64,000 nucleotides of DNA from Glaesserella australis (GTDB lineage Bacteria; Pseudomonadota; Gammaproteobacteria; Enterobacterales; Pasteurellaceae), in assembly GCF_003260095.1 (NCBI RefSeq), contig NZ_PTPX01000006.1, forward strand, positions 62,001 to 126,000, given 5' to 3'. Under the pieces are notes generated by a model. That model worked only from the letters and a program-made list of their open reading frames with translations. It had not been told where the DNA came from and searched no databases. Positions within the stretch are counted from its first letter, which is position 1. The number at the start of each line of letters is the position of its first letter. Shown piece after piece: positions 1 to 64,000 of this stretch. The translations under genes and the position numbers were made by a program.

Positions 1-1722
1 TTTGTGGCGTTGATTGTATTTGTGGCGTTCATCGGGATTATTGAGGGTATTCTGTTTCAATATATGGGCGAGTTGGTGGACTGGGTGAATACCTATTCGG
101 CTCAACAGCTGTGGCAAGAGAAAGGCACATCGCTGATCTTAATGCTGATTGTTGCTTTGATGAGCGTGGTGTTTGTCTATCTTGGCTGTGCGGTGCGGTT
201 TCAATCATTGCAAGGAGTTTTTCCGATGCGATTGCGATGGAATTTCCACCGCTTGATGCTCGGGCAAAGTATGAGTTTTTATCAGGACGAATTTGCTGGG
301 CGAGTGTCGGCAAAGGTTATGCAGACAGCCTTAGCGGTGCGAGACGTGCTGATGACTTGTGCGGATATGTTGGTCTATGTGATTGTCTATTTGACCACCA
401 CTAGCGTGATTTTAATCCAACTTGACGGTTGGCTGTTTGTGCCATTCATTATTTGGGTGGTGAGCTTGGCGGCGATTATTCGGCTGTATGTGCCGAAGCT
501 GGCTCAAGCAGCACAAGAGCAGTCGGACGCTCGCAGTTTGATGACAGGGCGAATTACTGACGCTTATTCCAACATTGCCACTGTAAAACTGTTCTCACAC
601 GGCAATCGAGAGTCTCGTTATGCTAAAGAGTCGATGGAAGAATTTATGGTTACGGTGCATAAACAGATGCGTTTGGTAACCACGATTGAGACCTTAACTT
701 ACTTTAACAGCATTGCCCTGATTACTATTACCGCAGGCATTGGCTTATGGCTTTGGTCGCTCGGCGATGTTACTGCGGGTGCGATAGCCACTTCTACGGC
801 GTTGGCGTTACGCATTAAAGGGCTGTCGCAGTGGATTATGTGGGAATTTGCCCGCTTGTTTGAGAATTTGGGGACAGTGCAAGATGGTATGGAAACCCTA
901 TCTAAACCGAAAACCATTGTAGATAAAAGCGATGCCAAACCGCTTGCCGTCACGCAAGGGGAAATTCGTTTCAACAAGGTCGATTTTGCCTATACCGAGA
1001 AAAAACCGTTGCTCAAAGGCTTTGATTTACATATCAAAGCAGGCGAAAAAGTGGGCTTGGTTGGACGCAGTGGGGCAGGAAAATCGACCCTAACAAATCT
1101 CTTGTTACGTTTTTACGATGTGCAAAAGGGTTCCGTTGAAATTGACGGGCAGAACATTTGTGATGTGACGCAAGAGAGCTTGCGATCTCAAATTGGATTG
1201 GTGACACAGGATACATCGCTGTTACATCGCTCTGTGCGAGACAATTTGCTCTACGGTCGCCCAACGGCAACGGAAGAAGAAATGCTCAAGGCGGTAGAAC
1301 GTGCTTCGGCAGCAGATTTTATTCCGCTATTAAGCGATGCCAAAGGCAGAACAGGCTACGATGCTCACGTTGGTGAGCGTGGGGTGAAACTATCGGGCGG
1401 ACAACGCCAACGGATTGCAATAGCCCGTGTAATGCTCAAAGATGCCCCGATTTTGTTGCTCGATGAAGCAACCAGTGCGTTGGATTCGGAAGTAGAAGTC
1501 GCTATTCAAGAAAACTTGACCGAATTAATGGAAGGAAAAACCGTTGTGGCTATCGCTCACCGCTTATCCACCATTATGGCAATGGATCGCTTAATTGTGT
1601 TAGACAAAGGCGAAATTGTCGAACAAGGTAGCCACGAAGAGTTGCTTGCCCTGAATGGTGTTTATGCGAAATTATGGGCACATCAAAGCGGTGGGTTCTT
1701 GCAGGAAGAAGTTGAATTATAA
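1..1722 (+). CDS. ABC exporter, fused permease/ATPase (5' truncated by window)
   Basis: This is an MsbA-type half-transporter: a membrane domain of about 300 residues is followed by an ATPase domain. Counting from the GTG at position 4, the Walker A motif GRSGAGKST is near residue 354, the signature LSGGQRQR near 463 and Walker B ILLLDEATSALD near 483. The D-loop and switch His (AIAHRLST) are present, so the ATPase looks active. The reading frame is open to the first base, and 572 residues is somewhat short for the family (about 590-620), so the true start probably lies upstream of the window. The substrate cannot be read from sequence; lipid or drug export is usual for the family. An uptake-signal hairpin follows the stop. 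Confidence 0.85.
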   Translation, partial: FVALIVFVAFIGIIEGILFQYMGELVDWVNTYSAQQLWQEKGTSLILMLIVALMSVVFVYLGCAVRFQSLQGVFPMRLRWNFHRLMLGQSMSFYQDEFAGRVSAKVMQTALAVRDVLMTCADMLVYVIVYLTTTSVILIQLDGWLFVPFIIWVVSLAAIIRLYVPKLAQAAQEQSDARSLMTGRITDAYSNIATVKLFSHGNRESRYAKESMEEFMVTVHKQMRLVTTIETLTYFNSIALITITAGIGLWLWSLGDVTAGAIATSTALALRIKGLSQWIMWEFARLFENLGTVQDGMETLSKPKTIVDKSDAKPLAVTQGEIRFNKVDFAYTEKKPLLKGFDLHIKAGEKVGLVGRSGAGKSTLTNLLLRFYDVQKGSVEIDGQNICDVTQESLRSQIGLVTQDTSLLHRSVRDNLLYGRPTATEEEMLKAVERASAADFIPLLSDAKGRTGYDAHVGERGVKLSGGQRQRIAIARVMLKDAPILLLDEATSALDSEVEVAIQENLTELMEGKTVVAIAHRLSTIMAMDRLIVLDKGEIVEQGSHEELLALNGVYAKLWAHQSGGFLQEEVEL

Positions 1723-1731
1723 GCATCAACA

Positions 1732-1795
1732 ACAAGCGGTCAGTTCGATATAAAATTTGCAAAAAATGTAGCATAAATGACCGCTTGCTGTTTTT
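1732..1795 (+). terminator. Inverted uptake-signal pair, likely terminator
   Basis: ACAAGCGGTCA at 1732-1742 faces TGACCGCTTG at 1778-1787, followed by a T run at 1791-1795. Paired opposite uptake signals serving as terminators downstream of genes are well known in Pasteurellaceae. The loop contains the TTTGCAAA-like extension of the Apl-type signal. Confidence 0.6.
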
Positions 1796-1867
1796 AGAAA
1801 TCCATTTTGATCTGAGTCGAAGTTTGCTACACTTCGACTTTGTTATTTATATTGTAGAGATAAAAAT

Positions 1868-3328
1868 TTGAAAGGCCTAGCTATTCGACTTGTCGTAGGC
1901 ATTGCACTCTTATTATGGGCTTGGGATATGGTTTTTCCTTGGCAACAAGCAATGCTAGCAGAAGAGAATCGATATTCACAAATACAGCAACGAAAGACAC
2001 TCAAAGTTGGAATGATTAATCATCCCATCTCTTATTTTATTGGCTCTGAAGGCACTGCTGGGATTGAATATGATTTAGCAAAAGCATTTTCTGATTATTT
2101 AGGCGTAAATCTTGAAGTCAAAGCCTATAATAATAGTGAGCAACTCTTTGCAGGATTAAAACAGAATGACATTGATATTGCCGCCGCTGGGTTACTTTAC
2201 CAAGTAGAGAATGTGGATAAATTTCAACTAGGTCCGAGTTACTACTCTGCTTCTTGGCAAGTTGTTTACAAAAAAGGTACACAACGCCCTTATACCATTG
2301 ATGAACTCAAGGGCGATATTGTGATTCCTGCGGGTTCTGCTGTTATTCCTATTTTAACGGCATTACAAGAGCAATACCCAAAACTAACTTGGAAAGTAAC
2401 CGATGGTTTCACTCAAGAAGAACTGTTATTGCAAGTTGCTGACGGCAAAATTCCCTATACCATTGCGGTTTCAATTGATGTTTCTGCAGCTCAACATATC
2501 AAACCCGATGTAGCCGTCGGTTTTGATTTGACCGATGAAGAACCTGTCGTTTGGTATTTACAAAATAGCGCTTACAGTGAATTACAAGCTGCTGTTTTAA
2601 GCTTTATGGATAATGCCAATGAAACAGGGCTTATCGCACGTATTGAAGAGAAATATTTCAACTATTTAAGCCGTTTCGATTATGTCGATAGTCAAAGCTA
2701 TTTAAAAGCGATTGAAACCGTCTTACCGAAATATCAGCATTTATTTGAAAAATATCGGGGAACGCTAGATTGGCAAATGTTGGCGGCGATTGCTTACCAA
2801 GAGTCGCATTGGGATCCTAGCGCAACATCACCAACAGGTGTACGTGGCATGATGATGCTAACAAAAGATACCGCTGAAAGAATGAATGTGACAAATCGTA
2901 TCAATGCAGAGCAAAGTATTAAAGCAGGTTCAGAGTACTTACATCTTTTAATGAATCAGCTACCGCAAAGTATTGCCACAGAAGATCGCATTTGGTTCAG
3001 TCTCGCTGCCTATAACATGGGCATGGGACATCTGATCGATGTGCGTCGCCTAACGAAGCAACTTGGTGGAGATCCTGATAGTTGGCTTGATGTGAAAAAG
3101 AACTTGCCACTCCTTGCAGAAAAACGCTATTACAACCAACTCAAGTATGGTTATGCACGTGGCTACGAAGCGTTTCAATATGTTGAAAATATCCGACGCT
3201 ATTACAATAGCATCATTAATCATCAGCGGGTAAAAGAGCAAGAAGCCCAAATCCGCCAACAGCAAGAAAACGCAAATACAGATTTAGAAGTTAGTGAGAC
3301 ACAAAACAAATCGGAAAAATCAGAATAA
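1868..3328 (+). CDS. mltF: Membrane-bound lytic murein transglycosylase F
   Basis: This enzyme cleaves the MurNAc-GlcNAc bond of peptidoglycan to form 1,6-anhydromuramic acid ends. It has 486 residues: an N-terminal hydrophobic anchor (about 5-22), a periplasmic solute-binding-like domain (about 45-260) and a C-terminal SLT domain. The catalytic Glu is E312 in QESHWDP, followed by the family's [11 protein letters not shown] segment. The start is TTG at 1868, chosen because the hydrophobic anchor begins directly after it and GAGA lies 8 bases upstream. The tail is rich in Gln and charged residues. The regulatory solute-binding-like domain is standard for MltF. Confidence 0.93.
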
Positions 3329-3344
3329 ATAAGGAATTAAAATC

Positions 3345-3485
3345 ATGAGAAAACACAAATTAAAACAACGAGTTAGACGTTTAAATAGCAATAAATCTCG
3401 CCGAATTTTACATATTTATCAATTAAAACGTCGAATTGCAGAGCGTCGCCGAATTGGGTTTGTGATTTTAGAACAACAATGTTAA
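3345..3485 (+). CDS. Small, very basic protein, 46 aa
   Basis: An ATG with a good ribosome-binding site (AAGGAATT at 3331-3338) opens 46 codons that end in TAA, 16 bases after mltF. About 17 of the 46 residues are Arg or Lys, with RR pairs throughout, and it ends in LEQQC. It looks like a nucleic-acid-binding or ribosome-associated peptide, but it does not match L34 or another small ribosomal protein known to me. It is probably co-transcribed with mltF. Its stop lies only three bases from the convergent thiK stop. The function is unknown; it may be a lineage-specific small gene. Confidence 0.6.
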   Translation: MRKHKLKQRVRRLNSNKSRRILHIYQLKRRIAERRRIGFVILEQQC

Positions 3486-3488
3486 TTC

Positions 3489-4247
3489 TTAAGTCATTGC
3501 AAACCACAACCCATTTAACTTCTCTATTTCAGGCTGATATCCCGCCATTTTTTCGATACAAGCGGTAAAATCCCAGCCTGTTTTTGCAAAATAGTGCCTA
3601 AAGAAAATCGCTTTTTGCTTCGCAGAAAAATGGTTGTTGTGGCAGAGCATTGCTAATTCTAACGCAGGATCGGAAATTGTCGCATATTCCCAATCGATCA
3701 GAAAAAGGGCATCGCCTTGTTGCACAAGATTAGCGAGATGAATATCGTGGTGACAGATCGTCTGTTTGAATGGAGTGATTGGCTTAAAGGGTGGAGCGAA
3801 ATTCAACATTTGCTGTTTTTCTTTTGGCAGTTTTTGCCATAGAAATTGGCAACGTTCGGCAAGATTGAGTGTTGTAAATTTTTGTGCAAAATCAGCCGCT
3901 TGTAGTGGAAATAGATGAAGTTGTGCTAGTCGTTCTGCCAAAGAAGTTAAACATTTTTCATCAAAAAACGTAGGCGTTTGCCCATCGATCCAACTTAACA
4001 ACGCCGAATGGCTGTCCGCATAAATCACCTTTGGCGAAAAGCCCAAAGGCGAAATCGCCCGTAAAAAAGCGACTTCTTGCTGATAATTGATGCCGTAATT
4101 GCTGGCTCGTTCCGTTTGGGTGCGTAACACATAGCGTTCGCCGTTTGCCAAACAGACCAACTGGCTACAAGCGGTCAATCCTGCCAATTTTGAAACAGAA
4201 ACGACCGCTTGTTGCCGATGTTGCTCAATCCATTGCAACGCTTTCAT
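3489..4247 (-). CDS. thiK: Thiamine kinase-like phosphotransferase
   Basis: This is an aminoglycoside/choline-kinase-fold phosphotransferase, most likely phosphorylating thiamine to thiamine phosphate for salvage. It has 252 residues. The catalytic Brenner motif is HHDIHLAN at about residues 164-171, and the metal-binding DWEYA follows about 20 residues later. Its start ATG overlaps the ycfL stop by 4 bases (ATGA), indicating translational coupling. The hinT-ycfL-thiK order is conserved with enterobacteria and is the main reason for ThiK over another small-molecule kinase. N-terminal nucleotide-binding features are weak, as is common in this family. Confidence 0.75.
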   Translation of the reverse strand: MKALQWIEQHRQQAVVSVSKLAGLTACSQLVCLANGERYVLRTQTERASNYGINYQQEVAFLRAISPLGFSPKVIYADSHSALLSWIDGQTPTFFDEKCLTSLAERLAQLHLFPLQAADFAQKFTTLNLAERCQFLWQKLPKEKQQMLNFAPPFKPITPFKQTICHHDIHLANLVQQGDALFLIDWEYATISDPALELAMLCHNNHFSAKQKAIFFRHYFAKTGWDFTACIEKMAGYQPEIEKLNGLWFAMT

Positions 4248-4612
4248 CGAGAAAAACGAAGATAAAAGCGGTAGTTTTCGCTTTCCACTGTTGGCTTGTC
4301 TAGTGCTACTGCTTGACGCTGTTTTGGCTCAAGTAATAAGCTTTGCCAAGCAGAATGTTCTTCGCCGTTTAGCGTTTGGGTCACACCTGTTTTGTCGTAC
4401 CAAAATAGCTTATAGCTAAGTGAAAGTGGTTGCTCGCTTTGATTGGTGAGCGTCAATTCCGTTGATTTAGCCACCACATCAACCATTTTAGCGACATTTT
4501 CTTCCACATTCACAATCGGCGTGTTACCTGACGGTAAATAGCTCGGCGGATTTGACGCACAAGCGGTCAGAAGCAGGCTAAAAAATGCAATAATCGAAAA
4601 AGTTTTTTTCAT
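4244..4612 (-). CDS. ycfL: YcfL-family (DUF1425) lipoprotein
   Basis: This is a 122-residue envelope protein. The signal peptide ends in the lipobox LLTAC, so it should be lipidated at Cys18. The rest is a compact beta-rich domain with motifs typical of DUF1425 (LTLTNQSEQPLSLSYKLFWYD). An upstream in-frame start would add 14 residues overlapping hinT; ATG at 4612 is preferred because the signal peptide begins there (MKKTFSIIAFF), one base after the hinT stop. The function of the family is not established. In E. coli the neighbour is lpoB, which is absent here. Confidence 0.8.
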   Translation of the reverse strand: MKKTFSIIAFFSLLLTACASNPPSYLPSGNTPIVNVEENVAKMVDVVAKSTELTLTNQSEQPLSLSYKLFWYDKTGVTQTLNGEEHSAWQSLLLEPKQRQAVALDKPTVESENYRFYLRFSR

Positions 4613-4613
4613 C

Positions 4614-4973
4614 TTATTTCGCCAACATTTTGCCAAGCGGTTCACCGCCGACAAGGTGCATATGAATGTGGAACACTTCTTGTCCGCCGTGTTTGTTGCA
4701 GTTCATAATCAAACGGTAGCCATCTTCGGCAATGCCTTCTTCTTTGGCAATTTTCGCCGCCACTGTAAACAGACGACCGAGTGTCTGCTCATCTTCTGCG
4801 GTAACGTGGTTTACCGTTGGGATAAATTTGTTTGGAATAATCAAAATATGGGTTTTCGCTTGCGGAGCAATATCACGGAAAGCGGTCACTAAATCATCTT
4901 GATACACAATCGCCGCAGGGATCTCTTTGCGGATAATTTTGCTGAAAATGGTTTCTTCGTAGTTGGTAAGCAT
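4614..4973 (-). CDS. hinT: HIT-family purine nucleoside phosphoramidase
   Basis: HinT hydrolyses AMP-lysine-type phosphoramidates and aminoacyl adenylates. It has 119 residues, a normal length. The histidine triad HIHMHLVGG lies near residues 102-110. The N-terminus ([19 protein letters not shown]) matches bacterial HinT closely. It is the first gene of the hinT-ycfL-thiK set on this strand, with a one-base gap to ycfL. Confidence 0.95.
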
Positions 4974-5069
4974 AATGTTTCCTTATTTAATGGTTGTAAG
5001 CGGTGAGATTGTCTAATTTTTTTGGCTAATTTGCAAAATTTTCTGCGAATTTGACCGCTTGCTCCCTGT

Positions 5070-5513
5070 TTACCATAGCCAACGGGGAACTTGTTGCTGA
5101 TATTGACGATAACGCTCGCCAAATTTTTCACTCAAAATTCGTTCTTCAGGCTCAATTTGAAAGCGATTGATATAGCCCACAAATCCCCACACCACCAACA
5201 AAGCAAAGGCATTTCCCCACCAAAACGCCCACGCAGTCAGCAGACTTGCCAGCCCTAAATACATTGGATTACGGCTAAAACGATAAATGCCATTCGTTGC
5301 CAATGATGACGTTTTATGCGGATCAAGCGGGGTGATTGTCGTCTTATTTTGCCAAAACGCCCATAACGCACAGAGATCAACTGCAATCCCAAATGCAAAA
5401 CAAATCACCGCCAAACAGCGATAAACCCAGTTTGGTTCGGCGTAATTCGGTAAGAAGTAAATGATTACCGCACAGATAAATGCCACAAGGGGCGGAGGGA
5501 GTTTGAGATCCAT
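5070..5513 (-). CDS. ICMT/PEMT-like integral membrane methyltransferase
   Basis: This is a 147-residue membrane protein with about four hydrophobic segments. The C-terminal half carries the family signature: NGIYRFSRNPMYLG followed by an EPEERILSEKFGERYRQY block, which in isoprenylcysteine carboxyl methyltransferase relatives forms the SAM-binding and active region. Bacterial members methylate unknown small or lipid substrates. It lies between hinT and the yedF-like gene; an opposed pair of uptake signals (4987-5061) separates it from hinT. The substrate cannot be predicted. Confidence 0.75.
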   Translation of the reverse strand: MDLKLPPPLVAFICAVIIYFLPNYAEPNWVYRCLAVICFAFGIAVDLCALWAFWQNKTTITPLDPHKTSSLATNGIYRFSRNPMYLGLASLLTAWAFWWGNAFALLVVWGFVGYINRFQIEPEERILSEKFGERYRQYQQQVPRWLW

Positions 5514-5537
5514 AGATAAAACTTATTTTAAATAAAA

Positions 5538-5570
5538 TTTTCCCACTCCTAGCAATAAAGAGTGGGAAAA
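5538..5570 (-). terminator. Rho-independent terminator after the yedF-like gene
   Basis: TTTTCCCACTC (5538-5548) pairs perfectly with GAGTGGGAAAA (5560-5570). On the minus strand it follows the yedF-like stop by a few bases and is followed by a T-rich stretch. Confidence 0.75.
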
Positions 5571-5574
5571 ACAT

Positions 5575-5844
5575 TTAACGCTGAATTAAATAACGTAATT
5601 TTGTGCCGTCCTGTTCCACGCTTAATAGAGTATAACCGTGGTTTTTGGTATCCACAGGGATATTATTGATAGATTGTGCACAGTCGCTCAGTAATTCTAA
5701 AATCTCGCCTTTTTGTAATTGTGGCATTGTTTCCAACATCACAATCGCTGGGTAAGGGCAAGGCTCGCCTAAGGTGTCGAGCGTGTAGTCTGGGGTAATG
5801 TCTTTTGGATCTTTATCCAATTTTTGTACAACAGTAAATGCCAT
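5575..5844 (-). CDS. yedF: TusA/YedF-family sulfurtransferase-like protein
   Basis: This is an 89-residue SirA/TusA-fold protein. The motif LGEPCPYPAIVMLE (Cys at about residue 28) carries the family's CPxP cysteine, thought to bind persulfide sulfur or selenium. It lies directly downstream of the yedE homologue on the same strand, 26 bases away, as in many bacteria. That pairing suggests a sulfur or selenium relay protein acting with the membrane transporter rather than the tRNA-thiolation TusA. No long C-terminal extension is present. Confidence 0.85.
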   Translation of the reverse strand: MAFTVVQKLDKDPKDITPDYTLDTLGEPCPYPAIVMLETMPQLQKGEILELLSDCAQSINNIPVDTKNHGYTLLSVEQDGTKLRYLIQR

Positions 5845-5870
5845 AATAAGTTCCTTTTGTCAGTTAAAAA

Positions 5871-7088
5871 TTAGTTAATACCACAAGATGAGGCGGCAAC
5901 TTTGGCTTTCGCTTTAGAAAGGAAACGTTTTTCCCACCATACCACTGCAATTAAGCAAAGAATCAGTAATGCATAATTAACAAGTAAGCCACCTACTGCA
6001 CCAAATTCTTTGAGTAAGTTAAGTTTTTCATAATCAAGGGCGAGAACAGGTGCAAGATCGTCCCACATATACGCAAGTAACGTTGAGCCAATCACATTGC
6101 CCACGCCCACCCACATAAAGTGAACTTGCCCTTCCATTGAGCGATACATCCAACCTGTTTCACAGCCTCCAGCTAATACGATACCAAAACCGAACAGCAA
6201 TCCGCCGATAATAGCATTTGGACCTGCCCACATAATTTTAGGCGAAACACCCAGTTGAATATAAGAGAACACACCGATAGTGCCTACGATAATCCCGAAG
6301 ATAATCGCTTTTGCCATATAAGCACGCCCTGTTACCCATAAATCACGGAATGCAGAGGTAAAACAAATTTGAGCTCGTTCAATTAAAAGCCCGAATGCTA
6401 AACCGCATAACATCGCAAAACCGAATTTGACAGAATGTTGCATCACATAAAGTGAAGCGGCAAGATAAGCAAGGAAAATAACCATACCTAAACGGAAACG
6501 GCGTGTTGCTTGTTTTGGATCGGTTTCTTGCAGTTTTGCCGCACCTTTTTTCAGCTCCAGTTTGACACGGAACATTGGCAGTAGCGTGACTTTCACACCA
6601 ACATAAGTTCCCACCGCAGTAGCAATAGTAAAGAACCACGCGTGAACCGAAAATTGTGGAATCCCCGTAAACAATGAAGCCAAATTACAGCCCATTGCCA
6701 GACGAGCACCAAAACTTGCTAAAATGCCACCAATGACTGCTTGCACAATACGGCGTTTATGGGGTTGATTACGCCATTTTACGTTATTCGCCCAAAGTGC
6801 TGCAGAGATGCAACCAGCGAACATTCCTAAAATCATCACGCCATCAATACGGGTAAAAACTGTACCGTTCATTCCGATGATTTTATAGTAGCTCCATTCG
6901 CTCACATCAATGCCCAACGCCTGTAAAGCGTGACCGCCCCAACGTGTAAATTCGCCCGTTACCGCCCAATAAGTGCCAGTAATGCCGAAATAATAAGCAG
7001 AAAGAAGCCCAGCCGCGATAACTGCTGCAACGGGATTCCAATACTTAATCAGATAATTTTGTTTGAATTGTTGCCAAATCTCTAACAT
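5871..7088 (-). CDS. yedE: YedE/YeeE-family sulfur- or selenium-compound transporter
   Basis: This is a 405-residue polytopic inner-membrane protein with about ten hydrophobic segments arranged as two YeeE repeats. Each repeat has a conserved Cys-containing loop: GARLAMGCNLASLFTGIPQ and LAGGCETGWMYRSMEG. In the related thiosulfate channel TsuA such cysteines guide the sulfur compound through the membrane. The YedE subfamily is linked to selenium metabolism. The adjacent yedF-like sulfurtransferase fits a transporter/carrier pair. Substrate (thiosulfate or a selenium compound) is inferred, not shown. Confidence 0.85.
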   Translation of the reverse strand: MLEIWQQFKQNYLIKYWNPVAAVIAAGLLSAYYFGITGTYWAVTGEFTRWGGHALQALGIDVSEWSYYKIIGMNGTVFTRIDGVMILGMFAGCISAALWANNVKWRNQPHKRRIVQAVIGGILASFGARLAMGCNLASLFTGIPQFSVHAWFFTIATAVGTYVGVKVTLLPMFRVKLELKKGAAKLQETDPKQATRRFRLGMVIFLAYLAASLYVMQHSVKFGFAMLCGLAFGLLIERAQICFTSAFRDLWVTGRAYMAKAIIFGIIVGTIGVFSYIQLGVSPKIMWAGPNAIIGGLLFGFGIVLAGGCETGWMYRSMEGQVHFMWVGVGNVIGSTLLAYMWDDLAPVLALDYEKLNLLKEFGAVGGLLVNYALLILCLIAVVWWEKRFLSKAKAKVAASSCGIN

Positions 7089-7103
7089 AAGTTCCTTAAA
7101 TCC

Positions 7104-7184
7104 TTAAGAGAAAAGTGAGTAGATTTGCAAGAAAGGTATAACGATGAAAAATAGAAAGGTGGTTTGACCGTTTAATTTGTTCAT
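7104..7184 (-). CDS. Possible 26-aa hydrophobic leader ORF before yedE
   Basis: ATG at 7184 opens 26 codons ending in TAA at 7104, 15 bases before the yedE start. The peptide starts MNKLNGQTT and then is almost wholly hydrophobic (FLFFIVIPFL), resembling a single membrane segment. The only purine-rich stretch (AGGA) touches the ATG, which is too close for a normal ribosome-binding site. It may be chance. Confidence 0.25.
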   Translation of the reverse strand: MNKLNGQTTFLFFIVIPFLQIYSLFS

Positions 7185-7335
7185 TTCCTATACACAAAAC
7201 TTGCGATATATTAATGAATGCTTAAAAGCGGTGGAATTATAACAAAAATTCAACAAAGAGAAATATAAAAGAGAAATTGTCTTTAGATTTACAAATTTTC
7301 CTCTCTATTTGACCGCTTGCTGTCGTATTTAAATT

Positions 7336-7923
7336 CTAAGATTCCCCAAGCACAATATAATCCAACGGCTCGTCCCAACTTTCTATCGGCAGTTGCTCTA
7401 CCTGTTGGCAATGGTGAGCCAAACCAACACTAATCAAATGTTTGGCTTGAGCAAGGGTGCGGTCATAAAATCCGCCGCCCATACCTAAGCGGTTGCATTG
7501 CTTATCACAGGCGACAAGTGGTACAAAAATTATCTCTAACTCACTGAGTGGCAATACATTTCTTACATCAAGTTTAGGTTGTAAAATGCCAAAGCGGTTC
7601 ATCTCAAGTTGCTCTTGCCCTTGATATTTGAGAAACAGCAGTTGATTAGCTGAAAAAGGGTGAAGTACCGGTAGATAAAGATCTTTGCCTTGTTTCGTCA
7701 ATTCATTTATCAACGCAAGCGGTGAGATTTCGCCGTTAAAAGGCAGATAAAAAGCGATATGTTGGGCAGAATGTTGTTCGATCAATTCAAGAGATTTTGG
7801 AATAATGCTTTGTGCGGCAAGAGTTTGCTGTTCTGAAGATAACGCAAGACGTTTGGCTCGCATCTGTTTGCGAAGTTTCTGGCGTTGTTGATTGAGTTGT
7901 TCGTTTATGGAAAGTTTTATCAT
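7336..7923 (-). CDS. fau: 5-formyltetrahydrofolate cyclo-ligase
   Basis: This ATP-dependent enzyme converts 5-formyl-THF to 5,10-methenyl-THF. It has 195 residues. Recognisable parts are the substrate loop LPVLHPFSANQLLFLKY, the basic stretch MNRFGILQPKLDVR and the nucleotide/Mg loop RLGMGGGFYDRTL. It follows 6S RNA on the same strand, the arrangement conserved across gamma-proteobacteria (ssrS-ygfA). Here the ATG begins only about two bases after the predicted 6S 3' end, so its ribosome-binding region must lie within the 6S closing stem. A second ATG at residue 22 has no better ribosome-binding site. Confidence 0.92.
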   Translation of the reverse strand: MIKLSINEQLNQQRQKLRKQMRAKRLALSSEQQTLAAQSIIPKSLELIEQHSAQHIAFYLPFNGEISPLALINELTKQGKDLYLPVLHPFSANQLLFLKYQGQEQLEMNRFGILQPKLDVRNVLPLSELEIIFVPLVACDKQCNRLGMGGGFYDRTLAQAKHLISVGLAHHCQQVEQLPIESWDEPLDYIVLGES

Positions 7924-7925
7924 AA

Positions 7926-8105
7926 AAGACCCGAAGTGCCGTTACAAGTGATGGTCCTTGAACCAGACGGTTCAAGGGAGTCGAACATTACCGTTTTTAG
8001 GCTTCTCGTCAAGCGAGCCTGCTCACCAACGATATAAGAGTCCAACTCAAAGTGTTTTAAATATCGGCTCAGGGACGTAACTCATAACGCACACCTCAGG
8101 CAAAA
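7926..8105 (-). ncRNA. ssrS: 6S RNA
   Basis: Read on the minus strand, the region has the hallmarks of 6S RNA, which binds sigma-70 holoenzyme and mimics an open promoter. Conserved blocks are CCCTGAGCCGATATTT on the 5' side, TTGGTGAGC and GAGAAGCC near the centre, and the hairpin CCTTGAACC...GGTTCAAGG on the 3' side. The closing stem pairs CCTGAGGTG with CACTTCGGG. Its position directly upstream of fau is the conserved context. Ends are approximate. Confidence 0.93.
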
Positions 8106-8172
8106 AGAATAGTAACGGAATTTACTGATTTTTCCTAGTGTTCAGATCAATAAAATCAAAGAAATTATCTTA

Positions 8173-8499
8173 TTAGTTATTTTCTTGACCAACTGAAACA
8201 GAATCCATCCCACTTGTTTGGAATTTCGCTAAAGAATTATCTAGCTGCTCAACACAAGACTTTAAAATATTTTTATTTTCTGCATTCTTACGTTGTTCTT
8301 GTTCTAACTCATAATTAAGATTTAATGCCACAATCGATAATACTTTCTCTAATTGAATGATACCTGATTGCTCTTTCAGAATTGCCACTCGTTCTTCTAA
8401 TCGCTCTGCCGACGCTAATAGCGCTTCTTGCTGTTCAGGCGGACAATATAAACGTAAAACCTGCCCAAATAGCGATAATTCAATATTATTTTTTGACAT
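8173..8499 (-). CDS. zapA: Cell division protein ZapA
   Basis: ZapA crosslinks FtsZ protofilaments at the division ring. It has 108 residues: an N-terminal globular part (IELSLFGQVLRLYCPPEQQ) and a C-terminal coiled coil. The start is set at ATG 8499, which has GAGGA about 10 bases upstream. A longer reading frame to 8610 would run into the divergent ygfB and gives a non-homologous N-terminus. zapA, 6S RNA and fau lie in order, as in enterobacteria. Confidence 0.92.
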   Translation of the reverse strand: MSKNNIELSLFGQVLRLYCPPEQQEALLASAERLEERVAILKEQSGIIQLEKVLSIVALNLNYELEQEQRKNAENKNILKSCVEQLDNSLAKFQTSGMDSVSVGQENN

Positions 8500-8572
8500 T
8501 GTTGAGAAATCCTCACGGAGATAGAAATTTTTGCTATTATGCCATTCTTTAACTAAATCATAAAGAATCACT

Positions 8573-9118
8573 ATGGCAATTTCAAAATCAAATGACTTTA
8601 AACAACTCATTACTGAATTACAAATTGATTACACCCCCGCAGAATTTCACGGTTTTTTAAGTGGGCTAATCGCAGGTGGTATTCAAGATGAATCTTGGAA
8701 AACGCTCACTTACCAATTTACCAATGATGGACACGCTTTTTCTCAAGCGCCATTAACTAAACTCACTGAATTTTATCAACAACTTAGCGAAAGTTTTGAT
8801 GAAACAGATACGCTTTTTTCACTTTGGTTAGATGAAGATAATGGCTTTGCGATGGCTGACGGCATTGCGGAATGGACAGGACATTTTCTACTTGGTTTAG
8901 GACTTGCTCAACCTAAACTACAGCAAGAAACGGACGAAGTAGGCGAAGCCATTGACGATTTAGATGAAATCGCTAAATTGGGCTACAGCGAGGACGATAA
9001 AAGTGAAGAATTGCTCAGTGCAGGCGAAGAAATCGTCGAGTATTTACGTTTAGTAACACTCTTTTTACATAGTCATTTTTCTAAGCCTAAAATGGAAGAA
9101 AAGCCCAAAGTACACTAA
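8573..9118 (+). CDS. ygfB: UPF0149 family protein YgfB
   Basis: This is a 181-residue acidic, alpha-helical protein. Family signatures are FHGFLSGLIAGG near the N-terminus, the central WLDEDNGFAMADGIAEWTGHFLLGLGLAQ, and EEIVEYLRLVTLFLHSHF near the end. It is divergent from zapA with 73 bases between the starts, the usual gamma-proteobacterial arrangement. In Pseudomonas YgfB has been tied to control of ampD-type genes; the role here is unknown. Confidence 0.9.
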   Translation: MAISKSNDFKQLITELQIDYTPAEFHGFLSGLIAGGIQDESWKTLTYQFTNDGHAFSQAPLTKLTEFYQQLSESFDETDTLFSLWLDEDNGFAMADGIAEWTGHFLLGLGLAQPKLQQETDEVGEAIDDLDEIAKLGYSEDDKSEELLSAGEEIVEYLRLVTLFLHSHFSKPKMEEKPKVH

Positions 9119-9150
9119 TAAATTTGTTGCTTTCTAGATGATAGAAAGAA

Positions 9151-9183
9151 TCAGCATCTTAAAGTTCAACTTTAAGATGCTGA
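9151..9183. terminator. Bidirectional hairpin between ygfB and tyrS
   Basis: A perfect 16-base inverted repeat (9151-9166 and 9168-9183, core CAGCATCTTAAAGTT) sits between the two convergent genes. T-richness is modest on both sides, so efficiency is uncertain. Confidence 0.6.
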
Positions 9184-9205
9184 TAAATTCATCAACTATT
9201 ATACG

Positions 9206-10396
9206 TTACTTTACTGTCACTCGTGCAAACTTTCGCTTGCCCACTTGATAAACGAATGTACCTTTTTGTGCATTTTGTTTCACATCATCGACTTTTTCGC
9301 CATCAATTTTCACACCGCCTTGTTGTGCAGAACGGATTGCTTCAGAGGTAGAAGGCACTAAACCTGCTTCTTTTAACAAGGTTGCTAAACCGATATCGCC
9401 TTCAAAGGTAAATTCAGGCATTTCATCAGGCATTGCACCTTTTTGGAAGCGGTTGATAAACTCTTGCTCTGCGGCATCGGCATCAGCTTCTGAATGGAAG
9501 CGTGCGATAATCTCTTTCGCAAGCAGAATTTTCACATCACGAGGGTTTCTCCCTGCTTCAACATCCGCTTTTAATTGAGCAATTTCCGCAAGCGGTCGGA
9601 ATGAGAGTAAATTATACCAATCCCACATCAATTCATCGGAAATCGACATAATTTTGCCGAACATTTCATTTGGAGCTTCAGTTACGCCGATGTAATTGCC
9701 GAGTGATTTCGACATTTTTTTCTCGCCGTCTAAACCGACTAAAAGTGGTAACGTCATTGCCACTTGTGGTTTTTGACCTGCCGCTTTTTGTAATTCACGG
9801 CCGATCAACAAGTTAAAGGTTTGGTCTGTACCGCCAAGCTCAATATCTGCTTCTAGCGCAACAGAGTCGTGACCTTGCAATAACGGGTAGATAAATTCGT
9901 GAATTGCGATAGATTGGTTATTCGCAAAACGTTTTTTGAAATCATCACGCTCAAGCATACGAGCTACAGTGTAGTTTGAAGCCAAGCGGATCATACCTAC
10001 TGTACCTAATTCGCCCAACCAATCTGAGTTGAACACGATACGGGTTTTTTGTGGATCGAGAATTTTGTAGATCTGCTCTTTATAAGTTTCCGCATTGCGT
10101 AACACATCTTCACGAGAAAGTGGCGGACGTGTCGCATTTTTACCTGATGGATCGCCCACGGTTGCGGTAAAGTCGCCAATTAAGAAAATCACTTCATGAC
10201 CAAAATTTTGGAACTGACGCAGTTTATTCAACACAACAGTATGCCCTAAATGAATATCGGGAGCGGTCGGATCTGCGCCAAGTTTTACACGTAGTGGACG
10301 ATTTTCTTTTAGTTTCTCAATTAAATCTGCTTCTGAATAAACATCTTCTACGCCACGTTTAAGTTCAGCGAGAATGGTTTCAATAGATTGTGTCAT
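9206..10396 (-). CDS. tyrS: Tyrosyl-tRNA synthetase, TyrZ type
   Basis: This enzyme charges tRNA-Tyr. It has 396 residues. Class I signatures are HLGH at residues 49-52 and KMSKS at about 226-230; a C-terminal S4-like RNA-binding domain (about 330-396) follows. The KMSKS form and length place it with the TyrZ subgroup (as in H. influenzae) rather than the E. coli TyrS type, which has KFGKT. GGAAT lies upstream of the ATG. The gene stands alone. Confidence 0.95.
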
Positions 10397-10461
10397 TATT
10401 ATTCCTTTTACTTATTGCGAAAAATATTGGCTATTATAGCGGAGAACAAGGAAAAAAGGCG

Positions 10462-10497
10462 AAAAAAAACGCCGTATTTTGTGGGGGAATACGGCGT
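10462..10497 (-). terminator. Rho-independent terminator after the TorD-family gene
   Basis: ACGCCGTATT (10469-10478) and AATACGGCGT (10488-10497) pair perfectly. Read on the minus strand a run of eight T follows. It lies upstream of tyrS and downstream of the chaperone gene. Confidence 0.75.
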
Positions 10498-10649
10498 AAG
10501 AGTTGGAGTGATTACCTATTATTTTTGAAGTGATTAGATGATAATAATTCTCATCAACATAAACAATCTTATTTACAAAAATTTACAAATAAGAATTGTT
10601 ATTAATAACCAAGTGCATTTCATAGTTCAAAATCTACAAAATAGCACAA

Positions 10650-11216
10650 TTAATCTTCTTCATCATTACTCTCTTCTAACTCATCTGCCATTGCAGATAA
10701 GGCATCACGAGTTAATTGCGCTAAAGCTTTATAAAATCCTGTATCAAAAGCTTCTACTTTGCCCAAAAACTTACTTAGGCAAGGCAGTAAGAAGTGTTCA
10801 AAAAAGGTTTGTTGGGCAGCCAAAGAATCCAAATTATCTTCAATCCAAGATGCCGTTAACAATAATAATGCAACATGATCAGGCTTTTCGAGTTCAGGCA
10901 TTCCACGTTGTTGACGAAAAGCGATAAACTCATCAACAGATAATCCATAGGCAGAAATTGTTGTAGCAATAGCGCCATTATTTGCAAAAAGAGCTTGATA
11001 ACTGACCGCTTGTTCCGTAGGGTTAGCACCTTGAGCAACAGTTGCTAGCGCTAATTCGCTTTGGCTATCAGTAGATAACGCCCAGTGTTGTCGCAATCCA
11101 TCTTGTTTTAACCAAGCGAATGTCCCAGCGAGAATAGGATCCGTCGGCTCACGGTAAAAAAGATTGCCAAATAGGCGACATAACAGAGAAAAATCATTAA
11201 TTGTTGTATTATTCAT
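10650..11216 (-). CDS. TorD/DmsD-family molybdoenzyme chaperone
   Basis: This is a 188-residue all-helical protein with the TorD-family pattern: FYREPTDPILAG near the N-terminus, the PTEQAVSYQALFANNG segment, and the central EKPDHVALLLLTASWIED block that matches the family's E-P-D-H motif. Such chaperones bind Tat signal peptides or apo-molybdoenzymes before cofactor loading. No molybdoenzyme gene is adjacent, so the partner is unknown; YcdY-like is as likely as DmsD. The C-terminus is strongly acidic. It is divergent from nfo. Confidence 0.78.
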   Translation of the reverse strand: MNNTTINDFSLLCRLFGNLFYREPTDPILAGTFAWLKQDGLRQHWALSTDSQSELALATVAQGANPTEQAVSYQALFANNGAIATTISAYGLSVDEFIAFRQQRGMPELEKPDHVALLLLTASWIEDNLDSLAAQQTFFEHFLLPCLSKFLGKVEAFDTGFYKALAQLTRDALSAMADELEESNDEED

Positions 11217-11275
11217 AAGTTGAACGCGATAAAAAAGAAAAGCGTATGTTACACCAACTCTAAGGGGAAGAGAAA

Positions 11276-12121
11276 ATGAAATATATTGGCGCTCATGTCA
11301 GTGCTTCAGGTGGGGTAGAAAATGCCGTTTTACGTTCTGTTGAAATTGGTGCAAATGCCTTTGCATTATTTACGAAAAACCAACGTCAATGGAAAGCGCC
11401 TCCATTAAAAGCGGATACGATTGAAAAGTTTAAACGCTTTTGTAAGGTACATCAGTTTTCGGCGGATCATATTCTTCCCCATGACAGCTATTTGATTAAT
11501 TTAGGAAATCCCGATGCCGAAAATTTAGCGAAGTCTCGTGAAGCCTTTATTGATGAAATGCAGCGTTGTGATCAACTGGGATTAAAATTATTAAATTTTC
11601 ATCCGGGTAGCCACCTAAACAAAATTACTGAAACGGAATGTCTTGCTCGTATTGCTGAATCCATAAATCTGGCTCATCAAGCTGTGCCTAATGTGATTGC
11701 TGTCATTGAAAATACTGCAGGGCAAGGTTCTAATCTTGGTTGGCGTTTTGAACATTTGGCAGAAATCATTTCACAAGTTGAAAATAAAAACCGTGTCGGT
11801 GTTTGTTTAGATACCTGCCATCTTTTTTCAGCAGGGTACGATATAAGTTCGATTAAAGCCTGCGAAAAAACCTTCGCAGAATTTAAAAATATCGTCGGCT
11901 TTGAATTTTTGAAAGGTATGCATATTAATGGCTCAAAGACACCGCTTGGTAGCCGAGTAGACAGACATCACACATTAAGAGAAGGAACTATTGGTACTGA
12001 TGTCTTTAAATTTATCATGAACAGTGTTCATTTTGACAACATTCCGCTTATTTTAGAAACAATTGAACCTGAAATTTGGGCAGATGAGATAAAATTTCTA
12101 CGATCTTTGGAACAAAAATAG
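11276..12121 (+). CDS. nfo: Endonuclease IV
   Basis: This AP endonuclease cleaves 5' to abasic sites in base-excision repair. It has 281 residues, normal for the family. The three signature regions with metal ligands are visible: [22 protein letters not shown] and [13 protein letters not shown], with later ligands in [16 protein letters not shown] and a final ETIEPEIW block. It is a TIM-barrel enzyme with three zinc ions. Confidence 0.95.
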
Positions 12122-12144
12122 TTATACTTGGTCCTAATTTACGT

Positions 12145-12176
12145 AAAGGCTCTGCGCAAAAGAGCCTTTTTATTTT
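12145..12176 (+). terminator. Rho-independent terminator after nfo
   Basis: AAAGGCTCT (12145-12153) pairs with AGAGCCTTT (12161-12169), followed by a T-rich tail. Confidence 0.8.
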
Positions 12177-12236
12177 TCACTTTATCTTTGTTTTACGAGG
12201 TAATTCGCTTTTTTAGTTCTGGCGAGACAAATTATT

Positions 12237-12776
12237 ATGCAAAAATCATTTTTCAATTTAACGAAATCTTTTTTACTTTCTACACTTATTGTAGCAAGTA
12301 TGAGTTTCTCATCAATGGCTTATGCAAGCTTAAGTACAAAAGCTGCAACGCCTACTCAATTAATCAAAGCAAGACCTGCAACCGATCTAGAACTTGGTAA
12401 ATCAAATCAAACAACATCTGATGCAAATAACAAAGTATTAAGTGTATATCGTCATTGGGCAGGCACGCGTTACCGTTTAGGTGGCACAACTAAAGCGGGT
12501 ATTGATTGCTCTGCATTCGTTAAAACAGTAATGAGTTCTGCATTTAATTTGCATCTTCCACGTTCAACAGCGGAACAAAAATATTCTGGTAAATCAATCT
12601 CTAAATCTCAATTACGCCCTGGTGACCTAGTCTTTTTCCGTAAAAATAACCATGTCGGTGTTTATATTGGTAATGGTAAATTTGTACACGCGAGCTCTAG
12701 TCGTGGCGTCACCACAAGCTCACTATCTGAAAGCTACTGGGCGAGAACTTATACGCAATCACGTAGAGTCCTTTAA
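12237..12776 (+). CDS. Secreted NlpC/P60-family peptidase
   Basis: This is a 179-residue putative murein endopeptidase. A cleavable signal peptide ends near AYA-S (residue 30). The NlpC/P60 domain covers about 65-179: catalytic Cys91 in GIDCSAFV, His139 in NNHVGVYIGNG and His151 in KFVHAS. It resembles MepS (Spr), which cleaves peptide cross-links during growth, but the signal peptide has no lipobox. GGCGAGA lies about 10 bases before the ATG. Confidence 0.85.
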   Translation: MQKSFFNLTKSFLLSTLIVASMSFSSMAYASLSTKAATPTQLIKARPATDLELGKSNQTTSDANNKVLSVYRHWAGTRYRLGGTTKAGIDCSAFVKTVMSSAFNLHLPRSTAEQKYSGKSISKSQLRPGDLVFFRKNNHVGVYIGNGKFVHASSSRGVTTSSLSESYWARTYTQSRRVL

Positions 12777-12784
12777 CTTTTTCA

Positions 12785-13219
12785 CTAAGCCGCATATTTT
12801 CTTTGATGAGATGTGCGGCTTTTCATTTGATGAACCACATTCGTAATTACACCTGCAACATTTACTTCTTCCCAATGTTGAATACGTAAATTGGGTTCGC
12901 TCACATCTAGTGAAAAAAGAATTTTTTCATTTCCGATTTCACTAAAAAATTGGTAAAACTTATATTCCCCTTGTTTTTCAACCACAAGCAAATCATTAAC
13001 TTCAAATTCACTGCCATTTTCAACAATCAATAAATCGTCTAATTCAATTCCCCAAGAAATTAAATTGGGGTTTTTAACATGAATAAAAAATGTTTCCTTA
13101 GGCTTACGAATACATAATGAATTCAAATCTAACTTGATTGCTCGGTTAATATTTGAATCACGATACAAAGGCATTGGTTGATAAGATAATTCGCGGGTTA
13201 ATTGTCTAAGGTGTGCCAT
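12785..13219 (-). CDS. UmuD-like (peptidase S24 fold) protein lacking catalytic residues, SOS-controlled
   Basis: This 144-residue protein aligns, from memory of E. coli UmuD, over the whole S24 core: KLDLNSLCIRKPKETFF to UmuD's RIDLNQLLIQHPSATYF, then DDLLIV and VAGVITNVVH to GDLLIV and VFGVVIHVV. The catalytic dyad is gone: the UmuD Ser60 position (GDSM) is Asn52 (NPNL), and the Lys97 position is Tyr89 (GEYKFYQ). No Ala/Cys-Gly cleavage site is seen in the short N-terminal arm. ATG at 13219 is chosen over a TTG at 13231 because GGAG lies 6-7 bases before it. Two LexA boxes lie directly upstream. No UmuC is nearby. A role as a non-cleaving UmuD-type partner is inference. Confidence 0.7.
   Translation of the reverse strand: MAHLRQLTRELSYQPMPLYRDSNINRAIKLDLNSLCIRKPKETFFIHVKNPNLISWGIELDDLLIVENGSEFEVNDLLVVEKQGEYKFYQFFSEIGNEKILFSLDVSEPNLRIQHWEEVNVAGVITNVVHQMKSRTSHQRKYAA
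12787..12825. terminator. Hairpin between convergent genes
   Basis: AAGCCGCA (12787-12794) pairs with TGCGGCTT (12814-12821), with TTTTC after it on the plus strand. The hairpin overlaps the last codons of the UmuD-like gene on the other strand. Confidence 0.5.
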
Positions 13220-13235
13220 AAAATTCTCCAATAAA

Positions 13236-13251
13236 CTGTTTGTTTATACAG
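13236..13251. promoter_or_regulatory. LexA (SOS) box 1, UmuD-like gene
   Basis: CTGTTTGTTTATACAG is a perfect CTG-N10-CAG operator with the TATACAG half also seen in consensus SOS boxes. It lies 17 bases upstream of the ATG at 13219. Confidence 0.85.
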
Positions 13252-13262
13252 AGTGCATTTTA

Positions 13263-13278
13263 CTGGTTAAAAATACAG
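13263..13278. promoter_or_regulatory. LexA (SOS) box 2, UmuD-like gene
   Basis: CTGGTTAAAAATACAG also fits CTG-N10-CAG. Its start is 27 bases from box 1, so the two LexA dimers would sit on roughly related helix faces. Confidence 0.75.
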
Positions 13279-13322
13279 AGTCAACTAAAATTTAACCATT
13301 TTTTTGTAAATATTTACAGTGT

Positions 13323-13358
13323 TAAAAAAGCCTCTAAGAAAATCTTCTTAGAGGCTTT
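13323..13358 (-). terminator. Rho-independent terminator after pflA
   Basis: AAAGCCTCTAAGAA (about 13327-13340) pairs with TTCTTAGAGGCTTT (13345-13358); on the minus strand a T6 run follows. Confidence 0.85.
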
Positions 13359-13367
13359 ATTTCATCG

Positions 13368-14108
13368 TTAATACTTCACCGTATGCCCGTAACTCTCAAT
13401 AATCCCTTTGATATGCTCCAACGACTCTTTTGTCGGCGGCATCACATCTTCAAGTTCATACTCTAGCCCTAAGGTTTTCCATTTATGCGCGCCTAATCGG
13501 TGATAAGGCAATAATTCCACTTTTTCAATGTTATTCATACCTTGAATAAATTGCCCAAGTAAGTGAATATCTTCATCGGCATCAGTATAGCCTGGCACGA
13601 CCACATAGCGAATCCAAGTGCGTTGGTTGCGTTTGTGTAAATAGCGTGCGAAATCTAAGGTACGCTTATTGGAAACGCCGATAAAGTCTTTGTGGATCTC
13701 CTCATTCAGCTGTTTCAGATCAAGCATAACCAAATCGGTTACATCTAACATTTCATCGACCATTTCCGAGTAATTTCGCACAAAGCCGTTGGTATCTAAA
13801 CAGGTGTCGATCCCTTCTGCTTTACAAGCTCTGAACCAGTCTCGCACAAACTCCATTTGTAACACTGCTTCGCCGCCTGATGCGGTAACACCGCCGCCCG
13901 TTGCTCGCATAAAATGCTTATAGGTCACCACTTCTTTCATTAGATCTTCAACGGAGATCTCTTTGCCCCCTTCCAGATCCCAAGTATCTCGGTTGTGGCA
14001 ATACTTACAACGCATTAAACAGCCTTGTAAAAAGAGAATAAAGCGGATTCCCGGACCGTCCACTGTGCCACAAGACTCATAAGAGTGATAACGTGCTAAA
14101 ACTGTCAT
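13368..14108 (-). CDS. pflA: Pyruvate formate-lyase activating enzyme
   Basis: This radical-SAM enzyme installs the glycyl radical on PflB. It has 246 residues. The [4Fe-4S] motif CxxxCxxC is at Cys30, Cys34 and Cys37 (GCLMRCKYC), after the [10 protein letters not shown] segment typical of activases. The glycine-rich [13 protein letters not shown]-binding motif follows. It lies downstream of pflB, from which it is separated by an inverted uptake-signal pair. It functions in anaerobic mixed-acid fermentation. Confidence 0.96.
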
Positions 14109-14181
14109 TCTTTTTCCTTTATCTAAATATGATTAGGACAAATCTTCATTTCTGCTAATCACACTTGTAACTAAGATACAA

Positions 14182-14226
14182 CAAGCGGTCAGTTTCTGCA
14201 AAAATTTTGCAAAATCTGACCGCTTG
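14182..14226. terminator. Inverted Apl-type uptake-signal pair between pflB and pflA
   Basis: CAAGCGGTCAG (14182-14192) faces CTGACCGCTTG (14216-14226) with TTTCTGCAAAAATTTTGC between. This is a full, extended Apl-type signal in both orientations and could fold as a terminator or attenuator reducing pflA relative to pflB. Confidence 0.6.
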
Positions 14227-14241
14227 ATCTTTTAGCCTAAA

Positions 14242-16566
14242 TTACATCGACTGTGTGAAAGTACGAGTAATTACGTCCATTTGTTGCTCTTTGGTTAAAG
14301 AGTTGAAACGTACTGCGTAGCCTGAAACACGGATGGTTAATTGTGGATACTTCTCTGGGTTTTCCATTGCATCTAATAACATTTCACGGTTCATTACGTT
14401 TACGTTTAAGTGCTGACCACCTTCGATGGTTGATTCGTGGTGGAAGTAGCCGTCCATTAAGCCTGCAAGGTTACGTTTTTGCGACTCTAAGTCTTTACCT
14501 AACGCATTTGGTACGATAGAGAAGGTATAGGAAATACCGTCTTTCGCATAAGCAAATGGTAATTTAGCAACCGATGTTAATGATGCTACCGCACCTTTTT
14601 GGTCACGTCCGTGCATTGGGTTTGCACCTGGTCCGAATGGTGCACCTGAACGGCGACCGTCTGGGGTGTTACCGGTTTTTTTACCGTAAACCACGTTTGA
14701 TGTAATGGTTAAGACAGACTGTGTTGGGGTCGCATTGCGGTAAGTTTTGAGCTTCTGAATTTTCTTCATAAAGCGTTCAACTAAATCAACAGCAATGTCA
14801 TCTACACGGTTATCGTTGTTACCGAATTGTGGATATTCGCCTTCAATTTCAAAGTCAGTTGCCACATTTTTAGACACGCCAACCACTTCACCCGCTTTGT
14901 TTTTGATTTCAATGTCGGTACGAATTGGTTTAACTTTCGCATATTTGATTGCTGAAAGTGAGTCTGCTGCAACAGAAAGACCTGCGATACCACACGCCAT
15001 TGTTCTGAATACATCACGGTCGTGCAACGCCATTAATGCAGCTTCATACGCATATTTGTCGTGCATAAAGTGAATGATGTTCAACGCAGTAACGTATTGT
15101 TTCGCTAACCAATCCATAAAGCTGTCTAAGCGAGCCATTACATCATCGTAATCTAAGTATTCGCTCATAATTGGATCGGTTTTCGGACCAACTTGATCGC
15201 CTGATTTCTCATCAATACCGCCGTTGATTGCGTATAACAAGGTTTTCGCTAAGTTCGCACGTGCACCGAAGAATTGCATCATTTTGCCGACGATCATCGG
15301 GCTTACACAGCACGCAATCGCATAGTCATCGTTTTGGAAGTCTGGACGCATTAAGTCATCGTTTTCATACTGAACAGATGAAGTTTCGATAGACACTTTC
15401 GCTGCATAACGTTTGAAGCCGTCTGGTAAGCTTTCAGACCAAAGGATCGTTAAGTTTGGCTCTGGTGATGGACCCATTGTGTACAGGGTATGTAATAGAC
15501 GGAAGCTGTTTTTGGTCACTAATGTACGACCGTCTAAGCCCATACCTGCAAAGGTTTCTGTTGCCCACATTGGGTCGCCAGAGAATAATTGATCGTACTC
15601 TGGGGTACGTAAGAAACGCACCATACGGAGTTTCATCACTAAGTGATCCATTAATTCTTGTGCTTCTTGTTCAGTGATACGACCAAGTTTTAAGTCACGC
15701 TCAATGTAAACGTCTAAGAAAGTCGAAACACGACCGAAAGACATCGCCGCACCGTTTTGTGATTTCACCGCCGCAAGATAAGCGAAGTAAACCCATTGTA
15801 CCGCTTCTTGTGCGTTAGTTGCTGGGTTTGAAATATCAAAGCCGTAAGATGCCGCCATTTCTTTCATTTTGCCTAAAGCACGGTGCTGTTCAGCAATTTC
15901 TTCGCGTAATTGGATTGTCGCTTGAATATCTTCGCCCGCTTCTAATTTCGCTTGTAAAGAGTTGAACTGCTTCACTTTGTCTTTCATTAAGAAGTCTGCA
16001 CCGTAAAGTGCCATACGGCGATAGTCACCGATGATACGACCACGACCATAAGCATCTGGTAAACCTGTGATTACGCCTGATTTACGGCAACGTAAGATGT
16101 CTGGGGTATAAACATCGAATACACCTTGGTTGTGAGTTTTGCGGTATTCGGTGAAGATTTTTTCAACCATTGGGTTTAATTCACGACGGTAAACTTGGCA
16201 AGAGCCTTTTACCATATTGATACCACCAAATGGCATAATTGCACGTTTTAATGGTGCATCGGTTTGAAGACCAACGATTTTTTCTAAATCTTTGTTGATA
16301 TAGCCCGGTGCGTGTGATGTGATGGTTGATGGTACATCGCAGTCGATGTCATACGGTTCGTGGGTTTTGTTTTCCACTTTGATTTTTTCCATTACATCTG
16401 CCCAAAGCGTTGTGGTTGCTTCGGTTGCATCAGCTAGGAAAGATTCGTCCCCTTCATACGGCGTATAGTTTTTTTGGATAAAGTCACGCACGTTTACATC
16501 GGTTTGCCAGTCACCCGGCGCAAAACCTTCCCACGCTTTCTTTTGAGCTTCGGTTAGTTGAGTCAT
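14242..16566 (-). CDS. pflB: Formate C-acetyltransferase (pyruvate formate-lyase)
   Basis: This enzyme converts pyruvate and CoA to acetyl-CoA and formate without oxygen. It has 774 residues, slightly longer than E. coli PflB (760). The catalytic pair is Cys419-Cys420 in IACCVSPM, and the radical glycine is Gly749 in RVSGYAVRF. The N-terminal [10 protein letters not shown] block is typical. It is the middle gene of focA-pflB-pflA. Confidence 0.97.
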
Positions 16567-16658
16567 TTTAAGTCCTCGTTAGTTAATGTCATAAATCGAA
16601 CGCAAGCGGTGCGATTTTGCAAAAAATCTGCGAAAAGTGACCGCTTGCAATTATTGAA

Positions 16659-17483
16659 TTAATGCTTCTTCAAGTGCAAAAACCACTGCACCATACCAAT
16701 GAAAAATGCACCGCCAACGATATTACCTAGCGTCGCTGGGATTAAATTTTTCACCACAAAATTTGCCATTGTTAAATCGGCGAATTTACTTGGTTCGACA
16801 CCGATTGTCGTCCAAAATTCCGGACTTGCCGAACCGTGAATTAATACGCCCATTGGGATCATAAACATATTCGCCACACAGTGTTCAAAGCCTGATGCGA
16901 CGAACATTGCAATCGGTAGGATCATAATAAATGCCTTGTCGGTCAGACTTTTACCTGCATAAGCCATCCAAACCGCAATACACACCATCAGGTTACAGAA
17001 AATCCCAAGACTAAAGGCTTCAATCCAAGTATGATGAATCTTATGTTGGGCCGTTTTCAAAATAGTCAAGCCCCATTGCCCATTTGCCGCCATAATTTCA
17101 CCGCTAAACCATACTAGCAACACAATAAAAGTTGCCCCGATGAAATTACCGCCATAAACCACCAACCAGTTTTTAAACATCTGAGTCCAGCTAATTCGCT
17201 TGCTCGCTTTGGCGACAATGGTCATTGTTGTAGAAGTAAAGAGTTCGGCACCAAATACAACACACATAATAATGCCAAGAGAGAATACAACACCGCCGAT
17301 CAGTTTGGCGACACCCCAAGGTAACTCGGCCGCCCCTACTTGCGTTGTTGCATAGAACACAAAGGCAATCGAAATATAAGCCCCTGCAGTAATTGCGGAA
17401 ATGAAAGAGTAAAATTGATTTTTTGTTGCTTTATAAACCGCACCATCTTCGGCGATCTTAGCCATCTCTGCTGGAGAAAACAT
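16659..17483 (-). CDS. focA: Formate channel FocA
   Basis: This FNT-family pentameric channel moves formate across the inner membrane. It has 274 residues and six membrane segments, with the FNT motifs GAELFTSTTM and GGNFIGA. ATG at 17483 is used; a GTG immediately before it gives an extra residue, but AAGGAT spacing favours the ATG. Upstream lies a perfect FNR box. A partly paired uptake-signal repeat (about 16603-16648) separates it from pflB. Confidence 0.94.
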   Translation of the reverse strand: MFSPAEMAKIAEDGAVYKATKNQFYSFISAITAGAYISIAFVFYATTQVGAAELPWGVAKLIGGVVFSLGIIMCVVFGAELFTSTTMTIVAKASKRISWTQMFKNWLVVYGGNFIGATFIVLLVWFSGEIMAANGQWGLTILKTAQHKIHHTWIEAFSLGIFCNLMVCIAVWMAYAGKSLTDKAFIMILPIAMFVASGFEHCVANMFMIPMGVLIHGSASPEFWTTIGVEPSKFADLTMANFVVKNLIPATLGNIVGGAFFIGMVQWFLHLKKH

Positions 17484-17597
17484 CACTATCCTTAAATGAA
17501 AATTTGAAAATTTATAAAATTTGTTGAGAATTATAGACCTGTTCAGATAATGATTAAATAATTTTTACGTTTAAAATAAATAAAGTAGAATTATTTC

Positions 17598-17611
17598 TTG
17601 ATCCATATCAA
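17598..17611. promoter_or_regulatory. FNR binding site upstream of focA-pflB
   Basis: TTGATCCATATCAA is a perfect TTGAT-N4-ATCAA FNR palindrome in the focA/yqaA divergent gap, 115 bases upstream of the focA ATG. Anaerobic activation of focA-pfl by FNR is established in relatives. The weakly conserved -10 for focA cannot be fixed. Confidence 0.85.
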
Positions 17612-17677
17612 TCTTTCAAAAAAAGTACAATTTTTAAAAAGTGAGTTTGAACAATAAACCAACAAAACTAATACAAA

Positions 17678-18169
17678 ATGACTGATTATTTGACTGCTTT
17701 ACTTGGTTTTTTCTTCAATGAAGAAAACCAATTCTTAATTATGCTAGCGAGTAGCTTTTTAAGCTCAACACTACTTCCTGGAAACTCTGAAATTATTTTT
17801 AGTACCTTTACTAGCCAAGCTTTACTCGTAAAACCAACATTATTCTCTTATACGCTATGCGGTCTCTTATTTACTGCGACGGTAGGAAATAGCTTAGGCA
17901 GTCTCACTACCTATTTTCTTGCACAGTTTTTTCCACCACCTAAACTTCATGAAAAACAAGGCAAAAGTGTTCAACTTGCGTTTAAATTCAGTGAAAAATA
18001 CGGTGTCTGGGTACTTTTATTTAGTTGGTTACCCGTCGTAGGCGATCTCTTTTGTGGAATTGCAGGTTGGCTACGCTTTAACTTATGGCACAGTTTGCTA
18101 CTTATTGTGATTGGCAAAGCTATTCGCTATGGCTTATTACTTTGGAGTGTTTATTTAGTTGTTGCGTAA
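17678..18169 (+). CDS. yqaA: YqaA/DedA-related membrane protein
   Basis: This is a 163-residue inner-membrane protein of the VTT/SNARE-associated family. Visible features are LASSFLSSTLLPGNSEIIF, the re-entrant glycine region ATVGNSLGSLTTYFLAQ, and FSWLPVVGDLFCGIAGWLR, which matches the conserved family loop. DedA relatives flip or transport lipids; the function of YqaA is undefined. It is divergent from focA and shares its FNR-containing gap. The ribosome-binding site is weak. Confidence 0.8.
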   Translation: MTDYLTALLGFFFNEENQFLIMLASSFLSSTLLPGNSEIIFSTFTSQALLVKPTLFSYTLCGLLFTATVGNSLGSLTTYFLAQFFPPPKLHEKQGKSVQLAFKFSEKYGVWVLLFSWLPVVGDLFCGIAGWLRFNLWHSLLLIVIGKAIRYGLLLWSVYLVVA

Positions 18170-18217
18170 GCTGTAACAGTCTAAAATGGCGAAAAATTTA
18201 CCCTATTTGAGTTCATT

Positions 18218-18766
18218 ATGTCTAAACAACTCCCTGAAATTAAATCCATTTCAGTGATTGCCAAAACCCGTATTTTTGAAGTGCAATCCGTTGATTTACG
18301 TTTTTCCAATGGCGAAGAACGAACTTACGAGCGTTTAACACCACAGCGTCGCTCATCAGTAATGGTTGTGCCGATCCACAATGATCAGCTGATCTTTGTA
18401 AAAGAATACGCTGTCGGTCCTGAACGCTATGAACTCACCTTTCCAAAAGGTATTGTCGATTTGGGCGAAGATCCAATGGAAAGTGCCAACCGAGAGCTAC
18501 AAGAAGAGATTGGCTTTGGAGCGAAAAAAATTGAGCCACTGCGTTCTTTATACAGTGGTCCTAGCCATATGTACGGCTTAATGCACGTCTTTGTGGCACA
18601 AGATCTCTATCCTTCACAGCTTGAAGGCGATGAACCTGAACCCCTTGAAATCGTCTATTATCCGCTAGATAAAATTGATGAATTATTAGCCGATAACCAT
18701 TTTGCCGAAGCACGCAACCTATCCGCTTTATTTTTATTAAGAGAGTATCTCAATGCACAAAACTAG
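18218..18766 (+). CDS. nudE: ADP compounds hydrolase NudE
   Basis: This Nudix hydrolase acts on ADP-ribose, Ap3A and NADH-like compounds. It has 182 residues. The Nudix box is complete: GIVDLGEDPMESANRELQEE followed by IGF, fitting G-x5-E-x7-REUxEExGU. The YERLTPQRRSSVMVVPI start is NudE-like. The next membrane-protein gene overlaps its 3' end by 14 bases. Confidence 0.9.
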   Translation: MSKQLPEIKSISVIAKTRIFEVQSVDLRFSNGEERTYERLTPQRRSSVMVVPIHNDQLIFVKEYAVGPERYELTFPKGIVDLGEDPMESANRELQEEIGFGAKKIEPLRSLYSGPSHMYGLMHVFVAQDLYPSQLEGDEPEPLEIVYYPLDKIDELLADNHFAEARNLSALFLLREYLNAQN

Positions 18767-19166
18767 TCCGCACATTCTATGGATTTTCCCTTTACTCAGC
18801 CAAGCCATCGGCTCTGCGTTACTGCCGTTGCTGAGCAAATTCAGTCAAGGGGGCATGCTGGTCGTCTTTCTACTGTTTACTTTGCCAACTTTTTTGTTTG
18901 CACTAATCAGCTACAAACAGCAGTATCATCAACGCAACATTATTCAAATCGCCTTTTTTTCAGGCGTGATTATGTTTATTTACAGCTTGCTTTCCTTTTC
19001 ACTGATGCTTGCTTTTGATGACTACACAAGCCTACAAGAACCCATTCCCCTGTGGGAACAATCCCTTGCCACAATCCTATTCGCCTTGACCTTTGCATTG
19101 GCTAATGTGATGTATACATTGTTGGTATTGCGGTTGTGTCTGCCGAAGAAAATAGTGTCTGAATGA
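18753..19166 (+). CDS. Uncharacterised four-helix membrane protein
   Basis: This 137-residue protein has about four hydrophobic segments (near 8-28, 33-53, 64-88 and 105-130) and no motif I recognise. It starts inside nudE (14-base overlap), so it is likely translationally coupled to it. The basic CLPKKIVSE tail would face the cytoplasm. Function unknown. Confidence 0.65.
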   Translation: MHKTSPHILWIFPLLSQAIGSALLPLLSKFSQGGMLVVFLLFTLPTFLFALISYKQQYHQRNIIQIAFFSGVIMFIYSLLSFSLMLAFDDYTSLQEPIPLWEQSLATILFALTFALANVMYTLLVLRLCLPKKIVSE

Positions 19167-19184
19167 AATAGATAAGAACAAATG

Positions 19185-19499
19185 TTATTCGGTTTGCAAC
19201 ATTGCGTTACGTAAAATCGAATTTAACAATGTTTGATAACCTTGTCCCGTTGCATTGGCTCTACTTTTTAGCCAATGCAACGTGTCTATATCAATTCTTA
19301 CCGTAATACGTTCTTTGACTGGTTTATAGAAAGGATTTCTTGCAGCTCCTTTCCAAAAATCATCATTAAGTTCCGCAATATCTGATGTATCAATTTGCGT
19401 ATCGTCTAATCGTGATAACTGGTTTAAACGAGCTTTAGTTGTACGATCTAAATTAGGGGCTTGCTTTAAATCAATAGTGCGTGTAACGATTTTGCTCAT
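19185..19499 (-). CDS. brnA: BrnA-family antitoxin
   Basis: This 104-residue protein is the antitoxin of a type II pair. The C-terminal ribbon-helix-helix domain is visible in RITVRIDIDTLHWLKSRA followed by GYQTLLNSILRNAM. ATG at 19499 gives the normal length; an upstream in-frame ATG would add 30 non-homologous residues inside brnT. It overlaps brnT by 29 bases. The usual BrnA role is to bind BrnT and repress the operon. Confidence 0.85.
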   Translation of the reverse strand: MSKIVTRTIDLKQAPNLDRTTKARLNQLSRLDDTQIDTSDIAELNDDFWKGAARNPFYKPVKERITVRIDIDTLHWLKSRANATGQGYQTLLNSILRNAMLQTE

Positions 19500-19767
19500 A
19501 CTGTTGTCTCTCTTTTTTAGTGGCAGGGCGGGCAGAAATAATACGAATATGCTCAATACCATCAATATCATTCCAAGTATGTGCAACAAGTAATATCACT
19601 TGATTAGCCGCCATACCAATTGCTTGCCAACGCATTTCGCCTTGTTCTATACGATCTTGTTTATGCCACATAAATTCATCATAAAAAACCAAAATCGCAT
19701 CATCAAAGCTTACTTTGTGTTTGAGCAGATTAGTTTTTGCTTTCTGCTCGTCCCAAGAAAATTTCAT
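19471..19767 (-). CDS. brnT: BrnT-family toxin
   Basis: This 98-residue protein is a RelE-fold ribonuclease toxin. The family signature is FSWDEQKAKTNLLKHKVSF near the N-terminus, then an EMRWQAIG segment and the C-terminal HIRIISARPATKKERQQYE containing the conserved Arg residues. It is the first gene of the brnT-brnA pair. A strong promoter with an internal inverted repeat lies just upstream, consistent with autoregulation. Confidence 0.87.
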   Translation of the reverse strand: MKFSWDEQKAKTNLLKHKVSFDDAILVFYDEFMWHKQDRIEQGEMRWQAIGMAANQVILLVAHTWNDIDGIEHIRIISARPATKKERQQYEQNRYTHY

Positions 19768-19785
19768 AAAAGTCCTTATGTGATT

Positions 19786-19814
19786 ATCTTATGTTGTATG
19801 CACATATCAGTCAA
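19786..19814 (-). promoter_or_regulatory. brnTA promoter with candidate operator
   Basis: On the minus strand TTGACT (19809-19814) and TAAGAT (19786-19791) are 17 bases apart. TATGT/ACATA arms (19790-19806) overlap the spacer and -10, a likely BrnTA operator. Confidence 0.6.
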
Positions 19815-20021
19815 TATAAAACGTCTTTTTATTAATCTTTTTAAATTCTGTTTACTAGTAACGTATCAAGTTTGTTTTAGGGCATAAAGCCGCAAGATCT
19901 CTTTTTTCGATCTAGATCGAAAAAATAAAAATACTCCAAAACATTCTTTCTGACTGTAATAATTACCTTTGGCATTCCGCACAGAGTAAGGTATTATTCA
20001 GACACCGTTAGGGAGTTTTAT

Positions 20022-20843
20022 ATGCAAGCACTTACTCAACCATTATTAGACAATATCCTGAATATCGCCGACCAAGCCGGCGAACATCTTAAACGCTTTT
20101 ATCAACAGTCTGTGGCAATTCAAATTAAAGCCGATAAAACGCCCGTGACTGAAGCGGATCTTTTTATTAGTCAATTTGTGATCGAACAATTACAGAAATT
20201 GACCCCAAATGTACCGATCTTGTCGGAAGAGAGCTGTAAAATTCCACTTTCTGAACGTTCCCAGTGGCAGGAGTATTGGATTGTGGATCCTCTTGACGGG
20301 ACGCAACAATTTATTGATCGCACTGATCAATTCTCTGTGGTGATCGGCTTGGTGCAACATAATCGCCCTGTGTTGGGGGTTATTCATTCGCCGATGTTGG
20401 AAAAAACCTACTATGCAATGCACGCAAGCGGTGCTTTTGTGCGAGAAAAAGGTGAAGTACGTCCTTTAGGAATAATGGGTACAACTTGCAAAGAACAGGC
20501 TCAATCCGACCGCTTGTTAGTCACCATTGGCACGACCGACAGCAATAAAATTCGTGAAGCGGTACGTCCGCCTTATCAGGTCGATTTTCTGCAGTTTGGC
20601 TCAAGTAGTTTGAAAGCAGGGCTTGTGGCAGAAGGCAAAGCCGATTGTTATGTTCGTTTGGGCGATACGGGGGAATGGGATACGGCGGTGGCTGAGATTT
20701 TATTGGCAGAAACGGGCGGTCAGGTGTTTGATCTTCACTTTCAACCCTTAAGCTACAATCAGCGTGAAACCTTTGTGAACCCTTATTTTATAATGGTGGC
20801 GAACAAACAGCGTGATTGGCAACAGATTTTCGCTTTTAATTAA
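20022..20843 (+). CDS. cysQ: 3'(2'),5'-bisphosphate nucleotidase CysQ
   Basis: This Mg-dependent phosphatase of the inositol monophosphatase family hydrolyses PAP to AMP, recycling the by-product of sulfate assimilation. It has 273 residues. Metal-binding motifs are present: EESCKIPLSER, WIVDPLDGTQQFI, and near the end GEWDTAVAEILLAETGG. The 254 bases before it contain nothing recognised beyond AT-rich sequence. Confidence 0.93.
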   Translation: MQALTQPLLDNILNIADQAGEHLKRFYQQSVAIQIKADKTPVTEADLFISQFVIEQLQKLTPNVPILSEESCKIPLSERSQWQEYWIVDPLDGTQQFIDRTDQFSVVIGLVQHNRPVLGVIHSPMLEKTYYAMHASGAFVREKGEVRPLGIMGTTCKEQAQSDRLLVTIGTTDSNKIREAVRPPYQVDFLQFGSSSLKAGLVAEGKADCYVRLGDTGEWDTAVAEILLAETGGQVFDLHFQPLSYNQRETFVNPYFIMVANKQRDWQQIFAFN

Positions 20844-20912
20844 TTTTATTTATTGTTATATTTCCGTTTGTTTTTTGAAATATAACAATTTTTTTACATT
20901 TTAGGATTGCAA

Positions 20913-22397
20913 ATGAAAGCAGATAGTAACTGTATTGTGATTTTTGGTGCGTCAGGCGATTTGACTTACCGAAAATTAATCCCCGCTCTTTATCATCTCT
21001 ATAAAATCGGCAGATTGTCCGATAATTTTTCCGTACTCGGTGTGGCACGTTCAGCGTTAGACGATATGTCTTTCCGTCAAAAAATGTACGACACCTTAGT
21101 TAAGCTCGAAAATGCAAGCGGTGAGACCTTAGAAAAATTTTGCGAACACCTTTATTATCAAGCGATTAACACGTCCGATGCGGTTGATTATGCCAAATTG
21201 CTCCCCCGTTTAGACGAACTGCACGATAAATATGGCACGGGCGGCAATACGCTTTATTATCTCTCTACGCCGCCGAGTTTGTATGGCGTTATCCCTGAAT
21301 GCCTTGCGGCTCACGGCTTGACTACCGAAGAGTTTGGCTGGAAACGTATTATTGTCGAAAAACCGTTTGGCTATGATATTGAGACCGCCAAAGCTCTTGA
21401 TATTCAAATCCATAAATACTTTGAAGAACATCAGATCTACCGTATCGACCACTATTTAGGCAAAGAGACAGTGCAAAATTTACTCGTGTTACGTTTTTCA
21501 AATGGCTTATTTGAACCCCTTTGGAACCGCAATTTTATTGACTATGTGGAAATCACAGGAGCAGAAACCATTGGTGTAGAAGAACGTGGTGGCTACTATG
21601 ACGGCTCGGGGGCAATGCGTGATATGTTCCAAAATCACTTATTGCAAGTGTTGGCAATGGTGGCAATGGAACCACCTGCGATTATCAATGCCGACTCAAT
21701 GCGTGATGAAGTGGCAAAAGTGTTGCACTGTCTGCACCCACTTTCATCTGACGATCTGAAAAATAACCTTGTGCTTGGGCAATATACCGCCAGCACAATC
21801 AATGGCGAAGTGGTGAAAGGTTATCTGCAAGAAAACGGCGTGCCTGAAGACTCGAACACCGAAACCTATATGGCGGTGCGTTGCCAAATCGACAATTGGC
21901 GTTGGGCGGGTGTGCCGTTTTATGTGCGGACTGGCAAACGCTTGCCGGCTCGAGTTACCGAAGTGGTTATTCACTTTAAAACCACGCCACACCCTGTCTT
22001 TAGCCAAAATGCCCCTGATAATAAATTGATTATCCGCATTCAGCCTGACGAAGGTATTTCAATGCGTTTCGGCTTGAAAAAACCAGGTGCAGGCTTTGAA
22101 GCGAAAGAAGTGTCAATGGATTTCCGCTACGCCGACCTTGCGTCACCAAGCCTTTTGACCGCTTACGAACGTCTGTTGCTTGATGCAATGAAAGGTGATG
22201 CAACGCTTTTCGCCCGTACCGATGCCGTTCACGCTTGTTGGAAATTTGTTCAACCTATTTTAGATTACAAGGCAGAACGTGGGCGAGTATATGAATACGA
22301 AGCTGGCACTTGGGGTCCGTCAGAAGCCGACAAACTTATCGCAAAACACGGCAAAGTATGGCGTAAACCAAGTGGGTTGATGAAAAAGAAAGTGTAA
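20913..22397 (+). CDS. zwf: Glucose-6-phosphate 1-dehydrogenase
   Basis: This is the first enzyme of the oxidative pentose-phosphate branch, oxidising G6P with NADP. It has 494 residues. The nucleotide-binding [11 protein letters not shown] is at the N-terminus and the substrate motif RIDHYLGKE is near residue 177. ATG at 20913 is preferred over TTG 20907 because AGGA lies 7 bases before it. It is followed by a REPIN-like doublet and then pgl. Confidence 0.96.
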
Positions 22398-22399
22398 CA

Positions 22400-22475
22400 G
22401 TAGGGACACACTGCGTGTGTCCACTAAATGCTAAATAATATTGATAATTAACGGACACACACAGTGTGTCCCTAC
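22400..22475. repeat. REPIN-like doublet (two GTAG-headed hairpins, inverted)
   Basis: The left unit (22400-22422) is GTAG followed by GGACACAC-TGC-GTGTGTCC. The right unit (22453-22475) is its reverse complement with a single base difference. Each unit is a GTAG head plus a perfect 8-bp hairpin, the layout of REP sequences, and the two form a head-to-head pair 30 bases apart. It fills the zwf-pgl gap. Confidence 0.75.
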
Positions 22476-22484
22476 AAGGAATTT

Positions 22485-23183
22485 ATGAACACTATCACTT
22501 TCCCAACAGCCCAACATGCTGTTGAAAAAATCGCACAAGAATTTGTGTTATATAGCCAACTTAACCACCCTGTGCATATTTCGCTTTCAGGCGGAAGCAC
22601 ACCAAAATTGCTGTTTAAAACCCTTGCTCAAGAGCCATATAAAAGCCAAATTCAGTGGCAACATTTACATTTTTGGTGGGGCGATGATCGAATGGTGCCA
22701 CCACAAGATCCTGAAAGCAACTACGGCGAAGTGCAAAAATTACTGTTCGATCATATCCAAATCCCAGCGGAGAACATTCACCGTATTCGTGGCGAAGGGC
22801 CTGTCGAGCAAGAACTTGCAAGATTTTCGCAAGAACTGACCGCTTGTGTGCCTAACCTTGCGTTTGATTGGATTATTTTAGGAATGGGAACAGACGGACA
22901 TACCGCTTCACTTTTCCCACATCAAACGGATTTCAACGATCCAAATTTAGCCGTGATTGCAAAACACCCAGAAACAGGGCAAATCCGTATTTCCAAAACA
23001 GCAAAATTGATTGAGCAAGCAAAACGGATTACCTATTTAGTCACAGGGGCAAGTAAAGCGGAGATTTTAAAAGAACTTCAGACGACAGCAACGGAAAACT
23101 TGCCTTACCCAGCAGCAAAAATCAAAGCGAAAAATGGAATTACCGAGTGGTATTTGGATAAAGAAGCGGCGAAGTTGTTGTAG
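22485..23183 (+). CDS. pgl: 6-phosphogluconolactonase
   Basis: This enzyme hydrolyses 6-phosphogluconolactone, between the zwf and gnd steps. It has 232 residues of the DevB/SOL type. Signature motifs are SLSGGSTPKLLF, the HFWWGDDRMVPPQDPESN loop and GMGTDGHTASLFP. The start is ATG 22485 with AAGGAA 6 bases upstream; an earlier in-frame ATG lies within the repeat and is rejected. Confidence 0.95.
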   Translation: MNTITFPTAQHAVEKIAQEFVLYSQLNHPVHISLSGGSTPKLLFKTLAQEPYKSQIQWQHLHFWWGDDRMVPPQDPESNYGEVQKLLFDHIQIPAENIHRIRGEGPVEQELARFSQELTACVPNLAFDWIILGMGTDGHTASLFPHQTDFNDPNLAVIAKHPETGQIRISKTAKLIEQAKRITYLVTGASKAEILKELQTTATENLPYPAAKIKAKNGITEWYLDKEAAKLL

Positions 23184-23272
23184 GCTATAAAATCTAAATT
23201 TGCGATCTGTGTCGAAAAATTGGAAAAATGTGGTCGAGTTTGGAGAAGAAATGGTTCATTCTAGGTTTTTTA

Positions 23273-23291
23273 AGGTCACAAATTGTGACCT
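23273..23291. promoter_or_regulatory. Palindrome upstream of the ORF6N gene (candidate operator)
   Basis: AGGTCACAAATTGTGACCT is a perfect 9-1-9 palindrome 38 bases before the ATG at 23329. The core GGTCACAA-N-TTGTGACC recurs inside the gene. Confidence 0.6.
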
Positions 23292-23328
23292 CAAAATAAC
23301 AATTAAGAAAAAAACAAAGGAAAAAAAG

Positions 23329-24213
23329 ATGAACCATTTAGTACAAATTGCTCCAGAAATTGAACCACAAATTTTTACGATCCGAAATGTACAAGTAATG
23401 CTAGATGTCCATTTGGCAAGCCTTTACCAAGTGGAAACAAAGGTTTTCAACCAAGCGGTAAAACGAAATTTAGAACGTTTTCCCGATGAATTTCGGTTTC
23501 AATTAACAGAACAAGAGTGGGATTATTTGCGGTCACAATTTGTGACCGCAAATCAGAGTTCATATAGACGATTTTTACCCTACGCCTTTACCGAACAAGG
23601 CATTGCAATGCTTTCAGCCGTATTACGAAGTGAAGTCGCTGTTCAAGTCAGCATTAAAATTATGCAAGCCTTTGTGCAAATGCGGCATACATTGTTGAAT
23701 AATGTTGGTGTAATGCAACGGTTGGAAACGGTTGAACGTAAACAGATTGAAATGTCTGGGCAGTTGGAACAGGTGTTTTTAGCCTTAGAAAGTAATAAAC
23801 CACAAACACAGGGGATCTTTTTTGAAGGTGAAACCTTTAATGCTTATACCTTTGTGGCAGAGTTGGTGAGAAAGGCGAAATCATCGATTATTTTGATTGA
23901 TAATTATCTTGATGATACAGTGCTGACGTTATTTAATAAGCGCCAATCAGGTGTAGTAGTTACACTTTATACCAAAACAATCAGTAAACAATTAGAGCTA
24001 GATTTGGCACGTTATAATAGCCAATTTGAACCGATAGCAATAAAACAATTTAGTAAATCACACGACCGATTTTTAATTTTAGACCGCGCTGAGCTTTACC
24101 ATATCGGTGCATCATTAAAAGATTTAGGCAAAAAATGGTTTGCTTTTTCTAAAATGGATTTATCCACAAGTAGAATTTTAGAGCAGTTAGAGAGTGAAAA
24201 TGTTGATGATTGA
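23329..24213 (+). CDS. ORF6N-domain protein with C-terminal HDRFL (PLD-like) domain
   Basis: This 294-residue protein has an N-terminal ORF6N DNA-binding domain (about 10-100: IFTIRNVQVMLDVHLASLYQ, then RFPDEFRFQL and LPYAFTEQGIAMLSAVL). A linker with helical character follows, then a C-terminal domain with SHDRFLILD and ELYHIGASLKDLGKKWFAF. ORF6N/KilA-N proteins are common in phages and islands and are thought to be DNA-binding regulators. ATG at 23329 has AAAGGA before it; a longer frame from 23200 is rejected. Residues 66-75 are encoded by a perfect 27-base palindrome. It lies with the next gene between pgl and gnd and looks acquired. Confidence 0.8.
   Translation: MNHLVQIAPEIEPQIFTIRNVQVMLDVHLASLYQVETKVFNQAVKRNLERFPDEFRFQLTEQEWDYLRSQFVTANQSSYRRFLPYAFTEQGIAMLSAVLRSEVAVQVSIKIMQAFVQMRHTLLNNVGVMQRLETVERKQIEMSGQLEQVFLALESNKPQTQGIFFEGETFNAYTFVAELVRKAKSSIILIDNYLDDTVLTLFNKRQSGVVVTLYTKTISKQLELDLARYNSQFEPIAIKQFSKSHDRFLILDRAELYHIGASLKDLGKKWFAFSKMDLSTSRILEQLESENVDD
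23526..23552. repeat. Perfect palindrome inside the ORF6N coding sequence
   Basis: Thirteen-base arms flank one central T; the core GGTCACAATTTGTGACC matches the upstream palindrome except at the centre. It encodes part of LRSQFVTAN. Confidence 0.85.
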
Positions 24214-24274
24214 ATTTGGAATAAAATCATTGTTAGCTTCTAAAATAATTATGGGAATTAAAAAGGTTTAAAAT

Positions 24275-24706
24275 ATGAAAAAAGCATTATTATTTAGTTT
24301 TTCTTTAATTCTATCAGCGTGTAGTTCTGTACAAAATACGCAAAGTACATTTATCGATCCTTATCCACAAATTACATCAATTCAAGATTTACCACAGGAA
24401 CATCGTTACAAGCCAAAACAATGTTCTCCAAAATTTGATAAAAATGGGGAACTTGATGAAGTTGTATCAAATGGAAGAAGAATTAAAGCGAAAATAAAAA
24501 ATCATTGTATTGATGAAGAAGTTTTTATTTATCATCAAAATGGTCAGCTACATTCTAACACCCCTTTAGTCAATGGATTAGCAGAAGGCTGGTCTAATGG
24601 ATACACTATGGACGGTGTGTTGAGAACTCGAATTTTATATCAAAAAGGTGAAACTAAACTTATTCAGGTCTATCACAATGGTCAATTAGTGAAAGAAATT
24701 AAATAA
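24275..24706 (+). CDS. Lipoprotein with MORN/YwqK-like repeats
   Basis: This 143-residue protein has a lipobox ILSAC (Cys16) and so should be lipidated. The C-terminal half contains two to three repeats of the Y-x-NGQL-x-G-x-x-x-G type (IYHQNGQLHSNTPLVNGLAEG, then QVYHNGQL), like MORN-variant proteins of the YwqK class. Such proteins sometimes serve as immunity proteins or surface scaffolds, but nothing here shows that. It is AT-rich relative to zwf and gnd. Function unknown. Confidence 0.65.
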   Translation: MKKALLFSFSLILSACSSVQNTQSTFIDPYPQITSIQDLPQEHRYKPKQCSPKFDKNGELDEVVSNGRRIKAKIKNHCIDEEVFIYHQNGQLHSNTPLVNGLAEGWSNGYTMDGVLRTRILYQKGETKLIQVYHNGQLVKEIK

Positions 24707-24799
24707 ACATAAGTGGTAGAAATCTATCCAAAAATTTATCAAGCGGTCAAGTTCCCAATATTTTCCGCAACAAATTCAACAATCCAACAGGAGCAAAAA

Positions 24800-26254
24800 A
24801 TGTCAGTAAAAGGCGATATCGGCGTTATCGGTTTAGCGGTAATGGGTCAGAACCTTATTTTAAATATGAACGATAACGGCTTTAAAGTCGTGGCGTATAA
24901 CCGTACCACATCAAAAGTGGACGAGTTTTTAGAAGGTGCGGCAAAAGGCACGAACATTATCGGGGCATATTCGTTAGAAGATTTAGCGAATAAATTAGAA
25001 AAACCACGCAAAGTGATGTTAATGGTGCGTGCGGGCGAAGTGGTTGATCAATTTATCGATGCATTATTACCGCACTTAGAGCAAGGCGACATCATCATTG
25101 ACGGCGGTAACTCAAACTACCCAGACACCAACCGCCGTGTAAAAGCATTGGCGGAGAAAGGCATTCGCTTTATCGGCTCGGGTGTTTCGGGCGGTGAAGA
25201 AGGTGCGCGTCACGGACCTTCTATTATGCCGGGCGGTAATGAAGAAGCGTGGCAATATGTCAAACCAATTTTCCAAGCGATTTCAGCGAAAACTGACAAA
25301 GGCGAGCCTTGCTGTGACTGGGTGGGCAAAGAAGGGGCAGGTCACTTTGTGAAAATGGTTCACAACGGGATCGAATACGGCGATATGCAGTTAATCTGTG
25401 AAGCTTACCAATTCTTAAAAGACGGTTTAGGTTTAAGCTACGATGAAATGCAAGCTATTTTCGCAGAATGGAAGAAAACCGAGTTAGATAGCTATCTGAT
25501 TGATATTACAACAGATATTTTAGGCTACAAAGACACAGACGGCACGCCGTTAGTGGAAAAAATCCTTGATACCGCAGGTCAAAAAGGTACAGGTAAATGG
25601 ACGGGGATCAACGCTTTAGATTTCGGTATTCCATTAACTTTAATCACCGAGTCCGTATTCGCTCGCTGCGTTTCATCTTTCAAAGATCAACGCGTGGCAG
25701 CGTCTCAGCTCTTCAACAAAACTATCGGCAAAGTAGAAGGTGATAAAAAAGTATGGATTGAAGCGGTACGCAAAGCGTTATTGGCATCAAAAATTATCTC
25801 TTACGCACAAGGCTTTATGCTCATTCGTGAAGCCTCAGAAAACTTCGGTTGGGACATCAACTACGGCGCAACCGCCTTGTTATGGCGTGAAGGTTGTATC
25901 ATTCGCAGCCGTTTCTTAGGCAACATTCGTGATGCGTACGAAGCGAATCCAGACTTAATCTTCTTAGGTTCAGATGCGTACTTCAAAGGCATTTTAGAGA
26001 ACGCATTAAGCGACTGGCGTAAAGTGGTAGCGAAATCGATTGAAGTGGGTATCCCAATGCCGTGTATGGCATCTGCGATTACCTTCTTAGATGGTTATAC
26101 ATCAGATCGCTTACCGGCAAACTTACTTCAAGCTCAACGTGACTACTTCGGTGCACATACTTACGAACGTACCGACAAACCACGTGGTGAGTTCTTCCAC
26201 ACAAATTGGACAGGACGTGGCGGGAATACAGCATCAACGACGTATGATGTGTAA
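24800..26254 (+). CDS. gnd: 6-phosphogluconate dehydrogenase, decarboxylating
   Basis: This enzyme oxidises 6-phosphogluconate to ribulose-5-phosphate with NADP. It has 484 residues. Motifs are GLAVMGQNLILN (nucleotide binding), IIDGGNSNYPDT, SGVSGGEEGARHGPSIMPGG and VKMVHNGIEYGDMQ. The start is ATG 24800 with CAGGAG before it; an upstream in-frame start near 24713 is rejected. It closes the zwf-pgl-gnd set. Confidence 0.96.
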   Translation: MSVKGDIGVIGLAVMGQNLILNMNDNGFKVVAYNRTTSKVDEFLEGAAKGTNIIGAYSLEDLANKLEKPRKVMLMVRAGEVVDQFIDALLPHLEQGDIIIDGGNSNYPDTNRRVKALAEKGIRFIGSGVSGGEEGARHGPSIMPGGNEEAWQYVKPIFQAISAKTDKGEPCCDWVGKEGAGHFVKMVHNGIEYGDMQLICEAYQFLKDGLGLSYDEMQAIFAEWKKTELDSYLIDITTDILGYKDTDGTPLVEKILDTAGQKGTGKWTGINALDFGIPLTLITESVFARCVSSFKDQRVAASQLFNKTIGKVEGDKKVWIEAVRKALLASKIISYAQGFMLIREASENFGWDINYGATALLWREGCIIRSRFLGNIRDAYEANPDLIFLGSDAYFKGILENALSDWRKVVAKSIEVGIPMPCMASAITFLDGYTSDRLPANLLQAQRDYFGAHTYERTDKPRGEFFHTNWTGRGGNTASTTYDV

Positions 26255-26265
26255 AGTATAAAAAG

Positions 26266-26297
26266 AAGGGCTAATAGCAAAACTATTAGCCCTTTTC
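26266..26297. terminator. Bidirectional terminator between gnd and malP
   Basis: AAGGGCTAATAG (26266-26277) and CTATTAGCCCTT (26283-26294) form a perfect 12-bp stem with a T run on the plus side. Confidence 0.85.
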
Positions 26298-26298
26298 A

Positions 26299-28725
26299 TT
26301 ACTCTATTATTTTTGTCCTATATGCCTTATTTTTCCAAATTCGTGTTTGATAATCACGAATTGAGCGGTCTGAGCTAAATGTGCCTAAACGTGCAGTGTT
26401 TAAAATCGCAGATTTAACCCAAGCGGTTTGATCTTGGTAACGTTTTGCGACTTCTTTTTGGGCTTCACGGTAGCTGGCGAAATCGGCGAGAACGCAGAAA
26501 TAATCCTTATTGAGTAGGTCGTAAACCAAAGGCTCAAAGGTCTCTTTGTTTCCGCCTGAGAAAGTGCCGTCCGCTAGAGCATCAATCGCTTGTTTTAACA
26601 CAGGATCTTGCTCATAGTAATCTTTTGAGACATAGCCTTTTTCACGCAATTCACGCACACTTTCAACGGTATGTCCAAAAATCACCACGTTTTCATTGCC
26701 TGCAAATTCGGCAATTTCCACGTTTGCCCCGTCTAACGTACCTAATGTAATCGCTCCGTTTAACGCCAATTTCATATTGCCTGTTCCTGACGCTTCTTTA
26801 CCTGCAAGAGAAATCTGTTCAGACACATCTGCTGCTGGAATGATTTTTTCTGCAAGGCTGACACGGTAATCTGGCAAGAACGCTACTTGTAGCTTACCTT
26901 GCATATCAGGATCGTTGTTGATCACCTTAGCAACGGCATTAATCGCTTGAATGATCTGTTTTGCCATAAAGTAACCTGGTGCGGCTTTACCAGCAAAGAT
27001 AAACAAGCGTGGCACAAAATCTTGCGTTGGGTTTGCTTTGAGTTCTTGGTATGTCGCAATGATGTTCAACAGGTTCAAATGTTGGCGTTTGTATTCGTGG
27101 AAACGCTTGATTTGTACGTCAAAAATCGCATTACAGTTCACTTTTAAGCCTAGTGATTGCTCGATTTCTTTGGCTAATAGCTGTTTGTTTTGCTGTTTGA
27201 TTTCATTGTAAGCGGTCTGAAATTGGGGATCTTCTGCGAATTTCTCAATTTGGTTGAGCAATTCAAGATCTTTCGTCCAGTCGCCTTTGATATGTTTATC
27301 CAACAAGGCACTTAATAACGGGTTAGCTTGGCGGATCCAACGGCGTGGGGTAATGCCGTTAGTTACGTTGTGGAAACGCCCTTTGAACAAGCGGTTATAT
27401 GCTGGGAATAAATCGCTTACCACCAAATCAGAGTGAATTTGTGCTACGCCATTGACTGCAAAAGAGCCAACCACACACAAATTCGCCATACGCACTCTGT
27501 GGTTCATCAGTACAGCTGTTTGATCCCACGCATCTGCAAATTCAGCTTCGCTAAATTCCGCTTTCACCTGTTGATAAAGCTCGTGGTTAATACGATCAAT
27601 GATAATTAAATGGCGTGGCAACAGTTTCGCCACGAGATTTTGATCCCACTGTTCTAAGGCTTCTGGCAACAGGGTGTGGTTGGTGTAAGCGAATGTTTTG
27701 GAACAGATCGCCCAAGCACGATCCCAACATAAGCCGTGTTCATCAATCAACAGACGCATTAATTCAGGAATAGCAATGGCTGGGTGAGTGTCGTTGAGTT
27801 GGATCACTTCAAATTCAGGCAGTTGCTCTAAGGTTCTGCCTTGAGCCAAGTGATTTTTAAGAATGTCCGCCACAGAGCAAGCACAGTGGAAATACTGTTG
27901 CATTAAGCGAAGTTCTTTACCCTCTTGATGATTGTCGTTCGGGTAAAGTACTTTGGTGAGTTTCGCTGCATCAACAACCTTACTTTCCGCTTCAAGATAT
28001 TCGCCATCATTAAACTGAGCTAAGTCAAAGGCAGTTTCGCTATAACCTTGCCATAAACGCAACGGCTGTTGTACGCCTTTATAGCCGACTACAGGTAAAT
28101 CAAAGGCTTCGCCGTAGATTGTCCACGCAGGTTGCCACTCGTAGCGGTCGCCGTCACGATGCCACACTTCGCCGCCAAAGCCGACAGTTTGGCGGAAATC
28201 AGGGCGGTGATACTGTTGAGCATAAAAATCACGGCTCCACGCATCGCCCTCTTCACGCTGTTCGCCTGCCCAGCCGAAGCTCTGTTTAAATAAGCCATAT
28301 TGATAATGTAAACCGTAGCCTACCGCTGGTTGAGCAAGGCTTGCCATTGAGTCTAAATAGCACGCCGCCAAACGTCCTAAACCGCCGTTACCTAAAGACG
28401 GATCACGTTCTTCTTCTAAAATATCGACTAAATTTTTGCCATATTGTGCAAGGGCTAAATCCACATATTGATAAACCCCAAGGCTCATTAAGTTATTGCC
28501 AAGTAAACGCCCGATCAAAAATTCCATTGAGAGATAGTTCACTTTACGGCTATTTGCAAGCGGTGCGTTTTTAGGGAAATGTTGCAAAATCGCCTGTTGG
28601 CTGACTTTTGCAATAAATTGATACCATTGTTGTGTAGAAAGTTGTTCTGGTTTTAAAAAGCGTTCTTCACAGTAGCTTTTTAACGACTGTTCAAACAAGG
28701 TTTGAAATAGTTGAGTAGATGGCAT
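26299..28725 (-). CDS. malP: Maltodextrin/glycogen phosphorylase (MalP type)
   Basis: This GT35 enzyme releases glucose-1-phosphate from alpha-1,4-glucans using pyridoxal phosphate. It has 808 residues. The PLP-lysine segment [15 protein letters not shown] and the region [17 protein letters not shown] are present. The N-terminus and the [12 protein letters not shown] stretch are closer to MalP than to GlgP of E. coli, so maltodextrin is the likely substrate. No glg or mal genes are adjacent. Confidence 0.85.
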
Positions 28726-28843
28726 AAATCCTCCAAATAAAATTTTTCAAATAGTATAGGTATTATTAACAAAATTGCGAGTGGTAAATCATTCTTTTAA
28801 GTATGAATTAGGGATGAGAAAGGAGTAGGAAAGCATGATAAGT

Positions 28844-28872
28844 AAAATAGCACGGTGAATACGTGCTATTTT
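28844..28872 (-). terminator. Terminator after leuA
   Basis: AAAATAGCACG (28844-28854) pairs with CGTGCTATTTT (28862-28872); the minus strand continues T-rich. Confidence 0.75.
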
Positions 28873-28887
28873 ACCTTTTATTCTAGA

Positions 28888-30435
28888 TTATTTTTTTGCT
28901 TTTAAATCAGCTACTTTTTGTGAACGATAAATAGCATTAATTGCATGGATTAACGCTCGAGCCGATGATTCAACAATATCTGTTGCTAAACCAACGCCAT
29001 GGAAACGGCGACCTTGATGTTCAACCACAATATCCACCTGACCTAACGCCTCAGCCCCTTCGCCTTTTGCCGTTAAGTTGTAGTTCAGCATTTTTAGCTC
29101 CATTCCTGTGATCGCTAAAATCGCATTGTAAACGGCATCAACTGGACCGTTACCACCTTGTGATACTTGGCTAATTTGTTTGCCGTCTAGTTTAACTTGT
29201 ACAAATGCGGATGCTGGTAAACCGCTGATGATCTGTGTGGTAAAGACATCAAGTGCCAAACGATCTTCGTCACCTTGTTGCATATCAATAAAGGCAAGGG
29301 CTTCCAAATCGTAATCAAATACTTGTCCTTTTTTATCAGCAAGTTTCAAGAAGGCATCGTAAAGTTTGTCTAAATCGTAATCGCTTTCGTGGTAGCCCAT
29401 TTCTTCCATATGGTTTTTCACGGCGGCACGACCTGAACGAGCGGTCAGATTGAGCTTCTCTTTTTTCAAGCCGATGGTTTCTGGTGACATAATTTCGTAG
29501 GTGTTTTTATTTTTCACCATACCGTCTTGGTGGATACCTGACGAGTGAGCAAAGGCATTTGAGCCAACAATCGCTTTATTTGGCTGAATTGGCATATTGC
29601 AAAGCTGGCTCACCATTTGGCTGACACGGTGAATTTCTTGGGTGTTGATGCGTGTGTCCAAACCGCCAAAAAGTGCTTGGCGAGTTTTGATTGCCATTAC
29701 CACTTCTTCAAGGGCAGTGTTGCCCGCACGCTCACCGATACCGTTAATGGTACACTCAATCTGTCTTGCCCCGTTTTGTACTGCAGTTAATGAGTTCGCC
29801 GTTGCCATACCTAAATCGTTATGACAGTGAACGGAAATCACCGCTTGATCGATGTTCGGCACACGGTTCATTACGTTAGCGATAATGTCGCCGTATTCCA
29901 TTGGCAAGCAATAGCCAACAGTGTCGGGGATATTGACAGTGGTTGCCCCTGCTTTAATTGCGGCTTCAACAATACGGCAGATATTATCTACCCCTGTACG
30001 CCCTGCGTCTTCGCAAGAAAATTCCACATCATCGGTATAATTTCTCGCACGTTTCACGGCGTGAACCGCCATATCTAACACATCGTCAAACGTCTTACGC
30101 AATTTGGACTCAACGTGTAAAGCAGATGTAGCAATAAAGGTATGAATACGGAATGCTTCCGCCACTTTTAACGCTTCCGCCGCTACATCAATATCTTTAT
30201 CCACCGCACGAGATAAGGCACAAACTCGGCTGTTTTTAATATGGCGAGCGATAGTTTGAACAGACTCGAAATCCCCCGCAGATGATACAGGGAACCCCAC
30301 TTCCATTACATCTACGCCTAAACGTTCAAGAGCTAAAGCAATTTGTAGTTTTTCTTTTACCGTTAAGCTTGCTTTTAACGACTGCTCGCCATCACGTAAG
30401 GTTGTATCAAAAATAATAATGTTGTTATTAGCCAT
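28888..30435 (-). CDS. leuA: 2-isopropylmalate synthase
   Basis: This enzyme condenses acetyl-CoA and 2-oxoisovalerate, the first committed step to leucine. It has 515 residues. The N-terminal [15 protein letters not shown] motif, the [16 protein letters not shown] metal-binding motif and the C-terminal regulatory domain for leucine feedback (about 390-515) are present. A leucine leader peptide and attenuator lie upstream. No leuB/C/D follows; malP is next. Confidence 0.96.
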
Positions 30436-30485
30436 ATGAAGCTCCTCTTACTCTTGTATGTAGATATATTAACATGTACACCAAT

Positions 30486-30515
30486 AAAAAAAGCCCGCAT
30501 TTTAATGTGCGGGCT
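30486..30515 (-). terminator. leuA attenuator
   Basis: On the minus strand, a GC-rich stem (AGCCCGCA and TGCGGGCT) followed by seven T lies between the leader peptide and the leuA ATG. Confidence 0.88.
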
Positions 30516-30551
30516 AAGTGTGGATAGTGAACTATTTTCTCTAACCGAGAC

Positions 30552-30608
30552 TTATCCTCGCACAGAATGCGTGAGAAGAAGCAGGCTCAGAGAAGAGAGT
30601 TTTACCAT
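30552..30608 (-). CDS. leuL: leu leader peptide
   Basis: An 18-codon ORF, MVKLSSLSLLLLTHSVRG, ends 36 bases before the attenuator hairpin. It contains six leucine codons, four of them consecutive. Ribosome stalling on scarce Leu-tRNA should favour the antiterminator and read-through into leuA. This is the same mechanism as E. coli leuL with a different peptide. Confidence 0.9.
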   Translation of the reverse strand: MVKLSSLSLLLLTHSVRG

Positions 30609-30650
30609 TGTTGTGTGTTTATGTTTGCATTGTTATTTGGAACAGCCACT

Positions 30651-30678
30651 ATATTAGCTTCAAATGGAGTGATGTCAA
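30651..30678 (-). promoter_or_regulatory. leuL-leuA promoter
   Basis: On the minus strand, TTGACA (30673-30678) is followed after 16 bases by TAATAT (30651-30656), about 43 bases before the leader ATG. Confidence 0.7.
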
Positions 30679-30964
30679 TAGCATTTTATACTTTGCGCAA
30701 ACGTTTACTTGCTTGAATTAAGATATTAAAACAGAATATTTATCTGATAAAGCTAAAAAATATAGTGATTATATAGACATAGTTGGTTTAGATTGAAATA
30801 AAAAGAAGGTTATTTAGTGAAACATAATCTTTCATTCGGTATAACCGATCAGTTATTTTTTATACAGTTATTAATCTATCACAAATAAAATAGGATTTTT
30901 TTTGATATACCTGAGTAAATTTGTTAGCCTTATCGCTACTTTTCTCTCAGCCAAAGGATATTTC

Positions 30965-31786
30965 ATGGCGACTCAACCTTATCGTGCAATTATTTCAGAT
31001 CTTGATGGTACGCTACTTAATGCCAATCACCGCATTGGCGATTTTACTATTGATACGTTACGTAAACTTTCTCAACAAGGTGTAGATATTTTTTTAGCGA
31101 CGGGACGAAACTATCCCGACGTTAAACATATTATTAATAAAGTCGGTATTGCTGATGCAACGCTTGTAACATCTAATGGTGCTCGTGGTAATAATCTTGC
31201 GGGTCAACAGCTTTATGGAAATCATATTCCTGAATCATTATCTCTTTCCATTATGCAAGAAACACCTTTTGATCCTAAACGGGTATTCATTAATAGCTAT
31301 CAGGGTGACGAATGGTTTATTAATATTGAGATAGAGCAACTGAGAAAATATCACCAAGACTCTGGCTTTATGTATCAAGTTGTCGATTTTTCAACACATC
31401 ATGGGAGAGAAACTGAAAAAGTCTTTTTTATTGGTAAAAGCCCAGAAGACTTATTACCTATTGAACACCATGTACGTCAACATTATGGCGAACAATTACA
31501 AATAACGTATTCAACACCATTATGTTTAGAGATGATGAATAAAGGCGTTTGTAAAGCGAATACCTTAGCTGAACTAGTAAAATTAAAGGGCTACACCCTT
31601 AATGAGTGTATTGCTTTTGGCGATGGCATGAATGATATAGAAATGCTTTCTCAGGTTGGAAAAGGCTGTGTAATGGGAAACGCTGATTCACGCTTAAAAG
31701 CCATGCTACCAAACCATGAACGTATTGGTGACCATAAACATGAAGCCGTGGCCAGCTATCTCAGAGCTATTTTCGGCATAATCTGA
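30965..31786 (+). CDS. yigL: HAD-family phosphatase YigL
   Basis: This Cof-type HAD phosphatase is related to E. coli YigL, active on pyridoxal phosphate and sugar phosphates. It has 273 residues from ATG 30965 (AAAGGA before it). The four HAD motifs are visible: DLDGTLL, TSNGAR, the Lys-containing KANTLAELVKLKG and FGDGMNDIEML. The sequence FINSYQGDEWFIN and the KGCVMGNADSRLKAMLP tail match YigL rather than other Cof members. The 300 bases upstream hold only the leuA promoter and AT-rich sequence. Confidence 0.85.
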   Translation: MATQPYRAIISDLDGTLLNANHRIGDFTIDTLRKLSQQGVDIFLATGRNYPDVKHIINKVGIADATLVTSNGARGNNLAGQQLYGNHIPESLSLSIMQETPFDPKRVFINSYQGDEWFINIEIEQLRKYHQDSGFMYQVVDFSTHHGRETEKVFFIGKSPEDLLPIEHHVRQHYGEQLQITYSTPLCLEMMNKGVCKANTLAELVKLKGYTLNECIAFGDGMNDIEMLSQVGKGCVMGNADSRLKAMLPNHERIGDHKHEAVASYLRAIFGII

Positions 31787-31868
31787 CATAATACAAGCGG
31801 TAAGATCTTGGAACAATTTTGCAAAAATATTGTCGGACTTACCACTTATCTATTTTTATCGGAAAATC

Positions 31869-33032
31869 ATGAAAATTCTAAAACCATTGTTACTGATAAT
31901 GCTACTTGCTGGCGCAGGCATCATTGGCTACAACTATGTAAATACAGGTGAAAATCAACAAATTCACTATATTACTGAAGCAAGTAAAATTGGCAATCTA
32001 GACAAAAGTGTATTAGCTACAGGTTCTATTCGAGCAAATCAACGAACCGAAGTAGGCGCTCAGGTTTCAGGCAAAATTCAAAAACTTCATGTTGTTCTTG
32101 GACAATCTGTGAAAAAAGGTGAACTGATTGCAGAAATTGATTCTGAGACACAGCAAAATAATTTAAATACAGCTCAGGCTGAACTACTAGCCTATAAAAC
32201 CCAGCTAAATGCGAAACAAGTAGCATTAAACGTTGCAGAATCCAATTATCAGCGTCTCTCTAAACTCTATGCACAAAAAAGCACATCATTAAATGACTTA
32301 GAAGCAGCTAAAAATGAACTTGTTACTGCAAAAGCAAATTTAGAAGATGTCAAATCAAAGATTCAGGTTGCAGAAATCTCGGTTAATACCGCAAAAACAA
32401 ACTTAGGCTATACGAATATTACTTCACCTATTGACGGTATTATTGTCTCAATGCCTGTTTCTGAAGGACAAACAGTAAACTCTAATCAAACATCACCAAC
32501 TATTGTACAGGTTGCAGACTTATCTAAAGTGTTAGTGAAATTAGAAATCGCAGAAGGCGATATTGCTCAAGTTAAAGCAGATCAATCTGTTAGTTTTACA
32601 ACGTTAGCTGAACCAAATCGTTATTATCAGGGAAAAATAAAATCAATCGATCCTGCATTAACTACTTTAACAGACAATAGTTATACGGAAGCATCTGGTA
32701 ATAGTAATGCCGTATATTACTATGCCAATGTCGTGGTTGATAATCCCGATATGAGCTTACGTATTGGTATGACAACACAAGGTAAAGTGATTATTGCAGA
32801 AAGAAATGGAGTCCTTTTAATACCGACTACAGCAATCAAGAAACGTGAGAAAGAAAATATTGTTCAAATTCTTGAAAATGGAAAAGCGATTGAGAAATCT
32901 GTCCAAATTGGATTATCCGATAGCCAATATACAGAAATTATATCTGGATTAACGGAAGGTGAACAAGTTATTACAACGCAACGTTCTGCGGATGAACAAA
33001 TTGGCAACAATAATATGCGTATAAGATTCTAA
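31869..33032 (+). CDS. macA: MacA-like membrane fusion protein
   Basis: This periplasmic adaptor of an ABC-type tripartite exporter (macrolides, peptides, lipids) has 387 residues. It has an N-terminal membrane anchor, a biotinyl-lipoyl-like half (VGAQVSGKIQKLHVVLGQSVKKGE), a helical hairpin (about 95-185), the second lipoyl half (SPIDGIIVSMPVSEGQTV) and a beta-barrel plus membrane-proximal domain. Start ATG 31869 is preferred over an upstream one. macB, normally directly downstream, is missing; an IS remnant follows instead. Confidence 0.85.
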   Translation: MKILKPLLLIMLLAGAGIIGYNYVNTGENQQIHYITEASKIGNLDKSVLATGSIRANQRTEVGAQVSGKIQKLHVVLGQSVKKGELIAEIDSETQQNNLNTAQAELLAYKTQLNAKQVALNVAESNYQRLSKLYAQKSTSLNDLEAAKNELVTAKANLEDVKSKIQVAEISVNTAKTNLGYTNITSPIDGIIVSMPVSEGQTVNSNQTSPTIVQVADLSKVLVKLEIAEGDIAQVKADQSVSFTTLAEPNRYYQGKIKSIDPALTTLTDNSYTEASGNSNAVYYYANVVVDNPDMSLRIGMTTQGKVIIAERNGVLLIPTTAIKKREKENIVQILENGKAIEKSVQIGLSDSQYTEIISGLTEGEQVITTQRSADEQIGNNNMRIRF

Positions 33033-33097
33033 ATCCAAATGACTCTGTAGAACTTTAATTTTAAACGGGGACTGTCAGATTGGGTTTGATCTTCTAC

Positions 33098-33318
33098 AAT
33101 TGGCAATGCCAAAGTATAAACAGGCAGCTTCTGCAGAAAATTGTCCATTTTTGACCGCTTGTATCACGTTAAGCTTAAATTCGGGTGAGTGAACGATTTT
33201 TACCGTTTTGAAGATAAAATTCGATGACTTGCTGTTTGAAAAGTGAGTTGTATTTGGTCATAAAAAATCTGCACCTTAGTCAGTTGGTTGTTTAGTCCAA
33301 CTTTTGGGGTGCAGATCA
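33098..33318 (-). mobile_element. Remnant of an IS3-family (IS150-like) element
   Basis: On the minus strand an ATG at 33261 opens MTKYNSLFKQQVIEFYLQNG, then in a shifted frame PEFKLNVIQAVKNGQFSAEA and CLYFGIAN follow. These are the N-terminal helix-turn-helix segments of an IS150-type OrfA, joined after an internal deletion of roughly 30 codons, and broken off near 33098. A terminal-repeat-like end TGATCTGCACCCC lies at about 33306-33318. No orfB is present. Confidence 0.75.
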
Positions 33319-33329
33319 AATGCCCACTT

Positions 33330-34169
33330 TTATTTTTGCCAAGGATAATTTCCACCGTATAACTCTAAATTTAATTTATTCTCTTGTTTTCTAATGGCAT
33401 TTACTAACTCAATAGCATTTTGGTCAGATAGACCTAATTGGTAAAGGTAGGATATTGATGTTCCTATTTGTTTTATAGCATCAAAAATATAATTGACAGA
33501 AAAAGTATTAGTACATGCGCAAACTAACCCTAATTCTTTTATCTTGTTAAAAACAGTATAATCATTTAATTTATCTTCACACCAATATTGAGCTAATTTA
33601 GCTGCGATATTTCTTTTCATTGCATAACAATTTGTATCTATTAAAGTACGATTTAATGTATGGGTAATAGAATAATCTTCATTGTCAAAGTTAAAATTTA
33701 TTGTTCTTGGATATGAAAGCTTATTTTCATAAAAACCGATGGATTCAATAAAGTCCTCACAAAGAAATTCCTTGTCTAAAGTGTAAAGATTTCTTAAAGA
33801 ATAAACTAAGTCAGCATCTGTTTTTTCTAAAGTAGCTACACAATTTTCAATATGATTTGGTGCATACCAATTATCATCATCTAAATAACAAATAATATCT
33901 TCTTTCACAAGGAAAGGAGCGATAGCATTTATACTACTGTTTGTCCAGCCATCGGCACCAGTGTTCATTGGCAAATATGTAACGACAGTATTTGGATATT
34001 CTTTTAGAATTATTTCAGCTGCATCTTTATGTTGTTTTCCATCAACAAAAATATAGTGTGTACAAGGATAAGTTTGCGCTTCAACACTTTGTATTGCTTG
34101 CCTTAATTCTGGTCGGCCAATAGTTGAAGTAATTACAGCGACAGATTTATTATATTGTTTATTTTGCAT
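33330..34169 (-). CDS. Family 2-like glycosyltransferase
   Basis: This 279-residue GT-A-fold protein has the N-terminal AVITSTIGRPELRQAIQSV and the metal-binding DDD at residues 97-99 (CYLDDDNWYAPNH). It likely adds a sugar to LPS or capsule. It is AT-rich, isolated from other polysaccharide genes, and lies directly beside the IS remnant and a gene-tail fragment, so it is probably a leftover of an acquired cluster. The acceptor is unknown. Confidence 0.75.
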   Translation of the reverse strand: MQNKQYNKSVAVITSTIGRPELRQAIQSVEAQTYPCTHYIFVDGKQHKDAAEIILKEYPNTVVTYLPMNTGADGWTNSSINAIAPFLVKEDIICYLDDDNWYAPNHIENCVATLEKTDADLVYSLRNLYTLDKEFLCEDFIESIGFYENKLSYPRTINFNFDNEDYSITHTLNRTLIDTNCYAMKRNIAAKLAQYWCEDKLNDYTVFNKIKELGLVCACTNTFSVNYIFDAIKQIGTSISYLYQLGLSDQNAIELVNAIRKQENKLNLELYGGNYPWQK

Positions 34170-34178
34170 AAGTATATC

Positions 34179-34244
34179 CTAATTAAATTCACTTACATCA
34201 ACAACATCATAACTACGAAGTTTCGGTGTAAATCTTGTTATATT
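34179..34244 (-). pseudogene. Possible 3' tail of a lost gene before the glycosyltransferase
   Basis: Twenty-one codons (ITRFTPKLRSYDVVDVSEFN preceded by Asn) end in TAG nine bases before the glycosyltransferase start, at operon-like spacing. There is a stop directly before them, so only a fragment remains. This may be chance. Confidence 0.3.
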
Positions 34245-34585
34245 TCAGCAAATTTAAAATACAGCAGATTTATTCAGCATCTCATCTTCATATTTTTAGC
34301 CAAAGTCATTTTCTCAAATATTCCTAATGATTAGAGAATGGTGAGTGATGGACAAATGTTGCAGTATTTTATTTGTAGTTTCTTACCTGTAGAGTATTTT
34401 ATCCTAAATAAGAAATTTGTCAGTTATTTAGAGCAATCCTGAAATTTAAAAGTCAATTGAGATTAATAAATAAGCACAAAGAGATTGTTTTTTATCCTTA
34501 TATAGTATGTGTCAAGAAAAAGATAGCGATAGACTAGTAATCTGTCTTTGTGTAAAAAATATCTTAGTTATTCCTAAAAAGAAAC
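34245..34585. other. AT-rich gap without recognised gene
   Basis: About 340 bases between the glycosyltransferase and the trp promoter. No ORF of note or strong hairpin is seen. It is consistent with decayed sequence. Confidence 0.5.
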
Positions 34586-34619
34586 TTGACTTATCTTTAG
34601 TGTACTAGTTTAATAGTAC
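34586..34619 (+). promoter_or_regulatory. trpE promoter overlapped by a TrpR operator
   Basis: TTGACT (34586-34591), 17 bases, then TTTAAT (34609-34614). GTACTAGTTTAATAGTAC (34602-34619) covers the -10 and closely resembles the TrpR operator consensus GTACTAGTTAACTAGTAC. The ATG at 34644 is about 25 bases past the expected start site. Confidence 0.85.
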
Positions 34620-34643
34620 AAAATAATTTTCAAGGAAAGCAAA

Positions 34644-36191
34644 ATGAGCATGCAGATTCAACAACAGGAACTTCCTTACTACGCTGATACCACAGCGATT
34701 TTTCATTATTTGTGCGGTGATCAACCCCATACATTACTCTTAGACTCTGCTGAGATTCAGAGTAAAAACAGCTTAAAAAGCCTGTTATTTGCGAAGTCTG
34801 CGTTACATATTTTTTGTGAAGGACAACAAGTCTATTTTCAGGCGTTAACGCATAACGGAAAAGCGGTTCTGCCGTTAATTGAACAGGCATTAAACCAGCT
34901 CAATCCTGCGCCGATTTGCAAATTTTTCCACGAATCTGACCGCTTGCAAGCAGATTTTCCAACTATAAATGACGATTTAGACGAAGACAGCAAGCTCAAA
35001 ACCACCACCATTTTTGATGGCTTGCGCACCGTCAGCCAACTGTTTGCAGAGGCGACATCACCTGTCTATTTAGGCGGTTTATTTAGCTATGACTTGGTGG
35101 CACAATTTATTCCAATGGACAATATTACGCTGAAAGATGACGGTTTATCCTGCCCTGATTATAGCTTTTACCTTGCAGAGCAACTTATTTTTATTGATCA
35201 CCAACAGCAACAGGCGACACTGCATACCTTCTGTTTTGATCCAAAAGAACAGCAAATGCTTACCGAACAAGCGGTACGATTTGCCGAGAAATTAGCGAAA
35301 AATGTGACAAACGATCTCGATCTTGATGTGAAACAGGCTTCAACTGAGATACAAACCAATTTAGACGATGACTCCTTTAAAGCCATTGTGTGTAAGCTCA
35401 AACACCATATCAATATCGGTGATGTGTTCCAAATTGTGCCGTCTCGTCGCTTTAGTTTGCCTTGCCCGAATACCTTGGCAAGTTATCGCCAACTTAAAGT
35501 GAATAACCCAAGCCCTTATATGTTCTTTATGCAAGGGGAAAATTTCACACTGTTCGGCGCGTCGCCTGAAAGTGCGTTGAAATATTCGCAAACCAATCGC
35601 CAGCTAGAAATTTACCCGATCGCAGGTTCTCGCCCACGGGGTTTTGATGAGCAAGGCAATATTGATTTAGAACTCGATTCTCGCCTTGAGCTTGAACTGC
35701 GTTTGGATCAAAAAGAGTTAGCGGAACATTTAATGTTGGTCGATTTAGCCCGCAATGATGTGGCTCGGGTGTCTGTTTCAGGCTCTCGCCGAGTGGCTGA
35801 TTTAATGCAAATTGACCGTTATTCGCACATTATGCATCTCGTTTCTCGTGTAATCGGCACACTTCGCCCCGATCTTGATGCGCTACACGCTTACCAAGCC
35901 TGTATGAATATGGGAACGCTCACAGGCGCACCTAAAATCAAAGCGATGCAGTTAATTTATCAATTTGAACAACAAAAACGCCATAGCTACGGCGGTGCTG
36001 TCGGTTATTTAACGTCCGACGGCAATTTGGATAGCTGTATTGTGATTCGTTCTGCCTTTGTGCAGAACGGCACAGCCTATGTGCAAGCCGGCTGTGGTGA
36101 AGTGTTGGATTCCGATCCGCAAATGGAAGCGGACGAAACCCGTCATAAAGCAAGAGCGGTATTAAAAGCAATTGCACAAGTGAATCAGTAA
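34644..36191 (+). CDS. trpE: Anthranilate synthase component I
   Basis: This enzyme converts chorismate to anthranilate using ammonia supplied by TrpG. It has 515 residues. The chorismate-binding C-terminal half is complete (IAGSRPRGFD, LMLVDLARNDVARV, GTLTGAPKIKAM, YGGAVGYL). The N-terminal part carries the Trp feedback site. It is the first gene of trpE-G-D; AAGGAAAG lies before the ATG. Confidence 0.95.
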   Translation: MSMQIQQQELPYYADTTAIFHYLCGDQPHTLLLDSAEIQSKNSLKSLLFAKSALHIFCEGQQVYFQALTHNGKAVLPLIEQALNQLNPAPICKFFHESDRLQADFPTINDDLDEDSKLKTTTIFDGLRTVSQLFAEATSPVYLGGLFSYDLVAQFIPMDNITLKDDGLSCPDYSFYLAEQLIFIDHQQQQATLHTFCFDPKEQQMLTEQAVRFAEKLAKNVTNDLDLDVKQASTEIQTNLDDDSFKAIVCKLKHHINIGDVFQIVPSRRFSLPCPNTLASYRQLKVNNPSPYMFFMQGENFTLFGASPESALKYSQTNRQLEIYPIAGSRPRGFDEQGNIDLELDSRLELELRLDQKELAEHLMLVDLARNDVARVSVSGSRRVADLMQIDRYSHIMHLVSRVIGTLRPDLDALHAYQACMNMGTLTGAPKIKAMQLIYQFEQQKRHSYGGAVGYLTSDGNLDSCIVIRSAFVQNGTAYVQAGCGEVLDSDPQMEADETRHKARAVLKAIAQVNQ

Positions 36192-36201
36192 GGAAAGCGT
36201 T

Positions 36202-36780
36202 ATGGCAAATATTCTTTTCATTGATAATTTCGACTCTTTTACCTACAACTTAGTCGATCAGTTTCGCCAACTTGGGCATTCGGTAACGATTTTCCGCAAT
36301 GATTATCCGCTAACTCGCTTTTTGGAAAAAGCGTTGACGACACCCGACTGTATTGTGGCACTCTCGCCTGGGCCGGGTAATCCGCAAGAAGCGGGGAACT
36401 TACTTGAGATCATCAAACAGCTTAAAGGCAAAGTGCCGATGATTGGTATTTGTTTAGGACATCAAGCGATCATCGAAGCCTTAGGCGGCGATGTGGTGCA
36501 TACAGGGCAAGTGCTACATGGAAAAGTGTCTAAGATTGAACATGATAACCAGGCGATGTTTGCAGGAATCAACAACCCAATGCCCGTAGCTCGTTATCAC
36601 TCATTGATGGGCGATAATTTGCCTGATGAATTGGAGGTTAATGCCCGATTCGGCGAAATTGTAATGGCAATTCGTCATAAAACATTGCCAATTTGCGGTT
36701 TTCAGTTCCACCCAGAATCTATTCTGACAGTTGAAGGCACCAAATTGCTGAAACAGTCGGTGGAGTGGTTGTTAAAATAA
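36202..36780 (+). CDS. trpG: Anthranilate synthase component II (glutamine amidotransferase)
   Basis: This class I amidotransferase provides ammonia to TrpE. It has 192 residues and is not fused to TrpD. The catalytic Cys84 is in GICLGHQAIIEALGG, and the His-Glu pair is in FQFHPESIL. It begins 11 bases after trpE. Confidence 0.94.
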   Translation: MANILFIDNFDSFTYNLVDQFRQLGHSVTIFRNDYPLTRFLEKALTTPDCIVALSPGPGNPQEAGNLLEIIKQLKGKVPMIGICLGHQAIIEALGGDVVHTGQVLHGKVSKIEHDNQAMFAGINNPMPVARYHSLMGDNLPDELEVNARFGEIVMAIRHKTLPICGFQFHPESILTVEGTKLLKQSVEWLLK

Positions 36781-36785
36781 TCTTA

Positions 36786-36947
36786 CTCTCTCCCGCAAGC
36801 GGGAGAGAGACAGCTCAAAATAGCGTAAGGCTATTTTGAGCAGAGAGAGGGGGTAACAAGCGGTCAGTTTTCATCAAAAATTTGCAAGCCCTCTCCCTCC
36901 GAAAATCCTTCGGATTTTCTCCACCCTCTCCCGTAAACGGGAGAGGG
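36786..36947. repeat. Cluster of four hairpins between trpG and trpD
   Basis: Hairpins: CTCTCTCCCGC/GCGGGAGAGAG (36786-36809), GCTCAAAATAGC/GCTATTTTGAGC (36813-36841), GAAAATCC/GGATTTTC (36901-36919), and CCCTCTCCCGT/ACGGGAGAGGG (36924-36947). The first and last arms share a CTCTCCCG motif, so the outer parts look like copies of one repeat. An uptake signal (36856-36865) lies in the middle. Confidence 0.75.
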
Positions 36948-36979
36948 GAAGAACGGCAATAACGACAAAAGGATTCCCT

Positions 36980-37984
36980 ATGCAACTCGATCAACTCTTA
37001 GAAAAACTATTTAATCATCAAACTTTATCCCAAACCGAATCGCACTTTTTATTTCAACATTTAATGCAAGGCAAACTCTCTAGTGAGCAACTTGCAGGGG
37101 TATTGATTGCGCTTAAATTACGGGGCGAAACCATTGCCGAAATCGCAGGTGCAGTCACAGCGACCCTTGAACATGCACAACCTTTTGCCACGCCTGATTA
37201 TCCTTTTGCCGATATTGTCGGCACAGGGGGTGATGGTGCAAATACGATTAATATTTCCACGGCAAGTGCGATTGTCGCTGCTAGTATGGGCTTGAAAATT
37301 GCCAAACATGGTAGCCGTAGCGTTTCCAGTAAAACAGGGGCAAGTGATGTATTAACGGCGCTAGGGATTGATGTTTCAATTTCTGCCGAGAAAGCACGTC
37401 AAGCCCTTGATAATACGCACCTTTGCTTTCTCTTTGCACCGCAATATCATCAGGGATTTAAATATGCGATCCCCGTTCGCCAAGCACTAAAAACCCGCAC
37501 ACTATTTAATATTTTAGGTCCACTAGTCAATCCTGCCCGCCCGAAACATCAACTGCTTGGCGTGTATTCCCCTGAATTAATCAAAACGTATGCGGAAACG
37601 GTGAACAGTTTAAATCATCGGCATACGATTGTGGTGCATGGTTCAGGTTTAGATGAAGTGGCGGTTCACGGTGAAACACAAGTGGCGGAAGTGGAAAATG
37701 GAGAAATTTGCTATTTCAGCTTAACCCCAGAAGATTTCGGGGTTCAAACACATTCTTTAGAAGCCTTAAAAGGCGGAGAACCCGTCGAGAATGCGGCTAA
37801 AATCACAGCGTTATTGCAAGGCAAAGGAGAAGCAGCGCATATTGATGCTGTAGCGGTGAATGTGGCGATGTTAATGCGTTTGTTCGGCGAAAGAGATTTA
37901 AAGACCAATACAGCCAAAGTTAAAGCACATTTAGCGACAGGTAAAGCTTTCGATACCCTACAACAATTGGCAAAATTTCGATAA
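36980..37984 (+). CDS. trpD: Anthranilate phosphoribosyltransferase
   Basis: This enzyme transfers phosphoribosyl from PRPP to anthranilate. It has 334 residues. The PRPP motif [17 protein letters not shown] and [17 protein letters not shown] are visible, with [12 protein letters not shown] later. trpC does not follow; the next gene is a DUF808 protein after a terminator. Confidence 0.95.
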
Positions 37985-38085
37985 AAATGTATGAAGAGCG
38001 GTTACTTCTTTGCTGTTTTTTGTAATCATAGAAAATGATTGAAATTGTTTAAAATTTCGCTCAATATATCACCCTTTAATTTATC

Positions 38086-38111
38086 GCCCACAATATTGTG
38101 GGCTTCTTTTT
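38086..38111 (+). terminator. Terminator after trpD
   Basis: GCCCACAAT/ATTGTGGGC (38086-38103) has a perfect 9-bp stem and a TTCTTTTT tail. Confidence 0.85.
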
Positions 38112-38130
38112 GATCATTTAAGGAAAGAAA

Positions 38131-38988
38131 ATGGCGTTTAGTTCATTATTTACATTACTCGATGATATTGCCTCCGTGCTTGATGACGTGGCGTTGATGA
38201 CCAAAGCTGCAACCAAAAAAACTGCAGGCGTAATTGGAGATGATTTAGCTTTAAATGCTAACCAAGTAAGTGGCAAAGATATTAAGCCAGAGCGTGAATT
38301 ACCAATTATTTGGGCTGTTGCGAAAGGCTCATTAATCAATAAAGTAATCTTGATTCCTATTGCGCTGTTGCTCTCTGTTTATTTGCCAGTATTAATTAAT
38401 CCGCTATTGATGATTGGTGGGGCTTATCTCTGTTTTGAAGGGGTTGAAAAGTTATTGCATAAGTTTTTACATAAAGCGGATAGTCACGAACCACAAGAAA
38501 TCGTTTCTGAAGCAGATAAAATTAAAGGTGCTGTACGTACCGATTTTATTCTTTCTGCTGAAATTATCATTATTGCCCTTGGCGTACTACAAGGCTCTAC
38601 AACTTTAACAAAAGTGCTATCACTTTCAGCCATCGGTATTGGTATTACGCTATTTGTTTATGGATTGGTTGGATTAATTGTTAAACTTGATGATATTGGC
38701 TTATGGATGCTGAATAAAAAAAGCACTTTATCTCAAGGTATTGGTAAGGGATTACTCTTTATTATGCCATGGTTTATGAAATCTCTTTCTGTAATTGGTA
38801 CTATTGCAATGTTCCTTGTTGGTGGGGGTATTTTTACCCATACCGTACCATTTATTCACCATTTTATTGAAGGATTACAGATTGATTTAGCATTTTTAAG
38901 CTTTGTTGACTTAGTTGTAGGTGTCGTTATTGGTTCTATCGCGTGTTTAGTTTTATTGCCGTTGATTAAACTATTAGGTAAAAAATAA
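38131..38988 (+). CDS. DUF808/YedI-family inner membrane protein
   Basis: This 285-residue protein has a soluble N-terminal part (MAFSSLFTLLDDIASVLDDVA; TKAATKKTAGVIGDDLALNA) followed by six or so membrane segments. The start block and VIGDDLA motif identify the DUF808 (YedI) family, whose function is unknown. It has its own ribosome-binding site (AAGGAAAG) and lies after the trp terminator. Confidence 0.85.
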   Translation: MAFSSLFTLLDDIASVLDDVALMTKAATKKTAGVIGDDLALNANQVSGKDIKPERELPIIWAVAKGSLINKVILIPIALLLSVYLPVLINPLLMIGGAYLCFEGVEKLLHKFLHKADSHEPQEIVSEADKIKGAVRTDFILSAEIIIIALGVLQGSTTLTKVLSLSAIGIGITLFVYGLVGLIVKLDDIGLWMLNKKSTLSQGIGKGLLFIMPWFMKSLSVIGTIAMFLVGGGIFTHTVPFIHHFIEGLQIDLAFLSFVDLVVGVVIGSIACLVLLPLIKLLGKK

Positions 38989-39179
38989 GTGCATATAAGA
39001 AAAATGGCGATTTCTAATGTATAACCCTATGAAAAATTTAATATTTCTTTGTAAATTGTTAGAAATTAGCCATTTTGCTTAGTTACTAAGCAAGCGGTCT
39101 GTTATTTTACTTTTTTTGCAAAAATAATTTGACATATTTCTAGAACCTAGTAATATGCACGCCCACAGACACAGTGAGT

Positions 39180-39274
39180 GGTGAGATGGCCGAGCAGGCT
39201 GAAGGCGCTCCCCTGCTAAGGGAGTATGGGGTTAAAAAGCTCCATCGAGGGTTCGAATCCCTCTCTCACCGCCA
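39180..39274 (+). tRNA. tRNA-Ser (GCU)
   Basis: A 95-base tRNA with a long variable arm, as expected for Ser. The acceptor GGTGAGA pairs with TCTCACC; the anticodon loop carries GCT; the 3' CCA is encoded. Confidence 0.96.
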
Positions 39275-39287
39275 TTTACTTTATCAC

Positions 39288-39364
39288 GCACCCGTAGCTC
39301 AGCTGGATAGAGTACTCGGCTACGAACCGAGCGGTCAGAGGTTCGAATCCTCTCGGGTGCGCCA
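39288..39364 (+). tRNA. tRNA-Arg (ACG)
   Basis: A 77-base tRNA with acceptor GCACCCG/CGGGTGC, anticodon ACG in CGGCTACGAACCG and encoded CCA. It lies 13 bases after tRNA-Ser, so both are likely one transcript. Confidence 0.96.
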
Positions 39365-39440
39365 TTTCTTAATATTCAAATCTTTTCGTTATACCAAGAA
39401 TAAAAATAAAGTCACGATAAGATCTTACTTAGCGATTTTT

Positions 39441-40739
39441 ATGCTTAATTTTGCTCATCAAGAACATATTCGAACTTACTATTCCGATTCTAGAAATATT
39501 CATTTTACTCTTCCACATCTTGCCACTAATCAATCCACCGATGTTTGCATTATCGGGGCAGGTTTTTTAGGTTTATCCACGGCGTTAGAATTAGCTGAAA
39601 AGGGCAAAAACGTAATTGTCGTTGAAGGCGCTCGTGTAGGTTATGGGGCTTCAGGGCGTAATGGTGGGCAAGCTATCAATGGCTTTGAAGAAGGAATTGA
39701 CGAGTATATTGAACAAGTCGGCGAAGAAAATGCACGCAAGCTTTGGGATATGTCTTTAGAAGCGATTAATATCATTGATGAGCGAGTTAAGACATACAAC
39801 ATTCAATGTGATTGGAAAAAAGGCTATGCGACATTGGCGCTAAATCATCGTCGTATGGATGATCTTATGGCTATCGAAAAAGAGAGCCGGGAACGTTTTG
39901 GCTATCAACATATGGAATTATGGGATAAGACAAAGCTAGAACAGCATTTAGGCAGTAAAATTTACTGTGGCGCTTTATATGATAGTCAGTCTGGACATTT
40001 ACATCCACTTAATTACTGCTTAGGTTTAGCAGCGGCTTGTTTACAACGTGGTGTGACAATTTATGAACATACCCCTGCCCTTGATTTGCAATTTTCAGGT
40101 AATCAAGTCAAAGTTATTACACCACAAGGTTCAATTACGGCAGATAATGTGGTTTTAGCCACCAATGCTTATATTGATGCGAAATCAAATAAAAAAATCG
40201 GTTTTAAACTCGCACGAAAAATTCTGCCTGTAGAAAGTTTTATTATTGCTACAGAGCCGTTAAGCCAATCCGTTGCAGATAGTATTATCAATAATGGTAT
40301 GTCTGTTTGTGATAACAATATTTTGCTTGATTATTACCGCTTGAGTGCAGATAACCGCTTGCTGTTCGGGAGTGACTCTAGCTCAAATGTCGATATGATC
40401 GCCAAAATGCGTCGAAATATGCTTGATGTATTCCCACAATTAGAGAATGTAAAAATTGATTATGGCTGGGGTGGACCGATTGATATGACACTCAATGCGT
40501 CTCCACACTTCGGTAGAGTAAAATCTAATGTTTATTTTGCCCAAGGCTTTTCAGGTCATGGTGTTGCACTCACGGGGTTGACTGGACGTATTATCGCAGA
40601 ATCTATTCTTGGCAATGACGAGCGGTTACGTGTCTTTGAAAGCCTTAAAGTACCTAGTTTATTTGGTGGGAAGTGGGTCAAGAAAGTCGCATTGAAAATT
40701 GGTATAAATTATTACCGTTTCTTAGATAAGTATAGGTAA
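39441..40739 (+). CDS. FAD-dependent oxidoreductase (PuuB/OrdL-like)
   Basis: This 432-residue DAO-family flavoenzyme has the Rossmann motif VCIIGAGFLGLSTALELAEKG near residue 34, then GARVGYGASGRNGGQ. The GWGGPIDMTLNASPHFGR and GFSGHGVALTGLTGRI segments resemble gamma-glutamylputrescine oxidase (PuuB). No puu genes are nearby, so a different amine or amino acid may be the substrate. ATG at 39441 is used; the open frame extends upstream through both tRNA genes and must be false there. The ribosome-binding site is weak. Confidence 0.8.
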   Translation: MLNFAHQEHIRTYYSDSRNIHFTLPHLATNQSTDVCIIGAGFLGLSTALELAEKGKNVIVVEGARVGYGASGRNGGQAINGFEEGIDEYIEQVGEENARKLWDMSLEAINIIDERVKTYNIQCDWKKGYATLALNHRRMDDLMAIEKESRERFGYQHMELWDKTKLEQHLGSKIYCGALYDSQSGHLHPLNYCLGLAAACLQRGVTIYEHTPALDLQFSGNQVKVITPQGSITADNVVLATNAYIDAKSNKKIGFKLARKILPVESFIIATEPLSQSVADSIINNGMSVCDNNILLDYYRLSADNRLLFGSDSSSNVDMIAKMRRNMLDVFPQLENVKIDYGWGGPIDMTLNASPHFGRVKSNVYFAQGFSGHGVALTGLTGRIIAESILGNDERLRVFESLKVPSLFGGKWVKKVALKIGINYYRFLDKYR

Positions 40740-40776
40740 AGTAGTGGCTATTTTATCGCTCTTATGTGGCATCTAA

Positions 40777-40804
40777 TTAAGTATGCCCATTCAGGCATAC
40801 TTAA
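40777..40804. terminator. Hairpin between the oxidase and porin genes
   Basis: TTAAGTATGCC/GGCATACTTAA stem (about 40777-40804) lies between the two convergent genes. Confidence 0.6.
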
Positions 40805-40814
40805 AATAATTTTA

Positions 40815-41915
40815 TTACCAATAAGCACGTAAGCCGATAACCGTTTCGTTATTACGAACTTTTGATGATTTTACACCGTTAGTATAGTTATTAGCTTTTG
40901 CTGTTTTCCACTCAACAAAGGTTTTTAGGTATTTAGGTACGATGTAGTATTCTGTACCTAACATAAATTCATGGGTTTTCTTGTTAGTATCTGCACTAGA
41001 AACACGATCTAAACGATCTGTTTTATAAGCATACATTGTGTAAGCAGACCAATCTTTCGTTAATTGTTGATAAAGCACAGTACGAACTTCTTTACGTACA
41101 CGTTTGTTGCCAATAGTACCTTGATCGTTTGTTACACCACGTTCTAAGTCGATACCGACAGTGGTTTTATCATAGGTATAAGCTGTTCCAACAGAATATG
41201 CGGTATAGCCATAAGTATGACCAGTGCTACGTTGTTCAAAACGCTCACGAGATACACCTGTACCCAATTTTACACTTTGTAGCTCATCAATTTTATGATT
41301 ATAGATTGCTGCAGCACCCCAAATATCTTTACGCTCGTCAGTTAAATCTTTTGCATCATTACCGCGTTGGCTATGACCACCATAGAATGCACCTAGTTTT
41401 AAACCTTTAATACCACTGTAAGTATATTGAGCTACTTTACGTGATGAACCGTTTAATAAGCCACCACTTAAGCTTAACGTATTTGGTAAGTCTGTACGTT
41501 TAACTTCATCAGTAATCGTTGCCATATGACCATAGGTTAATTCACCATATTGTTTATGACCGATACCAACATAAAGTTGGCGAGTATAAATGTCGTCGAA
41601 ATTATGCTGTGAGGGCGCAGTACCACGGAAGCGCCATTCAGCACGACCGATACCATAGAAACCATTCGCAATTTGTTGCGTTAATTTGAAACCAAAACGT
41701 GAGCCATCATTTGCTACTGCACGGTTAACATGATTACGCTTAGTCGTGTTTTTTTCATAATTCTCGGTTTTTTCAGAAGAACTCTGCCACTTAAGGCGAA
41801 GAGAACCGCTGAAATCTAATTTTGTACCTGTTTCTTGGTTATCAATTAGTGTGTATGCTTGCGCTGAGCTTGCTGCCATCGCTAAAGCAGATAATGTAAA
41901 TAGTGCTTTTTTCAT
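40815..41915 (-). CDS. General porin (OmpP2/OmpC-like)
   Basis: This 366-residue outer-membrane protein has a signal peptide ending at AQA and then YTLIDNQETGTKLDFSGSLR, the typical first strand. Beta-strands alternate with loops, with RAEWRF and YVGIGHKQYGELTYGH near one third, and it ends in Trp (GLRAYW) as a barrel-assembly signal. It matches Gram-negative porins of Pasteurellaceae. AT-rich leader sequence (41916-42125) precedes it. Confidence 0.88.
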   Translation of the reverse strand: MKKALFTLSALAMAASSAQAYTLIDNQETGTKLDFSGSLRLKWQSSSEKTENYEKNTTKRNHVNRAVANDGSRFGFKLTQQIANGFYGIGRAEWRFRGTAPSQHNFDDIYTRQLYVGIGHKQYGELTYGHMATITDEVKRTDLPNTLSLSGGLLNGSSRKVAQYTYSGIKGLKLGAFYGGHSQRGNDAKDLTDERKDIWGAAAIYNHKIDELQSVKLGTGVSRERFEQRSTGHTYGYTAYSVGTAYTYDKTTVGIDLERGVTNDQGTIGNKRVRKEVRTVLYQQLTKDWSAYTMYAYKTDRLDRVSSADTNKKTHEFMLGTEYYIVPKYLKTFVEWKTAKANNYTNGVKSSKVRNNETVIGLRAYW

Positions 41916-42125
41916 AATTTGTCATTCCGAGTATGGTTGAAAATATGGAGTGTAAATGAAATTTACCGCTCCATTATATCCAATAATACATAACTGTGCC
42001 GATATATTTTTTTATTTCATAGAAATAAATGTCATAAAAAGTAGCCTAATAAAAAATTTAGATGAAAGTGGGTTATTAGCCTATAATGTCATCATCTTTT
42101 ACTTTTTATAAACTATTGACAGTAT

Positions 42126-43292
42126 ATGACAACATCATCTCCTCTTATTGCTATTGTTGCAGGTGAAATTTCAGGCGATATTCTTGGTGCGGGTTTAATT
42201 CGTGCATTAAAGATTCACTATCCTAATGCTCGTTTTATTGGGGTTGCAGGTGAGCGAATGTTAAATGAAGGTTGTGAGACCTTATTTGATATGGAAGAGT
42301 TGGCTGTCATGGGATTAGCTGAAGTGGTTAAACATTTGCCTCGCTTGTTAAAACGTAGGAAGCAAGTTATTGACACTATGTTGGCATTAAAACCCGATAT
42401 TTTCATTGGTATTGATGCCCCTGATTTTAATATTGGTGTTGAAGAAAAGCTTAAAGCCAATGGAATTAAAACCATTCATTATGTTAGCCCTTCTGTTTGG
42501 GCATGGAGACAAAATCGGGTACATAAGATAGCCCGGGCAACTAATTTAGTGCTTGCCTTTTTACCGTTTGAAAAAGCCTTTTACGACCGTTTTAATGTGC
42601 CGTGTCGTTTTATTGGGCATACAATGGCAGATGCCATTTCATTAAAGCCTCATCGTCAAGATGCTTGCCGTTTACTTGGCATTGATGAAACTCAACGTTA
42701 TATGGCAATTTTAGTAGGTAGCCGTGGTAGCGAAGTGAATTTTCTCACAGAGCCATTTTTAAAAACGGCACAATTACTTAAAGCTCAATATCCCGATGTG
42801 CAGTTTTTAGTACCACTGGTAAATCAAAAACGCCGTGAACAATTTGAAGCCATTAAAGCACAAGTTGCCCCTGAATTAGATGTGATTATCTTAGATGGAA
42901 ATGCACGCTCTGCGATGATTGTGGCGGAAGTGACATTACTTGCATCAGGCACAGCAGCCCTTGAAGCGATGCTTTGTAAGTCTCCGATGGTTGTGGGCTA
43001 TAAAATGAAACCACTTACCTATTGGTTGGCGCAAAAATTGGTTAAGACAGACTATATCTCTTTGCCAAATTTACTCGCAAACGAACCGCTTGTACCTGAA
43101 TTGATCCAAGAAGCTTGTGAACCTGAAAATTTAGCGAAGCATTTAGCGGTTTATTTATCGCAAGCGCCTGAAGATGTTGCACAGAAAAATGCTTTAAAAC
43201 AACGTTTTATTGATTTGCATAAATTAATTCAATGCGATGCTGATGCTCAGGCGGCACAAGCGGTTGTTGATGTAATAAAAGGCAACATATAG
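42126..43292 (+). CDS. lpxB: Lipid-A-disaccharide synthase
   Basis: This GT19 enzyme joins UDP-diacylglucosamine and lipid X to make the lipid A disaccharide. It has 388 residues. Signatures are [14 protein letters not shown] at the N-terminus, [25 protein letters not shown] and the [11 protein letters not shown] nucleotide-binding region. Unusually, lpxA/fabZ are not upstream and rnhB is not downstream; ybjD follows 31 bases later. Confidence 0.95.
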
Positions 43293-43323
43293 ACAATATT
43301 CAAATAATGGAAATGGAGAATTT

Positions 43324-44898
43324 ATGTACTTACGTAATATCGATATCGTCGGATTTAGAGGTATTAGTCGCCTTTCCATGACATTAAGACCTAATATGGT
43401 GTTGATTGGGGAAAATGCGTGGGGTAAATCGAGTTTACTTGATGCATTAAGCCTAATTTTCAATGCAGAGCAAAAACGTTATCAATTTCTTTATTCCGAC
43501 TTTCATGTTACAGCAGGAAAATCTCCTTCTGTCTCAAATCAGATAACGTTACTTTTTAGCTTTAGTAATAGTTTTATTGATGAGCATTTAGATCTTCAAC
43601 ATCAATGCTATCAAGCACTTTTTATAGAACACCAAGATCAATACCATCGTGTTTATCTCAAAGTAAGTGGTGAACGAACAGAAAATGAGATACAAACTTA
43701 CTATGATTTTATCGATCAAAATGGTGAAGAGATCTATTTAGAAAATAAAGAAGAAATTATTACTAAATTGCTCCAATATTTTCCGGTTTTTCGTTTTCGT
43801 GATGCGCGTTTAAAAGAGCATAGATCTTTTAAACAGTGTTATATAGATGATGGAGATGGCTGTAATCACTTATTTGATGAAAAGATTAATGCTCTTGTAC
43901 TCTTATTACAATACTATTTTTTTCATGATGAAAATAAACAATTATTGCTCAAAACTATTCCCGACCCGTCTGTATTATGGAGTAAAGTGAAACAACTTTG
44001 TTCTGATTTAAGAACTGGAGATTTAGCATTACGTCAAACTCTATTTGAGAAAATCTCACAATTTTTTATTCCCATTAGTGAAAAATCAGAATTTGGTGCT
44101 GTACTGCAACCCATCGTATTATTTGAAGATCCTGATGCAAGATTACACCCTAGAATGGTCGCTATTATTTGGGAGCTGATGCAGTTTTTGCCTATTCAAC
44201 GTATTACAACAACGAATTCTGTTGAGTTACTTTCACAAGTTGAGCTACGTTCTATTTGCCGATTGGTCCGTTCCCCTAATGCGATAAAAGCTTATCAGCT
44301 TTCAAAATATACATTATCTAAGCAAGCTTTACGTCGTCTTACATTTCACATTCATTACAATCGTAGCATCGCTCTATTTGCAAATGCTTGGATATTAGTA
44401 GAGGGTGAAACAGAAGTCTGGCTATTGTCTGCTTTAGCGGAGCAATTAGGGATTAACTTGGAATTGGAAGGAATTCGTATTGTTGAATTTGCGCAATCAG
44501 GTCTTACTCCTTTACTGAAATATGTGAAAGCGATGGGGATTGAGTGGCATGTTTTAACTGATGGAGATATTGCTGGTAAGAAATATGCAGAAGCGGTGAA
44601 AAGTATGTTGGATGAGCATGAAACTACTTCGGAGCGTCTTACGATATTACCTAAAAGTGATATTGAACATTTTCTCTACTTTTCTGGTTTTGCATCAATC
44701 TTTATTCATTTATCTCGTTGGAAAGCTCAAGGGAATTACTACCCAGCTACTAAAATTATTCAACAAGCGATACGTCGAACATCTAAACCTGATCTAGCTC
44801 TTGCTCTTGCTAGTGAAATTCAAAAAAGGGGTAAAGAGTCTATTCCAACACTTTTTACACGTTTATTTTCACGTGTAATAAATTTTGTAAGAGAATAA
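43324..44898 (+). CDS. ybjD: OLD-family ATPase/TOPRIM nuclease YbjD
   Basis: This 524-residue protein has an N-terminal ABC-type ATPase (Walker A GENAWGKS at residues 29-36; Walker B-like IVLFEDPDARLHP near 259-271) split by a coiled insertion, and a C-terminal TOPRIM domain (WILVEGETEVWLLSAL, EWHVLTDGDIAGKKYAE, DIEHFLY). It resembles E. coli YbjD at both ends (start VGFRGISRLS, end RRTSKPDLALAL). OLD-family proteins act in DNA repair or phage defence. A partner UvrD-like helicase (as in Gabija) is not adjacent. Confidence 0.88.
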   Translation: MYLRNIDIVGFRGISRLSMTLRPNMVLIGENAWGKSSLLDALSLIFNAEQKRYQFLYSDFHVTAGKSPSVSNQITLLFSFSNSFIDEHLDLQHQCYQALFIEHQDQYHRVYLKVSGERTENEIQTYYDFIDQNGEEIYLENKEEIITKLLQYFPVFRFRDARLKEHRSFKQCYIDDGDGCNHLFDEKINALVLLLQYYFFHDENKQLLLKTIPDPSVLWSKVKQLCSDLRTGDLALRQTLFEKISQFFIPISEKSEFGAVLQPIVLFEDPDARLHPRMVAIIWELMQFLPIQRITTTNSVELLSQVELRSICRLVRSPNAIKAYQLSKYTLSKQALRRLTFHIHYNRSIALFANAWILVEGETEVWLLSALAEQLGINLELEGIRIVEFAQSGLTPLLKYVKAMGIEWHVLTDGDIAGKKYAEAVKSMLDEHETTSERLTILPKSDIEHFLYFSGFASIFIHLSRWKAQGNYYPATKIIQQAIRRTSKPDLALALASEIQKRGKESIPTLFTRLFSRVINFVRE

Positions 44899-44935
44899 TG
44901 ATGAAAAATTTGGGGCTTACTAAGCCCCGTAGGTA

Positions 44936-44996
44936 TTTTGAGTTTTATGTAGCATTTGCACAAACACAGTTGCTACGAGCTTTTTTGAGTTTTATG
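44936..44996. repeat. Two 14-bp direct repeats
   Basis: TTTTGAGTTTTATG occurs at 44936-44949 and 44983-44996. After each copy is a TGCTAC-like word. No other copies are seen, so no array. Confidence 0.5.
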
Positions 44997-45026
44997 CAAC
45001 TGCTACATCATATTGGATATTTTAAT

Positions 45027-45962
45027 TTAGTTTAAACACTCACTAAATTGGCTAGCTAAGGATTGTAAAAACTCAGGATACGCATTTTTGCTTAATTCAA
45101 CTTTAGCACCAAGTGGATCAAGCTGACCGACTTTCGCTGAAGTGCCTTTGCTTAAACTTTCAATCACTTTCGGTGTAAATTGTGGCTCTGCGAATAAACA
45201 TTGTGCTTTTTTCTGAGCAATGCTTTGCTTAATTTTGTTTAAGGTTTTTGCACCTGGTGCAACAGTTGGGTTAATGGTAAAGGAACCTAAGGATTTTAAT
45301 CCGTAAGCATCTTCAAAATAGCCGTAAGCATCGTGGAAAGTGTAGTAACCTTTTGATTTTACAGGCTCTAGCTGTTTTGCAATCTCTACATTTTTAGCTG
45401 CAAGAGTTGCTTTAAAGCTTGCTAAATTTTCCGCAATTTTCGCTTTTTGTTCTGGTAATTGTTGGCTTAAACGCTCGGCGATTTGCTCGGCGATATGCTC
45501 ACTGGCGGTTGGTGAAAGCCAAATGTGCCAGTCTTCATCGTGGCTATGAGCATGATCGTGTCCGTGTGAATGTTTGTGTTCATGCTTATGCTCATGTTTG
45601 TGGTCGTGCTTATCTTCTTTATGTTCACTTGAATGCTCCGCGATCTCTTTAATGGCATCAACATTTTCAAGGGTTAATACTTTCTCTTTCGGCAATTTCT
45701 CAATGCTTTTTTCTAGGAAAGATTCCATCTCTTCACCCACCCAAACGACTAATTGAGCGGATTGTAATTGCTCAACATCAGATGGTTTTAAGCTGTAATC
45801 GTGCGGCGACGCGCTGACTGGCAGTAATACTTTAGTTTCAGTTACGCCATCAGTAATTGCACTAGCAATAAAGCCAAGCGGTTTTACCGTAGTAAGTACA
45901 TCTGCATTTGAAACAGCGGTTGCAGCTAATAAAGCAAGGCTTAATACACTTTTCTTAAACAT
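45027..45962 (-). CDS. znuA: High-affinity zinc-binding protein ZnuA
   Basis: This periplasmic solute-binding protein of the zinc ABC importer has 311 residues. The signal peptide ends around SNA. A His/Asp-rich loop (about residues 113-146, many HxH units) lies before DWHIWLSP, typical of ZnuA. Zn ligands are in SPHDYSLKP (His near 53), HIW (147), HDAYG and the C-terminal part. znuB and znuC are not adjacent. Confidence 0.93.
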   Translation of the reverse strand: MFKKSVLSLALLAATAVSNADVLTTVKPLGFIASAITDGVTETKVLLPVSASPHDYSLKPSDVEQLQSAQLVVWVGEEMESFLEKSIEKLPKEKVLTLENVDAIKEIAEHSSEHKEDKHDHKHEHKHEHKHSHGHDHAHSHDEDWHIWLSPTASEHIAEQIAERLSQQLPEQKAKIAENLASFKATLAAKNVEIAKQLEPVKSKGYYTFHDAYGYFEDAYGLKSLGSFTINPTVAPGAKTLNKIKQSIAQKKAQCLFAEPQFTPKVIESLSKGTSAKVGQLDPLGAKVELSKNAYPEFLQSLASQFSECLN

Positions 45963-45990
45963 AAAAAAATCTCCTTTAAATTAAAGTGGC

Positions 45991-46019
45991 GAAATATTAG
46001 CAGAATTTCACAATATTTC
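45991..46019. promoter_or_regulatory. Inverted repeat upstream of znuA
   Basis: GAAATATT (45991-45998) and AATATTTC (46012-46019) form an inverted repeat. It resembles a Zur operator only loosely because the spacing is wider. Confidence 0.35.
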
Positions 46020-46067
46020 TATAATTTTTTTATGGTTATTTAATTTTGTAAATTTTTTATGAAAAGT

Positions 46068-46085
46068 AACCGCTTGCAAGCGGTT
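46068..46085. repeat. Palindromic double uptake signal
   Basis: AACCGCTTGCAAGCGGTT is two uptake-signal cores fused head to head, making a perfect 18-bp palindrome 50 bases before ubiD. Confidence 0.8.
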
Positions 46086-46134
46086 AGATTTAAGCAAAAT
46101 TTTGCTATACTGCAATGAGTAATCAGGAGAACTT

Positions 46135-47598
46135 ATGAAATATAAAAACCTGCGAGAATTTCTCGATCTACTTGAGCAAAAAGGTGAGTTAAAGCGTATT
46201 CGCCAAGAGATCGATCCTTATTTGGAAATGACCGAAATTGCCGACCGCACTTTACGCAAGGGCGGTCCTGCGTTGCTGTTTGAAAATCCGAAAGGCTACG
46301 ATATGCCTGTTTTGTGCAACCTGTTCGGCACGCCTGAACGGGTGGCAATGGGTATGGGGCAAGAAGATACCAAAGCCTTACGAGAACTTGGTAAGCTGTT
46401 GGCGTTTTTGAAAGAGCCTGAGCCACCAAAGGGGTTTAAGGATTTAATCGGGCAGTTGCCACAATGGAAGCAAGTGCTGAATATGCCAAGCAAGGTGTTG
46501 AGCAAGGCGGATTGTCAGCAAGTGGTGCTCTCGGGCGATGATGTCGATCTCTATAAACTGCCGATTATGCACTGTTGGCAAGGCGATGTGGCTCCCCTTG
46601 TCACTTGGGGGCTGACGATAACACAAGGGCCTTACAAAAAGCGGTTGAATTTGGGGATTTATCGCCAACAGCTGATCGGTAAAAATAAGCTGATTATGCG
46701 TTGGCTTTCTCATCGTGGTGGTGCGTTGGATTTTCAGGAGTGGAAAGAAGCCAACCCTGATAAGCCGTTTCCTGTTTCGGTGGCGTTGGGGGCGGATCCT
46801 GCGACCATTTTGGCAGCGGTTACGCCGATCCCTGATACCTTGTCTGAATACGCTTTTGCAGGTTTGTTGCGTGGACACAAAACGGAAGTAGTAAAATCGA
46901 TCAGTAATGATTTAGAAGTGCCAGCCAGTGCAGAAATTGTGCTAGAAGGCTATATCGATCTCAATGAAACCGCTCTCGAAGGGCCTTACGGCGACCACAC
47001 GGGCTACTACAACGAACAAGAGTATTTCCCTGTGTTTACCGTAACGCACATTACGATGCGAAAAGATGCGATTTACCATTCCACCTACACGGGCAGACCG
47101 CCTGATGAACCTGCGGTGTTGGGGGAAGCCTTGAATGAAGTCTTTATCCCGATTTTGCAGAAGCAGTTCCCTGAAATTGTCGATTTTTATCTGCCACCTG
47201 AAGGCTGTTCCTATCGCTTGGCGGTGGTGACGATTAAGAAACAGTACGCAGGACACGCCAAGCGAGTGATGATGGGGGTTTGGTCGTTCTTACGTCAATT
47301 TATGTACACCAAATTTGTGATTGTGTGTGATGATGATGTGAATGCTCGAGACTGGAAAGATGTAATTTGGGCGATCACCACCCGCTGCGACCCAGCACGA
47401 GACACGACACTTATCGAAAACACCCCGATAGATTATTTGGATTTTGCTTCGCCAATCGCTGGATTAGGTTCCAAAATGGGTATTGATGCCACAAACAAAT
47501 GGGCTGGCGAAACCCAACGAGAATGGGGGACGCCGATTAGCAAAAATCCTGATGTCGTCAAACGGGTTGATGAAATTTGGGAGAGTTTGGGCTTATAG
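46135..47598 (+). CDS. ubiD: 3-octaprenyl-4-hydroxybenzoate carboxy-lyase
   Basis: This prenylated-FMN decarboxylase acts in ubiquinone biosynthesis. It has 487 residues. Typical regions are the N-terminal [19 protein letters not shown]-like block, the catalytic [12 protein letters not shown] and the [11 protein letters not shown]-like stretch near residue 380. It stands alone between znuA and yccS. Confidence 0.93.
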
Positions 47599-47601
47599 TA
47601 C

Positions 47602-47640
47602 AAATAGGGGTATCTTGCCGATACCCCTATTTTTCTTTTC
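47602..47640 (+). terminator. Terminator after ubiD
   Basis: AAATAGGGGTATC (47602-47614) pairs with GATACCCCTATTT (47620-47632), followed by TTCTTTTC. Confidence 0.88.
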
Positions 47641-49823
47641 TATATTCCTTTTTCGTAATGGTGACTTTTCTCCTTTCCGACTAATTCCCATAGTTGTGGA
47701 AGTAGCTGGACGATAAGTCGTAATTGTTGCAGAAGAATGAAGCTTCGCTCATCAATTTGTGATAATTGGAAATCCGCTTCAAATTTTTGTAACTGCTGAT
47801 CCATGGTGTGAATGGTTTGTTCCGTACATTTGTCTCCTAATGCCATTTTTTCTAACAAAGTCGAGATCTGTTTTGCCTGTTTAAAAAAGACACTGGCAAA
47901 GTCAACATGATGATTTAAATGAGCGCTGTCAATTCTATGTGAGCCTAATGCTGAAATATAACTCATCAGCGTATAACTTAAGCCTAATAAGGTTGGAGCG
48001 AAAGTTAACTCTTTACTGTATTTTTTAGGCTCACCGGTCATATTGGATACGGCAGCACTCAAATTTGCTAGTGCGTTTTGTGCCGAACGTCTTGCAATAC
48101 GATAGGAAAATTGATCTCGATAACCAAATTGTAATTGGGCCACAATGTATTTGAGATAGGTTGAACTGGTTTTTAAGGTCTCTTTTAAACTATTGTGTAA
48201 ATTGATATAACGCCAATCTGGCCATAAATAAGATACCCCAAACCAAGCAATACCAACACCTAACAACGTATCTAAAATACGCGGTAACATTGCACTATCT
48301 GAACCAAACCCGACTACATCAAAACTGACTAAAACTTGAATCGTAATAAAAAAGGTCGAAAAGCTGTAATTATTCGTTCTAAAGAAAAAGAATAAACTAC
48401 TTGCAGCGACAATAATGCCTAATTGAGCTTCCAAAGTTGGAGAAAGATAGCGGAAAGACATACCGACAATCACACCAAGCACTGTCCCAATCACACGTTG
48501 AACCAAACGTTTTTTGGTGGCTGAGTAATTAGGTTGGCAAACCAAAACTGCGGTCAATAAAATCCAATAGCCTTCTTGAATATGAAAATATTCCACCAAA
48601 CTACTACACAAACACACAACAATGGATAGTCGAACAGCATGGCGAAAAAGCTGAGAACCAAAGTGACACTGACTTTTGATTGCTTTAATCATATTGCCTA
48701 AACCTGAAACATTTTCTGCAATCAAACGAGCTGTTTTTGGCTGATGTTGGTGATTAATAGCAGTTATATTGTCATTTGATAATTGAGCTAATTGCCCTTC
48801 TATATTCCGTAAATTCTCCGTAATAGATTGTAAGATAGAAATCGAAGGAATACCTTGTGTTTGATGGTAAGACAAAGATTGAGTTAAACCTGTTAATACT
48901 CGCTCACCTCGGCTATTATGTTGATAAGCTTCATTATGACGAAGTGCATTTGCAATTTGTTGGCAAGCAATGGCTTGTAACTCTAATAACCGCTGAAAAC
49001 GGAAAATTAAATCCGTATTTTTAAGCCCTTTAAATAGATTTTCGTACTGTGAGTGACTTGAACTCGCTCTCTCCCAAATATCTTGCCCTGTAAAATAGTA
49101 ACGTAGCATCTTTTGTGTACATAAATGGCGATGCTGTCCTCTTAAGCGATAAAATAAAGACACTCTTGCTTTATCAAAAGTAGCCATAACGTCTATATTC
49201 GCTTTCGCTAATGCTAATTGCTTAGCAGGCAAGGACTCCATTTCATCGGGATCGAAAAAGTCAGATTTTGCCTGCAAATATTTACCTAAGGCTTCAAAAT
49301 AGAGCGCCATATTCTCTTGTACTGTTCGATTGGGGAAAATCAGATAAACCACGACAGCAACTAATCCATAGAGCAGTGTTCCAGCTAAGATCATGAGCGT
49401 ATTACCATACCAAGCTGTTGTTTCTACATAAGTTAATGTGGTATATACGGAGACTAGTAGTGTACCAAAGGCGATGGTGCTATAACGTTGCCCTATTGCA
49501 CCTAACATGATAACAATAAAGGTAATCATGGTGATGAGAGGAATGAATAGCCAACCATGGCTTAATGCAAGCTGAGAACTTAATGCTGAAATAGCAAAAG
49601 CAATAAGGGTGAAGAAAAGATTAGTTAAACGACCTGTTAAGCGGTTATCTAGATCTGATAATCCAGCAGCAATAATGCCTAAAATCAAAGGCATAGTTTG
49701 CTCTGAAATATTGAGTTGCCAAATGAGTAATGCGGCAATATTGGTTGCGAAAAATATTGGCAATGTACCGATAATATTCGCATTTAACCAATCAGATGAA
49801 AGTTTTCGAAGAAAAGCGTGCAT
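47640..49823 (-). CDS. yccS: YccS/FUSC-family inner membrane protein
   Basis: This 727-residue protein has two membrane domains (about 15-165 and 395-525) each with several segments, separated and followed by large cytoplasmic regions. This matches the YccS/YhfK family (FUSC-like), related to aromatic-acid efflux pumps. The second membrane domain has the conserved YWILLTAVLVCQPNYSATKKR motif. The substrate is unknown. Confidence 0.88.
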   Translation of the reverse strand: MHAFLRKLSSDWLNANIIGTLPIFFATNIAALLIWQLNISEQTMPLILGIIAAGLSDLDNRLTGRLTNLFFTLIAFAISALSSQLALSHGWLFIPLITMITFIVIMLGAIGQRYSTIAFGTLLVSVYTTLTYVETTAWYGNTLMILAGTLLYGLVAVVVYLIFPNRTVQENMALYFEALGKYLQAKSDFFDPDEMESLPAKQLALAKANIDVMATFDKARVSLFYRLRGQHRHLCTQKMLRYYFTGQDIWERASSSHSQYENLFKGLKNTDLIFRFQRLLELQAIACQQIANALRHNEAYQHNSRGERVLTGLTQSLSYHQTQGIPSISILQSITENLRNIEGQLAQLSNDNITAINHQHQPKTARLIAENVSGLGNMIKAIKSQCHFGSQLFRHAVRLSIVVCLCSSLVEYFHIQEGYWILLTAVLVCQPNYSATKKRLVQRVIGTVLGVIVGMSFRYLSPTLEAQLGIIVAASSLFFFFRTNNYSFSTFFITIQVLVSFDVVGFGSDSAMLPRILDTLLGVGIAWFGVSYLWPDWRYINLHNSLKETLKTSSTYLKYIVAQLQFGYRDQFSYRIARRSAQNALANLSAAVSNMTGEPKKYSKELTFAPTLLGLSYTLMSYISALGSHRIDSAHLNHHVDFASVFFKQAKQISTLLEKMALGDKCTEQTIHTMDQQLQKFEADFQLSQIDERSFILLQQLRLIVQLLPQLWELVGKEKSHHYEKGI

Positions 49824-49876
49824 AACAAGCGGTTAGATAAGATGAATTTTTTACATTTTATGTCAAATTTAGGCAT

Positions 49877-49903
49877 AAAAAAACCTCGATGAAATCGAGG
49901 TTT
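49877..49903 (-). terminator. Terminator after the small lipoprotein
   Basis: AAACCTCGAT/ATCGAGGTTT (49881-49903) is a perfect stem, followed on the minus strand by a run of seven T. Confidence 0.88.
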
Positions 49904-49919
49904 CTATACTTAGCCTGAA

Positions 49920-50195
49920 TTATTTAAACTCGTAACGAGTAATGGTTTTTAAATCAGGATCTTCGTGATTGTAGTTGTCAGTTACATTTACTCTTGCGCC
50001 AACAGCTGCGTGAGCATCATATTCGCGAGTCATTGTAACTAACTCACCGCTATCTTTTTTAACAACAAGTTCTACAACATTCTCAGATAAATATTTGCTA
50101 CTTACAATAGTCGCATTACCTTTATCAGAGTAAACATCTGCAGTACAAGCTGCTAATACAGCACTCATTAATACAATAAGTGAAAATTTTTTCAT
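49920..50195 (-). CDS. Small lipoprotein related to SlyB's C-terminal part
   Basis: This 91-residue protein has lipobox VLAAC (Cys17) then TADVYSDKG, which mimics the start of mature SlyB (ANTDVYSGS). Its C-terminus (LVVKKDSGELVTMTREYDAHAAVGARVNV) resembles SlyB's RKDDGKEIVVVQ...PGKRVRIV but without the glycine zipper. It is probably a shortened paralogue of its upstream neighbour. Function unknown. Confidence 0.65.
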   Translation of the reverse strand: MKKFSLIVLMSAVLAACTADVYSDKGNATIVSSKYLSENVVELVVKKDSGELVTMTREYDAHAAVGARVNVTDNYNHEDPDLKTITRYEFK

Positions 50196-50238
50196 TTTTA
50201 TGTCCTTAAGATATAAACAAAGTAAATTATCTAAAAAA

Positions 50239-50703
50239 TTATAAAAGTGAAACGTTCAAATCAGAGCTAGAGCCCACAATTCTTACACGTTTACCTGGTA
50301 CGAAACCGTCTTCTTTCTTCTGAACTACAACGATTTCTTTACCATCATCTTTACGAATCACCATTTCTAATGAAGAAACTTGACTCGCTTTTTCTTCAAC
50401 TGTGCTACCAATGACTGAGCCAGCAATTGCACCAATTGCTGTCGCTACAGCTTGTCCGGTACCACCGCCGATTGTTGAACCTGCAATACCACCTAATACA
50501 CCGCCACCTACAGTACCAATAACACCTTGATTATCTGCTTGGATTTTCACATCGCGTACAGATAAGATCGTGCCGTAGCTAATTGAACGGGCTTCTTTTG
50601 CCTGTTCACCACGATATACACTTCCGCTATAAACGTCTGTATTTGCACAACCAACAAGAGTTAAGCTAGTCATTAATGCTACTGCGAATCCAAATTTTTT
50701 CAT
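50239..50703 (-). CDS. slyB: Outer membrane lipoprotein SlyB/Pcp
   Basis: This 154-residue protein has lipobox LVGC and then ANTDVYSGSVYRGEQAKEAR, typical of SlyB/Pcp. A glycine-zipper (about 60-100; GVLGGIAGSTIGGGTGQA) spans the membrane-associated part. ATG at 50703 with GGAGAA upstream is preferred over one four codons earlier. SlyB forms protective rings around outer-membrane proteins under stress in E. coli. Confidence 0.9.
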   Translation of the reverse strand: MKKFGFAVALMTSLTLVGCANTDVYSGSVYRGEQAKEARSISYGTILSVRDVKIQADNQGVIGTVGGGVLGGIAGSTIGGGTGQAVATAIGAIAGSVIGSTVEEKASQVSSLEMVIRKDDGKEIVVVQKKEDGFVPGKRVRIVGSSSDLNVSLL

Positions 50704-50724
50704 ATTGTTCTCCAATAAAAAAGT

Positions 50725-51351
50725 TCAAAGATTGCTCTCTGAACAAACGATTGTATTTATATCATAAGGATGCAACTTTAGACAGCAAAAATTACGATAA
50801 GTTGCATTTTTTAGTGAAATTGCCACACTAGGATTTGGTAAACGTTCGCCATTGACTTGTGGTTGACTGAATTTAACCTTTAATTCAGGGTTATTTTGCA
50901 AAGAAAAGTGCGAATCTATCCGCTTACACCAATCTTCAACGCTTTCGTTTTCAAGCATCGGCACGACTAGCTCAATATGCTCCCAGCCTTGTTCTGCATA
51001 GATTTTGCCTTTGGGAAAAGGTAACTCAATCACAGAAACCTGCTGCCCACAAAAGTTAAGCGGTTGGTTTAAGGTAAATAACCCAATCGGGCGACCATTC
51101 ACTTCACTCTCTTTCAATAAGGTTGAGCCGTTGAGTAACAACGCTCGCCACTGTTCCGCCAGTTCATTGCTGTTCATTCGCACTGCCAGATGATCGATTT
51201 GATAACGTGACAAATCGATCTTTGCTATTTCGGCGATTTGTTGAATTTTCTGCTCAAATACCGCTAGATCGCCAAAACAAGCGGTCAAATTTGTGAAAAA
51301 GTTTGCAAATTCGGAGCTTTTATCCGTATTTTTTAGTATCATTGCACTCAT
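50725..51351 (-). CDS. yecM: YecM-family protein
   Basis: This 208-residue protein of the VOC-like YecM family has [17 protein letters not shown], the central [11 protein letters not shown] and [23 protein letters not shown]. Metal ligands (His, Glu) of the vicinal-oxygen-chelate fold are conserved, but no reaction is known. It is divergent from argS with 27 bases between the starts; the yecM-argS neighbourhood is also seen in E. coli. Confidence 0.85.
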
Positions 51352-51378
51352 TTTTTAGGGTTAAAAATAGGTATAAAC

Positions 51379-53106
51379 GTGAATATACAACACATTCTAT
51401 CGGAAAAAATTAAACAGGCAATGATTGTAGCTGGGGCAGAGCAAAATGTTGAGCCGTTGGTGCGTCAATCAGGCAAAGTGCAATTTGGCGATTATCAAGC
51501 CAACGGCATTATGGGGGCCGCGAAAAAACTTGGCTTAAACCCACGCGAATTTGCTCAAAAAGTGTTAGACAATGTTGAATTAGGCGACATTGCCGAGAAG
51601 TTAGAAATCGCAGGTCCAGGCTTTATCAATATCTTCTTAAATCCAGCGTGGTTGGCACAAAATGCAGAAAAAGCGTTAGTTGGCGATAAATTAGGCATTG
51701 AATTAAATCAAGCTCAAACGGTGGTAGTCGATTATTCATCCCCAAACGTAGCAAAAGAGATGCACGTTGGGCATTTGCGTTCAACCATTATCGGTGACGG
51801 CGTGGTGCGTGCGTTGGAATTTTTAGGTAACAAGGTGATCCGAGCGAACCACGTTGGCGACTGGGGAACCCAGTTCGGTATGTTGATTGCGTACCTTGAA
51901 AAAATGGAAAACGAACACGCTTCGGAAATGGAATTGAGCGATCTGGAAGCCTTTTACCGTGCAGCAAAAGAGCATTACGACAGCGATGAAGCCTTTGCGG
52001 AAAAAGCCCGTAACTATGTGGTGAAATTGCAAAGTGGCGATGAATACTGTCGCACAATGTGGAAAAAGTTGGTCAATATCACGATGCAACAAAACCAACA
52101 TAACTACAACCGCTTGAACGTGACCTTAACCGAAAACGATGTAATGGGCGAAAGTTTGTACAATCCAATGTTGCCTGAAATCGTGGCGGACTTGAAAGCA
52201 CAAGGTTTAGCCGTTGAAGACGATGGGGCGTTGGTGGTTTTCCTTGATGAATTTAAAAACAAAGACGGCGACCCAATGGGCGTGATCGTGCAGAAAAAAG
52301 ATGGTGGCTTCCTTTACACCACCACTGATATTGCCGCCGCTAAATATCGCTATGAAACGCTAAAAGCAGATCGTGCGTTGGTTTTCTCCGATACTCGCCA
52401 AAGCCAGCATATGCAACAGGCGTGGTTAATTACTCGTAAAGCAGGCTATGTGCCAGAGAGTTTCAGCCTTGAGCATCACAACTTCGGAATGATGTTAGGT
52501 AAGGACGGCAAGCCGTTCAAAACCCGTACGGGTGGCACGGTGAAATTAGCCGATTTGTTAGACGAAGCGGTGGAACGTGCAGAAAAATTAATTGCAGAAA
52601 AAAATCCAGATCTGACCGCTTGTGAAAAACAAGCGGTGGTTGAAGCGGTGGCTATCGGGGCGGTGAAATACTCCGATCTCAGCAAAAACCGCACCACTGA
52701 CTATGTATTTGACTGGGACAATATGTTGAGCTTTGAAGGCAACACCGCTCCGTATATGCAATATGCTTACACCCGTGTGCGTTCAATCTTCAGCCGAGCA
52801 GGGATTGACCCGAACAGCTTAAATGGCGAGATTGTTCTCACGGAAGAAAAAGAGCGTGCGTTAGCCCTAAAATTGTTGCAGTTTGAAGAAGCGGTAACAG
52901 TGGTTGCCAAAGACGGCACGCCACACGTTCTGTGCCAATATCTCTATGAACTTGCAGGGGTATTCTCAAGTTTCTATGAAGCCTGCCCGATGTTAAATGC
53001 AGAAGAAAGCATTAAACAAAGCCGTTTGAAACTGGCTCACCTTACAGCAAAAACCTTACAGCAAGGTTTAGGGTTGTTGGGGATTAAGACAGTAGAGAAA
53101 ATGTAA
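51379..53106 (+). CDS. argS: Arginyl-tRNA synthetase
   Basis: This class I synthetase charges tRNA-Arg. It has 575 residues. The HIGH motif is HVGH in [18 protein letters not shown], preceded by an N-terminal Add-1 domain; the C-terminal anticodon-binding domain ends in [14 protein letters not shown]. The start is GTG. The coding region contains an inverted uptake-signal hairpin at 52615-52637. Confidence 0.95.
52615..52637. repeat. Uptake-signal hairpin inside argS
   Basis: ACCGCTTGT, then GAAAA, then ACAAGCGGT forms a perfect 9-bp stem in coding sequence for [10 protein letters not shown]. Confidence 0.9.
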
Positions 53107-53107
53107 A

Positions 53108-53137
53108 AAATAGCCCTTCCAACTGGAAGGGCTATTT
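53108..53137. terminator. Bidirectional terminator between argS and rpoH
   Basis: AAATAGCCCTTCC/GGAAGGGCTATTT perfect stem with four-base loop between the convergent genes. Confidence 0.85.
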
Positions 53138-53138
53138 G

Positions 53139-54095
53139 CTATTCAAGCGTGATTGCATCTTTAATTTTCTTCAATGCTTGATTTTCAAGCTGACGTACCC
53201 GCTCGGCAGAAATATTATATTTAGCCGCTAGCTCATGTAAGGTGGCTTTGTTTTCATCAAGCCAACGGGTTTTGATAATGTCTTGGCTACGTTCATCAAG
53301 CTGTGCCAATGCATAAGCAAGTTGTGCTGTTGCTTGCCCGTTATGTTCTTCATCTTCTAATTCATCGGCAAAATTCGATCTATCATCTTCAATATACATT
53401 GATGGAACATAAGCTTCATCACTGTCTTCACCGACAGGCAAATCAAAGCCCATATCTTGCCCAGTCATACGAGATTCCATCTCTTTTACATCTTCAGGCG
53501 AAACACCCAGTTCTTCTGCCACTTTTTGAATTTCTTCTTCATTAAACCACGCCAAACGCTGTTTATTTTTGCGTAGATTAAAGAACAGTTTACGTTGTGC
53601 TTTCGTCGTGGCAACTTTCACGATACGCCAATTTTTTAATACATATTCGTGAATTTCAGCTTTCACCCAATGCACTGCAAAGGAAACTAAACGCACCCCC
53701 ACTTCAGGATTAAACCGTTTTACCGCTTTCATTAAGCCAATGTTACCTTCCTGAATCAGATCTGCCAATGGTAAGCCGTAGCCCATATAACCACGTGCAA
53801 TATGTACCACAAAACGTAGGTGCGACATAATGAGCTGTTTTGCTGCATCTAAATCTTCATCATAATAAAAACGTTCAGCAAGTTCTTTTTCTTGTTCCGC
53901 AGTCAAAATTGGATATTGATTCGCCATACGAATATAGCTATCAAGACTACCTCCCTGCGGAATAAGCATATTATTTGCTAAAGCTGGGTGGGTCGCTTCA
54001 TCATTAGTATCAATTAATTCAACTTCTTCAGGCTCTATAATTTCAGCATCTTCGATATCTGTATCGTCAAAATCTGCGTTAGGATATTTATTCAT
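53139..54095 (-). CDS. rpoH: Sigma-32 (heat-shock sigma factor)
   Basis: This sigma factor directs RNA polymerase to heat-shock promoters. It has 318 residues. Region 2 ([42 protein letters not shown]), the RpoH box ([19 protein letters not shown]) and region 4 ([25 protein letters not shown]) are present. E. coli RpoH has 284 residues; here an acidic extension of about 36 residues precedes the conserved start ([15 protein letters not shown]). ATG at 54095 has AGAAAAG before it, while the internal ATG at 53969 has none. Confidence 0.93.
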
Positions 54096-54195
54096 TCTTT
54101 TCTCACATTTAAAAACAGTTTGGGTATGAAACTGTAAAAAATCCCTAAGATCTTACCGCTTTCTCGACAGATCACCAAATCATTTAGTGATTTAA

Positions 54196-54224
54196 TAAAA
54201 AAACCGAGCTCATTGGGCTCGGTT
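54196..54224 (-). terminator. Terminator after the antiporter gene
   Basis: AACCGAGC (54202-54209) and GCTCGGTT (54217-54224) pair; the minus strand then has a T-rich tail. Confidence 0.8.
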
Positions 54225-54243
54225 CTCTCATTAAAATAAGCAT

Positions 54244-55581
54244 TTAGGCTTTAATCGTTTTCTCTTCATGTTTTGCCAATATTAAATAACCAATAGCAGA
54301 AAAGGCAGATAGTGCTGCAATAACAACATAAGACCAGAACCAACCAAATCCATCTGCCATTAATGGCATAATCCAGTTCGCCCCCATATTTCCAATCAGA
54401 TAAGCAGTTACGCCAACAAAACCAATTGCTGTACCGGCTACATTTAGTGGAACAAAGTTGATTGTTAAAATATTCACAATGAGTTGCGGACCATAAATTA
54501 ATGCACCGAGAATGCCACAAATTACAAGCAGTAAGGCATAATTTGATGGGCCTGAAACTGCAACATACTCATAAGCAAATACGATACCTACCATAATGAA
54601 TAGGCCGATAGCGCCCATTTTTGCCATTTTATTTGGATATTTAACCGCTAGCCATGCAAAAACTAATGAGCCTGGAATCGCAACCCACTCTAAGACAGAA
54701 ATAGCCATGTGAGCTTCAGCATCACCAAGATGTGCAACTTCATGCAGATAAATTGGCATCCAATCTTCAATACCAAACCGAATAAAGTAGAGTGCGACAT
54801 TAACTGCTGCGACTAAGAGCAATGCAGGATTTAAAAATACATATTTCCAAATCAATTGCCAATATGTTAGTGTGCTTTTCTCTTCTTCTGTTGCCACATT
54901 GGATTCACCTGCATCACCATACATTGTTCTTAATGAATCTAGCCCTTCAGCTTCAGGATTATCACCACCATATTTCCAACAAAATAGTGCAAACAATAAT
55001 ACTAAAACGCCCGGAACTAAGAATGCCATAAAGATATCGCCTGTCGCAGGTACAATAAAACCCATCGTCGTCATGGTCGCAATTGCCATTGGTAATAATG
55101 CAGAACCCATGTTTTGAGAAATATTCCAACCTGCAATTGCTGCACCACGAGTTTTATTTGGATAGTAATTCGCAATCATATTTTGAGAAGCAGGAGCTAA
55201 AGCACCTTGCACAACACCACAAAGAATCAGCAATACAGAAAGTAAAATAATAGATGTATGCGAAATACCAATAATGATACAAATAGCGGCACTCGCAGCT
55301 AAACAGATAGAGAATAATTTACGCAAATCTACGCGGTCGCCTAATGCCCCCATGTAAAATTTTGCTAAACCATAAGAAATGGTTAGACAAGATAATAGCA
55401 TTGCAATATCTGCTTTGTCCCAGCCATTTGTTACCATAATAGACTTTGACATTAACTTAAAGTTATTTCGCACAAGGTAAGCACAGACATAACCTAAAAA
55501 TGCCACGATAAAAATCATTTTCTGACGTTTTAAAAATGTCAGAAATTTTTCAGGTTCTTTTTGAGCATAATCGAAAGACAT
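54244..55581 (-). CDS. OPA-family hexose-phosphate-type antiporter
   Basis: This 445-residue 12-helix major-facilitator protein belongs to the organophosphate:phosphate antiporter family. It has YLVRNNFKLM in helix 1 and WNISQNMGS in helix 5. Segments such as LTYWQLIWKYVFLNPALL and FIRFGIEDW resemble UhpT more than GlpT, and pgi lies beyond ssrA, so hexose-6-phosphate uptake is the best guess. ATG 55581 is chosen because GGAG lies 7 bases before it; a start six codons earlier is weaker. Confidence 0.8.
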   Translation of the reverse strand: MSFDYAQKEPEKFLTFLKRQKMIFIVAFLGYVCAYLVRNNFKLMSKSIMVTNGWDKADIAMLLSCLTISYGLAKFYMGALGDRVDLRKLFSICLAASAAICIIIGISHTSIILLSVLLILCGVVQGALAPASQNMIANYYPNKTRGAAIAGWNISQNMGSALLPMAIATMTTMGFIVPATGDIFMAFLVPGVLVLLFALFCWKYGGDNPEAEGLDSLRTMYGDAGESNVATEEEKSTLTYWQLIWKYVFLNPALLLVAAVNVALYFIRFGIEDWMPIYLHEVAHLGDAEAHMAISVLEWVAIPGSLVFAWLAVKYPNKMAKMGAIGLFIMVGIVFAYEYVAVSGPSNYALLLVICGILGALIYGPQLIVNILTINFVPLNVAGTAIGFVGVTAYLIGNMGANWIMPLMADGFGWFWSYVVIAALSAFSAIGYLILAKHEEKTIKA

Positions 55582-55782
55582 AATCGACTCCTTATTCATA
55601 AAAAAACATCATTATTCGTGATACATTTTATTTAACTTGATGATAAATAAGTCGAATAAAACGAAATTTATATTATGTAAAGTATTCGTAATTTACCATC
55701 TTTTTATTTTCAAAATCGAAACTAATTTGTAGTTATGTGAGCCACTTCAAAAAATGAATTGATAAAAAGTAGGTAAAACGTT

Positions 55783-55811
55783 TTGCAAATCTCGCAACTT
55801 TCCTTTACAAT
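55783..55811 (+). promoter_or_regulatory. ssrA promoter
   Basis: TTGCAA (55783-55788), 17 bases, TACAAT (55806-55811), 12 bases before the mature tmRNA 5' end. Confidence 0.7.
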
Positions 55812-55823
55812 CGCCCAACTTTT

Positions 55824-56188
55824 GGGGCTGATTCAGGATTCGACGGGATTAGCGAAGTCCAAGGTGCACGTCGAGGTGCGGTAGGCCTCGTAAACAAACC
55901 GCAAAAAATAGTCGCAAACGACGAACAATACGCTTTAGCAGCTTAATAACCTGCTCATAGCCTTATCGCCTCAGCTTCCGCTCGTAAGACGAGGAGTCCG
56001 ATAAGTCACCCAAAACGAGATCGTGTGGACGCTTACGCTTGGAGATCGAAGCACTAAATTAAATCAAGCTAGCTTATTCTTTGCGTGTCTGTCCGCTGGG
56101 GGTAAGCGAAATCAAAGACGAGACTAAACGTGTAGTGCTGAAGATGGAGTAATTTCGGACGGGGGTTCAAATCCCCCCAGCTCCACCA
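55824..56188 (+). ncRNA. ssrA: tmRNA
   Basis: This 365-base tmRNA rescues stalled ribosomes. The 5' end GGGGCTGATTC and 3' end CCCCCCAGCTCCACCA form the tRNA-Ala-like part. The tag ORF reads ANDEQYALAA then TAA, with the resume codon GCA around 55914. Pseudoknot-forming stretches follow. It lies between the antiporter and pgi. Confidence 0.97.
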
Positions 56189-56222
56189 AATCGAAATAAA
56201 CCAACGTAAATAGACGTAACAC

Positions 56223-56256
56223 AAAGCCTTGAACACCAACGATTCAAGGCTTTTTT
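56223..56256 (+). terminator. Terminator after ssrA
   Basis: AAAGCCTTGAA/TTCAAGGCTTT stem (56223-56253) followed by T. Confidence 0.85.
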
Positions 56257-56263
56257 ATTAACA

Positions 56264-56389
56264 CTAATTGAGAACTACGAAAGCAAGCATTTCCGTATTG
56301 AATTGCCTGATCCGATTGAAGTGATTAAATTGGAACAAGACGGCTTATCCATTAAAGGTTTAGATGGCATCTTTGGAAAATCTAATTGA
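56264..56389 (+). pseudogene. Fragment of a HigA-like HTH antitoxin gene
   Basis: The open frame (41 codons to TGA) reads LIENYESKHFRIELPDPIEV and continues IKLEQDGLSIKGLDGIFGKS. This resembles the linker region and first HTH helix of HigA-type antitoxins (YE..H..I..PDPIEAIKFRMEQ.GLT). It has no start codon or HTH completion, so it is a broken relic, probably from an element that used the ssrA 3' end as an integration site. Confidence 0.6.
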
Positions 56390-56492
56390 GTGTATAAGAT
56401 ATCGCCTTTTCATTTTCACCATAACCTATTTATGCACATCGCCAAATATTTACTAGCAAACAAATTATAGATAGATTCTGTCTATTTATAAT

Positions 56493-56526
56493 AAAAAAGG
56501 AGTAATGAAAATATTCATTACTCCTT
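56493..56526 (-). terminator. Terminator after pgi
   Basis: AAGGAGTAATGA (56497-56508) pairs with TCATTACTCCTT (56515-56526), then T6 on the minus strand. Confidence 0.85.
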
Positions 56527-56547
56527 GTCTATTATGCTACTAAAGCT

Positions 56548-58188
56548 TTATTTCCAAGCTTTAAATTGATTAATCAGCCCGTTCGTTGAACTATCATGGC
56601 TTGTGATTTTTTCATCATTTTCCAATTCAGGTAAGATGCGGTTTGCAAGTTGTTTACCTAATTCTACGCCCCATTGGTCAAAGCTATAGATGTTGAAAAT
56701 AACGCCTTGAACAAAGATTTTATGTTCATACATGGCAATCAATGCACCTAATGTAAATGGTGTGATTTTTTGTACTAAAATCGAGTTCGTTGGCTTGTTA
56801 CCTGTAAACACTTTGAATGGCACAATTTCTGCAACATCTTCTAAAGATCTACCCGCTTGTAAAAACTCTTGTTCCACCACTTCTTGTGATTTACCAAAGG
56901 CAAGAGCTTCAGTTTGTGCAAAGAAGTTAGAAAGCAGTTTAGCATGATGATCTGCAAGTGGATTATGCGTTTGAGCTGGCGCAATAAAGTCACAAGGAAT
57001 TAATTTTGTGCCTTGGTGAATTAATTGGTAGAAAGCATGCTGACCGTTTGTTCCCGGTTCACCCCAAATAATTGGACCTGTTTGATAATTTACTGCTTTG
57101 CCATCACGTCCTACAAATTTGCCATTCGATTCCATATTACCTTGTTGGAAATACGCAGCGAAACGATGCATATATTGGTCATAAGGTAAAATTGCTTCCG
57201 ATTCTGCACCTAGGAAGTTGTTATTCCAAATTCCCACCAATGCTAACGTTAATGGAATATTCTCTTCTGCAGAAGCATTTAAGAAATGTTTGTCCATTGC
57301 ATGTGCGCCTTCAAGCAACTGCTCGAAGTTCTCAAAACCTAAAGAGAGCGCAATAGAAAGTCCGATGGCAGACCAAAGAGAATAGCGACCGCCAACCCAA
57401 TCCCAAAACTCAAACATATTCGCGGTATCAATACCAAATTTTGACACTTCTTTTGCATTGGTAGAAAGTGCGACGAAATGTTTTGCTACCGCAGCATCAT
57501 CTTTTGCCGCCGCCAATAACCAATCACGAGCAGAATGTGCGTTAGTCATGGTTTCTTGTGTTGTAAAGGTTTTAGATGCAACTAAAAATAACGTCGTTTC
57601 TGGGTTAGTTTTACGCAATGTTTCTGCCATGTGAGTTCCATCCACGTTAGAAACAAAATGCATATTAAGGTGATTTTTATATGGTCGTAATGCTTCAGTT
57701 ACCATATAAGGTCCTAAATCAGAACCGCCGATACCAATATTCACTACATCGGTAATCGCTTTGCCTGTATAACCTTTCCATTCGCCTGAAATCACACGCT
57801 CACAGAAACCTTTCATTTTCTCTAGCACTGCATTCACTTCAGGCATCACATCTTTGCCATCCACTTCAACCGGAGTATTTGAACGGTTACGTAAAGCGGT
57901 ATGAAGTACCGCACGATTTTCAGTACGATTGATTTTTGCACCGCTAAACATTGCATAAGTTGCCGATTTAACTTGGCATTCATCGGCTAGTTGACGTAAA
58001 AGTGAAAGGGTTTGTTCATTGATCGCATTTTTAGAAAAATCTACAAGGATTTGATCTTCAAATCGTAGTGAATATTTATCAAAACGGGCTGAATCTTCCT
58101 TGAAAAGTTGTGGAATTGTTAAATTTTCCGTCTTATGCTGTTCTAAAGCATTCCATGCGAAAGTTTGCGTCGGATTGATTTTTTGCAT
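56548..58188 (-). CDS. pgi: Glucose-6-phosphate isomerase
   Basis: This enzyme interconverts glucose-6- and fructose-6-phosphate. It has 546 residues. Signatures are [13 protein letters not shown], the [18 protein letters not shown] motif, GNMESNGK, and near the end the [11 protein letters not shown] block. ubiK lies immediately upstream on the same strand. Confidence 0.97.
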
Positions 58189-58211
58189 TAAGTATCCCCT
58201 TGAATTTAATT

Positions 58212-58466
58212 TTAAGATTCTGTTGATGATTTTGTACTTAACTCATCTAAGCGTTTTTCTAATTCGTTGAGTTTTTCACGAGTACGAAGCAAAACTTGAG
58301 ACTGTACATCAAACTCTTCACGGGTGACGATGTCAAGTTTGGCAAGTTGAGCTTGTAAAATTTGTTTAAATTTCTCTTCTAAATCATTACCGACATTTTT
58401 CAAACTTTGTGGTAATGCATTATGAAGTTGCTGTGCGATAGATTCTAAATTTTTTGGATTAAGCAT
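58212..58466 (-). CDS. ubiK: Ubiquinone biosynthesis accessory factor UbiK
   Basis: This 84-residue protein of the YqiC family has an amphipathic N-terminal helix ([18 protein letters not shown]) and a C-terminal coiled coil ([29 protein letters not shown]). UbiK forms a trimer with UbiJ in the cytosolic ubiquinone-synthesis complex. It lies 23 bases before pgi and is probably co-transcribed. Confidence 0.9.
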
Positions 58467-58585
58467 CGTTTTCTCCTGATAAATTGAATGTTAATTTTAA
58501 AGAATTTCTCAAGAGATAAAAAGAAAAAGTACTGATGAAGAATGAAAATTAAGGATTATTTTGATCTAAGGAAAATAAAAAGAGA

Positions 58586-58660
58586 TGGCTGGGGTACTAG
58601 GATTCGAACCTAGGAATGCTGGGATCAAAACCCAGTGCCTTACCGCTTGGCGATACCCCA
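58586..58660 (-). tRNA. tRNA-Gln (UUG), copy 1
   Basis: A 75-base tRNA, acceptor TGGGGTA/TACCCCA, anticodon TTG in CTGGGTTTTGATCCCAG, encoded CCA. It differs from copy 2 by one compensated acceptor pair. Confidence 0.95.
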
Positions 58661-58708
58661 AAAGAAAAAAACTAACTTTCGTTAGTTCATTTAGATTTGG
58701 AAATAAGA

Positions 58709-58783
58709 TGGCTGGAGTACTAGGATTCGAACCTAGGAATGCTGGGATCAAAACCCAGTGCCTTACCGCTTGGCGATACTCCA
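58709..58783 (-). tRNA. tRNA-Gln (UUG), copy 2
   Basis: As copy 1 but with acceptor TGGAGTA/TACTCCA: a G-C pair becomes A-T, keeping the stem. Confidence 0.95.
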
Positions 58784-58807
58784 GTCGTTTTATTTGCAAG
58801 CTTCAAA

Positions 58808-58892
58808 TGGTGCGGGACGAGGGACTTGAACCCACACACCTCTCGGCGCCAGAACCTAAATCTGGTGCGTCTACCAATTTCGCCAGTCCCGC
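58808..58892 (-). tRNA. tRNA-Leu (UAG)
   Basis: An 85-base tRNA with long variable arm; anticodon TAG within CCAGATTTAGGTTCTGG; acceptor GCGGGAC/GTCCCGC. Confidence 0.95.
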
Positions 58893-58895
58893 AAA

Positions 58896-58972
58896 TGGTG
58901 GCTACAACGAGATTCGAACTTGTGACCCCAACATTATGAGTGTTGTGCTCTAACCAGCTGAGCTATGTAGCC
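58896..58972 (-). tRNA. tRNA-Met (CAU), elongator
   Basis: A 77-base tRNA with anticodon CAT in CAACACTCATAATGTTG and acceptor GGCTACA/TGTAGCC. First gene of the Met-Leu-Gln-Gln transcript, in the same order as the E. coli metT operon. Confidence 0.94.
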
Positions 58973-59153
58973 ATTTGCGTCACCATATCGGCTTTGCGGG
59001 GCGTATTATGCTGATTTAGAGCTATCTCGTCAAATACTTTTTTGAAAAAAGTAATTTTTTCTGCTTGTTTGACTAGAGATTCGGCAAATTGTTAGAAAAA
59101 ACATCAATAACTTTTAAAATTCGCTTATTTTATAGTAAGTTATAAATCTTCTT

Positions 59154-59972
59154 TTAGGATTCCATTTCTTTCTTCAAAGTAGCTAATACCGATTCTATAT
59201 TAGGTAATTCACCTTCCCATAATTTAAAAGCGTAGGCAGCTTGCCCAACTAACATACCTAGACCATCTTGGCATTGTGTTGCACCTTGAGAACGTGCATA
59301 GTTGAGAAATGGTGTTTGCATGTTGGGAGCATACTGCATATCGTAAAGTTTAGCTTGGATAAGCATTTTCTTTGGCAATTCAACACATTTTCCTTGTAAA
59401 CCCAAAGACGTTGCATTGATGATAAGATCGAAAGATTGCTCTGCCATATTATCTAAATAAGCGGTCTGAATTGTGCCAAATTTTGCAAATTTTTCCGCTA
59501 AACTCACCGCTTTCTCCAACGTTCGATTATAAATCGTGATCTGCTGTTGAGCTTGTAATAGTGGATAAAGTACGCCTTTTGTTGCACCACCTGCGCCTAG
59601 AATCAGTACTCGTTGATTTGGCTTTAGCCAGCCAAGTCGATCCAAATCAGAGACTAAACCTACACCATCGGTATTATCTGCATATAAACGCCCATCATCT
59701 AAACGTTTAAGCGTATTACACGCTTCCGCTTGTAAGCAACCTTCGCTATATACATCGGCTAAGGCAAAAGCTCGTTCTTTAAATGGTGCGGTGATATTTC
59801 CCCCTTTTGCACCATCGGCAAAGAACTGCTGTAGTTGACTTTCAAACTGCTGTTCATCGCCCAATTTAGCCACATAAGAGATTGATTTGCCAGTTTGTTC
59901 GCCAAAAAGTGTATGAATACGGGGAGATTTACTTTGTGAAATCGGGTTTCCCCAAACGGCGTAGTGGTTCAT
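59154..59972 (-). CDS. aroE: Shikimate dehydrogenase
   Basis: This enzyme reduces 3-dehydroshikimate with NADPH in aromatic amino acid synthesis. It has 272 residues. The substrate motif NPISQSKSP is at the N-terminus, NITAPFKERAF and TDGVGL follow, then the NADP motif LGAGGATKGVLYPL. It begins 3 bases after tsaC. Confidence 0.95.
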   Translation of the reverse strand: MNHYAVWGNPISQSKSPRIHTLFGEQTGKSISYVAKLGDEQQFESQLQQFFADGAKGGNITAPFKERAFALADVYSEGCLQAEACNTLKRLDDGRLYADNTDGVGLVSDLDRLGWLKPNQRVLILGAGGATKGVLYPLLQAQQQITIYNRTLEKAVSLAEKFAKFGTIQTAYLDNMAEQSFDLIINATSLGLQGKCVELPKKMLIQAKLYDMQYAPNMQTPFLNYARSQGATQCQDGLGMLVGQAAYAFKLWEGELPNIESVLATLKKEMES

Positions 59973-59975
59973 TGT

Positions 59976-60530
59976 TTATCCTTGTCTAAAAATATGCTGG
60001 CTAAATATATCACGAATTTCGGATGGATTTTGCTTTCCACCTGTGGCTTGATCTAATACAGGGAAATCTTCACCAAATTGTTGACGAACTTCGTCGGCAG
60101 TTCGACAGGGCGGTAAACTCGTTAAATTTGCACTTGTTGATGTCAATGCAAATCCCGTAGCGGAGCAAAGTTCAGCAACAGCTGGCACTTGGCATAATCG
60201 AACCGCAATCGTCTCAAACTGCCCCTTTAAATAACGTGGTACGCTTTCCTTTGCAGGCATTACCCAAGTTATCGCTTGTTCGCCAACAGTTTCAAAACGT
60301 TGCCATTCACATTCAGTTAAACGGTTTTCATCAATATAAGGCAAGAGCAATTCGCTTTTATGTGCAATTAAAATCAGCCCTTTCTCTTCAGGGCGATTTT
60401 TCAATTTCAGCAGAGATCTGACCGCTTGTTCAGATTGTGGATTACAACCCAATCCAAATACAGCTTCTGTCGGATAAGCAATCACTTGATTTTGTTTGAG
60501 TTTTTCAACAATTTGATTAAAAGAAGACAT
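59976..60530 (-). CDS. tsaC: Threonylcarbamoyl-AMP synthase
   Basis: This YrdC-fold enzyme makes threonylcarbamoyl-AMP for t6A37 tRNA modification. It has 184 residues. Visible are the YPTEAVFGLGC motif, KLKNRPEEKGLILIA and the VRLCQVPAVAELC/STSANLT region. Its start overlaps the yrdD stop by one base (TAATG), so they are translationally coupled. Confidence 0.93.
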   Translation of the reverse strand: MSSFNQIVEKLKQNQVIAYPTEAVFGLGCNPQSEQAVRSLLKLKNRPEEKGLILIAHKSELLLPYIDENRLTECEWQRFETVGEQAITWVMPAKESVPRYLKGQFETIAVRLCQVPAVAELCSATGFALTSTSANLTSLPPCRTADEVRQQFGEDFPVLDQATGGKQNPSEIRDIFSQHIFRQG

Positions 60531-61060
60531 TATTCATTTTCACTAAATAGGTGCTGACATTTTTTGTTCGCACAAAGAAAATAGGATTTACCACGTACTT
60601 TTTTGATAATTGCCAACTCACATTGGCATTCAGGACACGGCTGTTTTTGTGGTTTACTCGGCAAAGTAAATTTACATTCAGGAAACCCTGCACAACCATA
60701 AAATGTTTTACCCAAACGCCCTGTACGAGCGACTAGTTTATGTTGTTTACATTCAGGGCAGTCAAACTCTTCTTCTACTTCAGCTTCTTCATGCACGGTA
60801 AAATGGCAATCAGGATAGTGGCTACAGCCAATAAACATACCAAAATGCCCTTGTTTTAATTGTAGTGGCGATTTGCATTCAGGGCAAAGTTCATCTAACG
60901 TTTTAATAACATGGCTTGCTTGATGAAGCGGTTTGAGATAATCGCATTCAGGATAATTAGAACAGCCAAGAAAAAGCCCTTGTTTTCCCCGTTTAAGTTG
61001 TAACGGGGAGTGGCATTGTGGGCAAAGTTCTGCTTGTTTGGTAGATTTAAAAAGGCTCAT
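60530..61060 (-). CDS. yrdD: Topoisomerase-type zinc-ribbon protein YrdD
   Basis: This 176-residue protein consists almost wholly of four CxxC...C zinc ribbons like those at the C-terminus of DNA topoisomerase I (CPQCHSPLQLKRGKQGLFLG, CPECKSPLQLKQGHFGMFIG, CPECKQHKLVARTGRLGKTF and CPECQCELAIIKKVRGKSYF). It may bind single-stranded DNA or RNA. yrdD-tsaC-aroE is a conserved order. Confidence 0.9.
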   Translation of the reverse strand: MSLFKSTKQAELCPQCHSPLQLKRGKQGLFLGCSNYPECDYLKPLHQASHVIKTLDELCPECKSPLQLKQGHFGMFIGCSHYPDCHFTVHEEAEVEEEFDCPECKQHKLVARTGRLGKTFYGCAGFPECKFTLPSKPQKQPCPECQCELAIIKKVRGKSYFLCANKKCQHLFSENE

Positions 61061-61067
61061 TTCTCAA

Positions 61068-61385
61068 TTAAATTAGTTCAAATTCAATGACAAAAAAGTC
61101 GTTATCGTTCGGATAAATCTCTTTGATAACCTGTTTAAGCTGTTCCAAGCTCATGTTTTCTTGCTGTGCATGTTTCTCATTGAGTTGTTCAAAGTGAATT
61201 GGAGTAACCGAGATGACCTGAATATGTGCAAACAAGCGGTCAGTTTCATTGGTAAAAACGCAAAGTTTTTGCCCTACTTGAAAGTGTGACTCTGATTTAT
61301 CTCGAATGGTAATTGTCTTTTTACCGCTAACAATATCTGCTTCAAAACGGCTAAAAAAAGTAATCTTATTCATCGTATTCGTCAT
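61068..61385 (-). CDS. yqfB: ASCH-domain N4-acetylcytidine amidohydrolase YqfB
   Basis: This 105-residue protein has the ASCH fold with [20 protein letters not shown] and [12 protein letters not shown], matching E. coli YqfB, which hydrolyses N4-acetylcytidine. ATG 61385 has GGAG about 8 bases before it and overlaps the recX end by 20 bases; an ATG four codons later is possible. Confidence 0.87.
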
Positions 61386-61821
61386 AATCTATCTCCAATA
61401 AATGCCCAAAGTGATCATGGTAAAAACCGTGACTCACCATATATCGCCACATTTTTTGCTTTGCTTTAAGATCCCAGCTACGTGGACGCTTTTTCTCAAA
61501 AAGTCGCTCCGCCAATTCAAAGAAATCTATTTCAGATTCATCAAGTGCTTGGCTGATCACCCACTCTTTCACACCTTTTTGTTGTAACTCTTGTTTCAAT
61601 CGGCGTGGTCCATAGCCTTGTTGCGAGCGGTAACGTACATAGCTTGTCGCAAAACGTTCATCACTTTGCCAACCATTTGTTTGAGCCTGAATAATCGCTT
61701 GCTCTACTTCTTCAAGCTCATATTCTTTGAGTTGCAACTTATGGTGTAGCTCCATCTCGCTATATTCTCGCTTAGAGAGAAGATAGAGTAAATAACTGCT
61801 CGCAGAGTATTTATTTTTCAT
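61366..61821 (-). CDS. recX: Regulatory protein RecX
   Basis: RecX inhibits RecA filament extension. It has 151 residues with three-helix repeats: [34 protein letters not shown] and [18 protein letters not shown]-like. It lies 51 bases after recA with a hairpin between, as in E. coli. Confidence 0.92.
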
Positions 61822-61836
61822 GGTTAATGGTAGTCA

Positions 61837-61867
61837 AAATAAAAATGCGGTTTATAAAACCGCATTT
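61837..61867 (-). terminator. Hairpin between recA and recX
   Basis: AAATGCGGTTT (61843-61853) pairs with AAACCGCATTT (61857-61867), followed on the minus strand by TTTTTATTTT. It probably lets only a fraction of recA transcripts reach recX. Confidence 0.85.
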
Positions 61868-61872
61868 AATCC

Positions 61873-62985
61873 TTATAGCTCTTCTTCGTTAAATTCTTCA
61901 GAATCATCTTCGGCAACATCAGCATTTTTTGCTTTTAACGTATTATTCGCTGTTAAAGCCTGACGGATATCTTGTTCGATTTTATTTGCAATCTCAGGAT
62001 TTTCTTTTAACCAAGTCACTGCATTATTCTTACCTTGACCAATCTTCGTTCCTTCATAAGAGAACCAAGCCCCTGATTTCTGAATAAATCCATTTGCTTC
62101 GGCAAGAATTAATAGTTCACTCATACGAGAAATTCCTTCGCCGTACATAATATCAAATTGTACTTCACGGAATGGCGGAGCAACTTTATTTTTCACGACC
62201 TTGACTTTGGTTTCACTACCAATCACTTCATCGCCATCTTTTACCACACCGCTACGACGAATATCTAAACGTACAGATGCGTAGAATTTTAATGCATTAC
62301 CACCCGTCGTAGTTTCAGGGTTACCAAACATCACACCAATTTTCATACGAATTTGGTTAATAAATACCACAAGGCAGTTTGTATTTTTAATATTCGCCGT
62401 CAATTTACGTAATGCTTGCGACATTAAACGAGCTTGTAAACCCATATGTGAGTCGCCCATTTCACCTTCGATTTCTGCTTTTGGTGTTAATGCAGCTACT
62501 GAGTCTACAATAATGACATCAACTGCTCCAGAACGAACTAAAGCATCACAAATTTCAAGCGCTTGTTCTCCATTATCAGGCTGAGAAATTAATAACTCAT
62601 CGGTATTGACACCTAAATTTCGTGCATATACAGGATCTAAAGCATGTTCGGCATCAATAAAGGCACACGTTTTTCCTGTCTGCTGTGCTTGAGCAATTAA
62701 AGAAAGCGTTAGTGTTGTTTTACCTGAAGACTCAGGTCCGTAAATTTCAACAATACGGCCCATTGGTAAGCCACCAATACCCAATGCCATATCTAAACCG
62801 AGAGAACCTGTTGAAACGGCTTCAATATCAAGCTGTTGAGTTTGACCTAACTTCATAATTGAGCCTTTACCAAACTGTTTCTCAATTTGGGTTAAGGCTG
62901 CTTCTAATGCTTTTTGTTTACTTTCAGGATCAACTTGTTTAACTGCAGAATTATTTGCTTTTGAAGATTTTTTATTGTCAGCCAT
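61873..62985 (-). CDS. recA: RecA recombinase
   Basis: RecA catalyses strand exchange and LexA self-cleavage. It has 370 residues. Walker A is GPESSGKTT, Walker B is [12 protein letters not shown], and the L2 loop region ([17 protein letters not shown]) is intact. The tail is acidic. The promoter carries a LexA box. Confidence 0.97.
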
Positions 62986-63055
62986 GATGCTTTCCTTTAT
63001 CTATTCGATGTTCATATACGACGAGCTTATCGTCACTTAACTGTAAATTATTATA

Positions 63056-63071
63056 CTGTTTACTCATACAG
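63056..63071. promoter_or_regulatory. LexA (SOS) box of recA
   Basis: CTGTTTACTCATACAG fits CTG-N10-CAG, 71 bases upstream of the recA ATG, and shares the ATACAG half with the two boxes near 13.2 kb. Confidence 0.88.
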
Positions 63072-63122
63072 TTTCAACTGTTTTTTTCAGATTTTTCGAT
63101 CGAGATCCCAAAATTTGTAAAA

Positions 63123-63728
63123 CTATTTCAAAATCTGACCGCTTGCAATGGAGATCGCTCTTGCCGGGTCAAAAGGATTCAATGCATTAATCAACATTAT
63201 CTGCTCATAATCAAAAAGATCTTCTGCACGAATGTCCGTTAAAGAGACTTTTTGCTCTTCAAGAAGGCGAGTTAACTGCGTACCTTTTAATAAATAATGA
63301 TTGGGGCTATACCATTTTCCTTGTTTTAAAAACAATAAATTACCAATAGTACAATCACTGACAAAACCACGATGAATAATAATAATTTCATCGGTATTTT
63401 CTGTTTTTAGTTTATCTAATGCAATACGATTACTATATTTAAATTGATAATCGATATTTTCAACATAGACACATTGAAACGTCTTTATTTTTCTAGGTTG
63501 ATAAGGATAAAAATTAATTTGATAAGTCGTTTCATTATAATCTATTCTACAACGAATCAATCCTTTCGTATATTCATCTTTAACCTGAATAATTTTAGAT
63601 AAATCCCATTTTGGATTACGCTTAAAATAATAAGTAAATGCATTATCTATTCGTTTTTGATGGTAAGAAATATTTTGAATTTCGCCATCAATAATTGCTA
63701 ATGTTTCAAACAATGGGAATTGGCACAT
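63123..63728 (-). CDS. Aminotransferase class IV, PabC-like lyase
   Basis: This 201-residue fold-type IV PLP protein resembles 4-amino-4-deoxychorismate lyase (PabC). It has the LDKLKTEN lysine region, SDCTIGNLLFLKQGKWYSP and LLKGTQLTRLLEE. It is shorter than E. coli PabC (269). It overlaps the upstream pabB-like gene by 23 bases, which supports a folate (p-aminobenzoate) role. Confidence 0.8.
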   Translation of the reverse strand: MCQFPLFETLAIIDGEIQNISYHQKRIDNAFTYYFKRNPKWDLSKIIQVKDEYTKGLIRCRIDYNETTYQINFYPYQPRKIKTFQCVYVENIDYQFKYSNRIALDKLKTENTDEIIIIHRGFVSDCTIGNLLFLKQGKWYSPNHYLLKGTQLTRLLEEQKVSLTDIRAEDLFDYEQIMLINALNPFDPARAISIASGQILK

Positions 63729-64000
63729 AAATCTTCTCTAAAATTTCACGATATTCGTCATCTAATTGACTTAATGCAGTGATGCCACCACCACTTCTAA
63801 AATAATATTTATCGTTTTCTTTTTCAATATAACGAATAGCAACGGCACTTTCTACATTTTCACCATCAAAATAACCAAACACTCCCGTATAGTAGCCACG
63901 TTCTTGCTGCTCAGCCTTTTGAATAATTTCAACAGTTTTAACCTTAGGTGCGCCACTAATTGAACCCGCAGGTAATAATTTATCAAGCATTGTACCAATA
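63706..64000 (-). CDS. pabB: p-Aminobenzoate synthase component I (PabB), C-terminal end
   Basis: Only the last 98 or so codons lie in the window; the gene continues beyond base 64000. The visible part has the chorismate-binding signature PAGSISGAPKVKTVEII, RGYYTGVFGYF and YFRSGGGITALSQLDDEYRE, typical of PabB/TrpE family C-termini. The pairing with a PabC-like gene points to PabB. Confidence 0.85.
   Translation of the reverse strand, partial: IGTMLDKLLPAGSISGAPKVKTVEIIQKAEQQERGYYTGVFGYFDGENVESAVAIRYIEKENDKYYFRSGGGITALSQLDDEYREILEKIYVPIPIV

Follow-up and report, generated by a model that had tools for sequence, protein, structure and literature searches.

A palindrome conserved at the DNA level in ORF6N-domain genes is a candidate autoregulatory site

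Introduction

The E. coli purR gene has two palindromic operators, one of them in its leader or coding part, and is subject to autorepression of the roadblock type. PurR belongs to the LacI family and has a regulon. Palindromic DNA is also found within open reading frames as the Rickettsia palindromic elements, which insert within a single genus into numerous unrelated genes. In plasmids of the repABC type, RepC starts replication, and the origin at which it acts is located in the sequence that encodes RepC (PMC2783167). The REP elements associated with RAYT transposases are short, high-copy, extragenic palindromes (PMC3733652). The mitochondria of Nematomorpha have coding palindromes, which are perfect inverted repeats in conserved coding sequence (PMC6649704).

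Here, we describe a palindrome that stands both before and inside an ORF6N-domain gene of Glaesserella australis. According to Pfam and PHROG, ORF6N belongs to the phage anti-repressor/DNA-binding group. A description of the palindrome was not found in the open-licence papers searched. The window is the whole stretch of DNA that was analysed, with a length of 64 kb.

Results

The palindrome pair in Glaesserella australis

The 17-base core GGTCACAANTTGTGACC occurs twice in the window (Table 1). The two matches are free of mismatches, whereas only 0.19 would be expected even with three mismatches allowed. In the 2.3-Mb genome, the pair comprises all copies at up to two mismatches, so that there is no regulon elsewhere at this threshold, and the reversed control pattern has zero matches. 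The internal palindrome, ATTTGCGGTCACAA-T-TTGTGACCGCAAAT, has 14 of 15 possible pairs, compared to 8.0 expected after synonymous shuffling (p<=1/301). The earlier note had reported the same palindrome before and inside the gene, and both sites are indeed exact, with 38 bases between the end of the upstream core and the ATG. The internal arms, which it had given as 13 bases, are 14 bases long around a single central base, and the genome search that it suggested yielded nothing beyond the pair. A simple scan of positions 23100-23700 detected no sigma-70-like promoter. The same region contains no GC-rich stem followed by a T run, and the palindromes can therefore be rejected as intrinsic terminators.

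Table 1. Positions of the palindromes, the ORF6N gene and other features in the window
Feature	Position	Strand	Remarks
Upstream palindrome AGGTCACAAATTGTGACCT	23273-23291	no strand	core 23274-23290; perfect 9-base arms
Upstream palindrome, one A-C mismatch allowed	23268-23296		14-base arms, TTTTAAGGTCACAA-A-TTGTGACCTCAAAA
ORF6N-domain gene, 294 aa (P0001)	23329..24213	+	Pfam PF10543, PHROG, AlphaFold/Foldseek
Internal palindrome ATTTGCGGTCACAATTTGTGACCGCAAAT	23525-23553	no strand	perfect 29 bp, codons 66-75; core 23531-23547
PLD-like half of the gene	23800-24200		HDRF-x-x-x-D (invariant) and GASLKDLGKKWFAFSK
pgl	22464-23183
gnd	24713-26254
pgl-gnd interval	23184-24712		insertion hot spot in Pasteurellaceae (loci L276-L305)
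Two overlapping ORFs	19185-19767	-	resemble a BrnT/BrnA toxin-antitoxin pair (by eye)

The protein and its locus

The N-terminal ORF6N domain of the protein (residues 14-98) matches PF10543 with E = 4.3e-33 and 113.9 bits, compared to a curated cut-off of 27.8, and the PHROG matches are to anti-repressor families. The protein has no sequence relatives in the PDB. An AlphaFold model, built with 30 sequences, has a mean pLDDT of 73.5. The residues encoded by the internal palindrome form the end of the helix 61-70 and the first part of a loop that is modelled with low confidence. Residues 72-78 of this loop have pLDDT values below 50, and its length varies among relatives. The peptide LRSQ-VT-S is conserved. 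Judging from the model, the palindrome lies at a spot where requirements of the DNA can be tolerated by the protein.

The C-terminal part (residues ~160-290) has a PLD-like fold of moderate model quality (pLDDT 84-93 across most of it), for which Foldseek finds TrmBL2, NucT, Zucchini and FAM83 (E 3e-5 to 2e-3); vaccinia F13 is also among the closest structures. The canonical catalytic motif HxKx4D is absent from the protein, which has HDRFLILD (HxRx4D) instead. H245, R247 and D252 are invariant among 30 sequences. PLD-like catalysis is uncertain because the lysine is replaced by arginine.

The gene lies between pgl and gnd, and is found at this spot in four genera (G000, G048, G093, G135). Other Pasteurellaceae have a DUF1016 nuclease, an MFS transporter, a lipoprotein or other genes there. 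A search of 140 Pasteurellaceae genomes gave 13 with a match to the palindrome at no more than one mismatch, and several genomes that lack an ORF6N gene have a match between pgl and gnd. In one of them (G100, locus L166, ~2267-2505), two palindromes lie beside pieces of an ORF6N relic that are collinear with the window gene, and an intact ORF6N gene is missing. At least in this genome, the pgl-gnd palindromes are what remains of a decayed ORF6N gene, and not an independent integration site.

Occurrence in ORF6N genes of other phyla

A protein search of genome contigs gave 80 relatives from Bacteroidota, spirochaetes, archaea, Campylobacterota and others. In most of them, the corresponding codons contain a long palindrome, whose arms frequently exceed those of the window gene in length. 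In order to avoid selection by similarity to the window, 69 distinct Bacteroidota ORF6N genes were picked by Pfam alone. At least seven of eight arm pairs are present in 53 of them and at least six of eight in 57, and the palindrome lies in the loop that follows the same helix as in the window gene. A larger set comprised 134 genes from many phyla with less than 80% protein identity to each other, of which between 101 and all 134 were used in the tests described below. The internal site is present in 112/134 genes, which is not an unbiased rate because part of the set was retrieved by similarity, and some of the loci by the pattern itself; 25/134 genes have an upstream copy. The palindrome is thus a family-wide feature of ORF6N genes. 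It is also found in genes without the PLD-like part (open frames of ~170-200 aa), and therefore goes with the ORF6N domain and not with the PLD-like part.

The density of sites per kb is 4.69 at the internal location, 0.68 upstream, 0.19 downstream and 0.02 in the remaining coding sequence. Upstream, in the 300 bases before the gene, the density is thus 34 times that of the remaining coding sequence. Non-coding copies precede about a fifth of the genes, mostly at a distance of 20-110 bp: 26 of 33 upstream sites lie between -20 and -110 from the gene start, and the window gene falls in the same position class. Some genes have copies downstream as well, and tandem copies 34-42 bp apart are found upstream, inside and downstream of genes. 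At one locus (L337, -158 to -56), four palindromes of four different classes precede an ORF6N gene with an exact spacing of 34 bases.

The exact pattern GGTCRCAANTTGYGACC was counted 39 times in 247 Bacteroidota genomes, in which its reversed control does not occur. By coordinates, 35 of the 39 copies are inside an ORF6N match or closer than 250 bp to one. The pattern is present in 26/74 genomes with ORF6N, but only in 1/173 without (Fisher p = 1e-14). The link to ORF6N is therefore nearly exclusive. The four exceptions are intergenic and away from ORF6N genes (G317, G274, G360), and a restriction-modification island harbours two of them. A dispersed repeat (REP/RPE) is ruled out by the genome counts, and 5426 E. 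coli genomes contain a single weak match.

Palindromes without an ORF6N gene were seen in type I restriction-modification islands (L386 of G360, at 1920 and 9669; L389 of G169, at 5899), with hsdS, RhuM-like genes, an AAA ATPase and a DUF1016 fragment nearby. A perfect palindrome at position 2847 of L388 is ~117 bases away from a Y1_Tnp (IS200-like/RAYT-like) gene. In many phage contigs (L168-L245), the core GGTCRCAANTTGYGACC is found in intergenic hairpins that are followed by T runs, some of which have a G-T pair on the T-run strand, as intrinsic terminators would show. These hairpins are probably a different thing from the ORF6N palindrome.

Conservation of the DNA symmetry

The arms of a site are complementary at distance 4 from the centre in 92% of sites, compared to 34% if the arms of different genes are combined at random. 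The corresponding values are 91% and 52% at distance 10, and 89% and 51% at distance 13. These positions are outside those used in site selection. Compensatory changes are found at distances 4, 5, 10 and 13, and the covariation signal fades near 15 bp from the centre. Perfect symmetry often spans 26-33 bp. When synonymous codons are shuffled within each gene, 6.6 of 15 pairs are expected, whereas 12.8 are observed. For sites chosen by their core only, the outer arms have 631 pairs instead of the expected 294 (z = 30, synonymous shuffle).

In 11 genes, the palindrome is at the same place in another reading frame, one base over, so that GTC ACA AAT TGT GAC (VTNCD) replaces TCA CAA TTT GTG ACC (SQFVT), and the peptide reads LVTNCDR instead of the usual LRSQFVT. 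The arms covary in this frame also. In both domain halves, the nearest relatives of these genes are genes with the usual frame. In a loop-free tree, which is short and weakly supported, the frames are scattered (9 changes, compared to 9-11 when shuffled), and so are the loop types. As the palindrome is kept despite changed amino acids and a changed reading frame, the DNA symmetry itself seems to matter. Judged by the arm statistics, it is conserved at this position of ORF6N genes across phyla.

The variable positions (notably 4, 5, 10 and 13) are complementary within a site and vary from one site to another in a single gene, with mixed classes in L013, L063, L332 and L337. Nevertheless, the classes of upstream and internal sites agree within genes more often than expected (0.42 vs 0.29, p = 0.01), and the 29-mers of upstream or downstream copies resemble the internal copy of the same gene more than those of other genes (p = 0.003). 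Since this agreement exists, the mixed classes are compatible with an operator, and also with a DNA hairpin or recombination site or with upkeep by template switching.

Discussion

From the sequence comparisons, the palindrome is most likely the ORF6N protein's own control site. More specifically, it could be an autoregulatory operator in double-stranded DNA, to which we assign a probability of about one half. We infer that the ORF6N protein binds the site, dimerises and acts as a repressor. As a dimer, it would bind the 27-31 bp dyad, with a half-site of roughly YTTRAGGTCRCAA, before and inside its own gene, and thereby limit transcription of this gene. The internal site by itself would be a roadblock to RNA polymerase. 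In genes that also have the upstream copy, such as the window gene, promoter occlusion or a loop of ~257 bp could be added. Such self-limitation would suit a gene that repeatedly enters new hosts, as its control site is carried within the coding sequence.

An operator is favoured by the near-exclusive link to ORF6N genes, by the constraint at the DNA level, which persists in the second reading frame, by the resemblance between copies of one gene, by the upstream copies, which are placed where a control site would be, by the membership of ORF6N in the anti-repressor/DNA-binding group, by the similarity of the C-terminal fold to TrmB-type regulators, and by the absence of an RNA wobble signature. 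Several observations point the other way. Perfect symmetry over 26-33 bp exceeds that of most operators, the simple scan gave no sigma-70-like promoter near the window sites, some exact sites are located away from ORF6N genes, and an upstream copy was found in a minority of genes. The mixed classes are the weak point: a homodimer of fixed specificity would select one class, and a tolerant one would not need the symmetry that is nonetheless kept within each site (L013, L337, L332). The scan of homologous genes proposed in the earlier note found the palindromes, and the objection that homologues might lack both of them therefore falls away. Its suggestion of autoregulation is strengthened insofar as the sites are tied to ORF6N, conserved at the DNA level and, upstream, placed like control sites. 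This does not apply to looping between two sites, which is not a general mechanism because so few genes have the upstream copy.

Instead of an operator, the palindrome could be a DNA structure, namely a cruciform or a single-strand hairpin, at which the ORF6N protein or another enzyme moves, swaps or duplicates ORF6N genes or the loop. This would account for complementary arms of varying sequence, for different classes inside one gene, for the tandem copies, for the scatter of loop types and frames over the tree, for the presence of the gene at one chromosomal spot in four genera, and for the PLD-like C-terminus. However, the copies are not dispersed in genomes, many palindrome-bearing ORF6N genes lack the PLD-like part, and neither a junction nor an excised form was seen. 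Identities of the N- and C-terminal halves are weakly correlated (r = 0.40), with no clean breakpoint or convincing mosaic, and a recombination breakpoint at the palindrome is rejected on these grounds. Such a recombination site is thus somewhat unlikely. More radically, ORF6N genes could be self-targeting mobile units. The DNA that encodes part of the DNA-binding domain would then itself be a cruciform- or hairpin-prone dyad. The protein would recognise this dyad whatever its exact sequence, the gene or its loop would thereby be moved, exchanged or duplicated, and the DNA would be selected jointly as code and substrate. We regard this as doubtful.

Nearly all sites lie in a leader or a coding region, and the internal site of the window gene has a predicted RNA fold of -19.2 kcal/mol (z -6.5), as would befit an mRNA hairpin, perhaps protein-bound, that slows translation or alters mRNA stability. 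As the hairpins are predicted to be stable whether formed by RNA or by DNA, stability does not decide between the two. RNA stems tolerate G-U pairs, yet G-T combinations are depleted (26 vs 144 expected, ratio 0.18) as are A-C combinations (51 vs 210, ratio 0.24). Measured against the synonymous expectation, G-T thus has no advantage over A-C, and RNA pairing is not indicated. As the sense RNA shows no wobble tolerance, and some copies lie downstream of the gene, a structured mRNA element is distinctly unlikely. Symmetry could also be maintained by mutation, without selection, if the codons for LRSQxVTSS provide a near-palindrome that template switching during replication repairs to a perfect one. 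Quasipalindrome correction is a known mechanism (PMC8794818, PMC7202029), and it would make arms complementary whatever their sequence, as is observed. However, palindromes with this core are all but absent from other parts of these genes (0.02 per kb) and of the genomes, and the copies in the second frame and in non-coding DNA lack the LRSQxVTSS starting motif, which makes this explanation improbable. The conserved LRSQ-VT-S peptide might simply happen to have symmetrical codons, but this is rejected by the synonymous shuffles (z 30-40), the alternative frame and the non-coding copies, and chance or codon bias deserves next to no credence.

The near-ubiquitous internal dyad offers a ready, testable candidate target for the widespread ORF6N domain. 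Moreover, it appears to be an unusually clear case of selection at the DNA level that overrides codon choice, and even the reading frame, in a conserved domain across phyla, and this bears on the question of how mobile regulators carry their own control.

Among the systems compared here, the Nematomorpha repeats are much longer, are located in respiratory genes and have no link to a DNA-binding product. The Rickettsia palindromic elements share the location within open reading frames, but the ORF6N palindrome is found in one gene family, at one position and in many phyla. With REP elements it has in common the short palindromes with variable arms, and one copy lies beside a Y1_Tnp gene. In contrast to these, it has a copy number of one or two per genome and is mostly located within genes of a single family; of the two copies in the G. 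australis genome, one is intragenic. The similarity to repABC plasmids lies in a DNA-binding protein with a target within its own gene, so that gene and site travel together, but the ORF6N gene is chromosomal and shows no sign of a replicon. In purR, as in the window gene, the same palindromic site is found before and within the gene's own transcribed sequence. Differently from purR, the ORF6N site is almost confined to its own gene, is located inside the coding sequence of the DNA-binding domain, and is kept across phyla and in two frames. By analogy, the ORF6N palindrome pair may work most like the paired operators of purR.
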